From Oscillospiraceae bacterium (GTDB lineage: Bacteria; Bacillota; Clostridia; Oscillospirales; Oscillospiraceae), in contig JAFSJZ010000060.1 in NCBI GenBank assembly GCA_017449185.1, positions 1 through 63,569 of the forward strand: a stretch of 63,569 nt of DNA, read 5' to 3'. The first letter of the stretch is position 1. Each line of letters begins with the position of its first letter. Below, in pieces: positions 1 to 63,569 of this stretch. The position numbers were made by a program, and so were the translations under genes. Under the pieces are notes generated by a model, which was not told where the DNA came from, ran no database searches, and worked only from the letters and a program-made list of their open reading frames with translations.

Positions 1-735
1 CTGCGTCAGGCCGGCATCAAGCCCGAGCAGATCCGCCTCGTCATGAACGACACCAAGATCACCCCGAACTCCGGCCCTGCCGGCGGCTCCCGCTCCCAGG
101 TCATGAGCGGCAACGCCTGCCGTCTCGCCGCCGAGGCTCTGGTCGCCGAGATGAAGAAGGACGACGGCACCTTCCGCACCTACGACGAGATGGTCGCCGA
201 CGGCAAGAAGCTGCTTGTCGAGGGCAACTGGGTCACCACCTACTGCGCCGATCACCCGGTCGACCAGGATACCGCCCAGGGCGAGCCCTTCGCGACCTAC
301 ATGTACACGATCTTCCTCCCCGAGGTCTGCGTCGACACCCAGACCGGCAAGGTCAAGGTCGAGAAGTTCACCTGCGTGGCCGACGTCGGCACGATCATGA
401 ACAGACTGCTCGTCGAGGGCAACTTCTACGGCGGCCTTGCTCAGGGCATCGGCCTGGCCCTCACCGAGGACTTTGACGACCTCGAGAAGGAGACCAGCCT
501 GCTCAAGTGCGGCATCCCGTACCCGAACGACATTCCGGACGACATCGAGCTGCACTTCAACGAGACCTACCGTCCCTACGGCCCCTACGGCGCCGCCGGC
601 TGCGGCGAGGCCCCGCTGGATGCGCCGCACCCGGCCGTCCTCAACGCCATCTACAACGCCACCGGCGCCCGCATCACCCGCATCCCGGCCCGTCCGGAGA
701 AGGTGCTTGCCGCGCTCAAGGCGATGGAGAAGTAA
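1..735 (+). CDS. molybdopterin-binding aldehyde oxidoreductase / xanthine dehydrogenase large subunit, C-terminal part
   Basis: The reading frame is open from the first base, so this is the last 244 residues of a longer gene cut by the window edge. Seen: the glycine-rich stretch GPAGGSRSQVMSGNA, the segment GNFYGGLAQGIG, and the terminal GCGEAP..HPAVLNAIYNATGARI block. That layout is typical of the Mo-cofactor domain of the xanthine dehydrogenase/aldehyde oxidase family, where the Glu of the GxGE motif (codon 607-609) is the catalytic base for hydroxylation next to the molybdenum. It is the probable redox partner of the accessory genes that follow. The substrate cannot be told from this fragment. 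Confidence 0.88.
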   Translation: MRQAGIKPEQIRLVMNDTKITPNSGPAGGSRSQVMSGNACRLAAEALVAEMKKDDGTFRTYDEMVADGKKLLVEGNWVTTYCADHPVDQDTAQGEPFATYMYTIFLPEVCVDTQTGKVKVEKFTCVADVGTIMNRLLVEGNFYGGLAQGIGLALTEDFDDLEKETSLLKCGIPYPNDIPDDIELHFNETYRPYGPYGAAGCGEAPLDAPHPAVLNAIYNATGARITRIPARPEKVLAALKAMEK

Positions 736-737
736 TC

Positions 738-766
738 TTTTCATCGAGCACAAACCATGCTATAAT
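738..766 (+). promoter_or_regulatory. sigma-A type promoter for the redox accessory operon
   Basis: TTTTCA (738-743), a 17-base spacer and a perfect TATAAT (761-766) lie between the aldehyde oxidoreductase stop and the next gene. The accessory operon could therefore be transcribed separately from the hydroxylase. The -35 is weak. Confidence 0.55.
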
Positions 767-796
767 GGGGATGTGGGTTTTTCCCACATCCCCATT
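764..796 (+). promoter_or_regulatory. perfect 14-bp stem-loop overlapping the -10 box
   Basis: AATGGGGATGTGGG (764-777) and its exact complement (783-796) surround a TTTTT loop. The left arm starts inside the TATAAT box, so the hairpin would sit at the extreme 5' end of a transcript from this promoter. No T run follows on either side, so a simple terminator is unlikely. It could be an operator or a 5' mRNA-stabilising hairpin. Confidence 0.6.
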
Positions 797-840
797 CCCA
801 CATGTTCCCGAAACATCCTTTTACCGGGAGGGATTCTGAC

Positions 841-3129
841 ATGAGCCAGATCCGGGAGCGCGGCTCCACCCACGTCTATAAGGTCAACAAGATCTCCAAG
901 GAGGAGATGGACGCGATGACGGCGCGCTGCGTTTACGAGCAGCCGCCCTTCTGCAGCGCCGCCTGCCCCCTGAAGCTCGACGTGCGCGCCTTTCTGAAGG
1001 CCGCCGCGGACGGGGACTTCAAAAAAGCGCTGCAGCTCTATGAAAAGGTTGCGGTTTTCCCGCTCGTCCTCTCGGCGGGCTGCGAGGCCCCCTGCGAGGG
1101 CAAATGCCGCGTCGGCGAAAAAGGCGACGCCGTGGCGATCCGCGCGTTGGAGAACGCCGTGGCCCGTCTCGGCGAGGCCTCGAAACTCGGCGGTGTGTTC
1201 CGCAGTAAGAAGAGAAAGACCGTCGCCGTCCTCGGCGCGGATCTCTTCACGCTCTTCCTCGCGGGAGAGCTGGAAAAGAAGGCCTACCCGATCACGGTCT
1301 TCTGCGCCGAGGCCGACGATGAGCAATACCTGCGCGCCTGCGCGCCGCATTTGAGCGACGCGGCGTTTGCCCTCGAGCTCAAGAGACTCAAGGGCAAGGA
1401 CATCCAATTCGAATTCGACCGCCGCCTCGATGCGGCGCTGTATAAAGAGATAAAAGAGAACTTCGACGTGCGCTGCGCAGCCGGAGCCGTGGCGAAGGCC
1501 CTCTTCCCTGACGCGGCGATCTTGCCCGAGCTGATGCTCTTCGAGGAAGAGAAGCTCGTGTGCGGGGAGTGCGTCGGCGTGCTGGACGCGGCCTTCGGCG
1601 CGAAGAAGGCGGCGCTGACCGTCGACCGGCTCGCGCAGAACCTCGACGCGCGGAACATGCGCGGCTCTGAGGGCGCGTGCGAGAGCAGGCTCTATACCGA
1701 CCTTTCGGAGGCGAAGGCGCTGGAGCGCGTCGCCGCGGGCGAGGACGGCTATACGAAGGAGCAGGCCGTCGAGGAGGCTTCGCGCTGCATCCAATGCCGC
1801 TGCGAGGAGTGCCTGAAGTCCTGCGCCTACCTCAAGCACTACAAGAAGCACCCCGGGCTGCTCTCGCGCGAGATCTACAACAACACGCAGATCATCATGG
1901 GCGACCATCCGCTGAACAAGGCGATGAACGCCTGCGCCCTCTGCGGGCAGTGCACGGTGGTCTGCCCCAACGACTTCGACATGGCCCGCGTGTGTCTCAT
2001 GGCGCGGCGCAACATGGTCTCGACGGACAAGATGCCCCTCGCGCCGCACGAGTTCGCGCTGATGGACATGCTCTTTTCCAACAACGAGGCCTTCCTTGCC
2101 CGCCCGCAGCCCGGTTATACGGCGTGCAAATACGTGTTCTTCCCCGGCTGCCAGGCCGCGGCGATCGCCCCGGCGACCGTGAAGGCGGCCTACCTCGACC
2201 TCTGCGAGCGGCTCGAGGGCGGCGTGGCGCTGATCCTCGGCTGCTGCGGCGCGATCGGCGACTGGGCCGGAAGGATCGAGATGCAGGAACAGGCGCACGA
2301 GCTCCTCGAAAACGAGCTTGCCAAGCTCGGCGATCCGGTCGTGATCGCGCTCTGCCCGAGCTGCGCGAAGGAGCTGCGAGAGAACCTCTCGCGCGAGGTG
2401 CGCGGGATCTGGGACGTGCTGCTTGAAATCGGCCTGCCGGACGGCGCAAGAGCGCTCGAGCGGCCCGCCGCCCTGCACGACTCCTGCGGCGCGCGCGGCG
2501 ACGCGGCCACGCAGGCGGCAATCCGGAAGCTCTGCGAGGGGATCGGCTGCACGCTCGTCGATACGGAAAACTCGGGCGACCGCTCGCCCTGCTGCGGCTA
2601 CGGCGGGCTGACCGCCTACGCCAACCGCGAGGTCGCCGCGGAGATGACCGAGAGCTGCCTCGAGCGCAGCGACGCGCCCTATATCTCCTACTGCATGGCC
2701 TGCCGCGACCGCTTTGCACGGCAGGGGCGGGAGTCGAGGCACGTCCTCGAGCTCTGCTACGGCACGGACGCGGGCGCGCCGCCCGACATCAGCGAGAAGC
2801 GCTGCAACCGCCTGAGTCTGAAAAACGAATTGCTCAAAGAAATCTGGCTGGAGGAGACGATGGAACAGAAGCTCGATTACGCGCTCTCGTTTACGCCCGA
2901 GGCGCGGAAGATGATGGACGAGCGCATGATCCTCGTCGAGGACGTGATCGCCGTGCTCGAGGATTTTCGCGCCAGCGGCGAGGCGATCCGGGATGAGGAT
3001 GGGCTGCTGGTTGCGCGAAAGCGCGTCGGCAACGCCACCTTCTGGGTGAAGTTTTCGCCCACAGACGAGGGCTTCCTGGTGCACCGCGCCTGGAGCCACC
3101 GCATGAGAGTGGAAAAGAGAGAAGGGTGA
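841..3129 (+). CDS. DVU_1558-like Fe-S oxidoreductase: dicluster-binding plus CCG-domain protein
   Basis: A cytosolic redox protein of 762 aa, probably moving electrons to or from the molybdenum hydroxylase. Order of parts: N-terminal cysteine block like dihydropyrimidine dehydrogenase domain II (from Cys38, CSAACPLKLD); a Rossmann-like segment (about 125-300) whose dinucleotide loop is degenerate (VLGADLFTLF); two Fe-S cysteine clusters (CIQCRCEEC from 316, CALCGQC from 365); a heterodisulfide-reductase-type cysteine-rich domain (FFPGCQ about 433 to CCGYGG about 584); and a separate C-terminal domain (about 670-762). Start chosen at 841 because GGGAGG lies just upstream; an in-frame ATG at 802 has no such site. 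The gene order that follows matches the conserved Desulfovibrio DVU_1558-1553 set. Confidence 0.8.
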   Translation: MSQIRERGSTHVYKVNKISKEEMDAMTARCVYEQPPFCSAACPLKLDVRAFLKAAADGDFKKALQLYEKVAVFPLVLSAGCEAPCEGKCRVGEKGDAVAIRALENAVARLGEASKLGGVFRSKKRKTVAVLGADLFTLFLAGELEKKAYPITVFCAEADDEQYLRACAPHLSDAAFALELKRLKGKDIQFEFDRRLDAALYKEIKENFDVRCAAGAVAKALFPDAAILPELMLFEEEKLVCGECVGVLDAAFGAKKAALTVDRLAQNLDARNMRGSEGACESRLYTDLSEAKALERVAAGEDGYTKEQAVEEASRCIQCRCEECLKSCAYLKHYKKHPGLLSREIYNNTQIIMGDHPLNKAMNACALCGQCTVVCPNDFDMARVCLMARRNMVSTDKMPLAPHEFALMDMLFSNNEAFLARPQPGYTACKYVFFPGCQAAAIAPATVKAAYLDLCERLEGGVALILGCCGAIGDWAGRIEMQEQAHELLENELAKLGDPVVIALCPSCAKELRENLSREVRGIWDVLLEIGLPDGARALERPAALHDSCGARGDAATQAAIRKLCEGIGCTLVDTENSGDRSPCCGYGGLTAYANREVAAEMTESCLERSDAPYISYCMACRDRFARQGRESRHVLELCYGTDAGAPPDISEKRCNRLSLKNELLKEIWLEETMEQKLDYALSFTPEARKMMDERMILVEDVIAVLEDFRASGEAIRDEDGLLVARKRVGNATFWVKFSPTDEGFLVHRAWSHRMRVEKREG

Positions 3130-3132
3130 ACG

Positions 3133-3354
3133 ATGGCTGTTGAAAAGAATTACTACACCATAGACCCGCAGGGCAAGCTCAGCTGCGTCAAGTGCGGCGT
3201 GCCGCTCGTGAAGGGCAAGGCCAAGTTCATGTACCTTGACAACGGCTTTCCCGTCGAGCTGCCCGTGTGTCCCGTCTGCGGCTTCGTTTACGTGCCGGAG
3301 GAGCTGGCGCTGGGCAAGGTCGCATCCGTCGAGCGGGCGCTGGAGGATAAATGA
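3133..3354 (+). CDS. DVU_1557-like small redox/zinc-ribbon protein
   Basis: A 73-aa protein with two CxxC pairs, CVKCG near residue 19 and CPVCG near residue 49. They could hold one zinc or iron atom, as in rubredoxin-like or zinc-ribbon folds. It starts 3 bases after the Fe-S oxidoreductase and overlaps the next gene by four bases (ATGA), so it is translated as part of the operon. It matches the position and size of the DVU_1557 family. The exact chemistry is unknown. Confidence 0.7.
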   Translation: MAVEKNYYTIDPQGKLSCVKCGVPLVKGKAKFMYLDNGFPVELPVCPVCGFVYVPEELALGKVASVERALEDK

Positions 3355-3863
3355 ACCGTCACCCCGGCGGCGAAGAAAACACCCGCCGCCTCATCGAGCT
3401 GGCAAAGCTGCCCTCCGGCGCGTCCGTCCTGGACATGGGCGCGGGCGCGGGTGAGACGCTGAACCTGCTGCGCTTGCTGGGTTTTGAAGCCCGCGGGATC
3501 GACCGCGAAGCGCGCGGCGAGGGCGTGGAAAAGGGCGACTTTCTCCGTGCCCCGTACCCGGACGGCAGCTTCGACGCGGTGATCGGCGAGTGCGCCTTCT
3601 TCGTCTCCGGCGATCAGGCGGGGGCGCTGCGGGAGGCGCGGCGGCTGCTGAAAGACGGCGGCCTGCTGCTGCTCTCGGACGTATTTTTCGACGAGCCCGA
3701 GCAGATGCTTACAGGCGCGGGCTTCGATATCCTCTGTTGTGAGGATCAGACGGACGCGTGGCGGGAGTATTACCTCGAGGCGCTGTGGCGCGGCGATGCG
3801 CCCTGCTGCGAGCTGCCCAAGGGAAAAGCAAGCTATTTTTCTTTGATCGGAAGGAAGGTTTGA
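3351..3863 (+). CDS. DVU_1556-like class I SAM-dependent methyltransferase
   Basis: A 170-aa protein. Motif I is visible as VLDMGAGAGETLNLL near residue 25, followed by an acidic residue after the second strand (GIDREARGEG), the motif FDAVIGECAFF near residue 80, and LLKDGGLLLLSDVF near residue 102. These are the landmarks of Rossmann-fold methyltransferases of the Methyltransf_11 type. The start overlaps the stop of the preceding gene (ATGA), which argues for coupled translation. The target of methylation is unknown; a cofactor or maturation role for the neighbouring Mo hydroxylase is inferred from context only. Confidence 0.75.
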   Translation: MNRHPGGEENTRRLIELAKLPSGASVLDMGAGAGETLNLLRLLGFEARGIDREARGEGVEKGDFLRAPYPDGSFDAVIGECAFFVSGDQAGALREARRLLKDGGLLLLSDVFFDEPEQMLTGAGFDILCCEDQTDAWREYYLEALWRGDAPCCELPKGKASYFSLIGRKV

Positions 3864-3867
3864 GAAA

Positions 3868-4293
3868 ATGGATCTCTTTGACCGAATCATGGAGCTGAGC
3901 CGTTACGGCTATTTCTGCGGCCAGATCCTGGCCATTTTGATGCTCGACACCGTGGGCGAGGAGAACCCCGGCCTCGTCAAGGCCATGGGCGGCCTCAACG
4001 GCGGCGTGGGCTTTTCGCAGGGCTGCTGCGGCTGCATGACAGGCGGCGCCTGCCTGATCTCGTACTTCACCGGCAAGGGCGAGGACACCGGTATGGACCA
4101 CCCCGAGCACAAGAGCGCGCTGGGTGAGTTCACGCGGTGGTTCGCCGACGAAATGACCGCCGACTACGGCGGGATCGAGTGCCGCGATATCACAAAAGGA
4201 AATCCCGCACGGCGCGTGGAGCTCTGCCCGCAAATCATCGCGGCCACCTATGAGAAATGCATGGAGATCCTCTCGGAGAAGGGCCTGCTGTGA
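3868..4293 (+). CDS. DVU_1555-like C-GCAxxG-C-C family protein
   Basis: A 141-aa protein with cysteine at YFCGQ (about residue 17), the signature GCCGCMTGGACLISYF (about 51-66), then ECRD and ELCPQII downstream. Spaced Cys/GCxxG/Cys/Cys sites of this kind define the C-GCAxxG-C-C family, thought to bind a metal or redox group. The last codons carry the ribosome binding site for the next gene, and the stop overlaps a GTG start, so the two genes are translationally coupled. The biochemical role of the family is not established. Confidence 0.75.
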   Translation: MDLFDRIMELSRYGYFCGQILAILMLDTVGEENPGLVKAMGGLNGGVGFSQGCCGCMTGGACLISYFTGKGEDTGMDHPEHKSALGEFTRWFADEMTADYGGIECRDITKGNPARRVELCPQIIAATYEKCMEILSEKGLL

Positions 4294-5474
4294 TCTTCCC
4301 GGGGAATATGCCGCGCATCGACGCGCTGATCCGCGCGCAGGAAGGCATGACGAGCCTGACGCGCGCGGACCTCGAGGCGATGCAGCTTGCAAAACTCAAC
4401 ACCCTGCTTGCGCGCGAGAAGGCGCGGGGCGGGTATTACGCCGTCCTGCCGGAGCGTCTCGAATCCCTCGAGGCGCTCTCTTCGCTGCCCTTTACGACGG
4501 ACGAGCAGCTCGCGGCAAACGCGCCGGGGCTGCTGCTTCGCTCCCAGGCGGAGCTCAGCCGCGTCCTTTCCGACGCGACCTCCGGCACCACCGGCGCGGC
4601 CAAGCGCGTGTTCTACACCGAGGGCGACTGCGCACGCACGGTCGAGCTGTTCATGGCGGGTCTGGGCGAGCTGGTCTTCCCGGGCAGCGTCACGGCGATC
4701 TGTTTTCCCTTCAGCGGTCCCTACGGTCTCGGCGAACTGATCGCGGAGGCGATCAAGGGACTCGGCGCGCGGCCGCTGAAGGTCGGCGCGGCCTTCTCGT
4801 ATGGGGAATGGTCGCAGCTTCTTGCGCGGGAGAGGCCCGATACCTTCGTCGGCATGCCGGTGCAGCTGCTGCGGCTGCTGCGCGTGTGCGGAAAGGGGAG
4901 CCTCGAACGGGCGCTCGTGAGCGCCGACGCCTGCCCCGCGGCAGTGATCGAGGGCTGCGAAGCCATTCTCGGAACGAAGCTCTTCCCGCACTACGGCTCG
5001 CGCGAGATGGCCCTCGGCGGCGCGATCAGCTGCGGCGCCCACGCGGGCATGCACCTGCGCGAAAACCACGTGATCGCCGAGATCGTGGACGAGGAGGGAA
5101 AGCCTCTCCCGCCGGGCGAGAGGGGCGAGCTCGTCATCACGACCGTCGGGATGGAAGCCATGCCGCTCATCCGTTACCGCACCGGAGACTATACGCGCGT
5201 TCTGCCCGGGGCATGTCCCTGCGGCAGCGAGGTGCTGCGTCTCGACGCGGTCGACCGCGGAGCGGAGAGCGCGGAGCTCGCCTCTCTCGACGAGCTGCTC
5301 TTCCGCCTCCCCTTTGTGGCGGACTACCGCGCCGAAAGAAAAGACGGGCGGCTGCGCCTCGAAGTGCTGAGCTGCGGCGAGGGAGAGCTGCCCCCGCTCG
5401 ACGCGGATGTGACGCTGCGCCCTGCCCGGGCGGAGGACGGCGCGCTGTACCGCGGAAAAAGACGGATCGAATAA
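4290..5474 (+). CDS. DVU_1553-like AMP-dependent CoA ligase
   Basis: Predicted adenylate-forming CoA ligase of 394 aa, similar in length to phenylacetate-CoA ligases. Seen: the P-loop-like motif SDATSGTTGAAKRVFYTEGD near residue 90, YGSREMALGG near residue 235, and a C-terminal RGELVITTVG..PLIRYRTGDYT that matches the ATP/AMP-binding hinge region. The GTG at 4290 is preferred: GGAGAAGG sits 7 bases upstream and it forms a GTGA overlap with the previous stop. An in-frame ATG at 4257 lies deep inside the preceding gene. It is the last gene of the cluster and is closed by a strong terminator. Substrate unknown; an aldehyde-derived acid is a reasonable guess from context. Confidence 0.78.
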   Translation: MIFPGNMPRIDALIRAQEGMTSLTRADLEAMQLAKLNTLLAREKARGGYYAVLPERLESLEALSSLPFTTDEQLAANAPGLLLRSQAELSRVLSDATSGTTGAAKRVFYTEGDCARTVELFMAGLGELVFPGSVTAICFPFSGPYGLGELIAEAIKGLGARPLKVGAAFSYGEWSQLLARERPDTFVGMPVQLLRLLRVCGKGSLERALVSADACPAAVIEGCEAILGTKLFPHYGSREMALGGAISCGAHAGMHLRENHVIAEIVDEEGKPLPPGERGELVITTVGMEAMPLIRYRTGDYTRVLPGACPCGSEVLRLDAVDRGAESAELASLDELLFRLPFVADYRAERKDGRLRLEVLSCGEGELPPLDADVTLRPARAEDGALYRGKRRIE

Positions 5475-5520
5475 AGCAAGCGCGGGAAGCCTTGAAAGGG
5501 ACTGTCCGCGCTTGCTTTTT
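5473..5520 (+). terminator. rho-independent terminator after the CoA ligase
   Basis: AAAGCAAGCGCGG (5473-5485) pairs perfectly with 5506-5518 across a 20-base loop, and the right arm runs into TTTTT. Confidence 0.85.
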
Positions 5521-5540
5521 GAGATTGGATTGTTTATACT
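5512..5540 (+). promoter_or_regulatory. promoter for the Na/Pi cotransporter
   Basis: TTGCTT (5512-5517), a 17-base spacer and TATACT (5535-5540). The -35 box lies inside the right arm of the preceding terminator. Confidence 0.55.
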
Positions 5541-5584
5541 GAAAACAGCACGAATCCTGCTTTTTCTTTATCGGAGATCGATCC

Positions 5585-7348
5585 ATGAGTTTTCTGAACG
5601 TCATTTCGCTCCTCGCGGGGCTGGCCTTCTTCCTCTACGGCATCACGCTGATGGGCGACGGGCTCAATCTCGTGGCGGGCAACAAGCTTGAAGCGGTGCT
5701 CTTCCGCCTGACCTCCAACCGCGCGCGCGGCGTGCTGCTCGGCACGCTGGTCACGGCCGTGATCCAGTCGTCCTCAGCCGTGTCGGTCATGTGCGTGGGC
5801 TTCGTCAACTCCGGGCTTATGCAGTTCGCCCAGGCGGTCTCGGTCATTCTCGGCAGCATCCTCGGAACCTCTGTCACAGGCTGGATCATCTGCCTGTCCA
5901 GTCTCGGCGGAGGCGGCGGCTGGGTGGAGCTTTTATCCACCGCGGCCATCACGGGCGTGATCGCCGTCGTCGGCATCGTCCTGCGGAAGTTCTCCAAGTC
6001 CGCGCCGCGCCGCCATGTGGGCGATATCCTCATGGGCTTCGCGGTGCTGATGTTCGGCATGAGCACGATGAGCGCCGCGGTCGAGCCGCTGCGCGACAGC
6101 GAGACCTTCCTGAACCTGATGGTCTCTTTGTCCGACCCGCTGCTGGGCTTCGCGGTCGGCGCCGTCTTCACCGCAATTATCCAGAGCTCGGCCGCCGCGG
6201 TCGGCATTCTGCAGGCCCTGTCGATGACCGGAGCGCTCACCTTTGCCGAGGCCTTTCCGCTGCTGCTCGGCATCGCCGTCGGCGGGGCGCTGCCCGTGCT
6301 GCTCGGCGCCCTCGGCGCGAACGTCAACGGCGTGCGCACCGCGGTGGCGCATATCGTGATCGACGTGCTCGGCGCGCTCTTCTGCGGCGTCGTTTTCTAC
6401 GCGCTCAACGCGCTCCACCCCTTCGCCTTTGTCGAAAAGGCGGTGGACATCGTCGGCGTCGCCGCGATGAACACGGCCTTTCGCCTCGTCACGGTCCTCG
6501 CCCTTACGCCCCTCATCGGCACGATCGAAAAGCTCACGGACAAGCTGGTGCGTGCGCCGGCCGCCGCGTCGGAGGAGTCGGCCGTCCCCGTCATCGCGCT
6601 GGAGGAGCGCTTTATCCGCTTTCCGGCGGTGGCCCTTGAGCAGAGCCACAAGGTTATCATCGAGATGGCCGAGACCGCGAAAAAAAGTCTGCTCGGCGCA
6701 ATCGCCCTGCGCGGCGAATACAGCGAGGAGGGCTTCGCGCGCATCTGCGCCGAGGAGGAGATGGTCGACCGCTACGAGGACTCGCTGGGCTCCTATCTGC
6801 TGCAGATCACGCCTACGGAACTCACTGCCAAGCAGAACGAGGACCTTCACAAATACCTCCATGCCATCACCGACTTCGAGCGCATCTCCGACCACGCCCG
6901 CAACCTGGCCGAGAGCGCGAAGGAGATGTACGACAAGCAGATCGAGTTCTCCAAAGCCTCCGAATACGAGCTCGGCGTGCTCAGCGCCGCCGTGTCCGAG
7001 GTCGCGGAGATGGCCGTGCGCGCCTTTGAGCGCGACGACATGAGCCTCGCCCTGCAGGTAGAGCCGCTCGAGCAGGTCATCGACGACCTCTGCGACCTCA
7101 TGCGCAACCACCACGTCGGCAGGCTCCAGCAGGGGATCTGCACGCTGCAGCACGGCTTCGTCTTCAACGACCTGCTCACCAACTTCGAACGCGTGGGCGA
7201 CCACTGCTCGAACATCGCCGTCGCGATGATCGAGCTCGAGCACGACCTCTTCGACACGCACGAATACGTTGACAGTCTCAAGCTGATCAAGACCGAGGCC
7301 TTCGAGGAAAACTACGAGCGCTTCCGCGTGAAATACAACATTGACTGA
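5585..7348 (+). CDS. Na+/phosphate cotransporter family protein with C-terminal PhoU domain
   Basis: A 587-aa membrane protein. The N-terminal half has two inverted Na_Pi_cotrans repeats, each with the QSS signature (TAVIQSSSAVSV near residue 60, TAIIQSSAAAVG near residue 200), and about eight hydrophobic segments up to residue 320. The C-terminal part (about 340-560) is helical and charged, with PhoU-like sequence (LHAITDFERISDHARNLAE; NFERVGDHCSNIAVAM). Fusions of this kind are thought to import or export phosphate by Na+ coupling, with PhoU-like control. It is a single gene with its own promoter and a convergent terminator. GGAGAT lies 6 bases before the ATG. Confidence 0.9.
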   Translation: MSFLNVISLLAGLAFFLYGITLMGDGLNLVAGNKLEAVLFRLTSNRARGVLLGTLVTAVIQSSSAVSVMCVGFVNSGLMQFAQAVSVILGSILGTSVTGWIICLSSLGGGGGWVELLSTAAITGVIAVVGIVLRKFSKSAPRRHVGDILMGFAVLMFGMSTMSAAVEPLRDSETFLNLMVSLSDPLLGFAVGAVFTAIIQSSAAAVGILQALSMTGALTFAEAFPLLLGIAVGGALPVLLGALGANVNGVRTAVAHIVIDVLGALFCGVVFYALNALHPFAFVEKAVDIVGVAAMNTAFRLVTVLALTPLIGTIEKLTDKLVRAPAAASEESAVPVIALEERFIRFPAVALEQSHKVIIEMAETAKKSLLGAIALRGEYSEEGFARICAEEEMVDRYEDSLGSYLLQITPTELTAKQNEDLHKYLHAITDFERISDHARNLAESAKEMYDKQIEFSKASEYELGVLSAAVSEVAEMAVRAFERDDMSLALQVEPLEQVIDDLCDLMRNHHVGRLQQGICTLQHGFVFNDLLTNFERVGDHCSNIAVAMIELEHDLFDTHEYVDSLKLIKTEAFEENYERFRVKYNID

Positions 7349-7360
7349 CCATATGATCAA

Positions 7361-7397
7361 AACGGCTCCGGGCCTCAAAGGCCCGGAGCCGTTTTTT
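7361..7397. terminator. bidirectional terminator between convergent genes
   Basis: AACGGCTCCGGGCC (7361-7374) and its complement (7380-7393) form a perfect 14-bp stem with a T run on the plus side and TTTT on the minus side. It serves both the Na/Pi gene and the amylase gene. Confidence 0.9.
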
Positions 7398-7406
7398 TAT
7401 ATTTGC

Positions 7407-9077
7407 TTATCCCTCGCGCAGCACCGCGCTGGTCTGTCCCTCCAGCGTCAGCGTCGTGCCGTCGAGCGAGGCTTCGCCCACGCCGATGGACGCGGCGAGC
7501 ACGGTGAAATCCCCACTGCCGGTCAGCGCCGCGAGATCCACGCTCAGCTCGTCGGCGGAGGCGTTGTGCAACACGCACACGGCGCTGCCCTCCCATGTAG
7601 AGACGAAGCCGCCGAGCTTGCCGCTGTTGTTGGGCTTGAGCGCGCGGTAGTCCCCGCGCGCGATCTCCGGGTTGGCGCTGCGGATCATCAGCAGCGTCTT
7701 ATAGTAGGTATACAGACTGTTCGGATCGCCGAGCTGCTCCGCAACGGAAACGGAGAGGCGGTTCTTCTCCGGATAGTCCGCGCCTACCGGGTCCGACACC
7801 GTGTCGCCGTCGCCCCAGAGCATCGCCAGACGCCTGTTCGCGTCGGTGTTGGACCCGCCGCGCGAGCCCTTCAGGCCGATCTCCTCGCCGTAGTAGATGA
7901 AGGGCGAGCCCGGCCCGAGCAGATAAAGGTTAGCGGCCATCTTCATGCGTCCGTTCGACACGGGCAGAAAGCCCGCGGCGCGGTCGGTGTCGTGGTTGGC
8001 GACGAAGGGCACGATCGCCGCGTCGGCGCGCTTGGCCTGCACGGTCTTGAGAAAGTCCTCCACATAGGAGATATAGCCGCTCACGCCGCTGCCCGCCGCG
8101 GCCTTGGCGATCAGACCCTCGCCCTGGGAGACGGTGAAGTTGAAGCAGTTCATCGCGCCGTAATACTGCTCGACAACACTGTCCGCGTCCCAGACCTCGC
8201 CGACCATGTAGATGTCGGGTCGGATCGCACGCAGCTCGTCGGCGTATTCCTCCCAGAAGGCGGCGTTTGCGCCGTGATCGCCGTAGTAGACGTACTTGAT
8301 CGCGTCGAAGCGGAAGCCGTCCACACCGAGATCGAGCCAGAACTTCGCGATCTTCAGGACCTCCTCGCGCACGGCGGGGTTATCGAAGTTCAGCTCGGGC
8401 ATCGCGCCGTCGAAGTTGCACTCGTAATAATCGTCCGTCCCCGTGATCTGGCGGAAGGTCCTCCCGGAGGGAATGTTTTCCCTCCCGGCGCACCAGCAGT
8501 AAAAGTCGTAGAACGCGTTCTCGGTGTCCCCTTTGCGGTGGGCCAGCACAAACTCGTTGAACCATTGGTTGCGATCGCCCGTGTGGTTGATCGGCAGGTC
8601 GAGGATCAGCTTGACGTTGCGCGCCTCGCAGAGCTCGCAGAGCTCGCGCAGGTCGTCGAGCGTGCCGAAGGCGGGATCGACGGTATAGTAGTCCGTCACG
8701 TCATATTTGTGATACGAGGGGGACTTGTAGATCGGCGTCAGCCAGATGCCCTCGACGCCGAGGCTCTTTCCGGAATTGGGCTCGCCGTCGTTGAGATAGT
8801 CCATACGGTTGAGGATCCCGCGCAGATCGCCCGTGCCGTCTCCGTCGCTGTCGGAGAAGGAGCCGACGAAGATCTCGTAAAAGACACGGTTGTTGTCCGC
8901 ACATACGAAATCGCTGTGCAGACTCTCCTCCGTCAGAACATATTCGCCGCCCTCGTCGGCCGGCTCTTCGCTCGGAACGGGAGAAGCCTCGGCAACAGGC
9001 GCGGGAGCTCCGCAGCCCGCGAGCATTGCGCAGGCGAGCAGCAGACACAGCCATGCGGACAGGTGTTTTTTCATCAT
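7407..9077 (-). CDS. secreted GH13 alpha-amylase family lipoprotein
   Basis: A 556-aa predicted extracellular lipoprotein that cleaves alpha-glucans. The signal peptide ends in lipobox LAGC (Cys22). The GH13 barrel shows region I (DLPINHTGDR), region II DGFRFDAIK with nucleophile Asp258, region III GEVWD with acid/base Glu294, and region IV FVANHDTDR with Asp363. The C-terminal 80 residues look like the usual beta domain C. SDSDGDGTGDLRGI near residue 75 resembles the early calcium/strand region of neopullulanase/oligoglucosidase-type enzymes. AGGAGA stands 9 bases upstream; either of two adjacent ATGs could start. It probably feeds the maltodextrin ABC importer encoded downstream on the other strand. 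Confidence 0.93.
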   Translation of the reverse strand: MMKKHLSAWLCLLLACAMLAGCGAPAPVAEASPVPSEEPADEGGEYVLTEESLHSDFVCADNNRVFYEIFVGSFSDSDGDGTGDLRGILNRMDYLNDGEPNSGKSLGVEGIWLTPIYKSPSYHKYDVTDYYTVDPAFGTLDDLRELCELCEARNVKLILDLPINHTGDRNQWFNEFVLAHRKGDTENAFYDFYCWCAGRENIPSGRTFRQITGTDDYYECNFDGAMPELNFDNPAVREEVLKIAKFWLDLGVDGFRFDAIKYVYYGDHGANAAFWEEYADELRAIRPDIYMVGEVWDADSVVEQYYGAMNCFNFTVSQGEGLIAKAAAGSGVSGYISYVEDFLKTVQAKRADAAIVPFVANHDTDRAAGFLPVSNGRMKMAANLYLLGPGSPFIYYGEEIGLKGSRGGSNTDANRRLAMLWGDGDTVSDPVGADYPEKNRLSVSVAEQLGDPNSLYTYYKTLLMIRSANPEIARGDYRALKPNNSGKLGGFVSTWEGSAVCVLHNASADELSVDLAALTGSGDFTVLAASIGVGEASLDGTTLTLEGQTSAVLREG

Positions 9078-9108
9078 GGCGTAACATCTCCTGTTTTAGG
9101 ATAAAAAA

Positions 9109-9137
9109 ACAGTATCAAAGCCGCGGGAAAAAGTCAA
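9109..9137 (-). promoter_or_regulatory. promoter for the GH13 gene
   Basis: On the minus strand TTGACT (9137-9132), a 17-base spacer and TACTGT (9114-9109), 31 bases before the amylase start. Confidence 0.55.
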
Positions 9138-9159
9138 GCGGTTCTTGCGTTTTGCCCGC

Positions 9160-9187
9160 TTGCGCGCGGACGGATTTATGGTATAAT
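9160..9187 (+). promoter_or_regulatory. promoter with extended -10 immediately before a start codon
   Basis: TTGCGC (9160-9165), a 16-base spacer and TATAAT (9182-9187) preceded by TGG. The next gene's ATG is at 9194, about where transcription should begin, so the mRNA may have no leader. Confidence 0.65.
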
Positions 9188-9193
9188 CGGCTC

Positions 9194-9685
9194 ATGAAGA
9201 CCGTATTTTACCGCGCGGAGCATATCGCCGCGCTCAGGAGAAAATACAAAAGATGGACCGTTGTGTTCGCGCTCGTCTGCGCGCTGACGCTCGGTCTCGT
9301 CGTTTACTGCGCCGCGGCAAGGACCACGCTCAACGCCTCGCGCATGGAATGGCTGGCCACCGCGGCCCTTACCGGCGGAGGCTGGCTTGCCATTGCGATC
9401 CGGGACTGCGCGCTGCGTCATTTCCGCACGAGCTGGGAGCATGAGGAGCGTATCCTCGCCTCGGAGGAGCCTGCGAGGGACGTGCGCGGCCACGTCACGA
9501 CGGACAAAAAACACGTGTCCATTCCCCGCAGCATCGAGGTGCGCGGCGTACGCGTGCAGACGGCGGAGGGGCCCGTGCGCCTTTTGATCAACGCCTCCTT
9601 TGCCAAAGAGCTCGAGAGGCTGGCCGCTCAGGGCGAGCTGAGCCTCCATGCTGTCGAGGGCTACGTCACGGAGGTGGAGAGATGA
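9194..9685 (+). CDS. small membrane protein of unknown function, GH53 partner
   Basis: A 163-aa protein that I do not recognise. Two hydrophobic stretches (about residues 20-40 and 53-70) suggest a two-helix membrane anchor. The C-terminal half is hydrophilic, with a beta-rich look (HVSIPRSIEVRGVRVQT, GPVRLLINASF), and could face the outside or the cytosol. The start at 9194 is set by the promoter: TATAAT ends only 6 bases earlier and no ribosome binding site exists, so it may be translated from a leaderless mRNA. Its stop overlaps the start of the GH53 gene (ATGA), so the two products are made together and may form one complex. Confidence 0.7.
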   Translation: MKTVFYRAEHIAALRRKYKRWTVVFALVCALTLGLVVYCAAARTTLNASRMEWLATAALTGGGWLAIAIRDCALRHFRTSWEHEERILASEEPARDVRGHVTTDKKHVSIPRSIEVRGVRVQTAEGPVRLLINASFAKELERLAAQGELSLHAVEGYVTEVER

Positions 9686-11430
9686 GAGTGCTGCGCCGTA
9701 TCGTCTCCCGCTTCTATGTGTATATCCTCTGGTTCTTCCTTGCTTTCCTTGCGGTCGGTCTGCTCTTCTCCCGCCTCGGCGATACAGACGCCGCGCACAA
9801 GGTCACGCTCTTTGCCGACGTTCCCGCAATGGAGGACGCCGCGCTCGCCGCGAAGCTGGAGGAGGAGATGCCGGAGGGCATCCGCATGATCAAGGTCCAT
9901 CCCTTCTCTTACGCGATGTTCGACAGCGACAACCTGCTCTCCGCCGACTTGTACATCATCCCCGCAAGCCATGTCGAGGACTATGCCGGCAGCTTCCGCT
10001 CCCTCGCCGGCGCGTCCTTCGACGCCGAGGGCGGCTATGTCCGCGACGGCGAGCTCTGGGGCGTCCGCGTCTGGGACGCCGCGCGCGGCGAGGGGATTGC
10101 CGCGGATTACATCGACTATCCGGACGAGGATTGCTGGCTGTTCTTCAACGCCGGGTCCGGGCACATCCGCTCGATCAGCGGCGAGGGCGACGACGCGGCG
10201 ATCGCCGTGGCGCGCCGACTGCTGGCCATGCGCGGCGAGTCTTCGACGGAGAGAGGGGAGGACGGCATGAGAGAACCGGCTCAGGGCTTGCCCGAGGGCT
10301 TCCTTCTGGGCATGGACGTCTCCAGCGTGCTGGCCGAAGAGCGCAGCGGCGTGAAATACTATGACGTCGACGGGAACGAGCGCGATCTCTTCGCGATCCT
10401 TGCCGACAACGGGATCAACACGATCCGCGTCCGCGTCTGGAACGACCCCTATGACGCGAACGGAAACGGCTACGGCGGCGGCAACTGCGACGCGGCAGCC
10501 GCCGCGGAGATCGGCCGACGCGCGGCCGAACACGGCATGGGCCTGCTCGTCGACTTCCATTATTCCGACTTCTGGGCCGACCCGGGCAAGCAGTTTGCGC
10601 CCAAGGCCTGGGCTGGCATGACGATCGGGGAGAAGAGCGAGGCGCTCTTCTCCTTTACCAGGGAGAGCCTCGAGACGATCCTCGCCGCCGGCGCGCGGAT
10701 CCGCATGGTCCAGCTCGGCAACGAGACCAACGGCGCCCTGGCCGGAGAGACGAGCTGGCCGAACATCCTCTCTCTTATGGCCGCAGGAGCGCGGGCCGTG
10801 CGCGAGACCTGCCCCGAGGCGCAGATCGCCGTCCACTTCACCGACCCCGAAAAGGCGGGGAGCTATGCTTTTTACGCCGGAAAGCTGGACGAATACGGGC
10901 TCGACTACGACGTCTTCGCCTCGTCGTACTACCCCTTCTGGCACGGGACGCTCGACAATCTCGCCGCCGTGCTCTCCGCTGTGGCGGAGCGATACGGCAA
11001 ACAGGTCATGGTCGTCGAGACCTCCTACGCCTGGACCGACGAGGACTCGGACTTCTTTGCCAACACGGTCTCCGCGCAAAGCGCCGTCGACAGGCCCTGG
11101 CCGTACACCGTGCAGGGACAGGCCGAGGCCGTGCGCGCCGTGATCGACACGGTGGCGCGGCGCACGACGAACGGGATCGGCGTCGTCTACTGGGAGGGCG
11201 CGTGGATCAGCGTCGGCACGAACTCGTGGGAGGAAAACCGTGAAAAATGGGAACGCGACGGCTCCGGCTGGGCCTCGTCCTTCGCCGCGGAATACGACCC
11301 CGAGGACGCGGGAAGATGGTACGGCGGCAGCGCCGTGGACAACCAGGCCTTTTTCGACGCCTCCGGCCGCGCGCTGGAGTCGCTGAAGGTCTTCTCCTTC
11401 GCCCGCACGGGCGCCGCGCCGGAGACGTGA
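9682..11430 (+). CDS. membrane-anchored GH53 endo-beta-1,4-galactanase
   Basis: A 582-aa protein predicted to cut beta-1,4-galactan side chains outside the cell. A signal-anchor helix lies at about residues 10-32. Residues 33-195 form an unrecognised domain, and the GH53 barrel runs from about 207 (GMDVSSV at 210) to the end. The catalytic acid is Glu348 in QLGNETNGAL and the nucleophile is Glu446 in VVETSYAWT. The family usually has a short signal peptide, so the extra 160-residue N-terminal domain is unusual. A GGGGAGG site with in-frame ATG at 10267 (residue 196) could also yield the enzyme domain alone. It is coupled to the preceding membrane gene by an ATGA overlap. Confidence 0.9.
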   Translation: MRVLRRIVSRFYVYILWFFLAFLAVGLLFSRLGDTDAAHKVTLFADVPAMEDAALAAKLEEEMPEGIRMIKVHPFSYAMFDSDNLLSADLYIIPASHVEDYAGSFRSLAGASFDAEGGYVRDGELWGVRVWDAARGEGIAADYIDYPDEDCWLFFNAGSGHIRSISGEGDDAAIAVARRLLAMRGESSTERGEDGMREPAQGLPEGFLLGMDVSSVLAEERSGVKYYDVDGNERDLFAILADNGINTIRVRVWNDPYDANGNGYGGGNCDAAAAAEIGRRAAEHGMGLLVDFHYSDFWADPGKQFAPKAWAGMTIGEKSEALFSFTRESLETILAAGARIRMVQLGNETNGALAGETSWPNILSLMAAGARAVRETCPEAQIAVHFTDPEKAGSYAFYAGKLDEYGLDYDVFASSYYPFWHGTLDNLAAVLSAVAERYGKQVMVVETSYAWTDEDSDFFANTVSAQSAVDRPWPYTVQGQAEAVRAVIDTVARRTTNGIGVVYWEGAWISVGTNSWEENREKWERDGSGWASSFAAEYDPEDAGRWYGGSAVDNQAFFDASGRALESLKVFSFARTGAAPET

Positions 11431-11474
11431 TCGGGGCCTCGGAACGCCTGCGGCGGGCAAAAAAAGAAACAACT

Positions 11475-11516
11475 CCGCGGTTTGGGCAAATCCCCCAAAC
11501 CGCGGGGTTTATTTTT
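11475..11516 (+). terminator. rho-independent terminator after the GH53 gene
   Basis: CCGCGGTTTGGG (11475-11486) pairs with 11494-11505 across a 7-base loop and is followed by GGTTTATTTTTG. Confidence 0.8.
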
Positions 11517-11541
11517 GTCAAAAAAGATAGCGGGCCCGCGG

Positions 11542-11570
11542 TTTACAACAAAAATTCAAAATAGTATAAT
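11542..11570 (+). promoter_or_regulatory. strong promoter for the maltodextrin ABC operon
   Basis: TTTACA (11542-11547), a 17-base AT-rich spacer and a perfect TATAAT (11565-11570). It lies 155 bases before the binding-protein start, leaving a long leader in which I see no known riboswitch. Confidence 0.75.
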
Positions 11571-11725
11571 GTCATTTGTAAAAAATGTATTAAATCAAAT
11601 GATTTAGCGTATCAAAGCACCGTCCCCCTCAGCCCGATCCGTGTTTACACGGAATGATGATCCTTGGATTCACTGGCGCTCAAGCCATTGAACATAAAAA
11701 AGCAAATCTAACAGGAGGAAACAAA

Positions 11726-13336
11726 ATGAAAAAAGTTCTTGCCATGATCCTGGCGCTTGTCATGATCTTCGCGCTGGCTGCGTGCGGACAGCAGGCCGCT
11801 TCGGCTCCTGCCGCGTCCAACGACGCCCCCGCCTCTTCCGGCGGCAGCGACGCTCCGGCCGCTTCCAGTGACAAGCCTCTCGCCGGCACCTATGACATCA
11901 CCGTCTGGTGCCCGGACGCCGAAGTCGAGCTTCGCAAAGCGATGATCGACGAGTTCAACAAGACCAATGAAGACGGCATCGTCTTCAACGCCACCGTCCA
12001 GAACGTCGGCGAGGGCGACGCTGCCACCCAGATGATCACCGACGTAGAGGCCGGTGCCGATCTGTACAACTTCGCCTCCGACCAGTTCGCCCGTCTCGTG
12101 CAGGCCAACGCCCTTGCCAAGCTCGGCACGAAAGCGGCCGAGGTCGTCAAGGAAGGCAACAGCGCAGCTGCTGTCGACGCCGTCACGATCGGCGGCGAGA
12201 TGTACGCCTACCCGCTGACCGACAACGGCTTCTTCATGTACTATGACAAGTCCGTCATCTCCGAGGACGCTGTCGGCAGCATGGACAAGATCATCGAGGC
12301 CTGCGAAGCTGCCCAGAAGTACCTCGCTTTCGACGTAGGCAACGGCTGGTATCTCTCCGCTTACTTCTTCGGCGCCGGCTGCGTTTCCAAGTGGTCCACC
12401 GACGCTGACGGTCACTGGAACGTCAACGACGACTTCAACAGCGACAAGGGCCTGATCGCCATGAAGGGCCTGAACAAGATCCAGGCTTCTCCGTTCCACC
12501 TCTCCAGCAGCTCTGCAGCCGAATTTGACAAGGGCGCTGCCGTTGTCGTCACCGGCCTGTGGGATGCCGGCACCGCCAAGGAGATCCTCGGCGACAATCT
12601 CGGCGCCGCTCCGCTGCCCTCCTTCACCGTCGACGGAACCGACTACGCGCTCAAGCCCTTCATGGGCTACAAGTTCATCGGCGTCAAGACTCAGACCGAC
12701 GCCGTCAAGGCTGCCGCTCTGCACAAGCTGGCCCAGTACCTGACCTCCGAAGAGGCTCAGCTCAAGCGCTTTGAAGCGGTCACTTGGGCTCCTGTCAACC
12801 TGAACGCCGCCGCCTCCGACGCCGTCAAGGCCAACCCGGTCATCGCCGCCGATATGCTCCAGCAGCAGAACTGCACCGCGCAGGGCCAGGTCAACGACGG
12901 CTGGTGGACCCTTGCCGCCGCCTTGGGCGCCACGGCCAAGGAGACCGACGATGTCGACACCTACAAGGCTGCTCTTCAGACCTATGTCGACGGCCTTGAG
13001 AAGCTCAAGAGCCTCCGTGAGGGCCTGCTCTTTGTGGGCGCCTGGAACGGATGGAACAACGCCGACGAGGCCGACACCTACATCCTCACCGGCGACGGCG
13101 ACGTCAAGAGCCTGACCTTCGAGGTACCGCAGAGCGATTACATGGGCGGCCGCATCGTCAACATCGGCAGCTGGGAGAACGGCATGGGCGCGGCCCAGGT
13201 CAAGACCGGCGCCGACCTGATCCAGGCTCCCGATCCCGATTCCAACCCGGACAACAACATCGTCTTCCTCGCTCCGGGCACCTACACCGTCTCCATCGAC
13301 ACCGCCTCCGGCGAGATCTCCATCGTCGCGGGCTGA
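11726..13336 (+). CDS. maltodextrin-type ABC transporter solute-binding lipoprotein with extra C-terminal domain
   Basis: A 536-aa lipoprotein (lipobox ALAAC, Cys20) that captures sugars for the importer. Residues about 55-425 resemble the MalE-type SBP_bac_8 fold (ITVWCPDAEVELRKAMIDEFNK; VVVTGLWDAGTAKEILG). From about residue 430 there is an extra beta-rich domain beginning LFVGAWNGWNNAD, which looks like the small starch-binding repeats of SusE/SusF type; such a domain is rarely seen on an ABC binding protein. AGGAGGAA lies 7 bases before ATG 11726; an upstream in-frame ATG at 11654 lacks this and would spoil the signal peptide. It is the first gene of a binding protein-MalF-MalG-MsmX operon. 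Confidence 0.9.
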   Translation: MKKVLAMILALVMIFALAACGQQAASAPAASNDAPASSGGSDAPAASSDKPLAGTYDITVWCPDAEVELRKAMIDEFNKTNEDGIVFNATVQNVGEGDAATQMITDVEAGADLYNFASDQFARLVQANALAKLGTKAAEVVKEGNSAAAVDAVTIGGEMYAYPLTDNGFFMYYDKSVISEDAVGSMDKIIEACEAAQKYLAFDVGNGWYLSAYFFGAGCVSKWSTDADGHWNVNDDFNSDKGLIAMKGLNKIQASPFHLSSSSAAEFDKGAAVVVTGLWDAGTAKEILGDNLGAAPLPSFTVDGTDYALKPFMGYKFIGVKTQTDAVKAAALHKLAQYLTSEEAQLKRFEAVTWAPVNLNAAASDAVKANPVIAADMLQQQNCTAQGQVNDGWWTLAAALGATAKETDDVDTYKAALQTYVDGLEKLKSLREGLLFVGAWNGWNNADEADTYILTGDGDVKSLTFEVPQSDYMGGRIVNIGSWENGMGAAQVKTGADLIQAPDPDSNPDNNIVFLAPGTYTVSIDTASGEISIVAG

Positions 13337-13399
13337 TCCTTCCAAAGCTGAACATCCTTCAAAAACCAAAGTAAACAACTGACTTTGGCTGAACCAATG

Positions 13400-13438
13400 A
13401 TGGTTGGAGTCAAATCCTTTTGACTCCAACCATTTTTT
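13400..13438 (+). terminator. attenuating stem-loop between binding protein and permease genes
   Basis: A perfect 15-bp stem (13400-13414 with 13419-13433) with a 4-base loop, followed by TTTTT. It lies inside the operon 20 bases before the MalF-like gene, so partial termination would give more binding protein than permease. Confidence 0.85.
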
Positions 13439-13453
13439 AAAAGGGGCTATGCT

Positions 13454-14995
13454 ATGAAAAGATACAGCGATCTGGAGTTTCTGAAGCTCTCCAAGGGCCA
13501 GAAATTCACATATAAGCTCGTAAGCTTTTTCGCCTCGATCCCGCGCGCGATAGGTCGCTTTTTCCTCGGTATATGGAACTTCATCAAAAAGCTCGGAACG
13601 ACGATCGGCGGCGAATTTGCGGATATTTATACCACGTTCAAAAACGGCGACTGGAAGACCCGCAGCTCCTTCCTTGTCATGGGTCTGGGCAGCATCGCCC
13701 GCGGCCAGGTCCTGCGCGGTCTGCTTTTCCTGCTCTTCGAGGCGGTCTTTATCTTCTATATGATCACCACGGGCGGCTACTGGATAAGCATGCTGCCCTC
13801 TCTCGGCAAGGTCGGACCGCATGAGGAATACAACGAGATTCTTGACTCCTACACGACGGTCTACGGCGACAACTCCTTCAAGATCCTGCTTTACGGCGTA
13901 CTGACGATCTTCTTTATCGCGGCGTTCATCTACACCTGGCGTCTCAACGTCAAACAGAACAAGATCGCCCAGGAATACGAGAAGGCCGGCCGCAAGCTCA
14001 AGAGCGGCGCGGACGACCTGAGGTCCCTCGTCGACGAGCAGTTCTACAAGACGCTGCTGGCCCTTCCGCTGCTCGGTATCCTGATCTTCACGGTCATGCC
14101 GATCGTGTTCATGATCCTCGTGGCCTTCACCAACTATGACGGCACGCACGACGGCTTCAACAACGCGCTCTTCAGCTGGGCGGGCTGGGCGAACTTCAAG
14201 ACGATGCTCTCCTGGGAAGGCGGAGGCAACGTCTATTCCGCCACCTTCGGCGAGGTCCTGACCTGGACGCTGATCTGGGCCTTCTTTGCCACCTTCACGA
14301 ACTACTTCCTCGGCATGTTCGTGGCCATGATGATCAATAAGAAGGGCATCCGCCTGAAAAAGGCATGGCGCACCATCCTTGTTCTGACCATCGCCATCCC
14401 GCAGTTCATCTCCCTGCTGTATGTCTCGAAGATGTTTGCCAAAAACGGCATCATCAACGGCCTGCTGCTCAACTGGGGCTGGATCGATCAGGCCATCGAC
14501 TTCTGGGGCTCCACGGCGCATAACGCGCTGCTGCCGCGCGTCATGGTCATCGTCATCAATATCTGGATCGGCATCCCCTATCTGATGCTGATCGCCACGG
14601 GTATTTTGATGAACATCCCCGCCGACCTCTACGAGTCCTCGAGGATCGACGGCGCGAACGCCTGGCAGCAGTACACCAAGATCACGCTGCCCTATATGCT
14701 GTTCATCACCGGCCCGTATCTGCTCACGAGCTTTACGAGCAACATGAACAACTTCAACGTGATCTTCCTGCTCACGGGAGGTAATCCGATCAACGCGGCC
14801 GCGTCCTCCGCGGCGGGCAGTGTGGGCTATACGGACCTTCTGATCACCTGGCTGTTCAAGATCACGACCGGCGCAGGCGCGCAGTACTATATGGCTTCCG
14901 TCATCGGCATCCTGGTCTTCGTGGTGGTCGCGGTCATCTCGCTGGTCGTCTACAACGTCCTGCCCTCTATCAAGAACGAGGAGGATTTCCAGTGA
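13454..14995 (+). CDS. MalF-like sugar ABC transporter permease
   Basis: A 513-aa inner membrane permease subunit. The N-terminal 80 residues are charged and cytosolic, followed by about eight hydrophobic segments. The ABC-docking EAA-like loop is near residue 395 (YESSRIDGANAWQQYTKITLP). The N-terminal extension before the first helix and the soluble loop at about 115-145 are common in Firmicute MalF proteins. AAAGGGG precedes the start. The stop overlaps the MalG-like start by one base. Confidence 0.9.
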   Translation: MKRYSDLEFLKLSKGQKFTYKLVSFFASIPRAIGRFFLGIWNFIKKLGTTIGGEFADIYTTFKNGDWKTRSSFLVMGLGSIARGQVLRGLLFLLFEAVFIFYMITTGGYWISMLPSLGKVGPHEEYNEILDSYTTVYGDNSFKILLYGVLTIFFIAAFIYTWRLNVKQNKIAQEYEKAGRKLKSGADDLRSLVDEQFYKTLLALPLLGILIFTVMPIVFMILVAFTNYDGTHDGFNNALFSWAGWANFKTMLSWEGGGNVYSATFGEVLTWTLIWAFFATFTNYFLGMFVAMMINKKGIRLKKAWRTILVLTIAIPQFISLLYVSKMFAKNGIINGLLLNWGWIDQAIDFWGSTAHNALLPRVMVIVINIWIGIPYLMLIATGILMNIPADLYESSRIDGANAWQQYTKITLPYMLFITGPYLLTSFTSNMNNFNVIFLLTGGNPINAAASSAAGSVGYTDLLITWLFKITTGAGAQYYMASVIGILVFVVVAVISLVVYNVLPSIKNEEDFQ

Positions 14996-15864
14996 TGAAT
15001 GAAACAATAGAAAAGCGCAGCATGGGTCTCAAGGCCAGCCGCACACTCTCCAATACGATCATCTATATCATCCTCATCGTCATGAGCGTGATCTGGCTTT
15101 TCCCCTTTATCTGCATTGTGCTGCAGTCCTTCCGTATCGAGTCTACCTGGAACGTCAACTATGTCGTTCCGAAGCAGTGGGGCTGGGATAACTACAAGGC
15201 ATTGTGGACCAGCGACTTCAAGACCTGGTATCTCAACACCTTCATCATCGCGCTTATCGTCGCGGTCATCCAGACCGTTATCGTGCTTTGCATGAGCTAC
15301 ACGCTTTCCCGCTTCCGCTTCAAGCTGCGCAACGGCCTGATGCGCTTCATGCTGATCCTCGGCATGTTCCCCGGCATGCTCACGATGATCATCCTCTACC
15401 GCGTCCTGAAGGATCTGGGCATGACCCAGTCCAATGCCGTTCCCGGCCTGATCCTGGTCTATATCGCCTCCTCCGGCATGGGCTATTACGTGTCCAAGGG
15501 CTTCTTCGACACGATCCCGAAATCCCTCGACGAGGCGGCGCGCGTCGACGGTGCGACCAGGGCGCAGGTGCTCAACAAGATCATCCTCCCGCTGGCCAAG
15601 CCGATCGTTATTTACACGATCCTGACCGCCTTTATGGGCCCCTGGGGCGACTTTGTCTTTGCCAGGTACGTCTCCTTCGGCACCTCTTCGGGCATGAACG
15701 TGGCCGTCGGTATGTGGAACTGGCTGACGCCCGACATGATCAACCAGCGCTATACGATGTTCTGCGCGGGCGGCGTCATCGTCGCGATCCCCGTGGCGAT
15801 CCTGTTCATGTGCCTGCAGAAATACTATGTCGAGGGCGTCACCGGCGGCGCCGTCAAGGGCTGA
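14995..15864 (+). CDS. MalG-like sugar ABC transporter permease
   Basis: A 289-aa permease subunit with six predicted helices and the EAA loop LDEAARVDGATRAQVLNKIILP near residue 180, which docks onto the ATPase. ATG 14995 is favoured, with GAGGAGG about 10 bases upstream; a GTG at 14992 is possible. The overlap with the MalF stop implies coupled translation and a 1:1 heterodimer. Confidence 0.92.
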   Translation: MNETIEKRSMGLKASRTLSNTIIYIILIVMSVIWLFPFICIVLQSFRIESTWNVNYVVPKQWGWDNYKALWTSDFKTWYLNTFIIALIVAVIQTVIVLCMSYTLSRFRFKLRNGLMRFMLILGMFPGMLTMIILYRVLKDLGMTQSNAVPGLILVYIASSGMGYYVSKGFFDTIPKSLDEAARVDGATRAQVLNKIILPLAKPIVIYTILTAFMGPWGDFVFARYVSFGTSSGMNVAVGMWNWLTPDMINQRYTMFCAGGVIVAIPVAILFMCLQKYYVEGVTGGAVKG

Positions 15865-15895
15865 TATGGCCACGATGTGAAAAGGAGAAATCAGT

Positions 15896-17026
<1,131 letters not shown>

Positions 17027-17051
17027 ACGCAGGCGTTTCCAATCACAGATC

Positions 17052-17090
17052 ATATGCCCGGGGCACCCGCCCCGGGCATATTTACGATTT
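17052..17090 (+). terminator. terminator-like hairpin after the ABC operon
   Basis: ATATGCCCGGGG (17052-17063) pairs perfectly with 17070-17081. The T run after it is short and interrupted (TTACGATTT), so it may be a weaker terminator. Confidence 0.65.
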
Positions 17091-17169
17091 GTTCAAGTAT
17101 CCTTTAATTATTTTTTAAGTTCTTCGGGTATTCTGCATTCAGAAACCACGACAAAAGGACGGATACACG

Positions 17170-19005
17170 ATGAAGAACAAGAAAACGGCGGCGATCCTGC
17201 TCGCGTTCGCCCTGGCTTTTTCCTCCGCGGGCTGCGGCGCGGCCTCTGGCCAAAACCGGGACGCGTCCGATTCCGACGCCCTGGCCGAAACGCATTCCTC
17301 TGCCATCGGGACGGGCGTGGAAAACAGCTCCGACGAGGACGCGATCGCCGAGCTCTTCTCCAAGCGCGACCTCTCCGGCGACTATACCGACTGCGTGAAC
17401 GTCACCCTTGACGGAAGCAGCGCCAAAGCCGACGGCACGGGCGTTGAGATCGGGGACGGCCTCGTGACGATCACCGCTGCGGGCACGTATCTGCTGACCG
17501 GCTCCTTCGACGGCCGCGTCGAGATTCGCTCCGGCGACAAGGACAAGGTCCAGCTCGTCCTCTCGGGCGCCTCGATCGTCTCCGACGGCGCATCTGCGAT
17601 CTGCGCGCTGAGCGCAGACAAGCTCTTCCTCACTCTTGCCGAGGGGACGGAAAACCGCATCAGCGCCTCGGGCGAGCTCTCCGAGCTCGACGGCGTGGGC
17701 GCCGACGGAGCGATCTTCGCCAAATGCGACCTGACCGTCAACGGCACGGGCAGCCTTTCGGTGACGTGCGAGAGCGGCCACGGCCTCGTCTCCAAGGACG
17801 ACCTGAAGATCGCCGCCGCCTCCCTCACCCTCGAGGCGGCCAAGCAGGGCCTCTCCGGCAAGGACAGCGTCAGCATCGCCTCCGGCACGGTCACGATCGC
17901 CTCCGAAGGCGACGGCATCCACAGCGAGAACACCGACAAGGAGGGAAAGGGCTCGGTCAACATCCTCGGCGGCACGCTTTTGATCGAAAGCGGCGACGAC
18001 GGCGTCCACGCGGAGGAGACCCTGACGGTCTCCGGCGGCAGCGTGACGCTCAGCCGCTGCTATGAGGGCCTCGAGGCCGCAGACATCGTGATCTCCGGCG
18101 GCGAGATCGACATCCTCGCCTCCGACGACGGTCTCAACGCCGCCGGCGGCGCGGACAACTCCGGCTGGGGAGGCTTCTTCGGCCGAGGGGACGATCCCTT
18201 TGCCGCGCAGGACGTCTCGATTACGATCTCCGGCGGCACGCTGCGCATCAACGCAGGCGGCGACGGAATCGACTCAAACGGCGATCTCACGGTCTCGGGC
18301 GGTACGATCCTGATCTCCGGCCCGACCAACGGCGGCAACGGCGCGATCGACTACAACGGCAGCGGTGTCATCACGGGCGGCACGCTCGTCGCGGCGGGCG
18401 CCTCCGGCATGGCCGAAAACTTTGACAGCAGTTCGACCCAGCCGTGCATGCTCGTTACCTTCAACGGCACGGTTGCGGGCGGGAGCGAGATCAGCGTCGC
18501 CGACGCTTCCGGCAGGGAGCTCGTCTCCTTCACCCCCGAAAAGAACTACCAGTGCGCGGTCATCAGTGCGCCGGCACTCAAGGTGGGCGAGAGCTACACG
18601 GTCACCGCGGGAGGGCAGAGCCAGAGCGTGAGCTTCTCCTCCGTGATCTACGGCTCCGGCAGCGGCATGGGCGGCTTCGGCGGGGGCCCCGGCGGCATGG
18701 GCGGCTTCGGCGGAAATCCGGGCGCCCAGGGAGGCTGGAGCGGTGGAAACGACAACATGGGCGGTTTCGGTCAAATGCCGGGCGGCATGGGCGGCTTGCC
18801 TGCCGATCTGCCGGAAGATTTTAGTCCCGCCGATCTGCCGGAGGATTTTGATCCTGCCGATCTGCCGGAGGGCTTTGACGGCGGCATGACGCCTCCCGAC
18901 GGCTCCGGCGACGGCCAAACGCCCCCGGGCGGCTTCGGCGGCTGGGGCGGTCAGGGCGGCCAGGGCGGCCAGGACGGACGCCCCGGCGGCGGCCGCAGAC
19001 CCTGA
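17170..19005 (+). CDS. secreted DUF4353-like carbohydrate-binding lipoprotein with Gly/Pro-rich tail
   Basis: A 611-aa predicted surface lipoprotein (lipobox SSAGC, Cys22). Residues about 60-490 are an array of short beta-helix-like repeats with recurring SGG(x)1-4(I/V) and DDG(V/L/I)(H/N) units (GDDGVHAEE, SDDGLNAAGG, GGDGIDSNG), as in the DUF4353 family often found with spore-coat-kinase CotH proteins. The tail from about 500 is Gly/Met-rich (GGMGGFGG) and contains three repeats of the form (P)ADLPE(D/G)F (about 540-570) before a final GGWGGQGG run. Function unknown; carbohydrate or wall binding is inferred. AAAAGGA lies 9 bases before the start. No CotH gene is visible here. Confidence 0.8.
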   Translation: MKNKKTAAILLAFALAFSSAGCGAASGQNRDASDSDALAETHSSAIGTGVENSSDEDAIAELFSKRDLSGDYTDCVNVTLDGSSAKADGTGVEIGDGLVTITAAGTYLLTGSFDGRVEIRSGDKDKVQLVLSGASIVSDGASAICALSADKLFLTLAEGTENRISASGELSELDGVGADGAIFAKCDLTVNGTGSLSVTCESGHGLVSKDDLKIAAASLTLEAAKQGLSGKDSVSIASGTVTIASEGDGIHSENTDKEGKGSVNILGGTLLIESGDDGVHAEETLTVSGGSVTLSRCYEGLEAADIVISGGEIDILASDDGLNAAGGADNSGWGGFFGRGDDPFAAQDVSITISGGTLRINAGGDGIDSNGDLTVSGGTILISGPTNGGNGAIDYNGSGVITGGTLVAAGASGMAENFDSSSTQPCMLVTFNGTVAGGSEISVADASGRELVSFTPEKNYQCAVISAPALKVGESYTVTAGGQSQSVSFSSVIYGSGSGMGGFGGGPGGMGGFGGNPGAQGGWSGGNDNMGGFGQMPGGMGGLPADLPEDFSPADLPEDFDPADLPEGFDGGMTPPDGSGDGQTPPGGFGGWGGQGGQGGQDGRPGGGRRP

Positions 19006-19066
19006 AACCGTGTCACCCTTCAGCGTTTCGCGCCTTAGGATGACAAAAACCAACTGCAAAACAACG

Positions 19067-19100
19067 AAAAACACCGGTACTGAAAGGTACCGGTGTTTTT
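19067..19100. terminator. bidirectional terminator
   Basis: AAAAACACCGGTAC (19067-19080) and its complement (19087-19100) form a 14-bp stem with a 6-base loop and T runs on both strands. It ends the DUF4353-like gene and the convergent khpA operon. Confidence 0.9.
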
Positions 19101-19116
19101 ATTCTTCCGCGGAAGA

Positions 19117-19347
19117 TCAGTCCATAATCTCCACGGAGACTTTTTTGCCCTTTCTCTGGGCGACAGCGCGCATCAGAACGCGGATCTGCTTGACGATCCG
19201 CCCCTGTCGGCCGATGACCTTGCCCATATCGCCGTCGGCGACGCGGACCTCAAAGATGGTCTCGCCGTCGGCTTTGCGCTCGGTCACAGAGACCTCGTCG
19301 GGATGATCGACAAGGCTCTGCACAAGATAGGTCAAAAGTTCTTTCAC
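19117..19347 (-). CDS. khpA: KH-domain RNA-binding protein KhpA (YlqC)
   Basis: A 76-aa single KH domain protein with the GxxG loop in GKVIGRQGRIVKQIRVLM (about 43-60). KhpA partners with KhpB (Jag) to bind RNA and influence cell division and wall synthesis in Firmicutes. It starts with GTG and has GAGGAG upstream. It lies 17 bases after rpsP and is the last gene of the operon. In many Firmicutes rimM, trmD and rplS would follow; here a terminator comes instead. Confidence 0.92.
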   Translation of the reverse strand: MKELLTYLVQSLVDHPDEVSVTERKADGETIFEVRVADGDMGKVIGRQGRIVKQIRVLMRAVAQRKGKKVSVEIMD

Positions 19348-19364
19348 GGTTGATCGCTCCTCAA

Positions 19365-19601
19365 TTACGCTTCGATCTTCTTCAACAGGCCGCGAACGGT
19401 ATCGGTGGGCTGCGCACCCTGGGAGATCCAGTACTTCACGCGCTCAACGTCGAGATTGAGCTTGCTGCCTTCCGCCATCGGGTCGTAAACGCCCAGCTCT
19501 TCGATGAAGCGGCCGTCACGCGGGGAGCGGGAATCGGCAACGACGACGCGGTAGTAAGGAGCCTTCTTGGCGCCCATTCTGCGAAGTCTGATTTTGACCA
19601 T
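19365..19601 (-). CDS. rpsP: 30S ribosomal protein S16
   Basis: A 78-aa protein with the typical start [25 protein letters not shown], cited here only by its key parts VKIRL, KKAPYYR and [15 protein letters not shown]. The length and these blocks fit bacterial S16. GGAGG lies 8 bases before the ATG. It follows ffh on the same transcript. Confidence 0.97.
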
Positions 19602-19681
19602 GTATATTCACCTCCAAAAAATGATCTGTCTTTTTTCTATCTTTATTACAAACACCCGCGGGTGACTGTAAACGTGCAGGA

Positions 19682-21061
19682 TCAGAAACCGAAGCCTCCC
19701 ATACCCGGGAAACCTCCCATGCCTCCGATGCCTCCCATTTTCCCGAGCTTTTTCTGCATCTTCTTCATGTTCTTGCCCGAGAACTGCTTCATCATCTGCT
19801 GCATGGCCTCGTACTGCTTGAGCAGCCGGTTGACGTCCACCACCTGCGTGCCGGAGCCGGCCGCGATGCGTTTCTTGCGGCTGGAGTTGAGCACCGAGGG
19901 ATTCTCGCGCTCTGCCGGCGTCATCGAGAGGATGATCGCCTCCTGCCGGGACATCAGCCTGTCGTCAACCTTTGCGCCCTTGAGCGCGCCGGCGTTCATA
20001 CCCGGGATCATCGAGGCGAGACTCTCAAGATCGCCCATGTTTTTGAGCTGCCCCATCTGCTCAAGGTAGTCCGTCAGCGTGAAGCGGTTGGCCTTCAGCC
20101 TCTCGGCAGCCTCCAGCGCCTTTTTCTCGTCAAAGCTCTGCTCGGCTTTCTCGATCAGCGTCAGCACGTCGCCCATGCCGAGGATACGCGAGGCCATGCG
20201 GTCGGGGTGGAAGGGCTCGATCATGTCGAGCTTCTCGCCCACGCCGATGAATTTGATCGGCTTGCCCGTTGCCGCGCGGATCGAGAGCGCCGCGCCGCCT
20301 CTGGCGTCGCCGTCGAGCTTGGTGAGCATCACGCCCGTCACGCCGAGGGCGCTGTCAAAGGCGCTCGCCGCGTTGACCGCGTCCTGGCCCGTCATCGCGT
20401 CGACGACCAGCAGGATCTCGGCCGGCTCCACCGCGTCGCGGATGCTGCGCAGCTCGTCCATGAGCTCCTCGTCGATGTGCAGACGGCCCGCCGTGTCGAG
20501 GAACACCAGGTCGTTGCCGTGCTTCTTCGCGTGCTCGATCGCGGCCTTGGCGATGTCGACGGGGTTTGTCTGCCCCATTTGAAACACAGGCAGATCCAGC
20601 TGCGCGCCGACAGTCTCCAGCTGCTGGATCGCGGCCGGACGGTAGATATCGCAGGCGGCCAGCAGCGGGCGCTTGCCCTGCTTTCTCATATAGGCGGCAA
20701 GCTTGGCCCCGTTTGTGGTCTTGCCCGCGCCCTGCAGACCGACGAGCATCACGACGCTGGGCGATTTCGAGGAGATGTTCAGCTTTTGGTTCGCTCCGCC
20801 CATCAGGGAGCAGAGCTCCTCGTTGACGATCTTGACGACCATCTGCGCGGGGGAGAGGGATTCCAGCACGTCGGAGCCGCTGGCGCGCTCCGTCACGGAT
20901 TTCGTAAAGTCCTTGACGACTTTATAGCTGACGTCTGCCTCCAGCAGGGCCATGCGCACCTCGCGCATCGCCTCCTTAACGTCGGAGGGGGTCAGCCTTC
21001 CTTTGCCGCGCAGACGCTTGAACGCCGCATTCAGTTTTTCGGACAAGCTTTCGAACGCCAT
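19682..21061 (-). CDS. ffh: signal recognition particle GTPase Ffh
   Basis: A 459-aa GTPase that, with SRP RNA, targets membrane proteins to the translocon. N domain at about 1-90; G domain with P-loop GLQGAGKTT (about 108), DTAGRLHID (about 190), TKLDGDARGG (about 248) and GVGEKLDMIEPF (about 275). The methionine-rich M domain runs from about 325 to the end, with the SRP-RNA-binding segment SRKKRIAAGSGT near 390. The tail is Gly/Met-rich (GGIGGMGGFPGMGG). It starts 3 bases after the ylxM stop. The SRP RNA gene is not in this window. Confidence 0.97.
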   Translation of the reverse strand: MAFESLSEKLNAAFKRLRGKGRLTPSDVKEAMREVRMALLEADVSYKVVKDFTKSVTERASGSDVLESLSPAQMVVKIVNEELCSLMGGANQKLNISSKSPSVVMLVGLQGAGKTTNGAKLAAYMRKQGKRPLLAACDIYRPAAIQQLETVGAQLDLPVFQMGQTNPVDIAKAAIEHAKKHGNDLVFLDTAGRLHIDEELMDELRSIRDAVEPAEILLVVDAMTGQDAVNAASAFDSALGVTGVMLTKLDGDARGGAALSIRAATGKPIKFIGVGEKLDMIEPFHPDRMASRILGMGDVLTLIEKAEQSFDEKKALEAAERLKANRFTLTDYLEQMGQLKNMGDLESLASMIPGMNAGALKGAKVDDRLMSRQEAIILSMTPAERENPSVLNSSRKKRIAAGSGTQVVDVNRLLKQYEAMQQMMKQFSGKNMKKMQKKLGKMGGIGGMGGFPGMGGFGF

Positions 21062-21064
21062 CGA

Positions 21065-21418
21065 TTATCCTCTCATGCCGCGGATCTCCCGCCTCATCTC
21101 TTTCGCCAGAAGGGCGGCCTCTTCTCCCAGGGGAAGGGAGAGCAGTTTCCCCGCCAGCGCGTCAAGTTCTTCCAAAGCTCTCTGCGTCTCGGAAAAGCGG
21201 CGGATCAGCCCTGTCTTTTCCTCGATCTGCTCCAGCGTCGTCTCGGCGCGGCGGATGTTGTCCCACACGCCCTGCCGCGAAACGCCGACCTGTTCGGCGA
21301 TTTCGGCGAGCGAGAGATCTTCGTTGAAATGCAGTTCACAGCACGCGCGCTGTTTTTCCGTCAGCAGCTCGCCGTAGAAATCCAGCAGCAGGATTTGCAT
21401 CACTCTGTCCTCAGCCAC
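21065..21418 (-). CDS. ylxM: YlxM-type SRP-associated DNA-binding protein
   Basis: A 117-aa helix-turn-helix protein encoded just before ffh, as is usual for YlxM, which modulates SRP function. The family start LLLDFYGELLTEKQR and the HTH LSLAEIAEQVGVSRQGVWDNIRRAE are clear. The long open frame back to 21529 is not real coding sequence because a consensus promoter lies inside it (21496-21468). GTG 21418 is chosen, with AGAGGAGG 11 bases upstream. ATG 21400, with GAGG 8 bases upstream, is the alternative and would give 111 residues. Confidence 0.88.
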   Translation of the reverse strand: MAEDRVMQILLLDFYGELLTEKQRACCELHFNEDLSLAEIAEQVGVSRQGVWDNIRRAETTLEQIEEKTGLIRRFSETQRALEELDALAGKLLSLPLGEEAALLAKEMRREIRGMRG

Positions 21419-21467
21419 TTTGCCGCGCGCCTCCTCTGTCAAGCATTTCAACTTTACAACGTTATGG

Positions 21468-21496
21468 ATTATAGCAGAGCCGTCCGCCGCTGTCAA
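21468..21496 (-). promoter_or_regulatory. consensus sigma-A promoter for ylxM-ffh-rpsP-khpA
   Basis: On the minus strand a perfect TTGACA (21496-21491), a 17-base spacer and a perfect TATAAT (21473-21468). Confidence 0.92.
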
Positions 21497-21588
21497 GGTT
21501 TTTTTCTTGTCAGCGCTGCCCTCTTTCATGCATAAGCTTCCGGCGCGCGGGAAAACTAACTATCCATATTTTTCTTATGAGGTACTGT

Positions 21589-24500
21589 ATGGACATCGTA
21601 TCTTCCGGTCTGAATATAGAGCCCGGCAAGCTCTATTCCTATGCAGCCTCGTCGGCGCGGCTGCTTGCCCCGAACGGGCTCTGCCGTGCACGCGACGAGG
21701 CGCATCGGCTGCGCGCGGAGCTGCGGGAGCTGCGCCGCTTTCACGCCGCCCTTTCGGCTAAGGCAGAGCGCGGCGAGGAGATCAGCTCGGCAGAGGAATG
21801 GATGCTCGACAATTTCTACCTCGCGCTGCGCGAGGGGAAGGAGGCCGCCGCGGCGCTGCACGGCGGCGCGGCGCTGCGTGCCGCGGAAGGGGAGAGTCTG
21901 CCTTTCGCGCTCTGCCGCGCCTTGCTGCGCGCGGGCGGCGGCAAGCTGTCGGAGGAGCGGCTGCAGTGTTTCCTCGACGGCTTTCAAAGCGTCTGTGTCC
22001 TGCGCCAGGACGAGCTGGAAGCGCTGGGCTGCGCCGCACGCTGCGCTGTGATCTCCGCCCTCGCGGAGGTCAGCCGCGCCATGCGCCGCAGCGAGGGCGA
22101 TACGGATGCCCGCGAGGGCTGCGCCGTGATCCTCTCCGCGCTCTTTGCCGCCCTTCGCGCTCTGCCGCTGATGGATCTTGAGACGCTTACCGGGCGCGTG
22201 AACGTGCCGGGACTCATCCTGGAGCTCGACGCGACGGGCGAGTACGCGCGCATGGACGCACAGACGAAAAAGGCCTATCTCCGCCGACTCGGAAAGCTGG
22301 CGGATCAGCGCGGGACGGAGCCGGCGGCCCTTGCCAGAGAGCTGATCGAGCGCTCCCGTACCGAGGGACGGCATGTGGGCGAATATCTGTTCGAGCCGGA
22401 CGCAGGGACGGGCCGCGCCGAGCTATACCTCGCCGCGAAGCTCGCGCTCACGGCGGCGCCGGCGCTGCTTGTCACCTTCCGCTGGGGGGCCTGGGCGGCG
22501 GCGCTGCTGCTCCTGCCGCTCTCGGAGGCGGTCTCGCGGCTGGCGGATTTTATCCTCTCGCGTCTGATCCGCCCGCGGCGGCTCCCGCGCATGGACATGC
22601 GCAGCGGCATCCCGCCGGAGGGCAGGACCGTGTGCGTGCTCTCGGTGCTTCTGCCCGACGCGGAGAGCGCCGTTTCCGCCGCACGCAGACTGGAAGAGCT
22701 CTCCTTCGCCTGCGGCGGCGCGCGTGCGCGCGCGCAGCTTGTCTTCGGCCTGCTGGCCGATCTCCCGTCCGCCGCGGAGCGGGAGACGGAGAAAGACGAG
22801 CCCGCGCTCTGCGCGGCGGAGGATCAGATCGCGCAGCTGAACGCACGATACGGAGGCGGCTTCTGTCTGTTCACGCGGCCGCGGTCCTTTGACGGCGAGA
22901 GCTGGTGCGGCCGCGAGCGCAAGCGCGGCGCGCTCTGCGCGCTCGCGCGTCTGCTGACGGGAGAAGAGAGCGAGCTGAGCGTCGCCGGCGACGCCGCGGC
23001 GCTCTCCGGTACGCAGTTTATTCTGACTCTGGATGCGGACACACAGGTCTATCCCGGCTCGGTCGAGGAGCTCATCGGCGCAGCGATCCATCCGCTCAAC
23101 CGCCCGCTGATCGATACGGAACGCGGCGTGGTCGTGCGCGGCCACGCCGTGATCCAGCCGCGCGTGTGCATGACGCTCGAGAGCGCCGCAGCCACAGATT
23201 TCGCGATCCTCTTCGCCGGAGGCGGCGGCAGCGACCCCTACGGCGCGCTCTGCGGCGAACTGCGCATGGATGCTTTCGACGCGGGCGGCTTCAACGGCAA
23301 GGGACTGCTTTCCGCCGCGGCGCTGCTGAGCTGTACGGCCGAACGGCTGGACGGAAAGGGCGTGCTCTCCCACGACGCGCCGGAGGGGGCCTATCTGCGC
23401 GGCGCGCTTCTCGGCGACGAGGAATTTTTTGACGCCTTTCCCGCAGCGCCTCTCGGTTATTTCCGCCGTCTCCACCGCTGGGTACGGGGCGACTGGCAGA
23501 ACGGACGGTTCCTCTTCGCGCGGGAGCTGCCCGCCATCGAGCGCGCCCGCTTTTTTGACAAGCTGCGCCGCAGCGCCGTCCCGCCGGCGACGCTTGCGGC
23601 GCTGCTTGCAGGCTTCCTCTTTCCGGCGCAGGCCGGAGCCGCGGCGGCCGCCGCCGCGCTTTGTCTGCTTTCGGACCTGATCCTTGCGCTCGGCGAAGCG
23701 CTGCGCCGTCCCCGCCGCGGCCGCGTGCGGCGCTGGACGCGGATCCTGACGGGCTTCGGCGGCGCGATCGTCACGAATTTCATGCGTCTGTGGCTGCTGC
23801 CCTGGGAGGCCTGGGTCTGCCTCTCCGCCGCGGCGACGGCGCTTTGGCGCATGGCCGTGTCGCACCGGCGTCTGCTCGAATGGGAGACCGCCGCCCAGAG
23901 CGAAAGCCGCCGCGGCACGCTCGGCGACTATGCCCGGGCCATGCTGCCGGTGCTGCCGCTGGGGCTGGGAACGATGCTCTTCTCCGCGGCGGTGATCGGC
24001 CGCGCGGCGGGACTGATGTGGCTGCTCTCCCCGCTCACGGCCTGGGCGCTGAGTCTCCCTGCGGCAAAGGAAAACGCGCTCTCCGCCGCGGATGAGAGCT
24101 ATCTGCGCGGCGCGGCGGCAGACACCTGGCATTATTTTTCCGCCTTCTGCACGAAGGAGGACAACTATCTGCCGCCCGACAATGTCCAGTTCCGACCCGC
24201 GCGCGGCGCGGCCCACAGCATCTCGCCCACGAACCTCGGTCTGGCGATGACGGCGGCAGTCTCGGCCTGTGACCTCGGCGTGATCGAAAGAGAGGAGGCC
24301 CTGCGCTTTCTCTCCCGTCTCAGCTCCGCGGCGGAGCGCATGGAGCGCTGCCGGGGACACTTTTACAACTGGTACGACACACGCACGCTCCTGCCGCTCG
24401 AGCCGCCCTTCATCTCGACCGTAGACAGCGGCAATCTCTGCGCCGCGCTGCTCACGGCCTCCTTCTTCGCCTCGGAGGCGGAGGACGGGGCGCTCTCCGC

Positions 24501-27500
24501 ACGGCTGCGCGCACTCGCCGAGGGGATGGACTTCTCCTTCCTCTATGACGAGACGCGCGCGCTCTTCACGATCTGCTGGGATGTCCGGCACGAGCGCGCC
24601 GCGGGCGGCTGGTACGATCTCATGGCGAGCGAGGCCATGCTCACGAGCTATCTTGCCGTGGCTCGCGGCGAGGCGCCGCGCCGCCACTGGCGCGCGCTCA
24701 GCCGTGTCCGCCTGCGGCAGGATGGCTATACCGGCCTTGCAAGCTGGACGGGCACGATGTTCGAATATCTGATGCCGACGCTCTTTCTGCCGCTCGTGCG
24801 CGGCAGCCTGCTCGACGAGAGCGCGCGCTTCTGTCTCTTCGCGCAGAAGCGCCGTACTGCGCCGGACCTGCCCTGGGGGATCTCCGAGAGCGCCTTCTTC
24901 TCGCTTGACGCCTCCGGGCGCTATCGTTACAAGGCACACGGCGTCGGGGCGCTGGCGCTCCGCCGCTGCATGGACGCCGAGACGGTCGTCTCTCCCTACA
25001 GCAGCTTTCTCGCGCTCACGCTTGATCCGCGCGGCGCAGCGGGCAACCTGCGCCGCCTCGAAGGGCGGGGTCTGCGCGGAGCCTGGGGCTTTTACGAGGC
25101 GATCGATTTTACGCCCTCGCGCTGCGGCGCGGAAGGGGAGCGCGTCGAGTGCGTGATGGCGCACCACGCGGCGATGAGCCTCTGCGCCGCTGCCAACGCG
25201 CTCTGCGGCGGCAGCCTCGTACGGCGCTTTTTTGCCGATCCGCGCGTCGCCTCGGCCTATCCGCTGCTCTGCGAACGCCTGGACGAGGGCGGCGAGATCC
25301 TGCGCCGCTCCCGCAGTCGGGAGGAGGCCCCGCCCCGCTGTACGCGGCGCGAGGAGATCCGCGCAGGCGGCCCGGGAGAAAGGGGGTTCTGCCTTCTTTC
25401 CAACGGCGATCTTACGCTCGCGCTCGATGAAATGGGAGAAAAAGGACTGTTCCTCGGCACTCTCGCGATCAGCGACGAGGCCTTCGGCGGCACGCGCCTC
25501 ACACTTTGCCGGGATGAAAAAGAAACGGTTTTACTGCCCTCGGTCTGCAAACGCTGGGAGATGAGCGGTGAGCTCTGCCGTTATGAATACGAAGCGGGAA
25601 CATTGAGCATTTCCCTCGGCGCGGGAGAATGCGGCCTGCTCTATGAGCTTTCCTTTCCCGGCGCGCCGGCGGGCTGCGAGGCCGAGCTCTCGTTCGTCCC
25701 GCTGCTTGCGCCGCTGTTTGACTTTCTGGATCATCCGGCCTTTGCAAGGCTGGGCATCCGCGCGGAAGAGAAAAACGGCGTGCTGCTTCTCCGACGTATC
25801 GCGACGCGGCGCGACGGCGACGTTTTTCTTGCAGCCGCGTGCGACCGCCCCGCCTTGCTGAGCGCCGGAGAGGGCGGCACGGACGGCACGCTGCTGCGGC
25901 CGGAGCTCAGGATGCGGGCGTCTCTCGATTGCGGCGAGCGTCCGCTCCGCTTTGCTCTCTGCCTCGGACACAGCGCAGAGGAGGCGGTCGAGGGCGTGAA
26001 CGAGCTGCTCGGCGGGACACGGCGCGGACGCTTCACGGCCTCTGCCGCCGCGCTTCTGGGACTGAAAGGAAGCGCTTTCGACGGCGCGATGGCGCTGGCT
26101 GCGGCGATCCGACGCTTCCGGCCGCGTGATGCCGCGCCGAGATCCGAATTGTGGAAATACGGCATTTCGGGCGATCTGCCGCTCGTGCTCTGCCCTGCCG
26201 GGGCGCGCGAGGAAGAGGAACTGCTTTCGCAGTTCTGCCTGCTGCGCAGCCTCGGTCTCGACGCGGAGCTGGCGGTCGTGACGGGCGAGAAGGGGGAGTA
26301 TCCCCAGCCCGCCCGGGAGCGGATCGGCAAGACGCTCGCACGTCTCGGGTTCGAGCCGCTGCTGGATGCGAGAGGCGGCGTCCGCCTCGTTCCGCCGGAG
26401 GCGGAAGAGGCGATCGCCTCCCGCGCGGCCAGCGTCGTCGGGAAAAAACAAATCGAACGTGAGCACATGCCGTCGCTGGAGATGTCCGGGCGCGGCGGCG
26501 CAGAGGAGATCCCGTACCTTTTTGACGGGGACGGCGGATTTTCCTTCACCCTGCCCGGAGAACTGCCGAAAAAGCCCTGGCAGGATATCCTCACGGCTGC
26601 GGACTTCGGCTGGCTCGTCAGCGAGTGCGGCAGCGGCTGGATGTGGGCGCAAAACGCCCGCGAGGGCCGCGTCAACCCGCCGCCTCTCGCGCCGGAGAGT
26701 CCTGCGGGCAGCGAACAGCTCTGGGTCGAGAGCCCGCGCGGCCGCGTCAGTCTCTTCGCGGCGGAGGACGGCCTGCCCTGCCGTGTCGGCTTCTCTCCCC
26801 GCTGCGTGCGCTGGGAGAAGACGATCGAGGGCCGGGCGGTCACGCTCACCGGCTTCCTCGACCCGGCGAGCGGTGCGCGCGTGCTGCTGCTCTCGGGCGC
26901 GGCTGGCCTGACGGTCTGCTGGCGGCTCGAGACCGTGATGGGTGCAGCGGACGGCGCGGCCGTCCGCTGCGGCTTTTCCGAGGGGCTTTTCCACGCCGAA
27001 AACCCGGAGAGCTTTTTCCCGGACTTACGCTTTCTCGCCGCCGCGAGCGCACCCGCGCGCTGCCGCAGCGACTGGGCGGAGGCTGGCATGCTGCTTTCCT
27101 TCACGGCCTCTGCGGAGGAGAGGCTGGTCTGCGGCGTCTGCGGAGAGGACGCGATCCGCGCCCTGTGCGGCGAACGGGCCTCCAAACGCGCGCTTTCCGC
27201 AGCACTCGCGCTGCAGAAGGCGGAGCGGGAGCGCTTTTTGCTGCGCTGCAGCGATCGGCGGCTCGAGCACTATATGAACGGGTGGGCCCTGGCGCAGATC
27301 GACAAGCGCCTGCACGCGCGCACGAGCCTGTATCAGAGCGGCGGCGCTTTCGGCTTCCGCGACCAGCTGCAGGATGCGGTCAACCTCCTGCTCGTCGAGA
27401 GCGGCAGCGCGCGCGAGCGCATTCTCGACTGCTGCCGCCACCAGTATACGGAGGGTGACGTGATGCACTGGTGGCACGCCCACCCGCAGGGAGACAGAGG

Positions 27501-28539
27501 CGTGAGGACCCGCTGCAGCGACGACCTGCTTTGGCTGTGCTGGGCGCTGGGCGAGTACACAGTCTCGACGGGCGATCTCTCGCTCTGTGACGAGACCGAG
27601 CCCTATCTGGCCTCTCCGCCTCTGGGCGAAAAGGAGCGCGACCGCTATGAACGAGCGGAGTTCTCCGACGAGTACGGCAGCGTGCTGGATCATGCTCTGC
27701 GCGCGCTCCGCTGCTGCGTCGGGCGCGGCTTCGGCCCGCACGGCCTGCCGCTGATGGGCTCGGGCGACTGGAACGACGCGCTCTCCGACTGCGGCGGCGA
27801 GAGCGTGTGGCTGGCTTTTTTCCTGTGCTTTTGCGCACGCTCCATGGACGCGCTGCTCTCCCGCTTCGGAAGAGCGACGGAGGCGCGGCGCTGCCGCGCG
27901 CTCGCAGAGCGCATGCTCGCCGCAGCGGAGAGCTGCTTCAACGGGAAATGGTATGAGCGGGCCTATCCCGCGCACGGCGACCGGAGAGGCGCGGGGGAGC
28001 GCATCGACTCGCTCGTGCAGAGCTGGGCCGTGTTCTGCGGCGCGAAGCACGCTGCCGCGGCGCTCGACTTCGCGCTCTGCCGCCTGGTGGACGGCCGTGC
28101 CCGGCTGGTAAAACTGCTCGACCCGCCCTTCACGGCGGATGAAGAGCGTCTCGGCTATATTACCGCCTACGGCGAGGGCTGCCGTGAGAACGGCGGACAG
28201 TACACCCACGCCGCCGTATGGCTCGCGCGGGCCTGCTTTGTCGCCGGACGCGCCGACGCAGGACGGGAGATTCTCTCGATGCTGCTGCCGGAGGGACGCG
28301 ATCCGGTCCGCTACGGGGCGGAGCCCTACGTCCTTCCCGCGGACGTCTGCACCGCGCCGGGACGCGAGGGCGAGGCGGGCTGGACCTGGTACACCGGCTC
28401 GGCGGGCTGGTATTTCCGCACGGTGACGGAAAACCTGCTCGGCCTGCGGCGGCGGGAGGGTAAGCTCACGGCCGAGCCGAGCGACTGCGCGCTCTTCGAG
28501 ATCCGGGAGGTCAAAGTAAACGGAGAGAAAGTAATTTAA
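21589..28539 (+). CDS. giant cyclic beta-1,2-glucan synthase-like protein (GT84 plus GH94)
   Basis: A 2316-aa membrane protein. It has an N-terminal helical domain (about 1-280), a hydrophobic pair near 290-320, a glycosyltransferase domain (LTLDADTQVYPGS near 480; HRWVRGDWQNGRF near 635), several membrane segments between about 665 and 825, a glucoamylase-like region, and a C-terminal GH94 phosphorylase-type domain with GSGDWNDAL near 2055 carrying the catalytic Asp. This order matches NdvB/Cgs synthases that make cyclic beta-1,2-glucans, although those are nearer 2800 residues. ATG 21589 is preferred, with GAGG 6 bases upstream; ATG 21577 is possible. A stand-alone gene with no obvious export partner nearby. 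The product is inferred from family. Confidence 0.85.
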   Translation: MDIVSSGLNIEPGKLYSYAASSARLLAPNGLCRARDEAHRLRAELRELRRFHAALSAKAERGEEISSAEEWMLDNFYLALREGKEAAAALHGGAALRAAEGESLPFALCRALLRAGGGKLSEERLQCFLDGFQSVCVLRQDELEALGCAARCAVISALAEVSRAMRRSEGDTDAREGCAVILSALFAALRALPLMDLETLTGRVNVPGLILELDATGEYARMDAQTKKAYLRRLGKLADQRGTEPAALARELIERSRTEGRHVGEYLFEPDAGTGRAELYLAAKLALTAAPALLVTFRWGAWAAALLLLPLSEAVSRLADFILSRLIRPRRLPRMDMRSGIPPEGRTVCVLSVLLPDAESAVSAARRLEELSFACGGARARAQLVFGLLADLPSAAERETEKDEPALCAAEDQIAQLNARYGGGFCLFTRPRSFDGESWCGRERKRGALCALARLLTGEESELSVAGDAAALSGTQFILTLDADTQVYPGSVEELIGAAIHPLNRPLIDTERGVVVRGHAVIQPRVCMTLESAAATDFAILFAGGGGSDPYGALCGELRMDAFDAGGFNGKGLLSAAALLSCTAERLDGKGVLSHDAPEGAYLRGALLGDEEFFDAFPAAPLGYFRRLHRWVRGDWQNGRFLFARELPAIERARFFDKLRRSAVPPATLAALLAGFLFPAQAGAAAAAAALCLLSDLILALGEALRRPRRGRVRRWTRILTGFGGAIVTNFMRLWLLPWEAWVCLSAAATALWRMAVSHRRLLEWETAAQSESRRGTLGDYARAMLPVLPLGLGTMLFSAAVIGRAAGLMWLLSPLTAWALSLPAAKENALSAADESYLRGAAADTWHYFSAFCTKEDNYLPPDNVQFRPARGAAHSISPTNLGLAMTAAVSACDLGVIEREEALRFLSRLSSAAERMERCRGHFYNWYDTRTLLPLEPPFISTVDSGNLCAALLTASFFASEAEDGALSARLRALAEGMDFSFLYDETRALFTICWDVRHERAAGGWYDLMASEAMLTSYLAVARGEAPRRHWRALSRVRLRQDGYTGLASWTGTMFEYLMPTLFLPLVRGSLLDESARFCLFAQKRRTAPDLPWGISESAFFSLDASGRYRYKAHGVGALALRRCMDAETVVSPYSSFLALTLDPRGAAGNLRRLEGRGLRGAWGFYEAIDFTPSRCGAEGERVECVMAHHAAMSLCAAANALCGGSLVRRFFADPRVASAYPLLCERLDEGGEILRRSRSREEAPPRCTRREEIRAGGPGERGFCLLSNGDLTLALDEMGEKGLFLGTLAISDEAFGGTRLTLCRDEKETVLLPSVCKRWEMSGELCRYEYEAGTLSISLGAGECGLLYELSFPGAPAGCEAELSFVPLLAPLFDFLDHPAFARLGIRAEEKNGVLLLRRIATRRDGDVFLAAACDRPALLSAGEGGTDGTLLRPELRMRASLDCGERPLRFALCLGHSAEEAVEGVNELLGGTRRGRFTASAAALLGLKGSAFDGAMALAAAIRRFRPRDAAPRSELWKYGISGDLPLVLCPAGAREEEELLSQFCLLRSLGLDAELAVVTGEKGEYPQPARERIGKTLARLGFEPLLDARGGVRLVPPEAEEAIASRAASVVGKKQIEREHMPSLEMSGRGGAEEIPYLFDGDGGFSFTLPGELPKKPWQDILTAADFGWLVSECGSGWMWAQNAREGRVNPPPLAPESPAGSEQLWVESPRGRVSLFAAEDGLPCRVGFSPRCVRWEKTIEGRAVTLTGFLDPASGARVLLLSGAAGLTVCWRLETVMGAADGAAVRCGFSEGLFHAENPESFFPDLRFLAAASAPARCRSDWAEAGMLLSFTASAEERLVCGVCGEDAIRALCGERASKRALSAALALQKAERERFLLRCSDRRLEHYMNGWALAQIDKRLHARTSLYQSGGAFGFRDQLQDAVNLLLVESGSARERILDCCRHQYTEGDVMHWWHAHPQGDRGVRTRCSDDLLWLCWALGEYTVSTGDLSLCDETEPYLASPPLGEKERDRYERAEFSDEYGSVLDHALRALRCCVGRGFGPHGLPLMGSGDWNDALSDCGGESVWLAFFLCFCARSMDALLSRFGRATEARRCRALAERMLAAAESCFNGKWYERAYPAHGDRRGAGERIDSLVQSWAVFCGAKHAAAALDFALCRLVDGRARLVKLLDPPFTADEERLGYITAYGEGCRENGGQYTHAAVWLARACFVAGRADAGREILSMLLPEGRDPVRYGAEPYVLPADVCTAPGREGEAGWTWYTGSAGWYFRTVTENLLGLRRREGKLTAEPSDCALFEIREVKVNGEKVI

Positions 28540-28565
28540 TACTACCCAAGAGGAACGAAAAATGG

Positions 28566-28571
28566 TATAAT
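28566..28571 (+). promoter_or_regulatory. extended -10 promoter for the M16 peptidase operon
   Basis: TATAAT (28566-28571) preceded by TGG, with no recognisable -35 at the right distance. Transcription would begin near 28578, 34 bases before the first ATG. Confidence 0.55.
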
Positions 28572-28611
28572 ATCTCCAATATGGAAAAAACGCTTTCGGG
28601 GAGGGCGGGAC

Positions 28612-29988
28612 ATGGAATACGCAAGAGAAGAGATCATGAGCGGCGTGCATCTCACGCACGTCCGTTCGGATAAATTCAAAAGCGCGTGTTTGAGCGTCAC
28701 GCTGCTGACGCAGCTGCGGCGCGAAACCGCGGCGATGAATGCGCTGCTGCCGCAGGTGCTGCGCCGCGGCACGGCACGCTGGGGCGATATGGAGGCCGTC
28801 TCCCGCCGTCTCGACGAGCTCTACGGCACGGCGATCGAGCCGGTCGTACGCCGCATCGGCGAGATCCAATGCGTCGGATTCTTTGCCAGCATCCCGGAGG
28901 AGGAATTTCTTCCCGCCGGCGCCGAGACGCTGCGCGGCGCCTGCGAGATGCTGGGGCAGCTGCTGCTCGCGCCCAACACGCGCGGCGGTCTGCTGCTGCC
29001 GCAGTACGTGGACAGCGAGCGGGACAAGCTGCTCGAGGCCATCCGTGCCCGGCTCAACGACAAGCTGCGCTGGTCGATCTCCCGCTGCGTCGAGGAGATG
29101 TGCTGCGGCGAGGACTACGCCGTCGACCGCCTCGGCGACGAGGAGAGCGCGGAGACGATCCGCTATCAGAAGCTGACGCGGCAGTACCGCGCGCTGATCC
29201 AGCAGAGCCCCATCGAGGTCTTCTACTGCGGCCGCGCCGACGCCAAACGCGTGGCCGAGCTGCTGCGCGACGCGTTTGCGACGCTGCCGCGCGGAGAGAT
29301 CGACTACGACATCGGCACCGACGTGCGTCTCAACGCCCTTGAGGCCGAGCCGCGGCGCGTGGACGAGCAGATGAACGTGGCGCAGACGAAGCTGGTGATC
29401 GGCTGGCGTCTGGGCAAGGCGATGGAGGATCCCGACCCCGCGGCGCTGCGCGTGTTCGCCAGCCTCTTCGGCGGCTCGACGGCCTCAAAGCTGTTCGTCA
29501 ACGTGCGCGAAAAGCTCTCGCTGTGCTACTTCGCCAGCGCGGCCCTCGACGCGCACAAGGGCGTGCTGCTCGCCTATGCAGGCACGGAGGCTGATCGCGC
29601 CGAGGAGGCGAAGGACGAGATCCTCGCCCAGCTTGCGGCTGTCGCGAACGGCGAGATCACGCCCGAGGAGCTCCGCTCCGCCAAGGCCGATGTGAAGAGC
29701 GCGCTGCGCAGCGTGCTCGACAGCCAGGGCGACCTGGAGGGCTTCACGCTTTCCGCCGCCGTGGACGGAGCCGACTACACGCCTGAGGACCTCGGCGAGC
29801 TGATCGATACCGTGACGGTCGAGCAGCTTGCGGCCATCGCCGCAGGATGCGAGTGCGACATGATCTATACGCTCTCACCCGACGGCAGCGACGGAGAGGA
29901 CGACGGCGAAGAGATGCCCGAGCCGAGCGAGGAAGAACTGAAGGCCTTTGAGGAGGAAGAGGATGGACATTCAGACGATACGCCATGA
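28612..29988 (+). CDS. ymfF: M16 peptidase-like protein YmfF (EF-P modification-associated), catalytically silent partner
   Basis: A 458-aa M16-family fold (inverzincin-like) without the zinc motif HxxEH: the matching N-terminal region has no such histidines. It pairs with the active subunit encoded next, as in other two-subunit M16 peptidases. In Bacillus, YmfF and YmfH are linked with the 5-aminopentanol modification of EF-P. The C-terminal 30 residues are very acidic (EEDGHSDD). It overlaps the next gene by 26 bases. A YmfI-like reductase lies further on in this window at 50813. Confidence 0.85.
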   Translation: MEYAREEIMSGVHLTHVRSDKFKSACLSVTLLTQLRRETAAMNALLPQVLRRGTARWGDMEAVSRRLDELYGTAIEPVVRRIGEIQCVGFFASIPEEEFLPAGAETLRGACEMLGQLLLAPNTRGGLLLPQYVDSERDKLLEAIRARLNDKLRWSISRCVEEMCCGEDYAVDRLGDEESAETIRYQKLTRQYRALIQQSPIEVFYCGRADAKRVAELLRDAFATLPRGEIDYDIGTDVRLNALEAEPRRVDEQMNVAQTKLVIGWRLGKAMEDPDPAALRVFASLFGGSTASKLFVNVREKLSLCYFASAALDAHKGVLLAYAGTEADRAEEAKDEILAQLAAVANGEITPEELRSAKADVKSALRSVLDSQGDLEGFTLSAAVDGADYTPEDLGELIDTVTVEQLAAIAAGCECDMIYTLSPDGSDGEDDGEEMPEPSEEELKAFEEEEDGHSDDTP

Positions 29989-31237
29989 ATCCGTCGGCGA
30001 GACGCTGCAGAGCGCGTCTCTGTCGAACGGCCTGCGTGTCCGCGTCGTCCCCAAGAAGGGCTTTTCCTCGTATTTTGCCTGCTTCGGCACCTATTACGGC
30101 TCGGCCATGCGCAGCTTCCTGCTCTCCGGCGAGCGGCACGACACGCCCGCGGGCGTCGCGCATTATCTCGAGCACAAGATGTTCGATATGCCCGACGGCG
30201 ACAACGCGCTGCAGACCATGACGGCTTCCGGCGCGGATCCCAATGCCTTCACCTCCTACGACGAGACCGTCTATTACTTCCGCTGCACCGAGAATTTTGA
30301 GGAAAACCTGCGCACGCTGCTGCGCTTTGTCTCCACGCCGTATTTCACGGCCGAGACGGTGGCCAAGGAGCAGGGCATCATCGCCCAGGAGATCCGCATG
30401 TACGACGACGAGCCGGACAACGCGGTATATTACGAACTGATGAGGCTTCTCTACCGCAGCCACCCCGTGCGCGACGACATAGCCGGCACGGTCGAAAGCA
30501 TCGCTGAAATCAATGCCGACACGCTCCTGGCCTGTCATCGCGCTTTCTACGTGCCGGGCAACATGTGCCTGTGCGTCGAGGGCGACGTGGACGCCGCCGC
30601 TGTCTGCGCGATCGCGGAGGAGGTGCTCGGCAGCGAGAGCGGTGAGAAACCGCAGCCGCTGATCGTCGAGGAAAACGACGCGCCCGCGGCGCTCTTTACC
30701 GAGCGGCGGATGAGCGTGGCGGCCCCGTTGTTCCTGCTCGGCGCAGCCTTCCGTCCCACGGACGGGGACGTGCTGCGCGAGCGGATCGTCGCAAGGCTGG
30801 CGCTGCGCCTGCTGTGCGGCGCCTCCTCGCCCTTTTACGCCCGGCTCTATCGCGAGGGGCTCATCAACCGCAGCTTTGCTGCGGGCACGGACTTCCCCGC
30901 GAACACCGCCGTTGTGACCGCGGGCGGCGAGAGCCGCGACCCTCAGCGCGTCTTTGACGAACTGCTCGGGGAGGTCTCGCGCATCGGCGAGGAAGGCTTT
31001 GAAAAGGACTATTTCGAGCGCGCCCGGCGCGCCTCTCTCGGCGCGCGGCTGCGCGGCTTCGAGGATTTTGACAGCGTGTGCCTCTCCTGCTTCGAGGCGG
31101 CCGCTCTCGGCTACGATGTGTTCGACGCGCCCGCCGTGCTTGCCTCCGTGACGGCGGAGGAGTGCCGCGATTTTCTTGTCCGCACACTCACGCGCGAGCG
31201 CACGGCCCTGTCCGTTGTGAGACCGATCGAGGAATAA
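29963..31237 (+). CDS. ymfH: M16 peptidase YmfH, catalytic subunit
   Basis: A 424-aa zinc peptidase with the inverted motif HxxEH at His67-His71 (AHYLEH) and the downstream glutamate in EQGIIAQEIRMYDD (about 145). The R/Y region near the C-terminus is also typical of M16B. ATG 29963 is chosen because GAGGAAGAGG directly precedes it; the frame extends back to a TTG at 29948 without support. It overlaps the end of the preceding gene, so the two subunits are coupled. lgt follows after 4 bases. Confidence 0.9.
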   Translation: MDIQTIRHESVGETLQSASLSNGLRVRVVPKKGFSSYFACFGTYYGSAMRSFLLSGERHDTPAGVAHYLEHKMFDMPDGDNALQTMTASGADPNAFTSYDETVYYFRCTENFEENLRTLLRFVSTPYFTAETVAKEQGIIAQEIRMYDDEPDNAVYYELMRLLYRSHPVRDDIAGTVESIAEINADTLLACHRAFYVPGNMCLCVEGDVDAAAVCAIAEEVLGSESGEKPQPLIVEENDAPAALFTERRMSVAAPLFLLGAAFRPTDGDVLRERIVARLALRLLCGASSPFYARLYREGLINRSFAAGTDFPANTAVVTAGGESRDPQRVFDELLGEVSRIGEEGFEKDYFERARRASLGARLRGFEDFDSVCLSCFEAAALGYDVFDAPAVLASVTAEECRDFLVRTLTRERTALSVVRPIEE

Positions 31238-31241
31238 GAAA

Positions 31242-32171
31242 ATGGAAACTGTGATCGAAACCATTCAGCGAGGCTCGACGATCAGCTTTCCCGGCCTCTT
31301 CGGGGACTGGAGCATCGATCCGCCCGCCTCTTTCACGCTCTTCGGCAGGAACATCTATTTCTACGGCGTGATCATCGCGGTCGGTTTTCTGCTGGGCATC
31401 ACATACTGCGCGAAAAACGCCAAGCGCTTCGGGATCCGTGAGGATGACGTCTACGACCTGGTGCTGTGGCTGATCCCGCTGTCGATCATCGGCGCGCGGC
31501 TGTATTTTGTCGCCTTCAAGCGGGAGTATTACCTGGCCCATCCCGACGAAATCGCCGCGATCTGGAACGGCGGCCTGGCGATCTACGGCGGCGTGATCGC
31601 GGGCGTGGCCGTGATCCTGCTCGTGTGCAGACATAAAAAGATCCCCTGGCAGGCGATGCTTGATCTGATCATCTTCGGACTGCTGATCGGGCAGATCCTC
31701 GGCCGCTGGGGCAACTTCATGAACCGCGAGGCCTTCGGCTCTCAGACGGATATCTTCTGCCGCATGCAGCTCACCGCGCCGGACGGCAGCAGCATCTGCG
31801 TCCACCCGACCTTCCTGTACGAGAGCCTGTGGAACCTGGTCGGCTTCATCGGCCTCGTCGTGTGGGAGCGCCGGGGCGGCCGCCGCTATGACGGGCAGGC
31901 GGCGCTGGGCTATTTCTTCTGGTACGGAGTCGGCCGCGCATGGATCGAGGGACTGCGCACCGACAGTCTCTATATCGGCGGCAGCTCGCTGCGCGTCTCG
32001 CAGCTGCTCTCGATCGCGCTCGCGGCGATCACCCTGATCCTGCTGATCATCCACGCTCGCAAAAAGCACCCGCCGGAGGACCTGTACGTCAACCGCGTCG
32101 CCGCGGCGGCGGAAGCGATCGCCGAAACGGCGGAAAAATCGGAGAAAACGGAGGAGAACGAACATGAGTGA
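31242..32171 (+). CDS. lgt: prolipoprotein diacylglyceryl transferase
   Basis: A 309-aa integral membrane enzyme that transfers diacylglycerol from phosphatidylglycerol onto the lipobox cysteine. Seen: seven hydrophobic segments, GARLYFVAF near residue 85, IWNGGLAIYGG near 107, and the family signature GRWGNFMNREAFG near 150 with the essential Arg. It is needed for all the lipoproteins of this window. The charged tail after about 275 is longer than usual. It overlaps the next gene by 8 bases. Confidence 0.95.
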   Translation: METVIETIQRGSTISFPGLFGDWSIDPPASFTLFGRNIYFYGVIIAVGFLLGITYCAKNAKRFGIREDDVYDLVLWLIPLSIIGARLYFVAFKREYYLAHPDEIAAIWNGGLAIYGGVIAGVAVILLVCRHKKIPWQAMLDLIIFGLLIGQILGRWGNFMNREAFGSQTDIFCRMQLTAPDGSSICVHPTFLYESLWNLVGFIGLVVWERRGGRRYDGQAALGYFFWYGVGRAWIEGLRTDSLYIGGSSLRVSQLLSIALAAITLILLIIHARKKHPPEDLYVNRVAAAAEAIAETAEKSEKTEENEHE

Positions 32172-32613
32172 CACGCTGGAAAAACTGACCGACACGCTGG
32201 GCGGCCTGCTGAAAAAGGCGAAAGAGGTCGGGACGCAGGCGGTCGAGACCGTGGACAAAAACGGCACGGTACGCGAGGCGTACGAGCGCGGGACCGCGCG
32301 CACGAAGGCCTACGCGCGCATGGCCAAGCTCTCTTTAGAGCTCAACGGCGAGGCCGAGGAGCTGCGCAAGATCTACACCGAGATCGGTAAGCTCTACTAC
32401 GAACAGGCCAAAGACAGCGCGGGCGGCTTTTTCGCTCCGCTCTTTGCGCAGGCCGGCGAGACAGCCGAAAAGATCCGCTCGCTCGAGAGCGAACTGCAGG
32501 CGCTGCGCGACGAGGTCGCGCCCGACGGGGCGGAAAAGGACATCGAGGTGGAGATCGGCGCGTTTGACGATATCGTCTCCGCCGACGAAAAAGCCGCTAC
32601 CGGCGAAGAATGA
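32164..32613 (+). CDS. small helical protein of unknown function downstream of lgt
   Basis: A 149-aa soluble, highly charged protein with no signal or membrane segment. The sequence predicts long amphipathic helices, including a coiled-coil-like stretch (AEKIRSLESELQALRDEV near 100), and an acidic tail. The middle part (LSLELNGEAEELRKIYTEIGKLYYEQ) resembles the helix that precedes zinc ribbons in many Firmicute proteins, but no cysteines are present. The start overlaps the lgt stop, so it is co-translated. I do not recognise a function. Confidence 0.7.
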   Translation: MSDTLEKLTDTLGGLLKKAKEVGTQAVETVDKNGTVREAYERGTARTKAYARMAKLSLELNGEAEELRKIYTEIGKLYYEQAKDSAGGFFAPLFAQAGETAEKIRSLESELQALRDEVAPDGAEKDIEVEIGAFDDIVSADEKAATGEE

Positions 32614-32631
32614 CCGAAAACCGACAACTTA

Positions 32632-32665
32632 AACAGGCCCGGGAACCGTTGTTCCCGGGCCTGTT
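32632..32665. terminator. terminator hairpin between convergent genes
   Basis: A perfect 15-bp stem (32632-32646 with 32651-32665) with a 4-base loop. The T tracts are short on both sides (TTCTGCTCT on plus, TTTAAGTT on minus). Confidence 0.7.
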
Positions 32666-32682
32666 CTGCTCTCATGAAGATC

Positions 32683-32964
32683 TTATTTTTTCATGGCTGC
32701 CGCGGTGCGGAACGCCGCGGCGATACCGATGATGCTCAGGGCAGCGGCAGCGGCAATGAGCGTCGCCTCAAAGCGCAGCGGCAGAAGATTGCGTGTGAAA
32801 TACACCACGGCGAGCGCCGCGGCGTCGATCAGCATGCGGATCATGCTCAGCGAGGCGATCTTTCGCGCGTCTCCCGCGGCGATCTTTTTGGTAATGCCGG
32901 CGCTGATCAGCCCGAAAAGCGCGCCCCAGGCCAGCCCGGCTAGTACGGATAAAACGATGATCAT
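32683..32964 (-). CDS. small hydrophobic membrane protein
   Basis: A 93-aa protein with three hydrophobic stretches (about 1-25, 42-60 and 65-88) and a short basic loop (TKKIAAGDARK). The size and pattern recall ATP-synthase subunit I or similar small helper proteins, but no motif decides this and no ATP synthase genes are nearby. AAAGGAG lies 9 bases before the ATG. An extended -10 promoter stands upstream. Function unknown. Confidence 0.65.
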   Translation of the reverse strand: MIIVLSVLAGLAWGALFGLISAGITKKIAAGDARKIASLSMIRMLIDAAALAVVYFTRNLLPLRFEATLIAAAAALSIIGIAAAFRTAAAMKK

Positions 32965-32987
32965 GTCCCCACGCTCCTTTTCTTTCA

Positions 32988-32993
32988 GTATAG
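32988..32993 (-). promoter_or_regulatory. extended -10 promoter for the small membrane protein
   Basis: On the minus strand TGCTATACT, with the -10 at 32993-32988. The -35 region is poor. Confidence 0.4.
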
Positions 32994-33032
32994 CACAGCA
33001 AGACCGTCCTGACGAGCCGATTTTGAACTTTT

Positions 33033-33074
33033 TTCATGTTTATTGCAAAAAAAGATGCAGATACTAAACATGAA
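33033..33074. repeat. 10-bp inverted repeat upstream of the coat-protein genes
   Basis: TTCATGTTTA (33033-33042) and its exact complement TAAACATGAA (33065-33074) are 22 bases apart in the A/T-rich space before the spore coat genes. This is a possible operator for sporulation control. Confidence 0.35.
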
Positions 33075-33133
33075 TCGGCGGTGCGAAGCGTCTGCCCGTC
33101 GCCGCCGACGAGTTTGATGAGAGGGGAAAAAAC

Positions 33134-33307
33134 ATGAGTCCGAAGGAACTGCTTTATATCGAAGACGCGCTCGGTCACACGCAATTTTTGATGACCCAGT
33201 GCCGCACGGCGGCCAGTCAGCTGACCGACCCGGCCCTGCGCGGCGAGGCTCAGCGCATGGTTGCGGAGCACCAGAAGCTGTTTGCCAGCTTCTACAATCT
33301 TGTGTAA
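33134..33307 (+). CDS. short spore-coat-associated protein (CotF partner)
   Basis: A 57-aa protein (starts MSPKELLYIEDALGH, ends SFYNLV) predicted to be nearly all helix. GAGGGG lies 7 bases before the ATG. The stop is 13 bases before the CotF-type gene, with its ribosome site between them, so the two form an operon. The helices resemble one half of the ferritin-like coat F fold. I infer a coat role from this neighbour. Confidence 0.7.
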   Translation: MSPKELLYIEDALGHTQFLMTQCRTAASQLTDPALRGEAQRMVAEHQKLFASFYNLV

Positions 33308-33320
33308 GGAGAGCGGAAGA

Positions 33321-33569
33321 ATGAACGACAAGGAGATCATGGAAAACATCCTGCTGACGACGAAGGGAGTCGTCGATTTGTATATGCACGGCACCGTCGA
33401 GTCGTCCACGCCGAACGTACACGGCACCTTCAACACCGCGCTTGAGAGCGCGCTGTGCATGCAGAGCGATATCTATCGCGACATGGCCGACCGCGGCTGG
33501 TATCCCAGCGAACAGGCCACGCAGCAGAAGCTTGACGCCGTGAAGCAGAAATACGCGGGTATCGCGTAA
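33321..33569 (+). CDS. CotF-domain spore coat protein
   Basis: An 82-aa coat F domain protein. Seen: MENILLTTKGVVDLYMHGT, VESSTPNVHGTFNTALESAL and the terminal RGWYPSEQATQQKLDAV, which closely follow the conserved layout of CotF-family proteins. The ATG at 33321 has AGGAGAG 6 bases upstream; an in-frame start at 33261 lies inside the preceding gene. Presence of this family implies that the organism forms spores. Confidence 0.85.
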   Translation: MNDKEIMENILLTTKGVVDLYMHGTVESSTPNVHGTFNTALESALCMQSDIYRDMADRGWYPSEQATQQKLDAVKQKYAGIA

Positions 33570-33611
33570 AAAACGCCGCAGGATGCCGATCTTGTGATCG
33601 TCATCCTGCGG
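33570..33611 (-). terminator. terminator for the AEC transporter operon
   Basis: CCGCAGGATG (33576-33585) pairs with 33602-33611, with an inner GATC/GATC helix. On the minus strand the hairpin is followed by CGTTTTTTACG, so it mainly serves the minus-strand genes, but it may also stop the coat transcript. Confidence 0.75.
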
Positions 33612-33652
33612 TCTGCTTCTGCCTTCCCGGCGTGGGTAATGCGTTCCCTTGT

Positions 33653-34600
33653 CTAAAACAGCTGAAGCGTTTTGAGCAGAAAGCTCCAACCAAAGAGCGT
33701 GAGCGGACACAGGGCGCTGGTCAGCACAACGATCTTCCCCGCCAGCGGAGCGTCGCTGCCGAGCTGCTCGGCCATGGTATAGGAGGCGACCGCCGTCGGA
33801 GCGGCGAAAATGGCCAGAAGCGTGACAAGCTCGATGCCCCGAAAGCCCAGCGCCACGGCTGCGCTCAGAACCAGGGCCGGGATCAGCAGAAGCCGGCCGA
33901 GACAGACGGCCGCGCTCAGCTTACGACGTCCGGCGTCGGCTTCGGGACGGATAGACGCGCCGAGCAGAAACAGCATCAGGGGGCTGGCCGCCCGGCCGAT
34001 ATCCCGGACAAAGCTTTCGAGAAAGTCGGGCAGACGCAGCCCGAGCACCAGCGCCAGCAGTCCTGCGAGACTGCCGAGGATCAGCGGGTTGCGCAGGATG
34101 CTCAGCAGAAGCTCTGCCGGCCTCGGGCGCTGCCCGCGGAAGGATTCGAGCGTGATCACGGCCAGTACGTTGAAGAAAGGCACGACAAAGGCGGCTACCA
34201 CGGCGGCTGCGCCGATATCGCTCCCCGGCATGAGACCGGAGGCCAGCGGGATTCCCAGAATGACGAAATTTGAGCGGAAAAGGCCTTGGATCGCGGCGCC
34301 GCGGCTCTCACGTCCGGGAACAAAGCGGCTTGCCCAGACGAGACTGAGCGCGTAAACAATCAGGATCGCCGCGAGGGAAAAGACGATCAGTCGGGGGCGA
34401 AGCGCCGAATGCAATTCGGACTGATAGATGTTGTAAAAGCACATCAGCGGCATAAAAACCGAAAAGGCCCATTTGTTGGCGCGCGGCACATCCTCGATCC
34501 GGATCAGCCCCGCACAGCGGGCGGCAAAGCCGCAGCCCGCAGTCAGCAGGATCGGCAGGACGGCGGAAAGACACAGGATCAAATTGTTCATTTCTGCCAT
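33653..34600 (-). CDS. AEC family (auxin efflux carrier-like) transporter
   Basis: A 315-aa membrane protein with ten hydrophobic segments in two sets of five. The conserved crossover prolines and asparagines appear in FRSNFVILGIPLASGL (about 105) and FAAPTAVASYTMAEQLG (about 265). Members export or import organic acids or malate-like anions in bacteria. The start overlaps the end of the preceding 5-formyl-THF cyclo-ligase gene by 13 bases. Substrate unknown. Confidence 0.88.
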   Translation of the reverse strand: MAEMNNLILCLSAVLPILLTAGCGFAARCAGLIRIEDVPRANKWAFSVFMPLMCFYNIYQSELHSALRPRLIVFSLAAILIVYALSLVWASRFVPGRESRGAAIQGLFRSNFVILGIPLASGLMPGSDIGAAAVVAAFVVPFFNVLAVITLESFRGQRPRPAELLLSILRNPLILGSLAGLLALVLGLRLPDFLESFVRDIGRAASPLMLFLLGASIRPEADAGRRKLSAAVCLGRLLLIPALVLSAAVALGFRGIELVTLLAIFAAPTAVASYTMAEQLGSDAPLAGKIVVLTSALCPLTLFGWSFLLKTLQLF

Positions 34601-35190
34601 CCCCCCGAAAACGGATGATCATGAACGCGGCGAAAGACGCCCTTTTCCGTGACAAGCAGAGAAAAACTCAGGTCGTGTTCCTCGCACGGGACGTGCTCGA
34701 GCCGCTGGGCTTCAAAGGCCGTGAGGATCGCCGCCGCCTGCGGACAGCGCCGCAGATAGCGGTCGTAATACCCCGCGCCGTGGCCGAGGCGGTTTCCCTG
34801 CGCGTCAAAGCCCACGCAGGGGACGAGCACGGCGTCGAGCTCTTCCGGCGGGAGCAGGAGCGAGGTTTTCGGATCGGGTTCCGGGATGCTGTAAAGCCCG
34901 GGGACGAGCGGCGCGTCCGGTATATAGGCCTCCATCTTCCCATCCTGTGCCGTCACCGGGAAGGCGAGCGCCGCGCCGCGGCCGCGCAGGAGCCCGTAAA
35001 ACGCGCGCAGGTCGCACTCGCTCCCGACGGGGACGAAGGCGAGCACACGCGAGGCGGATTTCAGCTCCGGCAGAGAGGCGAGCGCGCGGCAGAGCGCCAG
35101 GCTCGCCGCGGCGCGCGCTTCGCTCTCCAGCGCGTCGCGCCGCGACAGGGCCAGACGGCGCAGCTCTCTTTTTTCGGATACGAGGTCCAT
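34588..35190 (-). CDS. 5-formyltetrahydrofolate cyclo-ligase
   Basis: A 200-aa enzyme that uses ATP to convert 5-formyl-THF to 5,10-methenyl-THF. Seen: N-terminal basic helix KRELRRLALSRRDAL, the ATP/folate site VPCVGFDAQGNRLGHGAGYYDRYL (key residues GFD, RLGHGAGYYDR near 125-145), and the closing LLVTEKGVF. The length matches the family. A GGGAGGAGCG site lies upstream on the minus strand. It is translationally overlapped with the AEC transporter gene. Confidence 0.93.
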   Translation of the reverse strand: MDLVSEKRELRRLALSRRDALESEARAAASLALCRALASLPELKSASRVLAFVPVGSECDLRAFYGLLRGRGAALAFPVTAQDGKMEAYIPDAPLVPGLYSIPEPDPKTSLLLPPEELDAVLVPCVGFDAQGNRLGHGAGYYDRYLRRCPQAAAILTAFEAQRLEHVPCEEHDLSFSLLVTEKGVFRRVHDHPFSGGWQK

Positions 35191-35262
35191 ACGCTCCTCC
35201 CCACGGTTTGATCATGGCAACAAGATACCACATCTCCCGCCGCGCTGCCAAGTGCTTTTTGC

Positions 35263-35291
35263 TTGACTATTCGCCCACGAAAAGGTATGCT
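35263..35291 (+). promoter_or_regulatory. promoter for glycerol-1-phosphate dehydrogenase
   Basis: TTGACT (35263-35268), a 17-base spacer and TATGCT (35286-35291), 40 bases before the start. Confidence 0.65.
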
Positions 35292-35330
35292 TACAACACG
35301 GATATTTTTCATATACGGAGGGGAAAAACC

Positions 35331-36569
35331 ATGATCCTGGACTGCAAGAAATATCTCGGCCCATGCGCGTGCGGGCGCGACCATGAGCTGCGCACCAAGC
35401 TTGTCGTGTGCGAGTACGGCGCGCTGAAGAATTTTGACAAATACATGGACGACTGCGGCCTGACCGGCTTCCGCACGGTCATATACGATACGAATACCTA
35501 CAATCTGCCGACAATGACCCACGTCGCCGCCGACCAGGAGATCGTACTCGAGGCCAAAGGCCTGCACAGCGAAAAGGGTTTGATCGAGGAGTGCATGACG
35601 CGCTTTGTGCAAAAGCCCGACTACGTGGTCGTTGTGGGCGGCGGCACGCTGATGGACTTCGGCCGCTACAGCGCCTGGAAGCTGGGCATCCCCTTCGTGG
35701 CGATCCCGACCATCGTCTCCTCCGACGGCTTTACGGCGGACATCTGCTCGATCATCATCGACGGGCAGAAGAAGTCCATCCCCATGCAGGCCGCCGACGC
35801 GGTGATCTGCGACATGGACATCGTCGCGGGCGCGCCGCGCTTCCTTACGATCGCGGGCGTGCAGGATATCATGGCCAAGTACGTCTCGATCGCCGACTGG
35901 AAGATCGCGCATCTCGTCTCGGGCGAGTACTTCTGCCAGAAGGTCTGCGACATGGCGCAGGAGGCGCTCGACATCATGGTGCGCTGCGCCCATGAGCTCG
36001 CCGAGGGCAAGGAGCCGGACTACGAGGCCATGGCTTATACCCAGATGCTCTCCGGCCTGACCATGCAGATCCTGTCGAATTCCCGCGCCGCCTCCGGGGC
36101 GGAGCATCTTGTCGCACACCTCGTCGAGATGAAGCCGCGCGGCTTCGAAAAAGCCCACGGCCTGCACGGCGAATGTGTCGGCGTCGGCACGATCCTCTGC
36201 GCCGAGGCCTACCACAAGCTTGCCGCGCGTGAGACGATCGAAGTAAAGCCCTTCGAGCCGATCGACGAGGACTGGGTCCGCGCCGTATTCGGCCCGCTTG
36301 CGGACGGCATCCTGAAGGAGAACGAGAACGACGTGCTCAAGACCTTCCCGCCCGAGAATATCGCGGAGCATTGGGACGAGATCCGAGAGATCGTCGCGGC
36401 GATCCCGCCCGCGGAGGAGCTGATCGCGCTCTACACGAAGATCGGCGCAAAGCATTCTCTCGAGGAGCTGGAGATCGACCCGGCCGTGAAAGACGAGTTC
36501 CTGGACATCTCCTCGGCCATCCGCAACCGCCTGACGCTTGCGCGCATGACGCGGCTGATCGAAAAATAA
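35331..36569 (+). CDS. egsA: sn-glycerol-1-phosphate dehydrogenase (AraM/EgsA family)
   Basis: A 412-aa iron-containing-alcohol-dehydrogenase-type enzyme expected to interconvert dihydroxyacetone phosphate and sn-glycerol-1-phosphate with NAD(P)H. Seen: the dinucleotide motif VVVGGGTLMDFGRY (about 100), IPTIVSSDGFTADICSII (about 125), and metal-binding histidines in the SGAEHLVAHLVE and KAHGLHGECVGVG region (about 260-285). GGAGGGG lies 8 bases before ATG 35331; the long open frame upstream is unsupported. A single gene with its own promoter and terminator. The bacterial role of glycerol-1-phosphate is uncertain (AraM in Bacillus). Glycerol kinase is encoded 12 kb away. Confidence 0.88.
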   Translation: MILDCKKYLGPCACGRDHELRTKLVVCEYGALKNFDKYMDDCGLTGFRTVIYDTNTYNLPTMTHVAADQEIVLEAKGLHSEKGLIEECMTRFVQKPDYVVVVGGGTLMDFGRYSAWKLGIPFVAIPTIVSSDGFTADICSIIIDGQKKSIPMQAADAVICDMDIVAGAPRFLTIAGVQDIMAKYVSIADWKIAHLVSGEYFCQKVCDMAQEALDIMVRCAHELAEGKEPDYEAMAYTQMLSGLTMQILSNSRAASGAEHLVAHLVEMKPRGFEKAHGLHGECVGVGTILCAEAYHKLAARETIEVKPFEPIDEDWVRAVFGPLADGILKENENDVLKTFPPENIAEHWDEIREIVAAIPPAEELIALYTKIGAKHSLEELEIDPAVKDEFLDISSAIRNRLTLARMTRLIEK

Positions 36570-36585
36570 ACAAAAAAAGAAAAGC

Positions 36586-36616
36586 GCCGGAACGGGAAAC
36601 CGTTCCGGCCTTTTTT
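36586..36616 (+). terminator. terminator after egsA
   Basis: GCCGGAACGG (36586-36595) pairs with 36600-36609 around a GAAA tetraloop and is followed by CTTTTTTC. Confidence 0.9.
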
Positions 36617-36753
36617 CATGCGATTCGGCACGCGGGAAAGAGCCTTGCGTCCGATCCTTCGACACACAGGGGGAGGATTGTGAAGGGGCTGGCGGAAGGG
36701 CCAACTCCCGTAAGATAGTTTTATCGTCTTTGCAGGGACGGCATGGCATTTTG

Positions 36754-38841
<2,088 letters not shown>

Positions 38842-38926
38842 CGAGCGACCTCCTTCACGTTTTTTAGCGTTTTCATTCTCTCACAAAACGAGTCCCATAA
38901 ACCGGACAATGTGAAATGAAAATGAA

Positions 38927-38964
38927 AAAACTATTCAGGCTGCAAACGCAAGCTGAATAGTTTT
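38927..38964 (-). terminator. terminator hairpin upstream of the recombinase module
   Basis: AAAACTATTCAG (38927-38938) pairs with 38953-38964. On the minus strand it is followed by TTTTTTCATTTTC, so it should stop transcripts arriving from the VanZ side. Confidence 0.75.
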
Positions 38965-39247
38965 CTTTTGCAGCTCGGTTGCAAAACTGTGAGATGAAAT
39001 CGAACTGCGCGGGATTGGGGTGCGCTAACCCCAACAAGTGTCGGAGGACACAATTTCATTTTTGTCAGACGATGCGAAACTTGCTCTTAAGCAGGTTTCG
39101 AACTTTTCGGCAAGGACAAAAACGAATAAGTGTAATACAAGGCGAATCTTGCTCTTAATGCGACAACTCTACTTTTGATGGTTTTTGCAACGGACTGAAG
39201 AAAGCACAAGAGGATAGCTATCACACATTCATATGATCTCACAATAA
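38965..39247. other. AT-rich non-coding stretch with a TTGGGGT...ACCCCAA hairpin
   Basis: No gene is visible. A 7-bp inverted repeat (39015-39021 with 39028-39034, loop GCGCTA) lies in the context GGGATTGGGGTGCGCTAACC. Short hairpins of this sort are often seen near relaxase genes or transfer origins of Clostridial elements, but no relaxase is present, so this is at most a remnant. Two loosely similar segments CGAAACTTGCTCTTAAGC and CGAATCTTGCTCTTAATGC follow at about 39100 and 39144. Confidence 0.4.
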
Positions 39248-39490
39248 TCAATCAACACGCTTTACACTTGTTGCATCAAGCCAGATGTAAATATATACCC
39301 TTCCTGTGTGTTTTTCACGAAATGTTTTGAATGTTTCGGATAAGCAAAATTGATCTATTGCTTCTTCTAAAGACGACGCATCAACTATGCAAGTTGATGA
39401 TGCTCCGTATAAATCAAGTGCTCTATCTCCAGCAAGATCAGAAAATGGGTTGGTGATATTTGGATACGTTGATACAAATAATTCGAACAT
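39248..39490 (-). CDS. small hypothetical protein downstream of the VanZ-like gene
   Basis: An 80-aa protein with no recognised domain. It contains ASSTCIVDASSLEEAIDQF and ends HTGRVYIYIWLDATSVKRVD. It looks like a small mixed alpha/beta fold without membrane segments. ATG 39490 is preferred because GGAGG lies 5 bases before it; an upstream ATG at 39523 would add 11 residues. It lies close behind the VanZ-like gene on the same strand, probably as one transcript. The AT-rich composition fits the island, not the host. Confidence 0.55.
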   Translation of the reverse strand: MFELFVSTYPNITNPFSDLAGDRALDLYGASSTCIVDASSLEEAIDQFCLSETFKTFREKHTGRVYIYIWLDATSVKRVD

Positions 39491-39537
39491 GTTTTCCTCC
39501 ATCGTATGATTGGTTTCATACACCTGGGTTATTTTGA

Positions 39538-40179
39538 TTATTGCCAGATGCTGATTTCTCCGCTGTCTTTATTTGCAGCAAACCAAGAATGATATATTTC
39601 CGGCTGAACAGTAATCATTGATACAAATGAGAGAGCGCAAAACAGAAGCAATTCATAACGGCACTGTTCGCCATCGATTTGCAGGGAACCGATCAACGAT
39701 TTTGGAAAGATCTTGCGGAGATATTTTGAAATGAAGTAACCCAAACACGCGCCGATGGTGTTTGTTATCAAATCATTGATATCTGTAGCTCCGCATTCGA
39801 ACATTTGAACCAGCTCAATGGATAATGAAATGAGGAAACCTGCCAACGCAACCTTTTTAATGCTATCGTACCTTTTGTACATGATTGGGAGTAATAACCC
39901 AAGAGGGAAAAACAGAAGAATGTTTAGTGCAGTATCGACAGGGCCCCGTATCATATCTACAAAAGGGATATAAACAATTCTGGGTGCAAATGATCCAAGA
40001 TACCATATCCCCGTCATTGTTAGTACTCCTACAAGATAAAAGCAGAATATGAATGAAACTATGATATGGCATATTGGCAACTTTTTTCGTTTGCTTGTCA
40101 AGATAAAGTAACATGCCAAAGCAAAGAAAACAGGGATATATCCACAAATAAGATGTCGAATACTCAATTCCCAATCCAT
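39538..40179 (-). CDS. VanZ family membrane protein
   Basis: A 213-aa membrane protein with five hydrophobic segments. The family core is visible as DTALNILLFFPLGLLLPIMY (about 85-105) followed by SIELVQMFECGATDINDLITNTIGACLGY, whose key residues are ELVQ, R/G-(A/T)-x-DINDLxxN and the terminal GxxLG. VanZ raises teicoplanin resistance in enterococci, but most members have unknown roles. AAAGGAG precedes the ATG and a good promoter lies upstream. It is AT-rich and may be island cargo. Confidence 0.8.
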   Translation of the reverse strand: MDWELSIRHLICGYIPVFFALACYFILTSKRKKLPICHIIVSFIFCFYLVGVLTMTGIWYLGSFAPRIVYIPFVDMIRGPVDTALNILLFFPLGLLLPIMYKRYDSIKKVALAGFLISLSIELVQMFECGATDINDLITNTIGACLGYFISKYLRKIFPKSLIGSLQIDGEQCRYELLLFCALSFVSMITVQPEIYHSWFAANKDSGEISIWQ

Positions 40180-40252
40180 GTTTTACTCCTTTGTTTTGCA
40201 TTCTGCCGCTCCCGAACCGGCTTAAAGGGAATATCGATTAGTAATGTCAATG

Positions 40253-40281
40253 ATTATAGTTGATTTGGCTAACCTTTTCAA
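40253..40281 (-). promoter_or_regulatory. promoter for the VanZ-like operon
   Basis: On the minus strand TTGAAA (40281-40276), a 17-base spacer and a perfect TATAAT (40258-40253). Confidence 0.75.
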
Positions 40282-40383
40282 GTTGGGAGGTCTTAATTCG
40301 ACATTAAGATTTGATTAACGAAAAGGCTTTTCTCTCAGGTCGTCTATGTTTTATTACTAAAACGAGAGCTTGCTTTGTCAATT

Positions 40384-40442
40384 ATGCAAACCAATTTGCC
40401 TCAAAAACGCAAAACATAATAAACCAAAAATGCAAATCAATT
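40384..40442 (+). repeat. imperfect direct repeat ATGCAAAyCAATT upstream of the operon promoter
   Basis: ATGCAAACCAATT (40384-40396) and ATGCAAATCAATT (40430-40442) differ at one base. The second ends one base before the -35 box at 40444. They could be binding sites for a regulator of the defence-like operon. Confidence 0.45.
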
Positions 40443-40443
40443 G

Positions 40444-40472
40444 TTGACCAGGCATAAAAACAAGGTTATAAT
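40444..40472 (+). promoter_or_regulatory. strong promoter for the DUF4143-DUF6680-DUF262-ATPase operon
   Basis: TTGACC (40444-40449), a 17-base spacer and a perfect TATAAT (40467-40472). Confidence 0.8.
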
Positions 40473-40505
40473 ACAAGCAGAGAATTTCTCATGGGGGCGC
40501 ATATT

Positions 40506-41798
40506 ATGCCGGAATACTTACCAAGAATAGTCGATAACGAGTTGGCTCTGCGGCTGGAGGCATTTGGCGCCACGCTAATCGTCGGGCCGAAGTGGTGCGG
40601 AAAGACCACGACGGGCGAGCAGCAGGCGAAAAGCATTCTGCGGATGCAGGACCCGGACCGACGGGAAGGATATATGGCCACGGCCAATACTAAGCCCTCC
40701 CTGCTGCTGCGCGGAGAAAATCCGCGCCTGATCGATGAGTGGCAGGTCGCTCCAGTGCTGTGGGACGCCGTGCGTACTGCTGTGGATCAGCGTCAAGAAG
40801 AAGGCTTGTTTATCCTCACGGGCTCGACCTCTGTGGACAACAGCAAGATCATGCACTCCGGCACCGGCCGAATCTCTCGCATGAAGATGTACCCCATGAG
40901 CCTGTTCGAGTCGAAGGAATCCAACGGCAACATTTCACTGAAAGCGCTGTTCAATGACCCGGGCTTGGACATCGACGGGATCACGTCGGAGCTGTCGATC
41001 GAAAAGCTGATTTTTGCCGCCTGCCGCGGCGGCTGGCCGGGTGCGCTGCGCAGAAAGAGCGACGCGGCCAAGCTGCTGATCGCCCGCGACTATATTAACA
41101 ACATTTGTGAGACGGACATTTCCACCGTGGACGGCGTGCAGCGGAATCCCGTGTGGACGAATATGATCCTGCGCTCGTACGCTCGGAACATCTCTACCCT
41201 TGCCAAGAAGACGAACATTTATAGGGATGTTTCCGCCAATGCAGACAGTATGACCTCAGCCACGATGGACAGCTATCTCAACGCCCTGGAAAAGCTGTTT
41301 GTGATTGAAGACATCGAGGCCTGGTGCCCGGCGATCCGTTCCGCGACGACGATCCGCTCCGGCAAGAAGCGTGAGTTTACCGATCCGTCCATCGCCGTGG
41401 CCGCCATGGGTCTGACGCCCGAATACCTGCAGACGGATCTAAAGACCTTCGGTTTCATTTTCGAATGTCTCTGCATCCGTGATCTGAAGGTCTATTCGCA
41501 GGCGCTCGGCGGGAAACTGTCCTATTATCATGACCGCTACGATCTGGAAGCCGACGCGGTCCTTCATCTGGACGACGGGCGCTATGCGCTGATCGAGTTC
41601 AAGCTGGGCAGCAAGGAGATCGAAGAAGGCGCCGCGCACCTTTTGGAGATCACGCGCCTGATCCGCAAGTATAACGAAAAAGAAACTCAGGTGCCCCTGC
41701 GTGAACCGGACCTGCTCATGGTCATCACCGGCGGTGAAATGGCCTATACCCGCGAGGACGGGGTCAAGATCATCCCGATTGGGACGCTGAGGGACTAA
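40506..41798 (+). CDS. AAA ATPase with C-terminal DUF4143 nuclease-like domain
   Basis: A 430-aa protein. The N-terminal AAA_14-type ATPase has Walker A GPKWCGKTT (27-35), a Walker B-like RLIDEWQ and the sensor TGSTS. The C-terminal DUF4143 part (about 215-400) includes DPSIAVAAMGL, FGFIFECLCIRDL and then DLEADAVLHLDDGRYALIEFKLG. The D...(E)xK arrangement in that segment resembles a PD-(D/E)XK nuclease core. Start taken at 40506 (MPEYLPRIVD, the family beginning) with GGGGGCG upstream; ATG 40491 is possible. Its GC content is host-like while both sides are AT-rich, so the island is a mosaic. It is the first gene of a four-gene transcript. Its part in the system is unknown; such ATPases are common in accessory DNA. 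Confidence 0.85.
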   Translation: MPEYLPRIVDNELALRLEAFGATLIVGPKWCGKTTTGEQQAKSILRMQDPDRREGYMATANTKPSLLLRGENPRLIDEWQVAPVLWDAVRTAVDQRQEEGLFILTGSTSVDNSKIMHSGTGRISRMKMYPMSLFESKESNGNISLKALFNDPGLDIDGITSELSIEKLIFAACRGGWPGALRRKSDAAKLLIARDYINNICETDISTVDGVQRNPVWTNMILRSYARNISTLAKKTNIYRDVSANADSMTSATMDSYLNALEKLFVIEDIEAWCPAIRSATTIRSGKKREFTDPSIAVAAMGLTPEYLQTDLKTFGFIFECLCIRDLKVYSQALGGKLSYYHDRYDLEADAVLHLDDGRYALIEFKLGSKEIEEGAAHLLEITRLIRKYNEKETQVPLREPDLLMVITGGEMAYTREDGVKIIPIGTLRD

Positions 41799-41816
41799 AG
41801 ATAAGGAGCTAGAGAT

Positions 41817-42323
41817 ATGATGTGGATCAATATTATCGCAATAATTGTTGCTCCGATTGCCGCGGTATGGATCGGACAAATGCTTCAGGATCGCGCAGAA
41901 AAGCGCAGAGATAAAGTGGCGGTATTTAAGGCTGTAATGACATATCGATATGGATGGTCTCAGGAAGCAGTTCTCGCCCTAAACAGTATCCCTATCGTAT
42001 TTGCTGAAGACAAAACGGTTCGTGATCGATGGAAAGAGTATTACAAGCAATTATGTGTTCAAAACCCAGATCAGATGCAAATTAAGCAACGGACAGAAGC
42101 TTTATACAAGTTGATAGAGAGCATGGCGGCTACGCTTGGATATAAGGAAACCATTAGTTGGGAGGACATTCAGAATCCGTATATTCCATACGGGATGGCA
42201 ACAGCTTTTGACAACAACATGACTATTAACAGTACAATGGCGGAGATCCTACCGCAGATGTTAATGTCCATGGTAAATAGCCAAGCTGCGCCGAAAGAAG
42301 ATGCTTTTCGCACAAAAGATTAA
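41817..42323 (+). CDS. DUF6680-like membrane-anchored protein
   Basis: A 168-aa protein with one N-terminal membrane helix (about 2-22) and then a cytosolic helical domain. Characteristic stretches are WIGQMLQDRAEKRRDKVAVFK, cited by its parts GQMLQDR and KVAVFK, RYGWSQEAVLALNSIPIVF, WKEYYKQLCVQNPDQ, and ISWEDIQNPYIPYGM. I associate this pattern with the DUF6680 family from memory. AAGGAG lies 8 bases before the ATG and only 18 bases separate it from the DUF4143 gene, so they share a transcript. Membrane anchoring could supply an effector or tether for the neighbouring ATPase system; that is inference. Confidence 0.65.
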   Translation: MMWINIIAIIVAPIAAVWIGQMLQDRAEKRRDKVAVFKAVMTYRYGWSQEAVLALNSIPIVFAEDKTVRDRWKEYYKQLCVQNPDQMQIKQRTEALYKLIESMAATLGYKETISWEDIQNPYIPYGMATAFDNNMTINSTMAEILPQMLMSMVNSQAAPKEDAFRTKD

Positions 42324-42419
42324 GTGGATTGATAAAGATATATATTCCTTGCGAGATTGTAAATAAACATATTATTCTTCAACAAACAATTTATAGCTAT
42401 TACTTGTGGGGTGAACTGA

Positions 42420-43592
42420 ATGAAGTGTCAAACTACTGAACTAGAAATTGAAACTGTGGTTAGCAGAATTAAAAACGGTGATATGGATTTGCAACCGGAT
42501 TTTCAGAGAGGCGAAATCTGGACGCCTCAAAAAAAGAGAAAACTGATTGATTCCATCTTACGAGGATGGCGTATCCCTCCCATACATGTCGTCCTTAATA
42601 GTCATGCGATAGATGAAGTTTTAGATGGGCAACAGCGCCTTGCTGCAATTCGGGACTTTAATGATAATATAATTTGTGTCGATGGTAAAATTGAACCATT
42701 TGACTCGAGTATTGCCAGTTTGGATGGAATGTTTTATCGCGATCTGCCGAAAGAATGGCAACGACGGTTTCGCCAGTATAGTATAAACATTGTTCGCTTA
42801 ACAGAATATAAACCTGAGGAGCCCGCAGAACTTTTTTATCGATTGAACCAACCCTCCGCGCTTACATCTGCTGAACAAAGAAATGCATATATTGGCGTTA
42901 CGCGAGACCAAGTAAAGAACCTGTCAAATATGTTTATTTCTTTAGGTGGGACAAAAGAACTCCTTGGGTTCTCTAACTCCAGATTGGCTTACGACGAAAT
43001 AATATCTAAGTTTTGCTATTCCGTTGAATTAGGTACCTTGAAAAAGAAAATCACTTCAACTGATATCTCAGAGCAGTATCGAAAAGGACAGCCTTTTTCT
43101 GACGAATGCATAGAGATCGTAGATGAGTCGATTCACAAATTCTTGGCAAGTATCTGTGCGAGGGATGATTACAAGTTTTCGTTCAACAAGGCGACTCTAT
43201 ATAGTTGGTTGATTTTCACTCGGCAGAATCTTGATATGGATGAAACTGCATTTAGCGATGTAATCACATACTTTGAGTTTTGTAGAGCTTTTGTAAAAGG
43301 ACAGAGCAAAAAGACAGACGAAAAGTATTTAAGTGTTTATGCAAAAATGCTTAAGCAGTTACCCTTTTTCGAGTTGATGTTAAATACATTCAACCAACGG
43401 TCTAGTATGGGCAGCACAGATGCGCTTTCGATTATTTATCGTGATGTAATCATTGCACTTTTTCGGGATGCCTTGCTTTATGAAAAAACCGATTTGTTGA
43501 CTTTAGCCTTATCATCTTTTTCTGATTATGAGAACATGAATAGCATGTTAGAGACTATCGTCAGCAAGTATAGTTGGGGTGAGGCTTTCTGA
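42420..43592 (+). CDS. DUF262 (ParB/GmrSD-like) domain protein
   Basis: A 390-aa protein. The DUF262 core is clear: LQPDFQRGEIWTPQKKRKLIDSILRG, with key residues QPDFQR (25-30) and SILRGWRIPPI, and DGQQR (69-73), which in ParB/sulfiredoxin-like folds bind or hydrolyse a nucleotide. The C-terminal 250 residues are helical and lack the HNH/DUF1524 nuclease domain that GmrD or SspE carry, so cleavage may be delegated to the next gene. The stop overlaps the start of the ATPase gene (TGATG), so the two products are coupled and probably bind each other. AT-rich, unlike the host. Confidence 0.85.
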   Translation: MKCQTTELEIETVVSRIKNGDMDLQPDFQRGEIWTPQKKRKLIDSILRGWRIPPIHVVLNSHAIDEVLDGQQRLAAIRDFNDNIICVDGKIEPFDSSIASLDGMFYRDLPKEWQRRFRQYSINIVRLTEYKPEEPAELFYRLNQPSALTSAEQRNAYIGVTRDQVKNLSNMFISLGGTKELLGFSNSRLAYDEIISKFCYSVELGTLKKKITSTDISEQYRKGQPFSDECIEIVDESIHKFLASICARDDYKFSFNKATLYSWLIFTRQNLDMDETAFSDVITYFEFCRAFVKGQSKKTDEKYLSVYAKMLKQLPFFELMLNTFNQRSSMGSTDALSIIYRDVIIALFRDALLYEKTDLLTLALSSFSDYENMNSMLETIVSKYSWGEAF

Positions 43593-45010
43593 TGAGAGAT
43601 GCAAAAGCACAGGATTATTGGAGCACTGCATATAAACGGCAGTATACTGACAGTCTGCTGGAGATAAATTTCAATGGATTAAACAACCTGCCAACTTTTT
43701 CCTTTCCTCAGGGGATTCTCGCGATTTGTGGATTAAATGGTGCCGGGAAAAGTACAATTGTGTCCGCGATTAAAGCCGTTGTTGGATTACCACTATCTGA
43801 TCAAGATAGGCATAGAATCCATTCCCAAACAATTAATTGCAGAGCAACCTTGTCTGGATGTGACGTGATGTGCTCTAACCGTGATGGGGAAAGACTTATT
43901 GAAATTGGATGGGATGAGGATAAAATTGTTTTCATAGATTCCACCGATAGTGTAAACGCTCAAAGATTTATCGTTAGCCAAGCAAACCTAGATGAACTCT
44001 TGGAGCAGTATGAAGAGTATGAACTACCTGAATCAAGTATTGAAGAAATAAACTATTTGGTTGGTAAAAGGTATACTACGTGTTCTATCCGTGAATTAGA
44101 GGACGTAGGCGGCTCTGGCTCAACAATTCCATATTTCTCAGTCGAAGTAGATGGCGAAGAATACGACACGAAAGGAATGGGATACGGAGAACACTTCTTG
44201 TTTTACTTGTTCTGGCGTATAAACAGCGTGGACAAGGATACCCTAATAATACTTGAGGAACCAGAGACGTTTATCAGCATCTCATCTCAGATACACTTTG
44301 CAAACTATCTTGCAAAGCAGATGGCAAAGAAAGGAACTAAAGTAATACTTACAACCCATTCCCCATACATATTAGCTAGTATTAAAAACGATAATGTTAG
44401 GATCGTTAGTCGTATGGGGAGTGCTGTTTCAATCGTTCCGCCAGATGAAAATCTTACAGCAGAGAATTTGTTGGGGCTTGAAAGCAATAGTATTGGAACC
44501 TTTTTTGTAGAAGACAAAGTTGCATCTGATTTACTAAGCACTGTTTTAGAAGATCGGAATCCTCAGTTATTGAGAACATTTGCTATTGATCCAGTTGGAG
44601 GTGAAGCAGAGATAACAAAACGTTTAACGTTTCCCTTCAGTGAGAGAATAAAGTATCAGTTTGTTGGTATCTACGATGGCGATATGCGAACAGTGCTAGA
44701 CCCATCGTTGCTCAATTGGAAGTATTGTTTTTTGCCAGGAGAGAAGGCAATAGAAGAAGTCCTGCGAGAATATATGCATCAAACTCCAAATATTAGCAAA
44801 TTGTGCTCATATCTTGGCAAGGATGAAGGAAAAACAATTGCAGTATTAGCAAAGATAGATGGGCTTGACTGCCACGACTGGTTCAACGAGTTCAGGAAAC
44901 TTTTGATGCTAGATGGGAAAACCTTGATAGAGGCATTTTATCAGACTATGATGAAGGATAGTGATGAAGTGAATTCTTTCCTGATTGAGCTAAATGAAGC
45001 GTTACAATAG
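43592..45010 (+). CDS. ABC-type (AAA_21/AAA_15) ATPase with fused TOPRIM-like nuclease domain
   Basis: A 472-aa protein of the OLD/RecF-like class. ATPase part: Walker A GLNGAGKST (47-55), a GMGYGEHF signature-like segment (195-202), Walker B LIILEEPE (218-225) and H-loop TTHSPYI (His256). The C-terminal part is TOPRIM-like: Glu307 in FFVEDK, the PVGGEAEI turn (335-341), the DxD pair in YDGDMR (Asp362, Asp364), then LPGEKAIEEVL (381-391). OLD-family nucleases and the paired PARIS AriA/AriB proteins share these features, but they are not usually linked to DUF262. The start overlaps the DUF262 stop. The gene ends 50 bases before a strong terminator. Confidence 0.85.
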   Translation: MRDAKAQDYWSTAYKRQYTDSLLEINFNGLNNLPTFSFPQGILAICGLNGAGKSTIVSAIKAVVGLPLSDQDRHRIHSQTINCRATLSGCDVMCSNRDGERLIEIGWDEDKIVFIDSTDSVNAQRFIVSQANLDELLEQYEEYELPESSIEEINYLVGKRYTTCSIRELEDVGGSGSTIPYFSVEVDGEEYDTKGMGYGEHFLFYLFWRINSVDKDTLIILEEPETFISISSQIHFANYLAKQMAKKGTKVILTTHSPYILASIKNDNVRIVSRMGSAVSIVPPDENLTAENLLGLESNSIGTFFVEDKVASDLLSTVLEDRNPQLLRTFAIDPVGGEAEITKRLTFPFSERIKYQFVGIYDGDMRTVLDPSLLNWKYCFLPGEKAIEEVLREYMHQTPNISKLCSYLGKDEGKTIAVLAKIDGLDCHDWFNEFRKLLMLDGKTLIEAFYQTMMKDSDEVNSFLIELNEALQ

Positions 45011-45060
45011 CACCCATAGCACTGTTTTATTATTTTACCCTAAAGAAGTATTTTAAGCGC

Positions 45061-45107
45061 AAAAAAGAGATGGTCTGGACCTAAACAGTTCAGATCATCT
45101 CTTTTTT
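45061..45107 (+). terminator. strong terminator closing the island operon
   Basis: A 17-bp stem with one G-T pair (45061-45077 with 45091-45107), with A and T runs in the arms. Confidence 0.9.
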
Positions 45108-45205
45108 GTAATCCTGTCAGACAGATGCCAATTCATTTTTGCTTAAAACTCTCTTATGGGTGTAGGGGCAAGCCCCCTCTTCACGTTCAATCATTTCACA
45201 TAAAA

Positions 45206-45232
45206 AACGGGAGCTTTTGATAAGCTCCCGTT
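45206..45232. terminator. bidirectional terminator for the zinc-ribbon gene
   Basis: AACGGGAGCTT (45206-45216) pairs with 45222-45232 and has T or A runs on both sides. It lies 4 bases after the minus-strand stop. Confidence 0.85.
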
Positions 45233-45235
45233 TTT

Positions 45236-45469
45236 TTACGTGGTTTTGCCGAGCCATTCGTGGACCTTGTCCTGATCCACGCCGAGACCCGCGGAGATAA
45301 AGGCGGTCAGCTCGTTGTAGTTGAGGGATTTGATGCGCTCGTAGTTTTTCACGCCGGGCTTGACGTCGTTGTTGCGGCCCTCGATATAGCCGCACTCGTA
45401 GCACATGTAGGCGCTGTATTTGCGATGGCTGTCGAGCGTCATTTCACTTCCGCAGCGGGGACATTTCAT
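45236..45469 (-). CDS. small zinc-ribbon protein
   Basis: A 77-aa protein starting MKCPRCGSEM with a second pair MCYECGY, so two CxxC pairs (about 3-6 and 23-26) likely hold a zinc. The rest, YNELTAFISAGLGVDQDKVHEWLG, is a small helical domain. Role unknown; such proteins often bind nucleic acid. It lies in host-like DNA just right of the island. GGGAGG precedes the ATG on the minus strand. The perfect palindrome TTTTTCGCGAAAAA (45513-45526) in its upstream region could be an operator. Confidence 0.7.
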   Translation of the reverse strand: MKCPRCGSEMTLDSHRKYSAYMCYECGYIEGRNNDVKPGVKNYERIKSLNYNELTAFISAGLGVDQDKVHEWLGKTT

Positions 45470-45512
45470 GGTGCAGGCCTCCCATTCATGATGGATGATA
45501 CTATCCTATCCC

Positions 45513-45526
45513 TTTTTCGCGAAAAA
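45513..45526. promoter_or_regulatory. 14-bp perfect palindrome TTTTTCGCGAAAAA
   Basis: An exact palindrome, 44 bases upstream of the zinc-ribbon start and 36 bases beyond the stop of the glycosyltransferase gene. A dimeric repressor could bind here. No clear promoter pair is seen. Confidence 0.4.
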
Positions 45527-45561
45527 TGCAAGAGAGAAGTAATCGGGATCCCTTGAGCGAA

Positions 45562-47364
45562 CTAGAAGGGCCAGCTGCCAAGCCAGCGGTAGATCCGCGA
45601 GGCGGCGGCGCTGTCGAGCTCCGCGCCCCAGAGCGCGGGATAGAAGAAGAGAAAGAGGAGGACGGCGAACGCCGTCAGGCCCCAGACAGGCAGCCGCCAG
45701 AGCTTCCCGCTCCCGCGCATCAGGGAGAAGACGTAGCCCAGTATCAGCACCAGAAAGACCGAGCAGGGGAAATAGTGGTATTCAAAGGTGACGCGGGAGA
45801 TGAACATCCAGGGCACGAGCTGCGCCAGATACCCCAGAGTCAGAAAGAGCGCTCGGCGGTCCCGCCGCGTGGCGGCGCACCAGGCCGTGACGAACAGACC
45901 GATCAGGCCCGCCCAGCACAGCACGGGATTGACGAAGGCGCCGAAGCTCGAGCGCGCCGAGCCGCTGTAGTCGAGATAGTAGAGGATCGGGCGCAGATCC
46001 AGCATCCACTGGTACCAGCGGGAGGAATAGGGATGCGTGGCGTTCACGCCGCTGTGGTAGCGGAACATGTACGCCTGGTTATCCAGCACGAGCTTGGCGT
46101 AGTCGCGCGTGAAGTACATGCCCAGGCCTCCGCCCAGACCTTTGCCTGCACCGTAGGGGAAGTAGGAGAGATAGTAGATCAGCGCGGGCACGAGCACGAA
46201 GAAAGCGAGACAGAAGAAGACGTTCCGCCGAAAGGAACGCCATGCCCCGCGCCCCTCGTGCGTGAAGCGGAAGACCCAGTGCAGGGCCCAAATCACGCCG
46301 AGCCCCGCCCCGGCATAGAGGCAGGTCCATTTGCAGGCGGCGCCGAGCCCGAAGCAGAGCCCCGAGAGCGCAAGATCGCGGCGTCCGCCCTCCGCCGGAG
46401 CGGGGGAGAGACCGTCGCGGCTCTCCGGGAAGAGCCAGCGGTACATGAAATAATACATCGCCAGCGTGAAGAACACGCCGTAGGTATCGATCGTGGCGAT
46501 ACGCGTCTGCACAAAGTGCAGGAAATCCGCCGCGAGCAGCAGCGTGCAGCACACCGGGACGCTGCCGCGCCCGAAGAGCCTGCGCGCGAAGGCGTAGACG
46601 AGCGGCAGCATCAGCACGCCGAAGAGCGTGCCCGAAAAGCGCCAGCCGAAGGGCGTCATGCCGAAGAGCGAAATGCCCAGGCCGATGATCAGTTTGCCGA
46701 GCGGGGGATGGGAGATTTCGTAGGGCCACATGCCGCGCAGATGCTCCAGCGCCGTGCGGGCGTGATAGATCTCGTCAAAATAGCTGGAGTTGAGGAAATG
46801 GGGTTTTTCGGGCGTGAGGTCCTGTTCATCGGTCAGTTCATTGACCGTTTTCCAATCAAGAGCTGCGCCGCTCTCGTCGTAAAGCGTGAGGGAAGACAGC
46901 TCCGGAACGCCGCGGGCCGTGAGACGCAGCCAGCGCGCCCGCCCGCCCAGTTCGATCTCATGCCACTTGAGCAGCGCGACATAGTTTTGGTCAAAATCCG
47001 CCGCCTCGACCCAGTTCTGCCCGTCCTCGGAAAGAGAAAGAGAAAAACCTCCCGTGCCGATCACACTGCGGATCATCGCGCGGGAAAGCTCATGGCTCTC
47101 GGCAAGCTCGAGCGTCATACTCTCGCCCTCGGAGAACACGTGCCCGGTCCGCGGCGCGGAGGTCTCTCCCAGATGGGAGAAGGCCGCAAGCGCATAGAGC
47201 AGCGTGACGAGCGCGACGGCGGCACGCTCGAGCAGATCGAGCCTGCGGCTTCGCGCTCCGCCGCGCGGCGCGGGCAGAGCGCAGTCCTTCAGCGCCGGGA
47301 GAAAAAGATAAAAGGCGGCGATCAGCAGTATTGTCAACAGCAGGAGGAGAAGGCTTGGCTTCAT
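45562..47364 (-). CDS. PMT/ArnT-type membrane glycosyltransferase (GT39/GT83-like)
   Basis: A 600-aa polytopic protein with about twelve hydrophobic segments. The catalytic loop-1 acidic pair is in SSYFDEIYHARTALEHL, with the key Asp-Glu of FDE near residue 195, followed by PYEISHPPLGKLI and FGWRFSGTLFG, which are hallmarks of polyisoprenyl-phosphate-dependent protein or lipid glycosyltransferases. Residues about 75-185 form a soluble, discoidin-like beta segment (SESHELSRAMIRS, GGFSLSLSEDGQNW) inserted before the catalytic loop, which is unusual. It is the third gene of a glpK-HAD-glycosyltransferase run. Acceptor unknown. Confidence 0.85.
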   Translation of the reverse strand: MKPSLLLLLLTILLIAAFYLFLPALKDCALPAPRGGARSRRLDLLERAAVALVTLLYALAAFSHLGETSAPRTGHVFSEGESMTLELAESHELSRAMIRSVIGTGGFSLSLSEDGQNWVEAADFDQNYVALLKWHEIELGGRARWLRLTARGVPELSSLTLYDESGAALDWKTVNELTDEQDLTPEKPHFLNSSYFDEIYHARTALEHLRGMWPYEISHPPLGKLIIGLGISLFGMTPFGWRFSGTLFGVLMLPLVYAFARRLFGRGSVPVCCTLLLAADFLHFVQTRIATIDTYGVFFTLAMYYFMYRWLFPESRDGLSPAPAEGGRRDLALSGLCFGLGAACKWTCLYAGAGLGVIWALHWVFRFTHEGRGAWRSFRRNVFFCLAFFVLVPALIYYLSYFPYGAGKGLGGGLGMYFTRDYAKLVLDNQAYMFRYHSGVNATHPYSSRWYQWMLDLRPILYYLDYSGSARSSFGAFVNPVLCWAGLIGLFVTAWCAATRRDRRALFLTLGYLAQLVPWMFISRVTFEYHYFPCSVFLVLILGYVFSLMRGSGKLWRLPVWGLTAFAVLLFLFFYPALWGAELDSAAASRIYRWLGSWPF

Positions 47365-47430
47365 GTTGTCACTTCCATGGAGAATCCGGCGCCCCGGCCG
47401 CTTGCAGCCGGGGCGCGGAGAGATCCGACT

Positions 47431-48246
47431 TCAGCGGATGAGCTCGTGCAGCTCTTTGACGCTGGGCAGGATATAGTCGGGCTGCCGCTCGGCCGCAGCG
47501 GCCATTTCCGGGCTCGTCTCGCCCGAGAGCACCAGCACGCTGACCGCGCCGGCGTTCTGCGCCACGGCAATGTCGGTATAGAGCCGGTCGCCCACGCAGC
47601 AGATCCTCTCGTTGGGCACGCCCGTCATGGTCGAGATCACGTCCACCATGTTGCGGTTGGGCTTGCCGATATAGGTCGGCTCCCGACCGGAGGAGGCCGT
47701 CAGCAGCGCGCAGATGCTGCCGCAGTCGGGCAGCACCTCGTCCGCGGGCATGGGGCAGACCCAGTCGGGATTGGCCGCGATGAAGACCGCGCCCCGGCGC
47801 AGGAAATGGCAGGCGCGCTCGAGCTTTTCATAGACGAGCTCGGTGTCAAAGCCCTGCACGACCACATCCACCGTGTCCGCCTCCGTGTGACCCAGCTCGT
47901 CGTTGACAAGCCGGATGCCATAGCTGAGCAGCTCGCGGTGGAAGGCCCTCGTCCCCGCAATATAGACCGAGGCGTCAGGGTAGTGCTGATTGAGATACAT
48001 CCCGGTGGCCATGCCGGAGGTGAAGACGTTTTCCCGCTCGCAGGGGAATCCCAGCCGCCGCAGGCGGTGGATATAATCCTCGCCCGCGCGGGAAGAGTTG
48101 TTCGTGAGATAAATATACTGTTTCCCCATACGCGGGAAGTCAAACATCAGCTCCCGCGCGCCGTCGTAGACCTCGTCGCCCAAATACAAGGTCCCGTCCA
48201 TGTCGAAAAGAAACAGTTCGCAATTGCGCAGTTTGGTGTAATCCAT
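47431..48246 (-). CDS. HAD-IIA family phosphatase (NagD/glycerol-3-phosphatase-like)
   Basis: A 271-aa enzyme. HAD motif I is LFDMDGTLY with Asp15 and Asp17, motif II is LTNNSSR, motif III the Lys in YIGKPN, and motif IV CVGDRLYTDI. The cap is of type C2a. Members dephosphorylate nucleotides, sugars or glycerol-3-phosphate. It lies 35 bases after glycerol kinase on the same strand, so a role in glycerol phosphate turnover is possible. ATG 48246 is chosen, with GAAGGGAAAG upstream; the frame extends further but overlaps glpK. Confidence 0.88.
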   Translation of the reverse strand: MDYTKLRNCELFLFDMDGTLYLGDEVYDGARELMFDFPRMGKQYIYLTNNSSRAGEDYIHRLRRLGFPCERENVFTSGMATGMYLNQHYPDASVYIAGTRAFHRELLSYGIRLVNDELGHTEADTVDVVVQGFDTELVYEKLERACHFLRRGAVFIAANPDWVCPMPADEVLPDCGSICALLTASSGREPTYIGKPNRNMVDVISTMTGVPNERICCVGDRLYTDIAVAQNAGAVSVLVLSGETSPEMAAAAERQPDYILPSVKELHELIR

Positions 48247-48281
48247 ATCTTTCCCTTCACTGAATACGAAAGTCCAAAGGC

Positions 48282-49784
<1,503 letters not shown>

Positions 49785-49931
49785 GGGAACGCTCCTTCCG
49801 TTTATCATAGTGCGCATAAAATCCATATCAACATTTTAGTACGAAAGCGGTCAACTTGCAACGGGAATCTTCTGACCCGGATCAGGAAGGAGACAGAAAA
49901 CGAAGAAATTGTAAATAAAGAGAAAAAGGCT

Positions 49932-49960
49932 TTGAAAAGCGCGCAAGAGAGGTATATAGT
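49932..49960 (+). promoter_or_regulatory. promoter for the acyltransferase-SDR-Smr operon
   Basis: TTGAAA (49932-49937), a 17-base spacer and TATAGT (49955-49960), 35 bases before the start. Confidence 0.7.
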
Positions 49961-49994
49961 AAGAATATATCAAGTTTTTCAAGGAGTTTGCGCT

Positions 49995-50816
49995 ATGCTG
50001 ATCGGCATATTTGCGATCCTGTCTTTTATCGCCGCCGTCGTCTACGGCTTCGCCGCGGCGCTCCCTGCCGCGGAGCTGTGGAAATGCGCGCTGATCTTCG
50101 TGCTCGGCGTGCCCGCGCTGACGGTGCTGTACGTTCTCTTCGCCGCCGTTCTGAGCCTGTTCATCCGTCCCGACTGGCCGCGCGAGAAACAAAACGCGCT
50201 CTGCCGCGGCATCATCGCGGGCGGCGGAGATATCTGCTGCTTTTACTGCGGCGTGAGGACGCACGTCAGCGGCCTGGAGAAGCTGCCGAAGGACGAGCGC
50301 TTTCTGCTGGTGGCCAACCACCGCTCGCTTTTTGACCCGCTGGCGCTCTTCCATGCGCTGCGCGGCTATAACCTCGCCTATATTTCAAAGCCCTCGAACA
50401 TGAAGCTGCCCGTCCTCGGACGGATCGCCTACGGCGCCTGCTTCCTGCCGATCGACCGCGAGAACAACCGCGAGGCGCTCAAGACCATCCTCTGCGCCGC
50501 GGACTATCTCAAGCGCGATCTGTGCAGCGTCTGCATCTTCCCCGAGGGGACGCGCAGCAAGACGCGCGAGATGCTGCCCTTCCACCACGGCTCGTTCAAG
50601 ATTGCCCAGCGCGCGCATGTGCCGCTGGTCATCGCCTCCGTCAGCGGGACCGACAGGGCAAAGCGCTTCTTCTTCCTGCGCCCGTCGGACGTGTACATCG
50701 ACATCCTCGAGGTCGTCCCGGCGGACGAGGCGCACGCGATGAAGACGGCGGAGCTGTCTGACCACGCGCGGGAGATCATCGCCGCATCGCTTGCAAAGAG
50801 GGAGGCAGAGACATGA
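49995..50816 (+). CDS. PlsC-like 1-acyl-glycerol-3-phosphate acyltransferase
   Basis: A 273-aa lysophospholipid acyltransferase. Two N-terminal membrane segments (about 1-25 and 30-55), then the catalytic motif NHRSLFDP (about 107) and the glycerophosphate-binding FPEGTRSKTR (about 180). It transfers an acyl chain to lysophosphatidate in phospholipid synthesis. AAGGAG lies 8 bases before ATG 49995; the longer frame runs antisense through glpK. The stop overlaps the SDR start by 4 bases. Confidence 0.9.
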   Translation: MLIGIFAILSFIAAVVYGFAAALPAAELWKCALIFVLGVPALTVLYVLFAAVLSLFIRPDWPREKQNALCRGIIAGGGDICCFYCGVRTHVSGLEKLPKDERFLLVANHRSLFDPLALFHALRGYNLAYISKPSNMKLPVLGRIAYGACFLPIDRENNREALKTILCAADYLKRDLCSVCIFPEGTRSKTREMLPFHHGSFKIAQRAHVPLVIASVSGTDRAKRFFFLRPSDVYIDILEVVPADEAHAMKTAELSDHAREIIAASLAKREAET

Positions 50817-51544
50817 AGGTCGCTTTGATCACGGGCTCGTCCCGCGGCATCGGCGCCGCGGCCGCGCGGGAGCTCTCCGACGCGGGCTACGCCGTGTGCA
50901 TCAACTATATCGAGCGCGAGGACTGCGCCGAGGAGCTTGCCGCAGCGCTGCGCGCCGAGGGGCGCGCGGTCATCACGCACAGGGCGGACGTGGCGGACGC
51001 CGCGGCGGTGGAGGCGATGGTGCGCCGCGTCGAGCGCGAGCTCAGCCATGTGACGCTGCTGGTCAACAACGCCGGCATCGCCGAGCAGCGTCAGTTTCAG
51101 GACATCACGCCCGAATTCTGGCAGCGTATTTTAGCCGTCAACCTCGGCGGCTGCTTCAACTGCACACAGGCGGTGCTTCCCCACATGCTGCACGAGCACG
51201 CGGGCTGCATCGTCAACGTCAGCTCCATCTGGGGCAGCCACGGCGCAAGCTGCGAGTCGGCCTACTCCGCCACCAAGCACGCGATCATCGGGCTGACGCG
51301 CTCACTGGCCGCGGAGCTTGCGCCGAGCGGCATCCGCGTCAACTGCGTGGCCCCCGGCGTCATCGACACCGACATGGTCAAGGTGCTGGGAGAAGAGACG
51401 CTGGATATGCTCGCGCGCGAGGTCATCCCGATGGGCCGTCTCGGCACGCCGGAGGAGATCGCCAAGGCGATCCGCTTCCTCGCGGACGAGGCGAGCTACA
51501 CGACCGGGCAGGTGCTCGGCTGCGACGGCGGCTTTATTATATGA
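50813..51544 (+). CDS. FabG-like short-chain dehydrogenase (possibly EF-P 5-aminopentanone reductase YmfI)
   Basis: A 243-aa NAD(P)-dependent SDR. Seen: the cofactor loop TGSSRGIGAA at 8-17, NNAG (about 86), catalytic Ser in NVSSIWGS (about 139) and Tyr-Lys in SAYSATKHA (about 152), and the closing GCDGGFII. It could be a 3-oxoacyl-ACP reductase, but the window also encodes YmfF and YmfH, and their usual third partner is the SDR YmfI, which acts on EF-P; the sequence alone does not decide. Joined to both neighbours by ATGA overlaps. Confidence 0.85.
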   Translation: MKVALITGSSRGIGAAAARELSDAGYAVCINYIEREDCAEELAAALRAEGRAVITHRADVADAAAVEAMVRRVERELSHVTLLVNNAGIAEQRQFQDITPEFWQRILAVNLGGCFNCTQAVLPHMLHEHAGCIVNVSSIWGSHGASCESAYSATKHAIIGLTRSLAAELAPSGIRVNCVAPGVIDTDMVKVLGEETLDMLAREVIPMGRLGTPEEIAKAIRFLADEASYTTGQVLGCDGGFII

Positions 51545-51789
51545 GTATGAACGGCGCGATCGTCGAGCTGGACGTCCACGGCATGACGCTCTATCAGGCG
51601 CAGACTGCCGTCGACGCGGCGCTGAAAAGGGCGGGCGGGGCGTATCGCATCCGCGTGATCCACGGCTACCGCGGCGGCACCGCCCTGCGCGACGGCATCC
51701 GCGAGCGCTATGCCGCGCACCCGAAGGTCAGGCGCGTGGAGCTCGGGCTCAACCCCGGCGAGACGGATCTCGTACTGCGCGAGTTTTGA
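51541..51789 (+). CDS. Smr-domain protein
   Basis: An 82-aa stand-alone Smr domain, with the DVHGMTLYQAQ motif near residue 11 and VIHGYRGGTALRDGIR near 39; these are the conserved H-G and HGxG segments. Stand-alone Smr domains are thought to nick DNA or cleave RNA, for example around stalled ribosomes. It overlaps the stop of the SDR gene (ATGA); ATG 51547 is a second option. It is the last gene of this operon. Confidence 0.85.
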   Translation: MSMNGAIVELDVHGMTLYQAQTAVDAALKRAGGAYRIRVIHGYRGGTALRDGIRERYAAHPKVRRVELGLNPGETDLVLREF

Positions 51790-51934
51790 GAAGGATCGTC
51801 CCCGGCTTTTCCGTTGACAGGCCGGGGGCGATGTGATATAAAGAACAGGCACATACGGAGCCTTTCCCTCTCCGGGGACGTTTGCGAGCGCCGCCGGGGG
51901 CGGAAGAAGCGAGCAAAAAGGAGTGGCAGCGGTC

Positions 51935-51969
51935 GAAATCTTGCGAGCGGTTAGCGAGCAAAAGATTTC
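51935..51969 (+). repeat. inverted repeat at the end of a decayed element
   Basis: GAAATCTT (51935-51942) and AAGATTTC (51962-51969) flank the repeated unit GCGAGC. It directly abuts the first truncated tRNA-Ser copy and is probably the terminus of a former integrated element. Confidence 0.55.
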
Positions 51970-51985
51970 GGGTACCGCAACAGGA

Positions 51986-52009
51986 CATAACGGGGCGGTC
52001 TTGAAAACC
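51986..52009 (+). repeat. tRNA-Ser att-like core, copy 1
   Basis: CATAACGGGGcGGTCTTGAAAACC repeats the D-arm-to-anticodon part of the tRNA-Ser at 52253-52276 with one change (C for T). The bases after it do not continue as a tRNA. The upstream GGTACCGCAACAGGA is only loosely like the tRNA, as expected at an element junction. Confidence 0.75.
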
Positions 52010-52029
52010 GACCGTGAATGAATATATAC

Positions 52030-52069
52030 GGAGGGTTACCGAAGCGGTCATAACGGGGCGGTCTTGAAA
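52030..52069 (+). repeat. truncated tRNA-Ser 5' half, copy 2
   Basis: From GGAGGGTTACC through GGTCTTGAAA this repeats the first 40 bases of the intact tRNA-Ser at 52234 with one change, then breaks off in the anticodon loop. It is a scar of integration or excision, not a working tRNA. Confidence 0.85.
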
Positions 52070-52233
52070 TGTCGCAGGCGAATTGGAAAGAAGCCGCCAG
52101 AAAACTGAGTGTTTTCAATGGGTTTCACGCACCGTTCATAGAGAAAGTTTTGCTTTTTCTCTCCTGTTTTCTCTCCATCATCCGGGCTTTTTCCGGGAAA
52201 AAACTTGTCGTCTGAAAACACACAAATCCATAC

Positions 52234-52324
52234 GGAGGGTTACCGAAGCGGTCATAACGGGGTGGTCTTGAAAACCATTAGGGCAGTGATGTCCACGCGG
52301 GTTCGAATCCTGCACCCTCCGCCA
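52234..52324 (+). tRNA. tRNA-Ser (anticodon UGA)
   Basis: A 91-nt tRNA. The acceptor stem GGAGGGT pairs with ACCCTCC, followed by discriminator G and encoded CCA. The anticodon loop is CTTGAAA with anticodon TGA, closed by GTGGT/ACCAT. The long variable arm (TAGGGCAGTGATGTCCACG) is that of class II tRNAs, and the T-loop is GGTTCGAATCC. Two truncated copies of its 5' half lie just upstream. Confidence 0.95.
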
Positions 52325-52330
52325 TGCTGT

Positions 52331-52368
52331 AACGCACTTTTGTCTACCAAGACAAAGGTGCGTTTTCA
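52331..52368 (+). terminator. terminator of tRNA-Ser
   Basis: AACGCACTTTTGTCT (52331-52345) pairs with 52350-52364 with one wobble pair, followed by TTCAG. Confidence 0.75.
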
Positions 52369-52408
52369 GCGTTTTTGGGCCATAAATGGCCATAAACAAG
52401 GCAAAAAA

Positions 52409-52450
52409 GGCCTCGAAGCAGATCTCGGACTGCCTCGGGGCCTGTTTTTT
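52409..52450 (+). terminator. second terminator-like hairpin
   Basis: GGCCTCGAAGCAG (52409-52421) pairs with 52430-52442 with one mismatch and is followed by TGTTTTTT. An A run on the left makes it work on both strands. Confidence 0.7.
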
Positions 52451-52523
52451 CGTCTCTGGAGGCACCAATTTGGTGCCCTTTTGTTTGTTGAGGTGCGTAC
52501 AAGTGTGAACTCAAAAAAGGAGC

Positions 52524-52557
52524 GAGGGTGTAGGATTTGAATACCTGCGGGACAAGC
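52524..52557 (-). other. decayed tRNA-Ser 3'-half-like sequence in reverse orientation
   Basis: AGGGTGTAGGATTTGAA on the plus strand matches the reverse complement of the tRNA-Ser T-arm and acceptor (AGGGTGCAGGATTCGAA) at 15 of 17 positions, then diverges. It is probably another integration scar. Confidence 0.45.
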
Positions 52558-52627
52558 ATTGTCCCATTTTATGGCCAGAGCCGGCCCCTCCCACCGTTGA
52601 TTGCAAGCCAGGGGCATTGTATGATAA

Positions 52628-53278
52628 GCGCAGAAAATCGCTCTTTGCAAAGATGATCTGCGAGAAATCCGTCCGGGAAAAACGTTTTTAGACGATATCG
52701 TAATTCCGGAAAGCGTAGTCGAGCCGATCTTGACAAGAGCCAAATTTCATGGGCTGCTTGCGCAAGACATTGAATTTGAGCAGATTGCGGACGACCCTGA
52801 TTGTTTTGATCATGAGAATAATGCAAAGAGAATGTTGGATGCATGGAAAGAGGATCCACAGCCCGACGCTGTATCGACAGTTGTGGTAATTGTTGCTGGT
52901 TATCCAGAGCTAATGCAGCGCTTTATTAATTCAAATCCTGGACTCCGTTCGCGGTTTAATAAGTACATACATTTTTCAGATTACAATGCGGAAGAGCTAC
53001 AGCAAATCTTTGAAAGAATGATGCGAAAAGATGGCTATATGCTTTCTGATGAAGCTAAAAATAAGCTGATTGAGGTTTGGAAAATCATTCAAAATGAAGA
53101 TGGGTTCGGTAATGGAAGAGATGTGAGAAACGTTTACGAGAAGGTTATAGTCAGGCAAGCGTCAAGAATCGTAAATTCCAGTAGCAAAGACAGAAAAGAT
53201 TTACTGTCCATAGTTGTCGATGATATTCCGAATTATGCGCCAACAAAAAAACCCCCGACGAGAACTATCGGCTTTTAG
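52628..53278 (+). pseudogene. truncated SpoVK/CbbX-type AAA ATPase, C-terminal fragment
   Basis: The open frame runs from a stop at 52625 to 53278 with no good start (TTG 52730 is the first candidate, no ribosome site). From about 52878 it encodes the C-terminal half of an AAA+ domain: strand VVVIVAGYPELMQRF, arginine-finger region NPGLRSRFNKYI, and sensor 2 region FGNGRDVRNVYEKVI. Walker A and B are missing. The preceding 80 residues (DDIVIPESVVEPIL, LLAQDIEFEQIADDP) look unrelated, so two fragments seem to be joined in frame. AT-rich and next to the tRNA scars, so a remnant of mobile DNA. Confidence 0.75.
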
Positions 53279-53425
53279 TTTTCCTTGCGACGCAAAGATT
53301 CTTGTATGACAGAAAGCCTTGATTAAGCGGATGATATCTCCTCGTAAAAGGTTTACATAATTCTTTTTCGACGAATCGAGTTTACGCTTTTTCGCATTGA
53401 CTTCTTACCGCTGTCAGACAAATGC

Positions 53426-53457
53426 AAAAAACCGACGTGTCTAACACGCCGGTTTTT
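53426..53457. terminator. bidirectional terminator
   Basis: AAAAACCGACGTG (53426-53438) pairs with CACGCCGGTTTTT (53445-53457) with one mismatch, with T runs on both strands. Confidence 0.75.
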
Positions 53458-53484
53458 CGCGTTTGAAAGCAATATGTCTGTTTA

Positions 53485-53676
53485 TCATCCACAGGCAAAT
53501 CTTTCCGCCATTTTATCGTCGAGCTGCTCCTGAGAGATCACACGGCCGGCCGCGACGTCCGTCATGCTCTTATGAAGCCAGGCGTCGATCTCGGCCTGCG
53601 TCAGTTCATCCTAGGTTTTCAGAGAGGGAGTAAAGGGCATGCCGCCCTCACGGATAAGTACGTACGAAAAGGGTCA
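53485..53676 (-). pseudogene. broken RelB/DinJ-like antitoxin fragment
   Basis: On the minus strand the frame reads YVLIREGGMPFTPSLKT, an in-frame TAG, then DELTQAEIDAWLHKSM...VISQEQLDDKMAERFACG and a stop. The RExGxMPF core and the terminal helix are typical of addiction-module antitoxins encoded beside a RelE-type toxin. The N-terminus is missing beyond 53676, and no toxin gene follows. Confidence 0.6.
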
Positions 53677-54098
53677 GAGCGGAAGAATTTGAACCGTGCC
53701 GTATCTGGATAATACATTCACGGGCTCAGCCCTGCGATTAGACAGGAGCGAAACGGTATGCGAGCATGGTATAAGAATATCTTTTATCGGCTGCGGATTC
53801 AAGTGAAGTGCGAAGAGGACACAGGCAGCCGATGTGCCGTTCCTAACCGTTTCTTCTCCGCATTTTTCGAACGAAAAGAGGCGTCTTTGCCAAACTCAGG
53901 AGTTCAGCCATCCAATAAGATGTAAAAAGTTTATAAAAATGGTAAAACATACCAAAAGAAAAGGCGTATAAGCAAAAATTATGATCATATAAAAAATACT
54001 GTTTTGCTTTTTGACATGCGATGCAATAGTATCTAAACAGAAAGGGGGAAAAGGAGATCCCCCGAACGAAAAGGATATATTAGAAAAGGAGGACAATC
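53677..54098. other. non-coding remnant DNA and upstream region of the TTT operon
   Basis: No intact gene. The first part contains GGAAGAATTTGAACCGTGCC, faintly tRNA-T-arm-like. From 53900 the sequence is AT-rich. A possible promoter for the transporter operon is TTGCTT (54003-54008)-17-TAGTAT (about 54026), weak evidence. AGGAGGA lies 7 bases before ATG 54099. Confidence 0.4.
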
Positions 54099-55154
54099 AT
54101 GAAAAAGACAATCGCGCTGCTGCTGAGCTTCGTGATGATCGCCGCCCTGCTGACGGGATGCGGCGCTGCCGCCCCGGCCCCTGCCGCGACCGAAGCCACC
54201 CCGGCGCCCGCCGCAGTCGACGCCGCTCCGGAACCCGTCGTGGAGGAAGCGCCGAAGACCAACTTCCCCGAAAAGGACATCGAGGTCGTCTGCCCCTTCG
54301 CCGCCGGCGGCGGCACCGCTTTGACGGCCGTCACCTTCAGCGACATCATCATGCAGAAGGGCATCGCCCCCGTCAACCTGAACGTCGTCTACAAGCCCGG
54401 CGGAAGCTGCGCTGTCGCCATGGCCTATACGGCGGCCAAGAGAGGCAATCCCTACTACCTGATGCTCGTCACGCCCGCTTTCGTCACGACTCCTCTGTCC
54501 GGCGATATCGGCGTTGACCTGCACGACTTCACCCCGATCTGCATCTTCGGCGTCGACACCAACATGCTGGTCGTCCCCGCCGACAGCCCCTTCCAGGATT
54601 TCACCGACGTCATTGAGTTCGTCAAGGGCGGCGGAAGCGTCACCTGCGGCGGCGCCGCTGCCGGCGGTGCAAACCACACCTTTGCCCAGCTTGTCTTCTC
54701 CACCGCGGGGATCGACTACACCTACATTCCCTACAGCGGCGGCTCCGAAGGCGTCACGGCCGTGCTCGGCGGTCACATCGACATGACCGTTTCCAAGCCG
54801 ACCGAGTGCGGCAGCTTCATCGAGTCCGGCCAGCTGCGCATCCTTGGCATCGGCAACAAGGAGAGGCTCGCCATCTATCCCGACGGCAAGACCTTTGTCG
54901 AGCAGGGCGTTGACGTCGTCGAGGGTATGTTCCGCGGCGTCGTGGCCCCGGCCGACATCCCCGAGGCCGAGCGCCAGATCCTGATCGACTACTTCAAGCA
55001 GATGGTCGCCACCGACGAGTGGAGAGAACAGTTCGTCGACAAGTTCCTCTTTGCTTCCGACCCGATCTTCGGCGATGAGGCGAGAGAGTATCTGGAGAAC
55101 ACCCAGCTTCGTTATATCGACCTGCTCAAGCAGCTCGGCATGTACGAGGGTTAA
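54099..55154 (+). CDS. tripartite tricarboxylate transporter substrate-binding lipoprotein (TctC/Bug family)
   Basis: A 351-aa lipoprotein (lipobox LLTGC, Cys21) with a 30-residue Ala/Pro linker. The Bug fold is visible in KDIEVVCPFAAGGGTALTAVTF (key: the P-loop-like FAAGGGTA that grips a carboxylate), YKPGGSCAVAMAYTA, GGSVTCGGAAAGGANH and VLGGHIDMTVSK. It should bind a di- or tricarboxylate outside the cell and hand it to the TctB/TctA channel encoded next. It begins an operon that continues to the end of the window. Confidence 0.92.
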   Translation: MKKTIALLLSFVMIAALLTGCGAAAPAPAATEATPAPAAVDAAPEPVVEEAPKTNFPEKDIEVVCPFAAGGGTALTAVTFSDIIMQKGIAPVNLNVVYKPGGSCAVAMAYTAAKRGNPYYLMLVTPAFVTTPLSGDIGVDLHDFTPICIFGVDTNMLVVPADSPFQDFTDVIEFVKGGGSVTCGGAAAGGANHTFAQLVFSTAGIDYTYIPYSGGSEGVTAVLGGHIDMTVSKPTECGSFIESGQLRILGIGNKERLAIYPDGKTFVEQGVDVVEGMFRGVVAPADIPEAERQILIDYFKQMVATDEWREQFVDKFLFASDPIFGDEAREYLENTQLRYIDLLKQLGMYEG

Positions 55155-55181
55155 TCCAAAGACCCAGGCTTCATGAAAAAG

Positions 55182-55218
55182 GATAGTGGGCAGCTCCGGT
55201 TTGCCCACTATCTTTTTT
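55182..55218 (+). terminator. attenuating stem-loop between TctC- and TctB-like genes
   Basis: A perfect 11-bp stem (55182-55192 with 55202-55212) followed by TTTTTT. It lies within the operon, as at 13400 in the sugar operon, and would favour excess binding protein. Confidence 0.85.
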
Positions 55219-55288
55219 AGAAAGCAATAACGCGCGGAGCTGCTCCGCGCGTCCCGCGCCCGCTTTCCCCAAGAAAGGAGGTTTTCCC

Positions 55289-55747
55289 GTGGTTTTGATC
55301 GGACGGCTCGTGATCCTTGCCTTTACCGTCTCGTTTTCCATCGTCGCGATCTTCAATACAAAAAAACTTGCCATGTTCGACGCGCAGGGCCTTCCCAGCG
55401 CCCGCCTGTGGCCGGTGATCTGTTCGGTCCTGGTCCTGATCCTCAGCGCCATCAATCTGGCGGAGCTTTTCCCGCAGATGAAGACGATCGACCGCAGCGT
55501 CGATTCCAAAAAGCTCGTCCGCGTCGCGCTGTTCTATGTGCTGCTGTTTGTCTTTTCGGTGTTCCTGTGCAACATTCTCGGCTTCTTCACCTCCATGGCG
55601 ATCTTTCTGTTCATCAGTCTGCTGCTGTGGAACGGCATCCCCTGGGCGCGCTGCATCCCGGTGTCCATCGGCCTGCCGGCCGTGATGTGGTTCATTTGCT
55701 CGTTTATTTTGAAAATGGCTCAGTTCCCCCGGGGACTGTTTCTCTGA
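55289..55747 (+). CDS. TctB family small membrane subunit
   Basis: A 152-aa protein with four hydrophobic segments. The usual TctB layout is visible: an N-terminal helix, a cytosolic loop with NTKKLAMFDAQGLPSARLWPVI, and three later helices. It starts with GTG and has AAAGGAGG 8 bases upstream. It is the small membrane component of the TTT transporter; TctA follows after 17 bases. Confidence 0.85.
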   Translation: MVLIGRLVILAFTVSFSIVAIFNTKKLAMFDAQGLPSARLWPVICSVLVLILSAINLAELFPQMKTIDRSVDSKKLVRVALFYVLLFVFSVFLCNILGFFTSMAIFLFISLLLWNGIPWARCIPVSIGLPAVMWFICSFILKMAQFPRGLFL

Positions 55748-55764
55748 AGGGGAGGATTTGATAT

Positions 55765-57288
55765 ATGGATATCCTTCACTCGCTCGGCGAGGGCATCGTC
55801 AGCGTGCTGACGCCCGGCGCTATCCTCTGGATCCTTCTCGGAGGCCTGATCGGCACCGTGGTCGGGGCGATCCCCGGTCTCGGCCCCAGCTGCGGCATCG
55901 CCCTGCTGCTGCCGATCAGCTATTCGCTTCCCCGCGTGGAGGGCCTCTCGCTGATCATCGCGATCTATCTCGGCGCGATGTACGGCGGCCGCATCTCCTC
56001 GATCCTGATCAACACCCCCGGCGACAACGCCGCGGTCATGACCTGCCTGGACGGCTATCCGCTGATGAAGCAGGGAAAAGGCGGCAAGGCGTTGGGCATC
56101 AGCTGCTTTTCCAGCTTTATCGGCGGCATGATCGGCATTATCTGCATGACCTTCGTCACGCCCTGGCTGGCCAAGGCCGCCCTGGCCTTCGGCTCGCCCG
56201 AGACCTGCATCGTGATGCTCTTCGGTCTGGTGGCCATCAGCATGGCGACGGACTCGAAGTCCGTGCGCGGACTGCTGATGGTCGCGCTCGGCCTTCTGAT
56301 CGCGACAATGGGCTCGGAGTACGTCACGGGCAAGCTGCGTCTCACCTTCGGCATCCCGCAGCTCTTCGACGGCATCAGCTTCGTCCCCGCCGCGCTGGGC
56401 CTCTTCGGCTTCACCGAGGTGCTCTGCGGCATGGAGCAGAAAATCAAGCCCGCTATGGAGAAGGTCAAGGTCTCGCTGCGCTCCACCTTCCCCAGCGGAA
56501 AAGAGCTGCGGAGCGTCACGCCCTCCACGCTGCTCGGCACGGTGCTGGGTCTCTTCGTCGGCATCCTGCCCGGCGCGGGCGCCACGCTGGCGACCTTCGT
56601 GTCCTACGGCGCGGCGAAAAAGGTCTCCAGGCATCCGGAGGAGTTCGGAAACGGCTCGCTGGAAGGCGTCGCGGCGCCCGAGGCGGCGAACAACGCCTGT
56701 GTCGCCGGCGCGCTGACGCCGATGCTGGCCATCGGCATTCCCGGCTCTTCCGTCGCGGCGCTGATCATGGGCGCCTTCATCATGCAGGATCTCCAGCCCG
56801 GCCCGCTGATGTTCGAGCGCACGCCGGACATCGCCTGGGCGATCATCGCCGGACTGTACGTCTGCAACATCATCCTGCTGCTGATGAACATCGGGCTGAT
56901 CCCGCTGTTCACCTGGCTGGTCCGCGTTTCGGAAAAGGTGCTCTATCCCTGCGTCGCCTTCCTGTGCGTGCTGGGCTCCTTCTGCCTGCAGAACAGCATG
57001 TTCGACGTGATCATCATGCTGATCTTCGGCTTCCTCGGCTATTTCATGCGCAAGGGCGGCTATCCCGTCGCGGGATTGCTGCTGGCGCTGATCCTCGGCA
57101 ACGACATCGAGCTGAACTTCCGCCAGGCGATGATCATCTCGAAGGGCTCGCTGAGCATCTTCGTCGCCAGCCCGCTCTGCCTCATCTTCACGATCCTGAC
57201 CTTTATCTGCATCTTCCTGCCCGTGTTCAAATGGGCTTTCGTCAAGCTGTTCAAAAAAACGAAGCCGTCCGATTCCGGCGTTTCGTGA
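55765..57288 (+). CDS. TctA family large permease subunit
   Basis: A 507-aa polytopic permease. The family signature GAIPGLGPSCGIALLLP (about 32-48) and the matching second-half motif GILPGAGATLATFVSY (about 267) reflect an internal repeat. Other landmarks are YGGRISSILINTPGDNAAVMT (about 72) and the AIGIPGSSVAALIMGAF block (about 323). About eleven hydrophobic segments. GGGGAGGA precedes the ATG. Confidence 0.93.
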   Translation: MDILHSLGEGIVSVLTPGAILWILLGGLIGTVVGAIPGLGPSCGIALLLPISYSLPRVEGLSLIIAIYLGAMYGGRISSILINTPGDNAAVMTCLDGYPLMKQGKGGKALGISCFSSFIGGMIGIICMTFVTPWLAKAALAFGSPETCIVMLFGLVAISMATDSKSVRGLLMVALGLLIATMGSEYVTGKLRLTFGIPQLFDGISFVPAALGLFGFTEVLCGMEQKIKPAMEKVKVSLRSTFPSGKELRSVTPSTLLGTVLGLFVGILPGAGATLATFVSYGAAKKVSRHPEEFGNGSLEGVAAPEAANNACVAGALTPMLAIGIPGSSVAALIMGAFIMQDLQPGPLMFERTPDIAWAIIAGLYVCNIILLLMNIGLIPLFTWLVRVSEKVLYPCVAFLCVLGSFCLQNSMFDVIIMLIFGFLGYFMRKGGYPVAGLLLALILGNDIELNFRQAMIISKGSLSIFVASPLCLIFTILTFICIFLPVFKWAFVKLFKKTKPSDSGVS

Positions 57289-57317
57289 AAGGGAATACAT
57301 CAAAGGGGTTTGGAACT

Positions 57318-58067
57318 ATGATCATCAACAAAACACTTTGCGTCAACTGCAGGAAATGCGTTCCCTTCTGCCCGGTAGGCGCGATCGAGGTCCACGACAG
57401 GATCGTGCAGATCAACGCGGACGAGTGCGTTGAGTGCGGCGTCTGTTTCCGCAGCGCCCAGTGCCCGCGCGGGGCCATCGAAATGAACGAGCTCGACGAG
57501 ATCCGGATGAACCGCAAGATCATGAGCGATCCCAGCGCGATCTCGGCCAAGACGAAGATCGGCGGAAGAGGCACCGTGGAGATGAAGACCAACGACATCA
57601 CGGGCCGCTTCCGGGAGGGCTTCGCGGGCGTCGGCGTGGAGATGGGACGCCCCGGCGTGGGTACGCGCCTGAGGGACGTCGAGACCGTCGCCATGGCCCT
57701 GACCGCGATCGGCGTGAGCTGGGAGGACGACAATCCCATTACCGCGCTCATGTCCGATCAGTCGACCGGCAAATTCCGCGACGAGCTGCTCAACGAAAAG
57801 GTGCTCTCCGGCATCCTGGAGTTCACCGTACCGAGCGAGAAGCTGCCCCAGGTGCTCGAAACGCTCCGCTCCGTTGAGAGCCGCATCGACACCGTCTTTT
57901 CCCTGGGCGTCATTTCCAAGCTCGGAGATCAGCTCGAGGATCCCAATTTGGACACGCTGCTTGCCCTCGGGTATCAACCGTATCCGAATCTGAAGGTCAA
58001 CATCGGGCTGGGCAAGCCCCTGTTCGACTTCGCCGCGGCGGACGGAGCCCCGGCCGGCGGCTGCTGA
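57318..58067 (+). CDS. ferredoxin-like 4Fe-4S protein with novel C-terminal domain
   Basis: A 249-aa protein. The N-terminus has two cysteine sets: Cys8-11-14-18 (CVNCRKCVPFCP) and Cys37-40-43-49 (CVECGVCFRSAQCP). The second set has five residues before the last Cys instead of three, an atypical spacing. The remaining 190 residues form an unrecognised domain (GRFREGFAGVGVEMGRPGVG, then TVPSEKLPQVLETLRSVE). ATG 57318 is chosen with AAAGGGG upstream. It lies in the operon between the TTT permease and metabolic enzymes, so it could feed electrons to an Fe-S enzyme of the pathway or sense its state. Not a known family to me. Confidence 0.75.
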   Translation: MIINKTLCVNCRKCVPFCPVGAIEVHDRIVQINADECVECGVCFRSAQCPRGAIEMNELDEIRMNRKIMSDPSAISAKTKIGGRGTVEMKTNDITGRFREGFAGVGVEMGRPGVGTRLRDVETVAMALTAIGVSWEDDNPITALMSDQSTGKFRDELLNEKVLSGILEFTVPSEKLPQVLETLRSVESRIDTVFSLGVISKLGDQLEDPNLDTLLALGYQPYPNLKVNIGLGKPLFDFAAADGAPAGGC

Positions 58068-58100
58068 GACGGCCGTTATCTGAAGACAGGAGGAATCAAA

Positions 58101-58748
58101 GTGTCACATTCATCTTTTCGATACGGCGACATCGAATCTCTTCAGGGCGATATCTGCGTGATGGCCCATCCCCAGAAGGGAGCGAACTTCGAAGGCTCGA
58201 AGCCTTTTCTGCAATGGTTTTTCGCGACGGCGAATCTGTGCGGCGCGGTCAACATGGGTTCGATCGTGACCGGCAACATGGTGGAGCATCCGCCCGAGGA
58301 GATCATTGCGAACATCAAGGACGGCCGCGGCTCCTTCGTCGTTTTCGACGATAAGGACAAGGCTGCGCGCTTCGTTAAATTCCTTGCCGAGATGGACGGC
58401 CCCGTTTCGATCGTCGTGACGGCGCTGTGGGATCTTGTCCTGCCCATCTGCGAGCAGGCGGGCGTGAAGCCCCATTCCGTCAACCGCCCCGTCGGCATCT
58501 TCGGAAAAACGGAGCTGCTGGCGAGCGAGGAAGTCCGCCGCTTCACCACGATGTGCGGCCACGGGCTGGTCAGCCGCCACCTCGTGGAAAAGCTGCTGCG
58601 CGACGTGGAGCGCGGCGTGCTGACGCCCCGCGCCGCCGCGCTGCAGATGGCGCGGCCGTGCATGTGCGGCTTCTTCAACATCTCCCGGGCGGAAAAGCTG
58701 CTGGACGGACACTGCGCCCACGCCTGCGAGAAAAAGAGCGCCGAATAA
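58101..58748 (+). CDS. conserved-looking protein of unknown function in the TTT operon
   Basis: A 215-aa cytosolic protein that I do not recognise. It contains SIVVTALWDLVLPICEQAG (about 100), TTMCGHGLVS (about 148), and a cysteine-rich end (ARPCMCGFFN...GHCAHAC). The Cys pattern could bind iron or zinc. GTG start with AGGAGG 8 bases upstream. It lies between the ferredoxin-like gene and the homocitrate synthase-like gene, with 33- and 37-base gaps, so a role in the same pathway is inferred. Confidence 0.65.
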   Translation: MSHSSFRYGDIESLQGDICVMAHPQKGANFEGSKPFLQWFFATANLCGAVNMGSIVTGNMVEHPPEEIIANIKDGRGSFVVFDDKDKAARFVKFLAEMDGPVSIVVTALWDLVLPICEQAGVKPHSVNRPVGIFGKTELLASEEVRRFTTMCGHGLVSRHLVEKLLRDVERGVLTPRAAALQMARPCMCGFFNISRAEKLLDGHCAHACEKKSAE

Positions 58749-58785
58749 GAAACACTTTCAACTGATAATAAAGGAGGATCTTCAA

Positions 58786-59985
58786 ATGTCCAAGGAGAGG
58801 ACCGAGAACTGGTGGATCAGCGAATACAACTTCTGCGACGAGGTCACGGCGCGCTATCACCTTCCGAAAAGAGTACGTTTCCACGAGGCCACGCTGCGTG
58901 ACGGCGAGCAGATGCCGGGCGTCGTCTTCCACAAGGAGGACAAGATCGCCATCGCGAAAAAGCTGGACGAGCTGGGCGTCGACCGCATCGAGGCGGGCAT
59001 GCCCGCCGTGACGCAGGACGACTTCGACGCCATCAAGGAGATCTGCTCTCTTGGGCTGAACGCCGAGATCTACGCGTTCAGCCGCGCCATGATCAGCGAC
59101 GTCGACAAGGCTCTGGCCTGCGGCGTCGACGGCGTGATCATCGAAGCGCCCGCGGGACTGCCCCGTCTGCAGTACCAGTATCGCTGGACGGAGGAGCAGG
59201 TGCTGGAGAAGTGCCTGACGGCCGTCAGCTATGCCAAGGAAAAGGGTCTGAAGGTCACCTTCTTCCCCTTTGACACGACCCGCGCCCAGCTGCCCTTCCT
59301 CAAGCGCCTCGTCACCGAGGTCGTGGGAAAAGCGAAAGCCGACGCCGTCGCCGTGATCGACACCACGGGCTCGGCGCTGCCGGACGTGATCTACTATCTT
59401 GTCCGCCAGATGAAGAGCTGGGTCGACGTTCCCGTCGAGGTCCACACGCACAACGACCTGGGCATGTCCGTGGCCACCGCCCTCGCCGGCGTGACCGCCG
59501 GCGCCGAGGTGGTGCATGTGTGTATCAACGGTCTCGGCGAGCGCTGCGGCAACACGCCGCTGGAGGAGATCGCGGTCGCCTGCAACGCGCTGCTCGGCCT
59601 CGAGAGCAATATCCGCTATGAGAAGCTGACGGAGACCTCGCGCTTCGTGCAGGAGATCTCCGGCTTCAAGGTGGCCTTCAACAAGCCGCTGGTCGGCGAG
59701 GCGCACTATACGCGCGAGACCGGTCTCGGCATGGACGTGATGCGCCGCGAGCCCAAGACGCTGATGGCGATCAAGCCGGAGTTCGTCGGCAACCGTTTCC
59801 GTATGGTCCTGGGCAAGAAGAGCGGCAAGGCCTCCATCCAGATCAAGCTCGACGAGCTGGGCAAGAGCTACACCGACGAGCAGGTCGCGGAGCTTCTCGC
59901 CCGCGTCAAGGAGATCGGTATGGAGAAGAGACGCTTCCTCACGGAGGAGGAGTGGCTCGCTCTCGTGCGGGAAATCGTCGGCTGA
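58786..59985 (+). CDS. homocitrate/citramalate synthase-like DRE-TIM enzyme
   Basis: A 399-aa enzyme of the DRE-TIM family. Seen: ATLRDGEQMPGVVF (about 35-48) with the metal-binding Asp and the general Arg, AGMPAVTQDDF (about 71), VEVHTHNDLGMSVA (about 222) with the two metal His, and NGLGERCGNTPLEE (about 248). The family joins an acyl-CoA to a 2-oxo acid (homocitrate, isopropylmalate, citramalate) or does the reverse. The LeuA allosteric domain is missing, as in homocitrate synthases. GGAGGA lies 9 bases before ATG. Context with a CoA transferase and a fumarase-type hydratase suggests a citramalate- or homocitrate-like intermediate; not certain. Confidence 0.85.
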   Translation: MSKERTENWWISEYNFCDEVTARYHLPKRVRFHEATLRDGEQMPGVVFHKEDKIAIAKKLDELGVDRIEAGMPAVTQDDFDAIKEICSLGLNAEIYAFSRAMISDVDKALACGVDGVIIEAPAGLPRLQYQYRWTEEQVLEKCLTAVSYAKEKGLKVTFFPFDTTRAQLPFLKRLVTEVVGKAKADAVAVIDTTGSALPDVIYYLVRQMKSWVDVPVEVHTHNDLGMSVATALAGVTAGAEVVHVCINGLGERCGNTPLEEIAVACNALLGLESNIRYEKLTETSRFVQEISGFKVAFNKPLVGEAHYTRETGLGMDVMRREPKTLMAIKPEFVGNRFRMVLGKKSGKASIQIKLDELGKSYTDEQVAELLARVKEIGMEKRRFLTEEEWLALVREIVG

Positions 59986-59986
59986 C

Positions 59987-61186
59987 GTGGCGCGGAGCAT
60001 GAGCGGAGCACTCGAGGACATCACGATCCTGGATCTCAGCCGCGTGCTGGCCGGCCCCTTCTGCGGGATGCTGCTGGCAGACTTCGGCGCCAGGGTCATC
60101 AAGATCGAACAGCCCGGAAAGGGAGATGACAGCCGCAACTCTCCGCCCTTCATCGGCGGCGTGAGCAGCTATTATCTGAACGTCAACCGGAACAAGCTGG
60201 GGATCACGCTGGATCTGAAGAGCCCGGAGGGAAAGGAAATCTTTCTCAAGCTGGTCGAAAAGGCCGACGTGGTTCTGGAAAACTACCGCCCCGGCGTGAT
60301 GGACAGACTGGGACTGGGATATGAAACGCTGCGCAAAATCAATCCCGCGCTGGTGTACGGCTGCGTCTCCGGCTTCGGGCAGTACGGCCCGTATCGGGAC
60401 CGCGCCGGCTACGACATCATCGGCCAGGCCATGAGCGGCCTGATGAGCATCACCGGCTGGCCGGACGGCGAGCCGACGCGCAGCGGCACAGCGATCTCCG
60501 ACGTGCTGGGCGGCATGTCCGTCACGATCGGCATCCTGACGGCCCTGCACTACGCCAGACGCACCGGCGTCGGGCAGATGGTGGACGTGTCGCTGGTCGA
60601 TTCCACGGTCGCGGGACTGGAGATCATGAACCAGATCTATCTCGTCGAGGGACGCAACCCCACCCGGATCGGGAACCGGTACGAATCGCTGTATCCCTAC
60701 GATTCCTTCCGCTGCCGCGACGGGCAGATCGTGCTCGGCTGCGGCAACAACAAGCTCTTCGGCGCGCTCGCTTCCTACATGGGCATGCCGGAGCTGGTGA
60801 AGGACGAACGCTTCGAGACCAACGTCCTGCGGCTGAAAAACTGCGCCGAGCTCAAGGCGATCATCGAAGGCTTCTTCGCGGACAAAGACAGGGACACCCT
60901 CGTCTCCGAGCTTCTCGCCTGCGGCATTCCCGTCTCGCCGATCAACACGATCGCCGACGCGGTGAACGATCCGCACATCGGCGGAGCGCGAGAGATGTTC
61001 GTGGAGCTTCCGCATCCGGACGGCTCCAAAATGCGGGTGACGGGCAACCACATCAAGCTCAGCGAGACGCAGGTCAGCTATCGCAAACGCGCGCCGCTGC
61101 TGGGCGAGGATACCGCCGCGATCCTGACGGAGCTGGGCATCGGCGAGGCCGGGCAGGCGGAGCTGCGGGAAAAAGGCGTGATCTGA
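59987..61186 (+). CDS. CaiB/BaiF family CoA transferase
   Basis: A 399-aa class III CoA transferase. Seen: LDLSRVLAGPFCGMLLADFGARVIKIE (key: LAGP, ADFGA, VIKIE at about 16-42), NVNRNKLGITLDLK, the catalytic Asp in MVDVSLVDS (about 200), and GLGYETLRKINP. It moves CoA between carboxylic acids without energy cost. It starts just one base after the preceding stop; GTG 59987 or ATG 59999 could be used and neither has a good ribosome site. In this operon it probably activates the imported or hydrated acid. Confidence 0.9.
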   Translation: MARSMSGALEDITILDLSRVLAGPFCGMLLADFGARVIKIEQPGKGDDSRNSPPFIGGVSSYYLNVNRNKLGITLDLKSPEGKEIFLKLVEKADVVLENYRPGVMDRLGLGYETLRKINPALVYGCVSGFGQYGPYRDRAGYDIIGQAMSGLMSITGWPDGEPTRSGTAISDVLGGMSVTIGILTALHYARRTGVGQMVDVSLVDSTVAGLEIMNQIYLVEGRNPTRIGNRYESLYPYDSFRCRDGQIVLGCGNNKLFGALASYMGMPELVKDERFETNVLRLKNCAELKAIIEGFFADKDRDTLVSELLACGIPVSPINTIADAVNDPHIGGAREMFVELPHPDGSKMRVTGNHIKLSETQVSYRKRAPLLGEDTAAILTELGIGEAGQAELREKGVI

Positions 61187-61322
61187 AGGCCGGAAAGAGG
61201 CGTCGTTTCGGCGCTCTTCTTTTGAGACTGGTTTCTTCGCCAGATTTCTGATATTGTTTTGGGGAGGGGACGGCTTTTCGTTTCCTCCCCGAAGGGGTCA
61301 TGTCAAAAAAGGAGGGAAAGCG

Positions 61323-62243
61323 ATGAAGATCCATCAGCTGCGCTTTTTCGTCGAGGTGTGCAACAAAGGGAGCATCACCAAGGCGGCGGAGACGCTGCAC
61401 GTCACCCAGCCCGCCATCTCGCAGGCGATCATAGAGCTGGAGAAGGAGCACGGCGTCAAGCTCTTCCACCGCACCAACAACGGGCTTGAGCTGACACGCG
61501 AGGGCAGCTTTCTGCTCCTCGACGCGAAGGAGATCCTCGAGAAGATCGAGATGATGTCCGAGAAGATGAGCTATCTGGGAAGAAACAAGCACACCATCCG
61601 TCTCGGGATGCCGCCGATGATCGCGATCGCGAACCTCGGCTACGTCCGGGACTACAAGGAGAAGCATCCCTATGTCCACTTCGACCGCTTTGACGAGGCT
61701 TCTCCGCTCCTTCGTCGCAAGATCGCCGACGGGGCGATCGACCTGTGCCTGGCGACGGGCGACAACAGCGGTCTGTATCACTGCGAAACGAAAAAGCTCA
61801 CGAGCGTCGAGGTCTGCGCCTGCGTCAGCCCGGAGCACGAGCTCGCCTCCAGAAGAACGGTCTCCTGGGATGAGATCGTGCGGCAGGAGCTGGTCGTCTA
61901 CAAGGATCACTATCAGATCGGGCAGGCGATCGCGCAGTACCTGAACAAGCATCTCCCGCCCTCGGCGGAGCTGCTTGAGAGCAACAACACCAGCGTGCAT
62001 ATCAATCTGATCACAAAATACGGCTTTTGCGGCTTTATGTATAAGAGCATGGCGGACCTGCAGCCCGGAATCGTCGCGATCTCGCTCGAGCAGCCGATCT
62101 GGGTCGACGTGGATCTCGTCTGCCGCATCAGCAGCAGGAAAAACCGGGATATCGAGAATTTCGTCAGCTATCTGGAGAGTATCTATCGGGAGGACGGATC
62201 GCCCCCCGAAGCGGATCCCTCCGCAGAAAACAACGGGAGGTAA
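61323..62243 (+). CDS. LysR family transcriptional regulator
   Basis: A 306-aa regulator. The N-terminal helix-turn-helix is VCNKGSITKAAETLHVTQPAISQAIIELE (key: SITKAAE, VTQPAISQ at about 15-35). The C-terminal effector domain (about 90-295) should bind a pathway metabolite. GGAGGG lies 9 bases before ATG 61323; the longer frame from 61254 is not supported. Unusually it lies in the middle of the catabolic gene run on the same strand, and its stop overlaps the hydratase start region, so it may control its own operon. Confidence 0.92.
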   Translation: MKIHQLRFFVEVCNKGSITKAAETLHVTQPAISQAIIELEKEHGVKLFHRTNNGLELTREGSFLLLDAKEILEKIEMMSEKMSYLGRNKHTIRLGMPPMIAIANLGYVRDYKEKHPYVHFDRFDEASPLLRRKIADGAIDLCLATGDNSGLYHCETKKLTSVEVCACVSPEHELASRRTVSWDEIVRQELVVYKDHYQIGQAIAQYLNKHLPPSAELLESNNTSVHINLITKYGFCGFMYKSMADLQPGIVAISLEQPIWVDVDLVCRISSRKNRDIENFVSYLESIYREDGSPPEADPSAENNGR

Positions 62244-62245
62244 TG

Positions 62246-63091
62246 ATGCCGAGAACAATCGATACGGCCGAGCTGATCCCCCTTATCGCGCGGCTGTGCC
62301 AGAAGGCCTGCTTCGAACTGGGCGAGGACGTCGTCTCCGCGCTGGAAGCGGCGCTGGCGAAAGAGGAATCCCCCTATGGCCGGGACACGCTGAAGCTGCT
62401 CATCGAAAACGCCCGTTATGCGAAGGCCGAGCAGATCGCCTGCTGCCATGACACGGGGACCTGCGTGGTCTATCTCCGGATCGGCCAGGAGGTCTGCTGG
62501 AGCGGCGCCCCGCTTGCCGACGCCGTCAACGAGGGCGTGCGCGTGGGCTACCGCGAGGGCTATCTGCGCAAGTCCATCGTCCGCGATCCGCTCGACCGCG
62601 TGAACACCGGGGACAACACGCCCTGCGTGCTGCACTGCGAGATCGTCCCCGGCGACCGCGTCGGTGTGACGGTCATGCCCAAGGGAGGCGGGAGCGAGAA
62701 CATGGGCTGCTTCACCACACTCGTTCCGGCCGTCGGCGCGGAGGGCGTGAAGGACTATGTTCTGCACTCGCTTGAAGCCGCGGGCGGGAAGACCTGCCCG
62801 CCCGTGATCGTCGGCGTGGGGATAGGCGGGACGATGGATCAGTGCGTATGGCTTGCCAAGAAGGCGCTGCTGCGCCCGGTAGGCCAAAGCCATCCTGAAC
62901 CGTATTACGCGCAGATGGAGCGGGAGCTCCTTGAGCGCATCAACGATCTCGGGATCGGCCCGCTGGGCATGGGCGGCCGCGTGACCGCTCTCGCGGTCCA
63001 TATCGAGACCTGGCCCTGTCACATCACCGCGCTGCCCGTCGCCGTCAACCTGCAGTGCCACGCCGCCCGCCACGCCTCGGCGGAGCTGTGA
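62246..63091 (+). CDS. class I fumarase/tartrate dehydratase-type alpha subunit
   Basis: A 281-aa subunit of a 4Fe-4S hydro-lyase. Cysteines for the cluster are in ACCHDTGTCVVY (about 71), MGCFTTLVP (about 155) and the GIGGTMDQCVWLAKKAL block (about 193). Other family marks are NTPCVLHCEIVPGD (about 128) and PKGGGSENMG (about 147). Such two-subunit enzymes add water to fumarate, mesaconate or form tartrate-type acids. ATG 62246 is preferred over 62243 because of spacing from GGGAGG. Confidence 0.92.
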   Translation: MPRTIDTAELIPLIARLCQKACFELGEDVVSALEAALAKEESPYGRDTLKLLIENARYAKAEQIACCHDTGTCVVYLRIGQEVCWSGAPLADAVNEGVRVGYREGYLRKSIVRDPLDRVNTGDNTPCVLHCEIVPGDRVGVTVMPKGGGSENMGCFTTLVPAVGAEGVKDYVLHSLEAAGGKTCPPVIVGVGIGGTMDQCVWLAKKALLRPVGQSHPEPYYAQMERELLERINDLGIGPLGMGGRVTALAVHIETWPCHITALPVAVNLQCHAARHASAEL

Positions 63092-63108
63092 GAGAGGAGC
63101 GCTGTGAT

Positions 63109-63569
63109 ATGGAAAGCATGATCCGATTGGAAACGCCGGTTTCGAGAGAACAGATCCGCGCGCTGCGGATCGGCGACGTCCTGGAGCTCTCGGGAACGGT
63201 GTATACCGCGCGCGACGCGGCGCACAAGAGGATACAGACGCTGCTGGCCGACGGAGGGAAGCCCCCGGTCGACTTTGACGGTCAGCTCATCTTTTACGCC
63301 GGACCCTGCCCGACGAAGCCGGGACGCGCAATGGGCTCGATCGCGCCGACGACGAGCATGCGCATGGACTCCTTCCTGGAGATGAGCTTTCAGCTCGGCG
63401 CACTCGGCACGATCGGAAAGGGAGACCGTTCCGACTTCGTGCCGGAGCTGTGCAGACGATACGGCGGCGTCTATCTGCTGAGCATCGGCGGGGCCTCCGC
63501 CATGATCTCACGTCAGGTGAAAAGCTGCGAGGTCGTCGCCTACGAGGATCTCGGCACCGAATCGATCAA
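63109..63569 (+). CDS. class I fumarase/tartrate dehydratase-type beta subunit, N-terminal part
   Basis: The first 153 codons of the beta subunit; the gene runs past the window end. Seen: RIGDVLELSGTVYTARDAAHKRI (key: SGTVYTARDAAH near 27), YAGPCPTKPGRAMGSIAPTTSMRMD (key: GPCP, GSIAPTTS about 68-85) and GTIGKGDRS (about 104), all typical of the TtdB/FumB C-terminal half fold. GAGAGGAG precedes ATG 63109. It pairs with the alpha subunit encoded 17 bases upstream. Confidence 0.92.
   Translation, partial: MESMIRLETPVSREQIRALRIGDVLELSGTVYTARDAAHKRIQTLLADGGKPPVDFDGQLIFYAGPCPTKPGRAMGSIAPTTSMRMDSFLEMSFQLGALGTIGKGDRSDFVPELCRRYGGVYLLSIGGASAMISRQVKSCEVVAYEDLGTESI

Follow-up and report, generated by a model that had tools for sequence, protein, structure and literature searches.

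Which genes of an AT-rich island in the genome of an Oscillospiraceae bacterium belong together, and do they form a phage-defence system? The island lies in the 63,569-nucleotide stretch of DNA analysed here as a whole (contig JAFSJZ010000060.1, hereafter the window). A preliminary description had proposed that four same-strand genes on this island constitute a single defence operon, framed by a strong promoter and a strong terminator. The four ORFs are present at 40491-45010 on the same strand, Pfam searches confirmed the families assigned to their products, and the island is indeed AT-rich and flanked by a serine recombinase. The relevant features are the following.

36848-38470, minus strand: large serine recombinase (Resolvase, Recombinase, Zn ribbon and DUF4368 domains), left end of the AT-rich island
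40444-40472, plus strand: sigma-70-like promoter site 5' of the DUF4143 gene, score 11/12
40491-41798, plus strand: DUF4143 ATPase (Pfam DUF4143, 1e-27, with AAA_14), a gene outside the module
41817-42323, plus strand: DUF6680 protein with a hydrophobic segment at the N-terminus (Pfam, 2.3e-41), an optional neighbour outside the core
42302-42420, plus strand: module boundary; homology to the island of genome G044 ends at 42302
42420-43592, plus strand: DUF262 (GmrSD_N) protein of 390 residues (Pfam GmrSD_N, PF03235, 4.4e-19), proposed sensor/NTPase gate
43590-43594, plus strand: TGATG overlap of the DUF262 and ATPase genes
43592-45010, plus strand: OLD-like ABC ATPase of 472 residues with a TOPRIM-like C-terminal tail (Pfam AAA_15, 2.3e-13), proposed effector nuclease
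45060-45108, plus strand: intrinsic terminator 3' of the pair, 21-pair stem, -28.9 kcal/mol, z -9.4

The real unit is made up of the last two genes only (42420-45010). Their GC content is 39%, versus mostly 55-70% across the remaining window. The terminator is as strong as had been described, its stability being reached by none of 200 shuffled sequences, and no ORF occurs between 45010 and the hairpin. The promoter deserves less weight: the site at 40444 scores highly, but such sites are no commoner in the region than in shuffled DNA (14 observed, 12.4 +/- 3.4 expected). Transcription starting there may extend into the pair. The 96-bp gap separating the DUF6680 gene from the pair (42324-42419) carries no plus-strand promoter scoring at least 9/12, one plus-strand 9/12 match is found inside the DUF6680 gene (42158-42185), and an RBS-like GGGGTG precedes the DUF262 start. 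Direct repeats of at least 11 bases that could mark attachment sites were not found between 36570-36900 and 45000-45300.

The two overlapping genes recur as a unit. In viral contigs, tblastn with the DUF262 protein of the window retrieved four close relatives (L090 to L093; 33-43% identity, E 8e-92 to 5e-51, the next match being 7e-20). In all four, an ATPase gene lies immediately downstream and overlaps, and the four top matches of the search led by the ATPase are the same contigs. At these loci, an in-frame ATG of the ATPase gene shares the sequence ATGA with the DUF262 stop codon; L090 features an additional, earlier in-frame ATG. Overall, five complete pair loci were identified, along with a locus truncated at a contig end and a remnant. 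The DUF262 set comprised the 80 highest-ranking of 98 confirmed loci. In its other 76 members, the fetched flanks lacked the ATPase family; downstream DNA amounted to at least 1 kb in 69 of these and to less in 7. Similarly, no DUF262 gene accompanies any of 25 other ATPase-family loci in the fetched flank (at least 1.2 kb upstream in 22, less in L248, L062 and L059). The training sets of the profiles used for these flank scans consisted of the window and L090-L093 proteins, with L067 added for the ATPase profile; the independent evidence is the tblastn ranking obtained with the window protein, not the trained profiles.

Additional searches did not enlarge the family. The pair was not found in 398 genomes of the phylum or 291 of the class, few candidates being scored per genome, and single-protein ATPase or DUF262 scans confirmed no close relative. 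Inspection of 13 of the 17 non-window places matching the NsnA profile of Menshen revealed one Menshen locus (L076) and no pair; the same holds for the other DUF262 genomes (8/8 inspected), which yielded one Menshen locus (L052), L047 being cut at the contig end. In a phage collection, tblastn with the window ATPase and then the L090 proteins retrieved distant ATPases and other DUF262 types, with no pair among the matches opened. A distant search of E. coli DNA with the L090 pair and a comparison of the DNA near L091 with phages gave no match. The two genes are a conserved overlapping unit found in unrelated contigs, from distant bacteria and prophages, in which each protein forms one clade, and the pairing of a DUF262 protein with an ATPase bearing a TOPRIM-like tail, as first described, is genuine.

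The DUF262 protein contains the QR, DGQQR and FxxxN motifs, named as in the part of PMC12137116 consulted, and a WG dipeptide near its C-terminus is found in all five pair members. As noted in the preliminary description, DGQQR is present and a DUF1524/HNH domain has no Pfam match; the DUF1524 His-Me nuclease was matched neither here nor in the ATPase. The structure model is poor past residue 130. Among PADLOC profiles, NsnA matches the protein (1.1e-33). This match is unspecific, because the same profile also recognizes SIR2-linked (2.7e-29) and HEPN-linked (2.2e-75) DUF262 proteins.

The ATPase displays a Walker A motif (K53), EEPE at 222-225 and THS with H256. A profile search against PDB gave OLD (6p74, 3.4e-13), covering the ATPase part only, as the best match, followed by AriA; motifs and profile match agree on an OLD-type ABC ATPase. 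The AF2 model has a pLDDT of 66. In the 50 matches listed by fold comparison (VIA-align), aligned residues lie mostly at 19-297 and reach about 329, so that the tail is hardly covered; OLD and Gabija structures are absent from these 50, which the ATPase head fills, and their absence excludes nothing. When profiles were compared with GajA, the alignment spanned columns 196-342, most of which belong to the ATPase part.

In the tail (residues 293-472), a putative TOPRIM domain, E307, D362 and D364, the residues singled out initially, are invariant in 11 aligned tails, and the predicted order of strands and helices places the motifs at strand ends. The tail has no Pfam TOPRIM match, and its profile gave weak PDB matches to other folds only (E 0.14 or worse). 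In PADLOC, the full ATPase is matched by retron ATPase-Toprim_I-B (9.5e-22), HEC-04 (9.7e-19) and NsnB (6.3e-17). Once the tail is removed, NsnB is the best profile for the head (1e-17), and HEC-04 is the sole profile matching the tail alone. The NsnC profile does not match the tail at E values up to 1.

Trees were built from 32 and 26 chosen sequences, the partial L067 being omitted from the ATPase tree. Pair members form one clade in both (support 97/99 for the ATPases, 100/98 for the DUF262 proteins). The DUF262 clade falls outside the Menshen group; in the ATPase tree, NsnB and a Pf phage ATPase are on one side of a 100/99 branch and the pair clade is elsewhere. Both trees returned long-branch warnings, and the deeper forks are weak.

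The surroundings of the pair are defence-like or mobile, the former in three of the four relatives. L092 adjoins Gabija (GajA 2.2e-218, GajB 4e-179), and L093 adjoins AbiH (6.2e-42) and a DUF262 plus HEPN locus (9.3e-21). L090 is located inside a Pf prophage, in the cargo region following the repressor. In Pf phage 62-2, this same region holds an ATPase (NsnB profile, 2.5e-42) and a further gene, the product of which is annotated as a putative OLD nuclease and has no Pfam or PADLOC match. A C5 methylase is encoded near L091, and no defence system was identified beside this pair.

We conclude that genes 42420-45010 are a two-gene mobile anti-phage defence module, with a probability of roughly two in three, and that the module is probably a small defence system related to, yet distinct from, those already named. 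The DUF262 protein would bind or hydrolyse NTP and may sense an infection cue, such as modified or foreign DNA or a phage protein. It could either restrain a dimer of the OLD-type ATPase or load the dimer onto DNA. Upon triggering, the TOPRIM-like C-terminal domain (E307, D362, D364) would cut nucleic acid, and phage replication would be blocked or the infected cell killed. A single protein would thereby act as both ATPase and effector, tasks which in Menshen are divided between NsnB and, presumably, NsnC. Candidates for the interface of the two proteins are the conserved DUF262 C-terminal WG and the conserved N-terminus of the ATPase, both encoded at the junction.

Joint action of all four genes as one defence operon, as originally proposed, is very improbable. 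It would fit a common strand closed by one strong terminator, a gap that shows no clear second promoter ahead of the pair, and the match of the DUF4143 protein to the PADLOC candidate PDC-S01 (1.3e-56). DUF4143 and DUF6680 also occur together in G044, and in L092 a DUF6680 gene is found roughly 1.9 kb from the pair, in the opposite orientation. The G044 block (VanZ-DUF4143-DUF6680), however, lacks the pair, the place of which is occupied by a different DUF262 locus, and the homology ends just before the 96-bp gap. The DUF4143 gene has a GC content of 57%, unlike the pair, and a separate history. Copies 91-95% identical to it are present in four genomes of the same genus, where no close copy of the ATPase is found among the matches listed, and none of the fetched flanks of the four pair relatives holds a DUF4143 gene. 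DUF4143 is therefore an independent gene and not a module member. DUF6680, seen in one of the four flanks with a profile trained on its own match, is at best an optional neighbour; it has no match in the plasmid collection. The two-gene module might instead serve in plasmid or conjugation conflict or in element maintenance. Any DNA that enters the cell could be a target of OLD-type and DUF262 proteins, and the pair resides on prophages and islands. Yet some of its neighbours are anti-phage systems, and no pair was found in the part of the plasmid matches inspected: 5 of 10 and 1 of 16 ATPase records, and 8 of 130 and 2 of 103 DUF262 records, retrieved with the window ATPase and then the L090 proteins, are distant ATPases or other DUF262 types. 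Such a role is improbable.

Somewhat less improbable, but still unlikely, is that the pair is a divergent Menshen subtype which lost NsnC since its ATPase bears a nuclease domain of its own. The NsnA and NsnB matches, the latter profile ranking first for the ATPase head, speak in favour of this origin. In the portion of a review cited here (PMC10952713), the partner of the Menshen DUF262 protein is termed a predicted OLD nuclease, and a component of Menshen is connected with the TOPRIM family of OLD proteins. The earlier claim that no described system pairs DUF262 with an OLD-type ATPase was therefore too strong. In contrast, the NsnA profile is unspecific, both proteins fall outside the Menshen tree groups (with the reservations on deeper forks and long branches given above), and the full ATPases of the window, L090 and L093 score HEC-04 above NsnB. 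NsnC is missing, a search with the tail alone gave HEC-04 and nothing else, and a terminator follows the ATPase gene.

There is about an even chance that the two-gene module is an unnamed anti-phage system representing an OLD context beyond classes 1-4. In this system, a DUF262 NTPase would serve specifically to sense the trigger for, or to restrain, an effector in which ATPase and TOPRIM are fused. The system would be one of a larger group of combinations, all of them built on short DUF262 proteins with interchangeable partners (ATPase-TOPRIM, ATPase plus NsnC, HEPN or SIR2). No description of a two-gene form with DUF262 and a fused ATPase-TOPRIM was found in the literature searched.

Menshen (NsnA-NsnB-NsnC), canonical loci of which occur among those examined, resembles the pair in that a short DUF262 protein gene is followed by an overlapping gene for an OLD-like ABC ATPase. 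The Menshen ATPases seen are 348-371 residues long, versus 472 for the window ATPase with its TOPRIM-like tail; in L041 and L043, they match Pfam AAA and DUF3696, the latter weakly in L041, but not TOPRIM. Menshen loci carry a third gene, NsnC, whereas the pair does not, and the proteins of the two systems form separate groups in the trees. HEC-04 and retron ATPase-Toprim_I-B are the PADLOC profiles nearest to the full ATPase, but the flanks fetched for the HEC-04-type loci examined are devoid of DUF262, and these loci belong to a different clade.

GmrSD/BrxU/SspE, TgvAB and GrwAB share the QR, DGQQR and FxxxN motifs with the window DUF262 protein. GmrSD-type enzymes have a DUF1524 His-Me nuclease, which the pair lacks, the proposed nuclease being located on the separate ATPase protein. 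WonAB and PD-T4-4 are, like the pair, two-gene OLD-type ATPase systems; WonB, however, is a PD-(D/E)xK nuclease, and the text of PMC12137116 available to us describes no DUF262 partner for either system. For Menshen and Dazbog, the review portion cited (PMC10952713) treats the function of DUF262 as an unsettled question. A compact two-gene system, if confirmed, would be suited to studying the function of a DUF262 protein that carries no nuclease itself.

OLD classes 1-4 correspond to P2 Old, Gabija GajA, retron Eco8 and PARIS, according to the definitions given in the part of PMC10568477 consulted. Like OLD nucleases, to which its best PDB match belongs, the window protein combines an ABC ATPase with a C-terminal TOPRIM-like domain, the latter predicted here. 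The partners differ: a UvrD-like helicase, a reverse transcriptase/ncRNA or AriB in the OLD classes, DUF262 in the window. Neither a Gabija-type UvrD-like helicase (GajB) nor a retron I-B-type reverse transcriptase was found among the nine window proteins scanned. In PARIS, TOPRIM is encoded by the separate AriB gene, whereas the window ATPase carries the TOPRIM-like tail itself. OLD-type nucleases are known both as stand-alone proteins and in combination with a helicase, a reverse transcriptase or a split TOPRIM partner. The association with DUF262, if real, would bring in a sensor, relatives of which recognize DNA modifications.

The DUF262 gene and the overlapping gene for an OLD-like ATPase with a TOPRIM-like tail form one unit, and the four genes of the region, including DUF4143 and DUF6680, do not. 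The region is organized as follows:

39538-40179, minus strand, VanZ-like gene
40444-40472, sigma-70-like site
40491-41798, plus strand, DUF4143 ATPase
41817-42323, plus strand, DUF6680 protein
42420-43592, plus strand, DUF262 protein (390 aa)
43592-45010, plus strand, OLD-like ATPase with a TOPRIM-like tail (472 aa)
45060-45108, terminator

Pfam searches assigned the four ORFs to DUF4143 (1e-27), DUF6680 (2.3e-41), GmrSD_N (DUF262; 4.4e-19) and AAA_15 (2.3e-13). These ORFs, the TGATG overlap, the terminator (fold -28.9 kcal/mol, z -9.4) and the AT-rich setting, all reported in the preliminary description, were confirmed by sequence, Pfam and folding. The promoter, described there as strong, fared less well: the site at 40444 matches 11/12, and promoter-like sites are no more frequent between 38.5 and 47.0 kb than in shuffled sequences.

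Viral contigs were scanned with a DUF262 alignment, and the best 80 of 98 confirmed loci were kept. Searches with the window protein (tblastn) set apart four of them (L090-L093), whose identity is 33-43% and whose E values run from 8e-92 to 5e-51, against 7e-20 for the next locus. Whether the pair occurs together elsewhere could thereby be answered: in all four top relatives, a window-type ATPase lies directly downstream of DUF262, and its in-frame start overlaps the DUF262 stop as ATGA. Profile searches of fetched flanks revealed no window-type ATPase at the other 76 of the best 80 loci, 69 of which have at least 1 kb of downstream flank. The top four matches of an ATPase-led scan were the same four contigs. 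A further 25 loci of the ATPase family, 12 of them taken from the ATPase-led viral-contig scan and 13 from other searches, all lack DUF262 in the flank (22 have at least 1.2 kb upstream). In maximum-likelihood trees, the five DUF262 proteins form one clade (100/98), as do the five ATPases (97/99), and both clades lie apart from Menshen proteins; support is weak at some of the deeper forks, there are several long branches, and the order within the ATPase clade is mostly without resolution. Shared marks are a WG near the DUF262 C-terminus (5/5) and a conserved stretch at the ATPase N-terminus.

The pair has a low prevalence in this sample, in which few candidates were scored per genome. Among 199 related genomes, close ATPase copies were found, besides the window, only in G072 (63% identity, interrupted by the contig end) and, as a piece some 50 residues long, in G033. 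At the G072 locus (L032, 3731-6452), the next gene after the ATPase copy encodes a 364-aa protein that matches nucleoside deoxyribosyltransferase weakly, below the cut-off; the contig stops inside the ATPase and does not reach the DUF262 side. The G033 remnant (L033, 9036-9308, on the same contig as L068) aligns with window 44856-44999, at the C-terminal end of the ATPase (82% identity in DNA), lies 3' of a gene resembling by eye an acetyltransferase, and represents the decay of at least the ATPase gene. When 84,980 genomes were scanned for a two-peptide pattern, two loci were confirmed, in Oscillospiraceae and Ruminococcaceae MAGs. Three more distant ATPases were found in 398 phylum genomes, with no DUF262 in the fetched flanks, one of which is cut at 355 bases; no ATPase reached E 1e-15 among 291 class genomes.

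The single four-gene operon initially proposed is not upheld, as DUF4143 copies occur elsewhere, the homologous G044 block ends at 42302, and GC content differs (DUF4143, 57%; DUF6680, 43%; pair, 39%). DUF4143 matches at E up to 1e-60 occur in 20 of 81 genomes examined, including that of the window, and full-length copies (91-95% identity) in four same-genus genomes (G044, G049, G059 and G053). Of the 199 genomes, 21 have any ATPase match; G044, G049 and G059 are not among them, and the match in G053 covers only 90 residues at 26%. G044 shares with the window a block (39252 to 42302, 80% DNA identity) comprising a 91-aa gene, VanZ, DUF4143 and DUF6680; the VanZ-like gene accompanying DUF4143-DUF6680 is 81% identical. 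Downstream of this block, G044 carries, on the opposite strand, a locus for two proteins, one of 776 aa with DUF262 and one of 504 aa. This locus (L069, 5773-9628, minus strand) occupies the place of the pair and is possibly another DUF262 system: two stretches of the 776-aa protein match GmrSD_N/NsnA, and the 504-aa protein has no Pfam or PADLOC match. DUF4143 neighbours in G049, G059 and G053 differ from those in the window, and DUF6680 has a gene for a DNA methylase next to it in G168 and one for a helicase/ResIII protein in G213. As to the upstream genes beside the pair, the fetched flanks of the four relatives contain DUF6680 in one case only and DUF4143 in none.

The neighbours of the pair, together with its family relations, support a putative defence role. 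L090 is a Pf prophage whose flank matches Pf phage 62-2 (91% over 62%). After its repressor, this phage carries an ATPase that matches the NsnB profile (2.5e-42) and a further gene whose annotation reads putative OLD nuclease but which has no Pfam or PADLOC match; the L090 pair occupies the same element region. L091, a viral collection contig, features a C5 methylase and RusA alongside. L092 has Gabija upstream (GajA, 2.2e-218; GajB, 4e-179) and DUF6680 (3.4e-48) with a resolvase downstream. L093 has AbiH (6.2e-42) and a DUF262-HEPN pair; an ion-channel-domain protein (2786-4333; Ion_trans_2, 8.3e-14) separates AbiH from the DUF262-ATPase pair in what looks like a defence cluster.

The tail residues E307, D308, D362, D364, L381 and P382 are kept in 11/11 aligned members. 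In the ATPase model (mean pLDDT 66), the tail has strands at 302-306, 330-334, 356-361 and 377-380 with intervening helices, and E307 and D362/D364 sit immediately past strand ends. The predicted strand/helix order and residue placement are as expected of TOPRIM. The tail has no Pfam TOPRIM or PDB sequence match, and fold comparison of the ATPase model is filled by the ATPase head. The nearest solved structure to the family profile, through the ATPase part, is the OLD nuclease 6p74 (3.4e-13). Five window-related ATPases of about 560-605 aa (L059, L060, L062, L063 and L249) directly adjoin proteins resembling by eye C5 cytosine methyltransferases, a recurrent ATPase-methylase pair. In the DUF262 model, the N-terminal 130 residues are mostly good and the remainder is helical at low confidence. 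Short DUF262 proteins (L039, L042, L048, L050, L051, L078 and L093) have varied downstream partners, namely SIR2, HEPN (as annotated or by Pfam) and small proteins of no known kind, as if they were sensors with exchangeable effectors.

To the observed pairing, co-occurrence and conserved motifs of the two proteins, a mechanism can be added by analogy with relatives. BrxU and SspE are described in PMC10952713 as NTPase sensors of DNA modification, and OLD relatives, as covered in PMC10568477, provide the basis for the nuclease. The DUF262 protein would sense a cue and gate the ATPase-TOPRIM protein, which, once gated open, would cleave nucleic acid.

The preliminary description held that no described system is known to pair DUF262 with such an ATPase; Menshen (NsnA-NsnB-NsnC) does, being presented in PMC10952713 as DUF262 plus a predicted OLD nuclease, with the OLD TOPRIM family linked to a Menshen component. 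No two-gene system of DUF262 and a fused ATPase-TOPRIM was found described among the papers that the literature searches listed, and the pair may already figure in an existing survey. In PADLOC, the window DUF262 protein matches NsnA (1.1e-33), a profile that also takes DUF262 proteins adjoining SIR2 or HEPN. For the full ATPase, retron ATPase-Toprim I-B (9.5e-22) and HEC-04 (9.7e-19) rank ahead of NsnB (6.3e-17); for the ATPase minus its tail, NsnB ranks first (1e-17). Some published Menshen systems may be closer to the pair than the loci compared here. The two Menshen ATPases scanned in Pfam (L041 and L043) match AAA and DUF3696 and lack a TOPRIM match. Both Menshen and the window pair join DUF262 to an OLD-like partner, but Menshen features a third gene, whereas the window pair consists of two.
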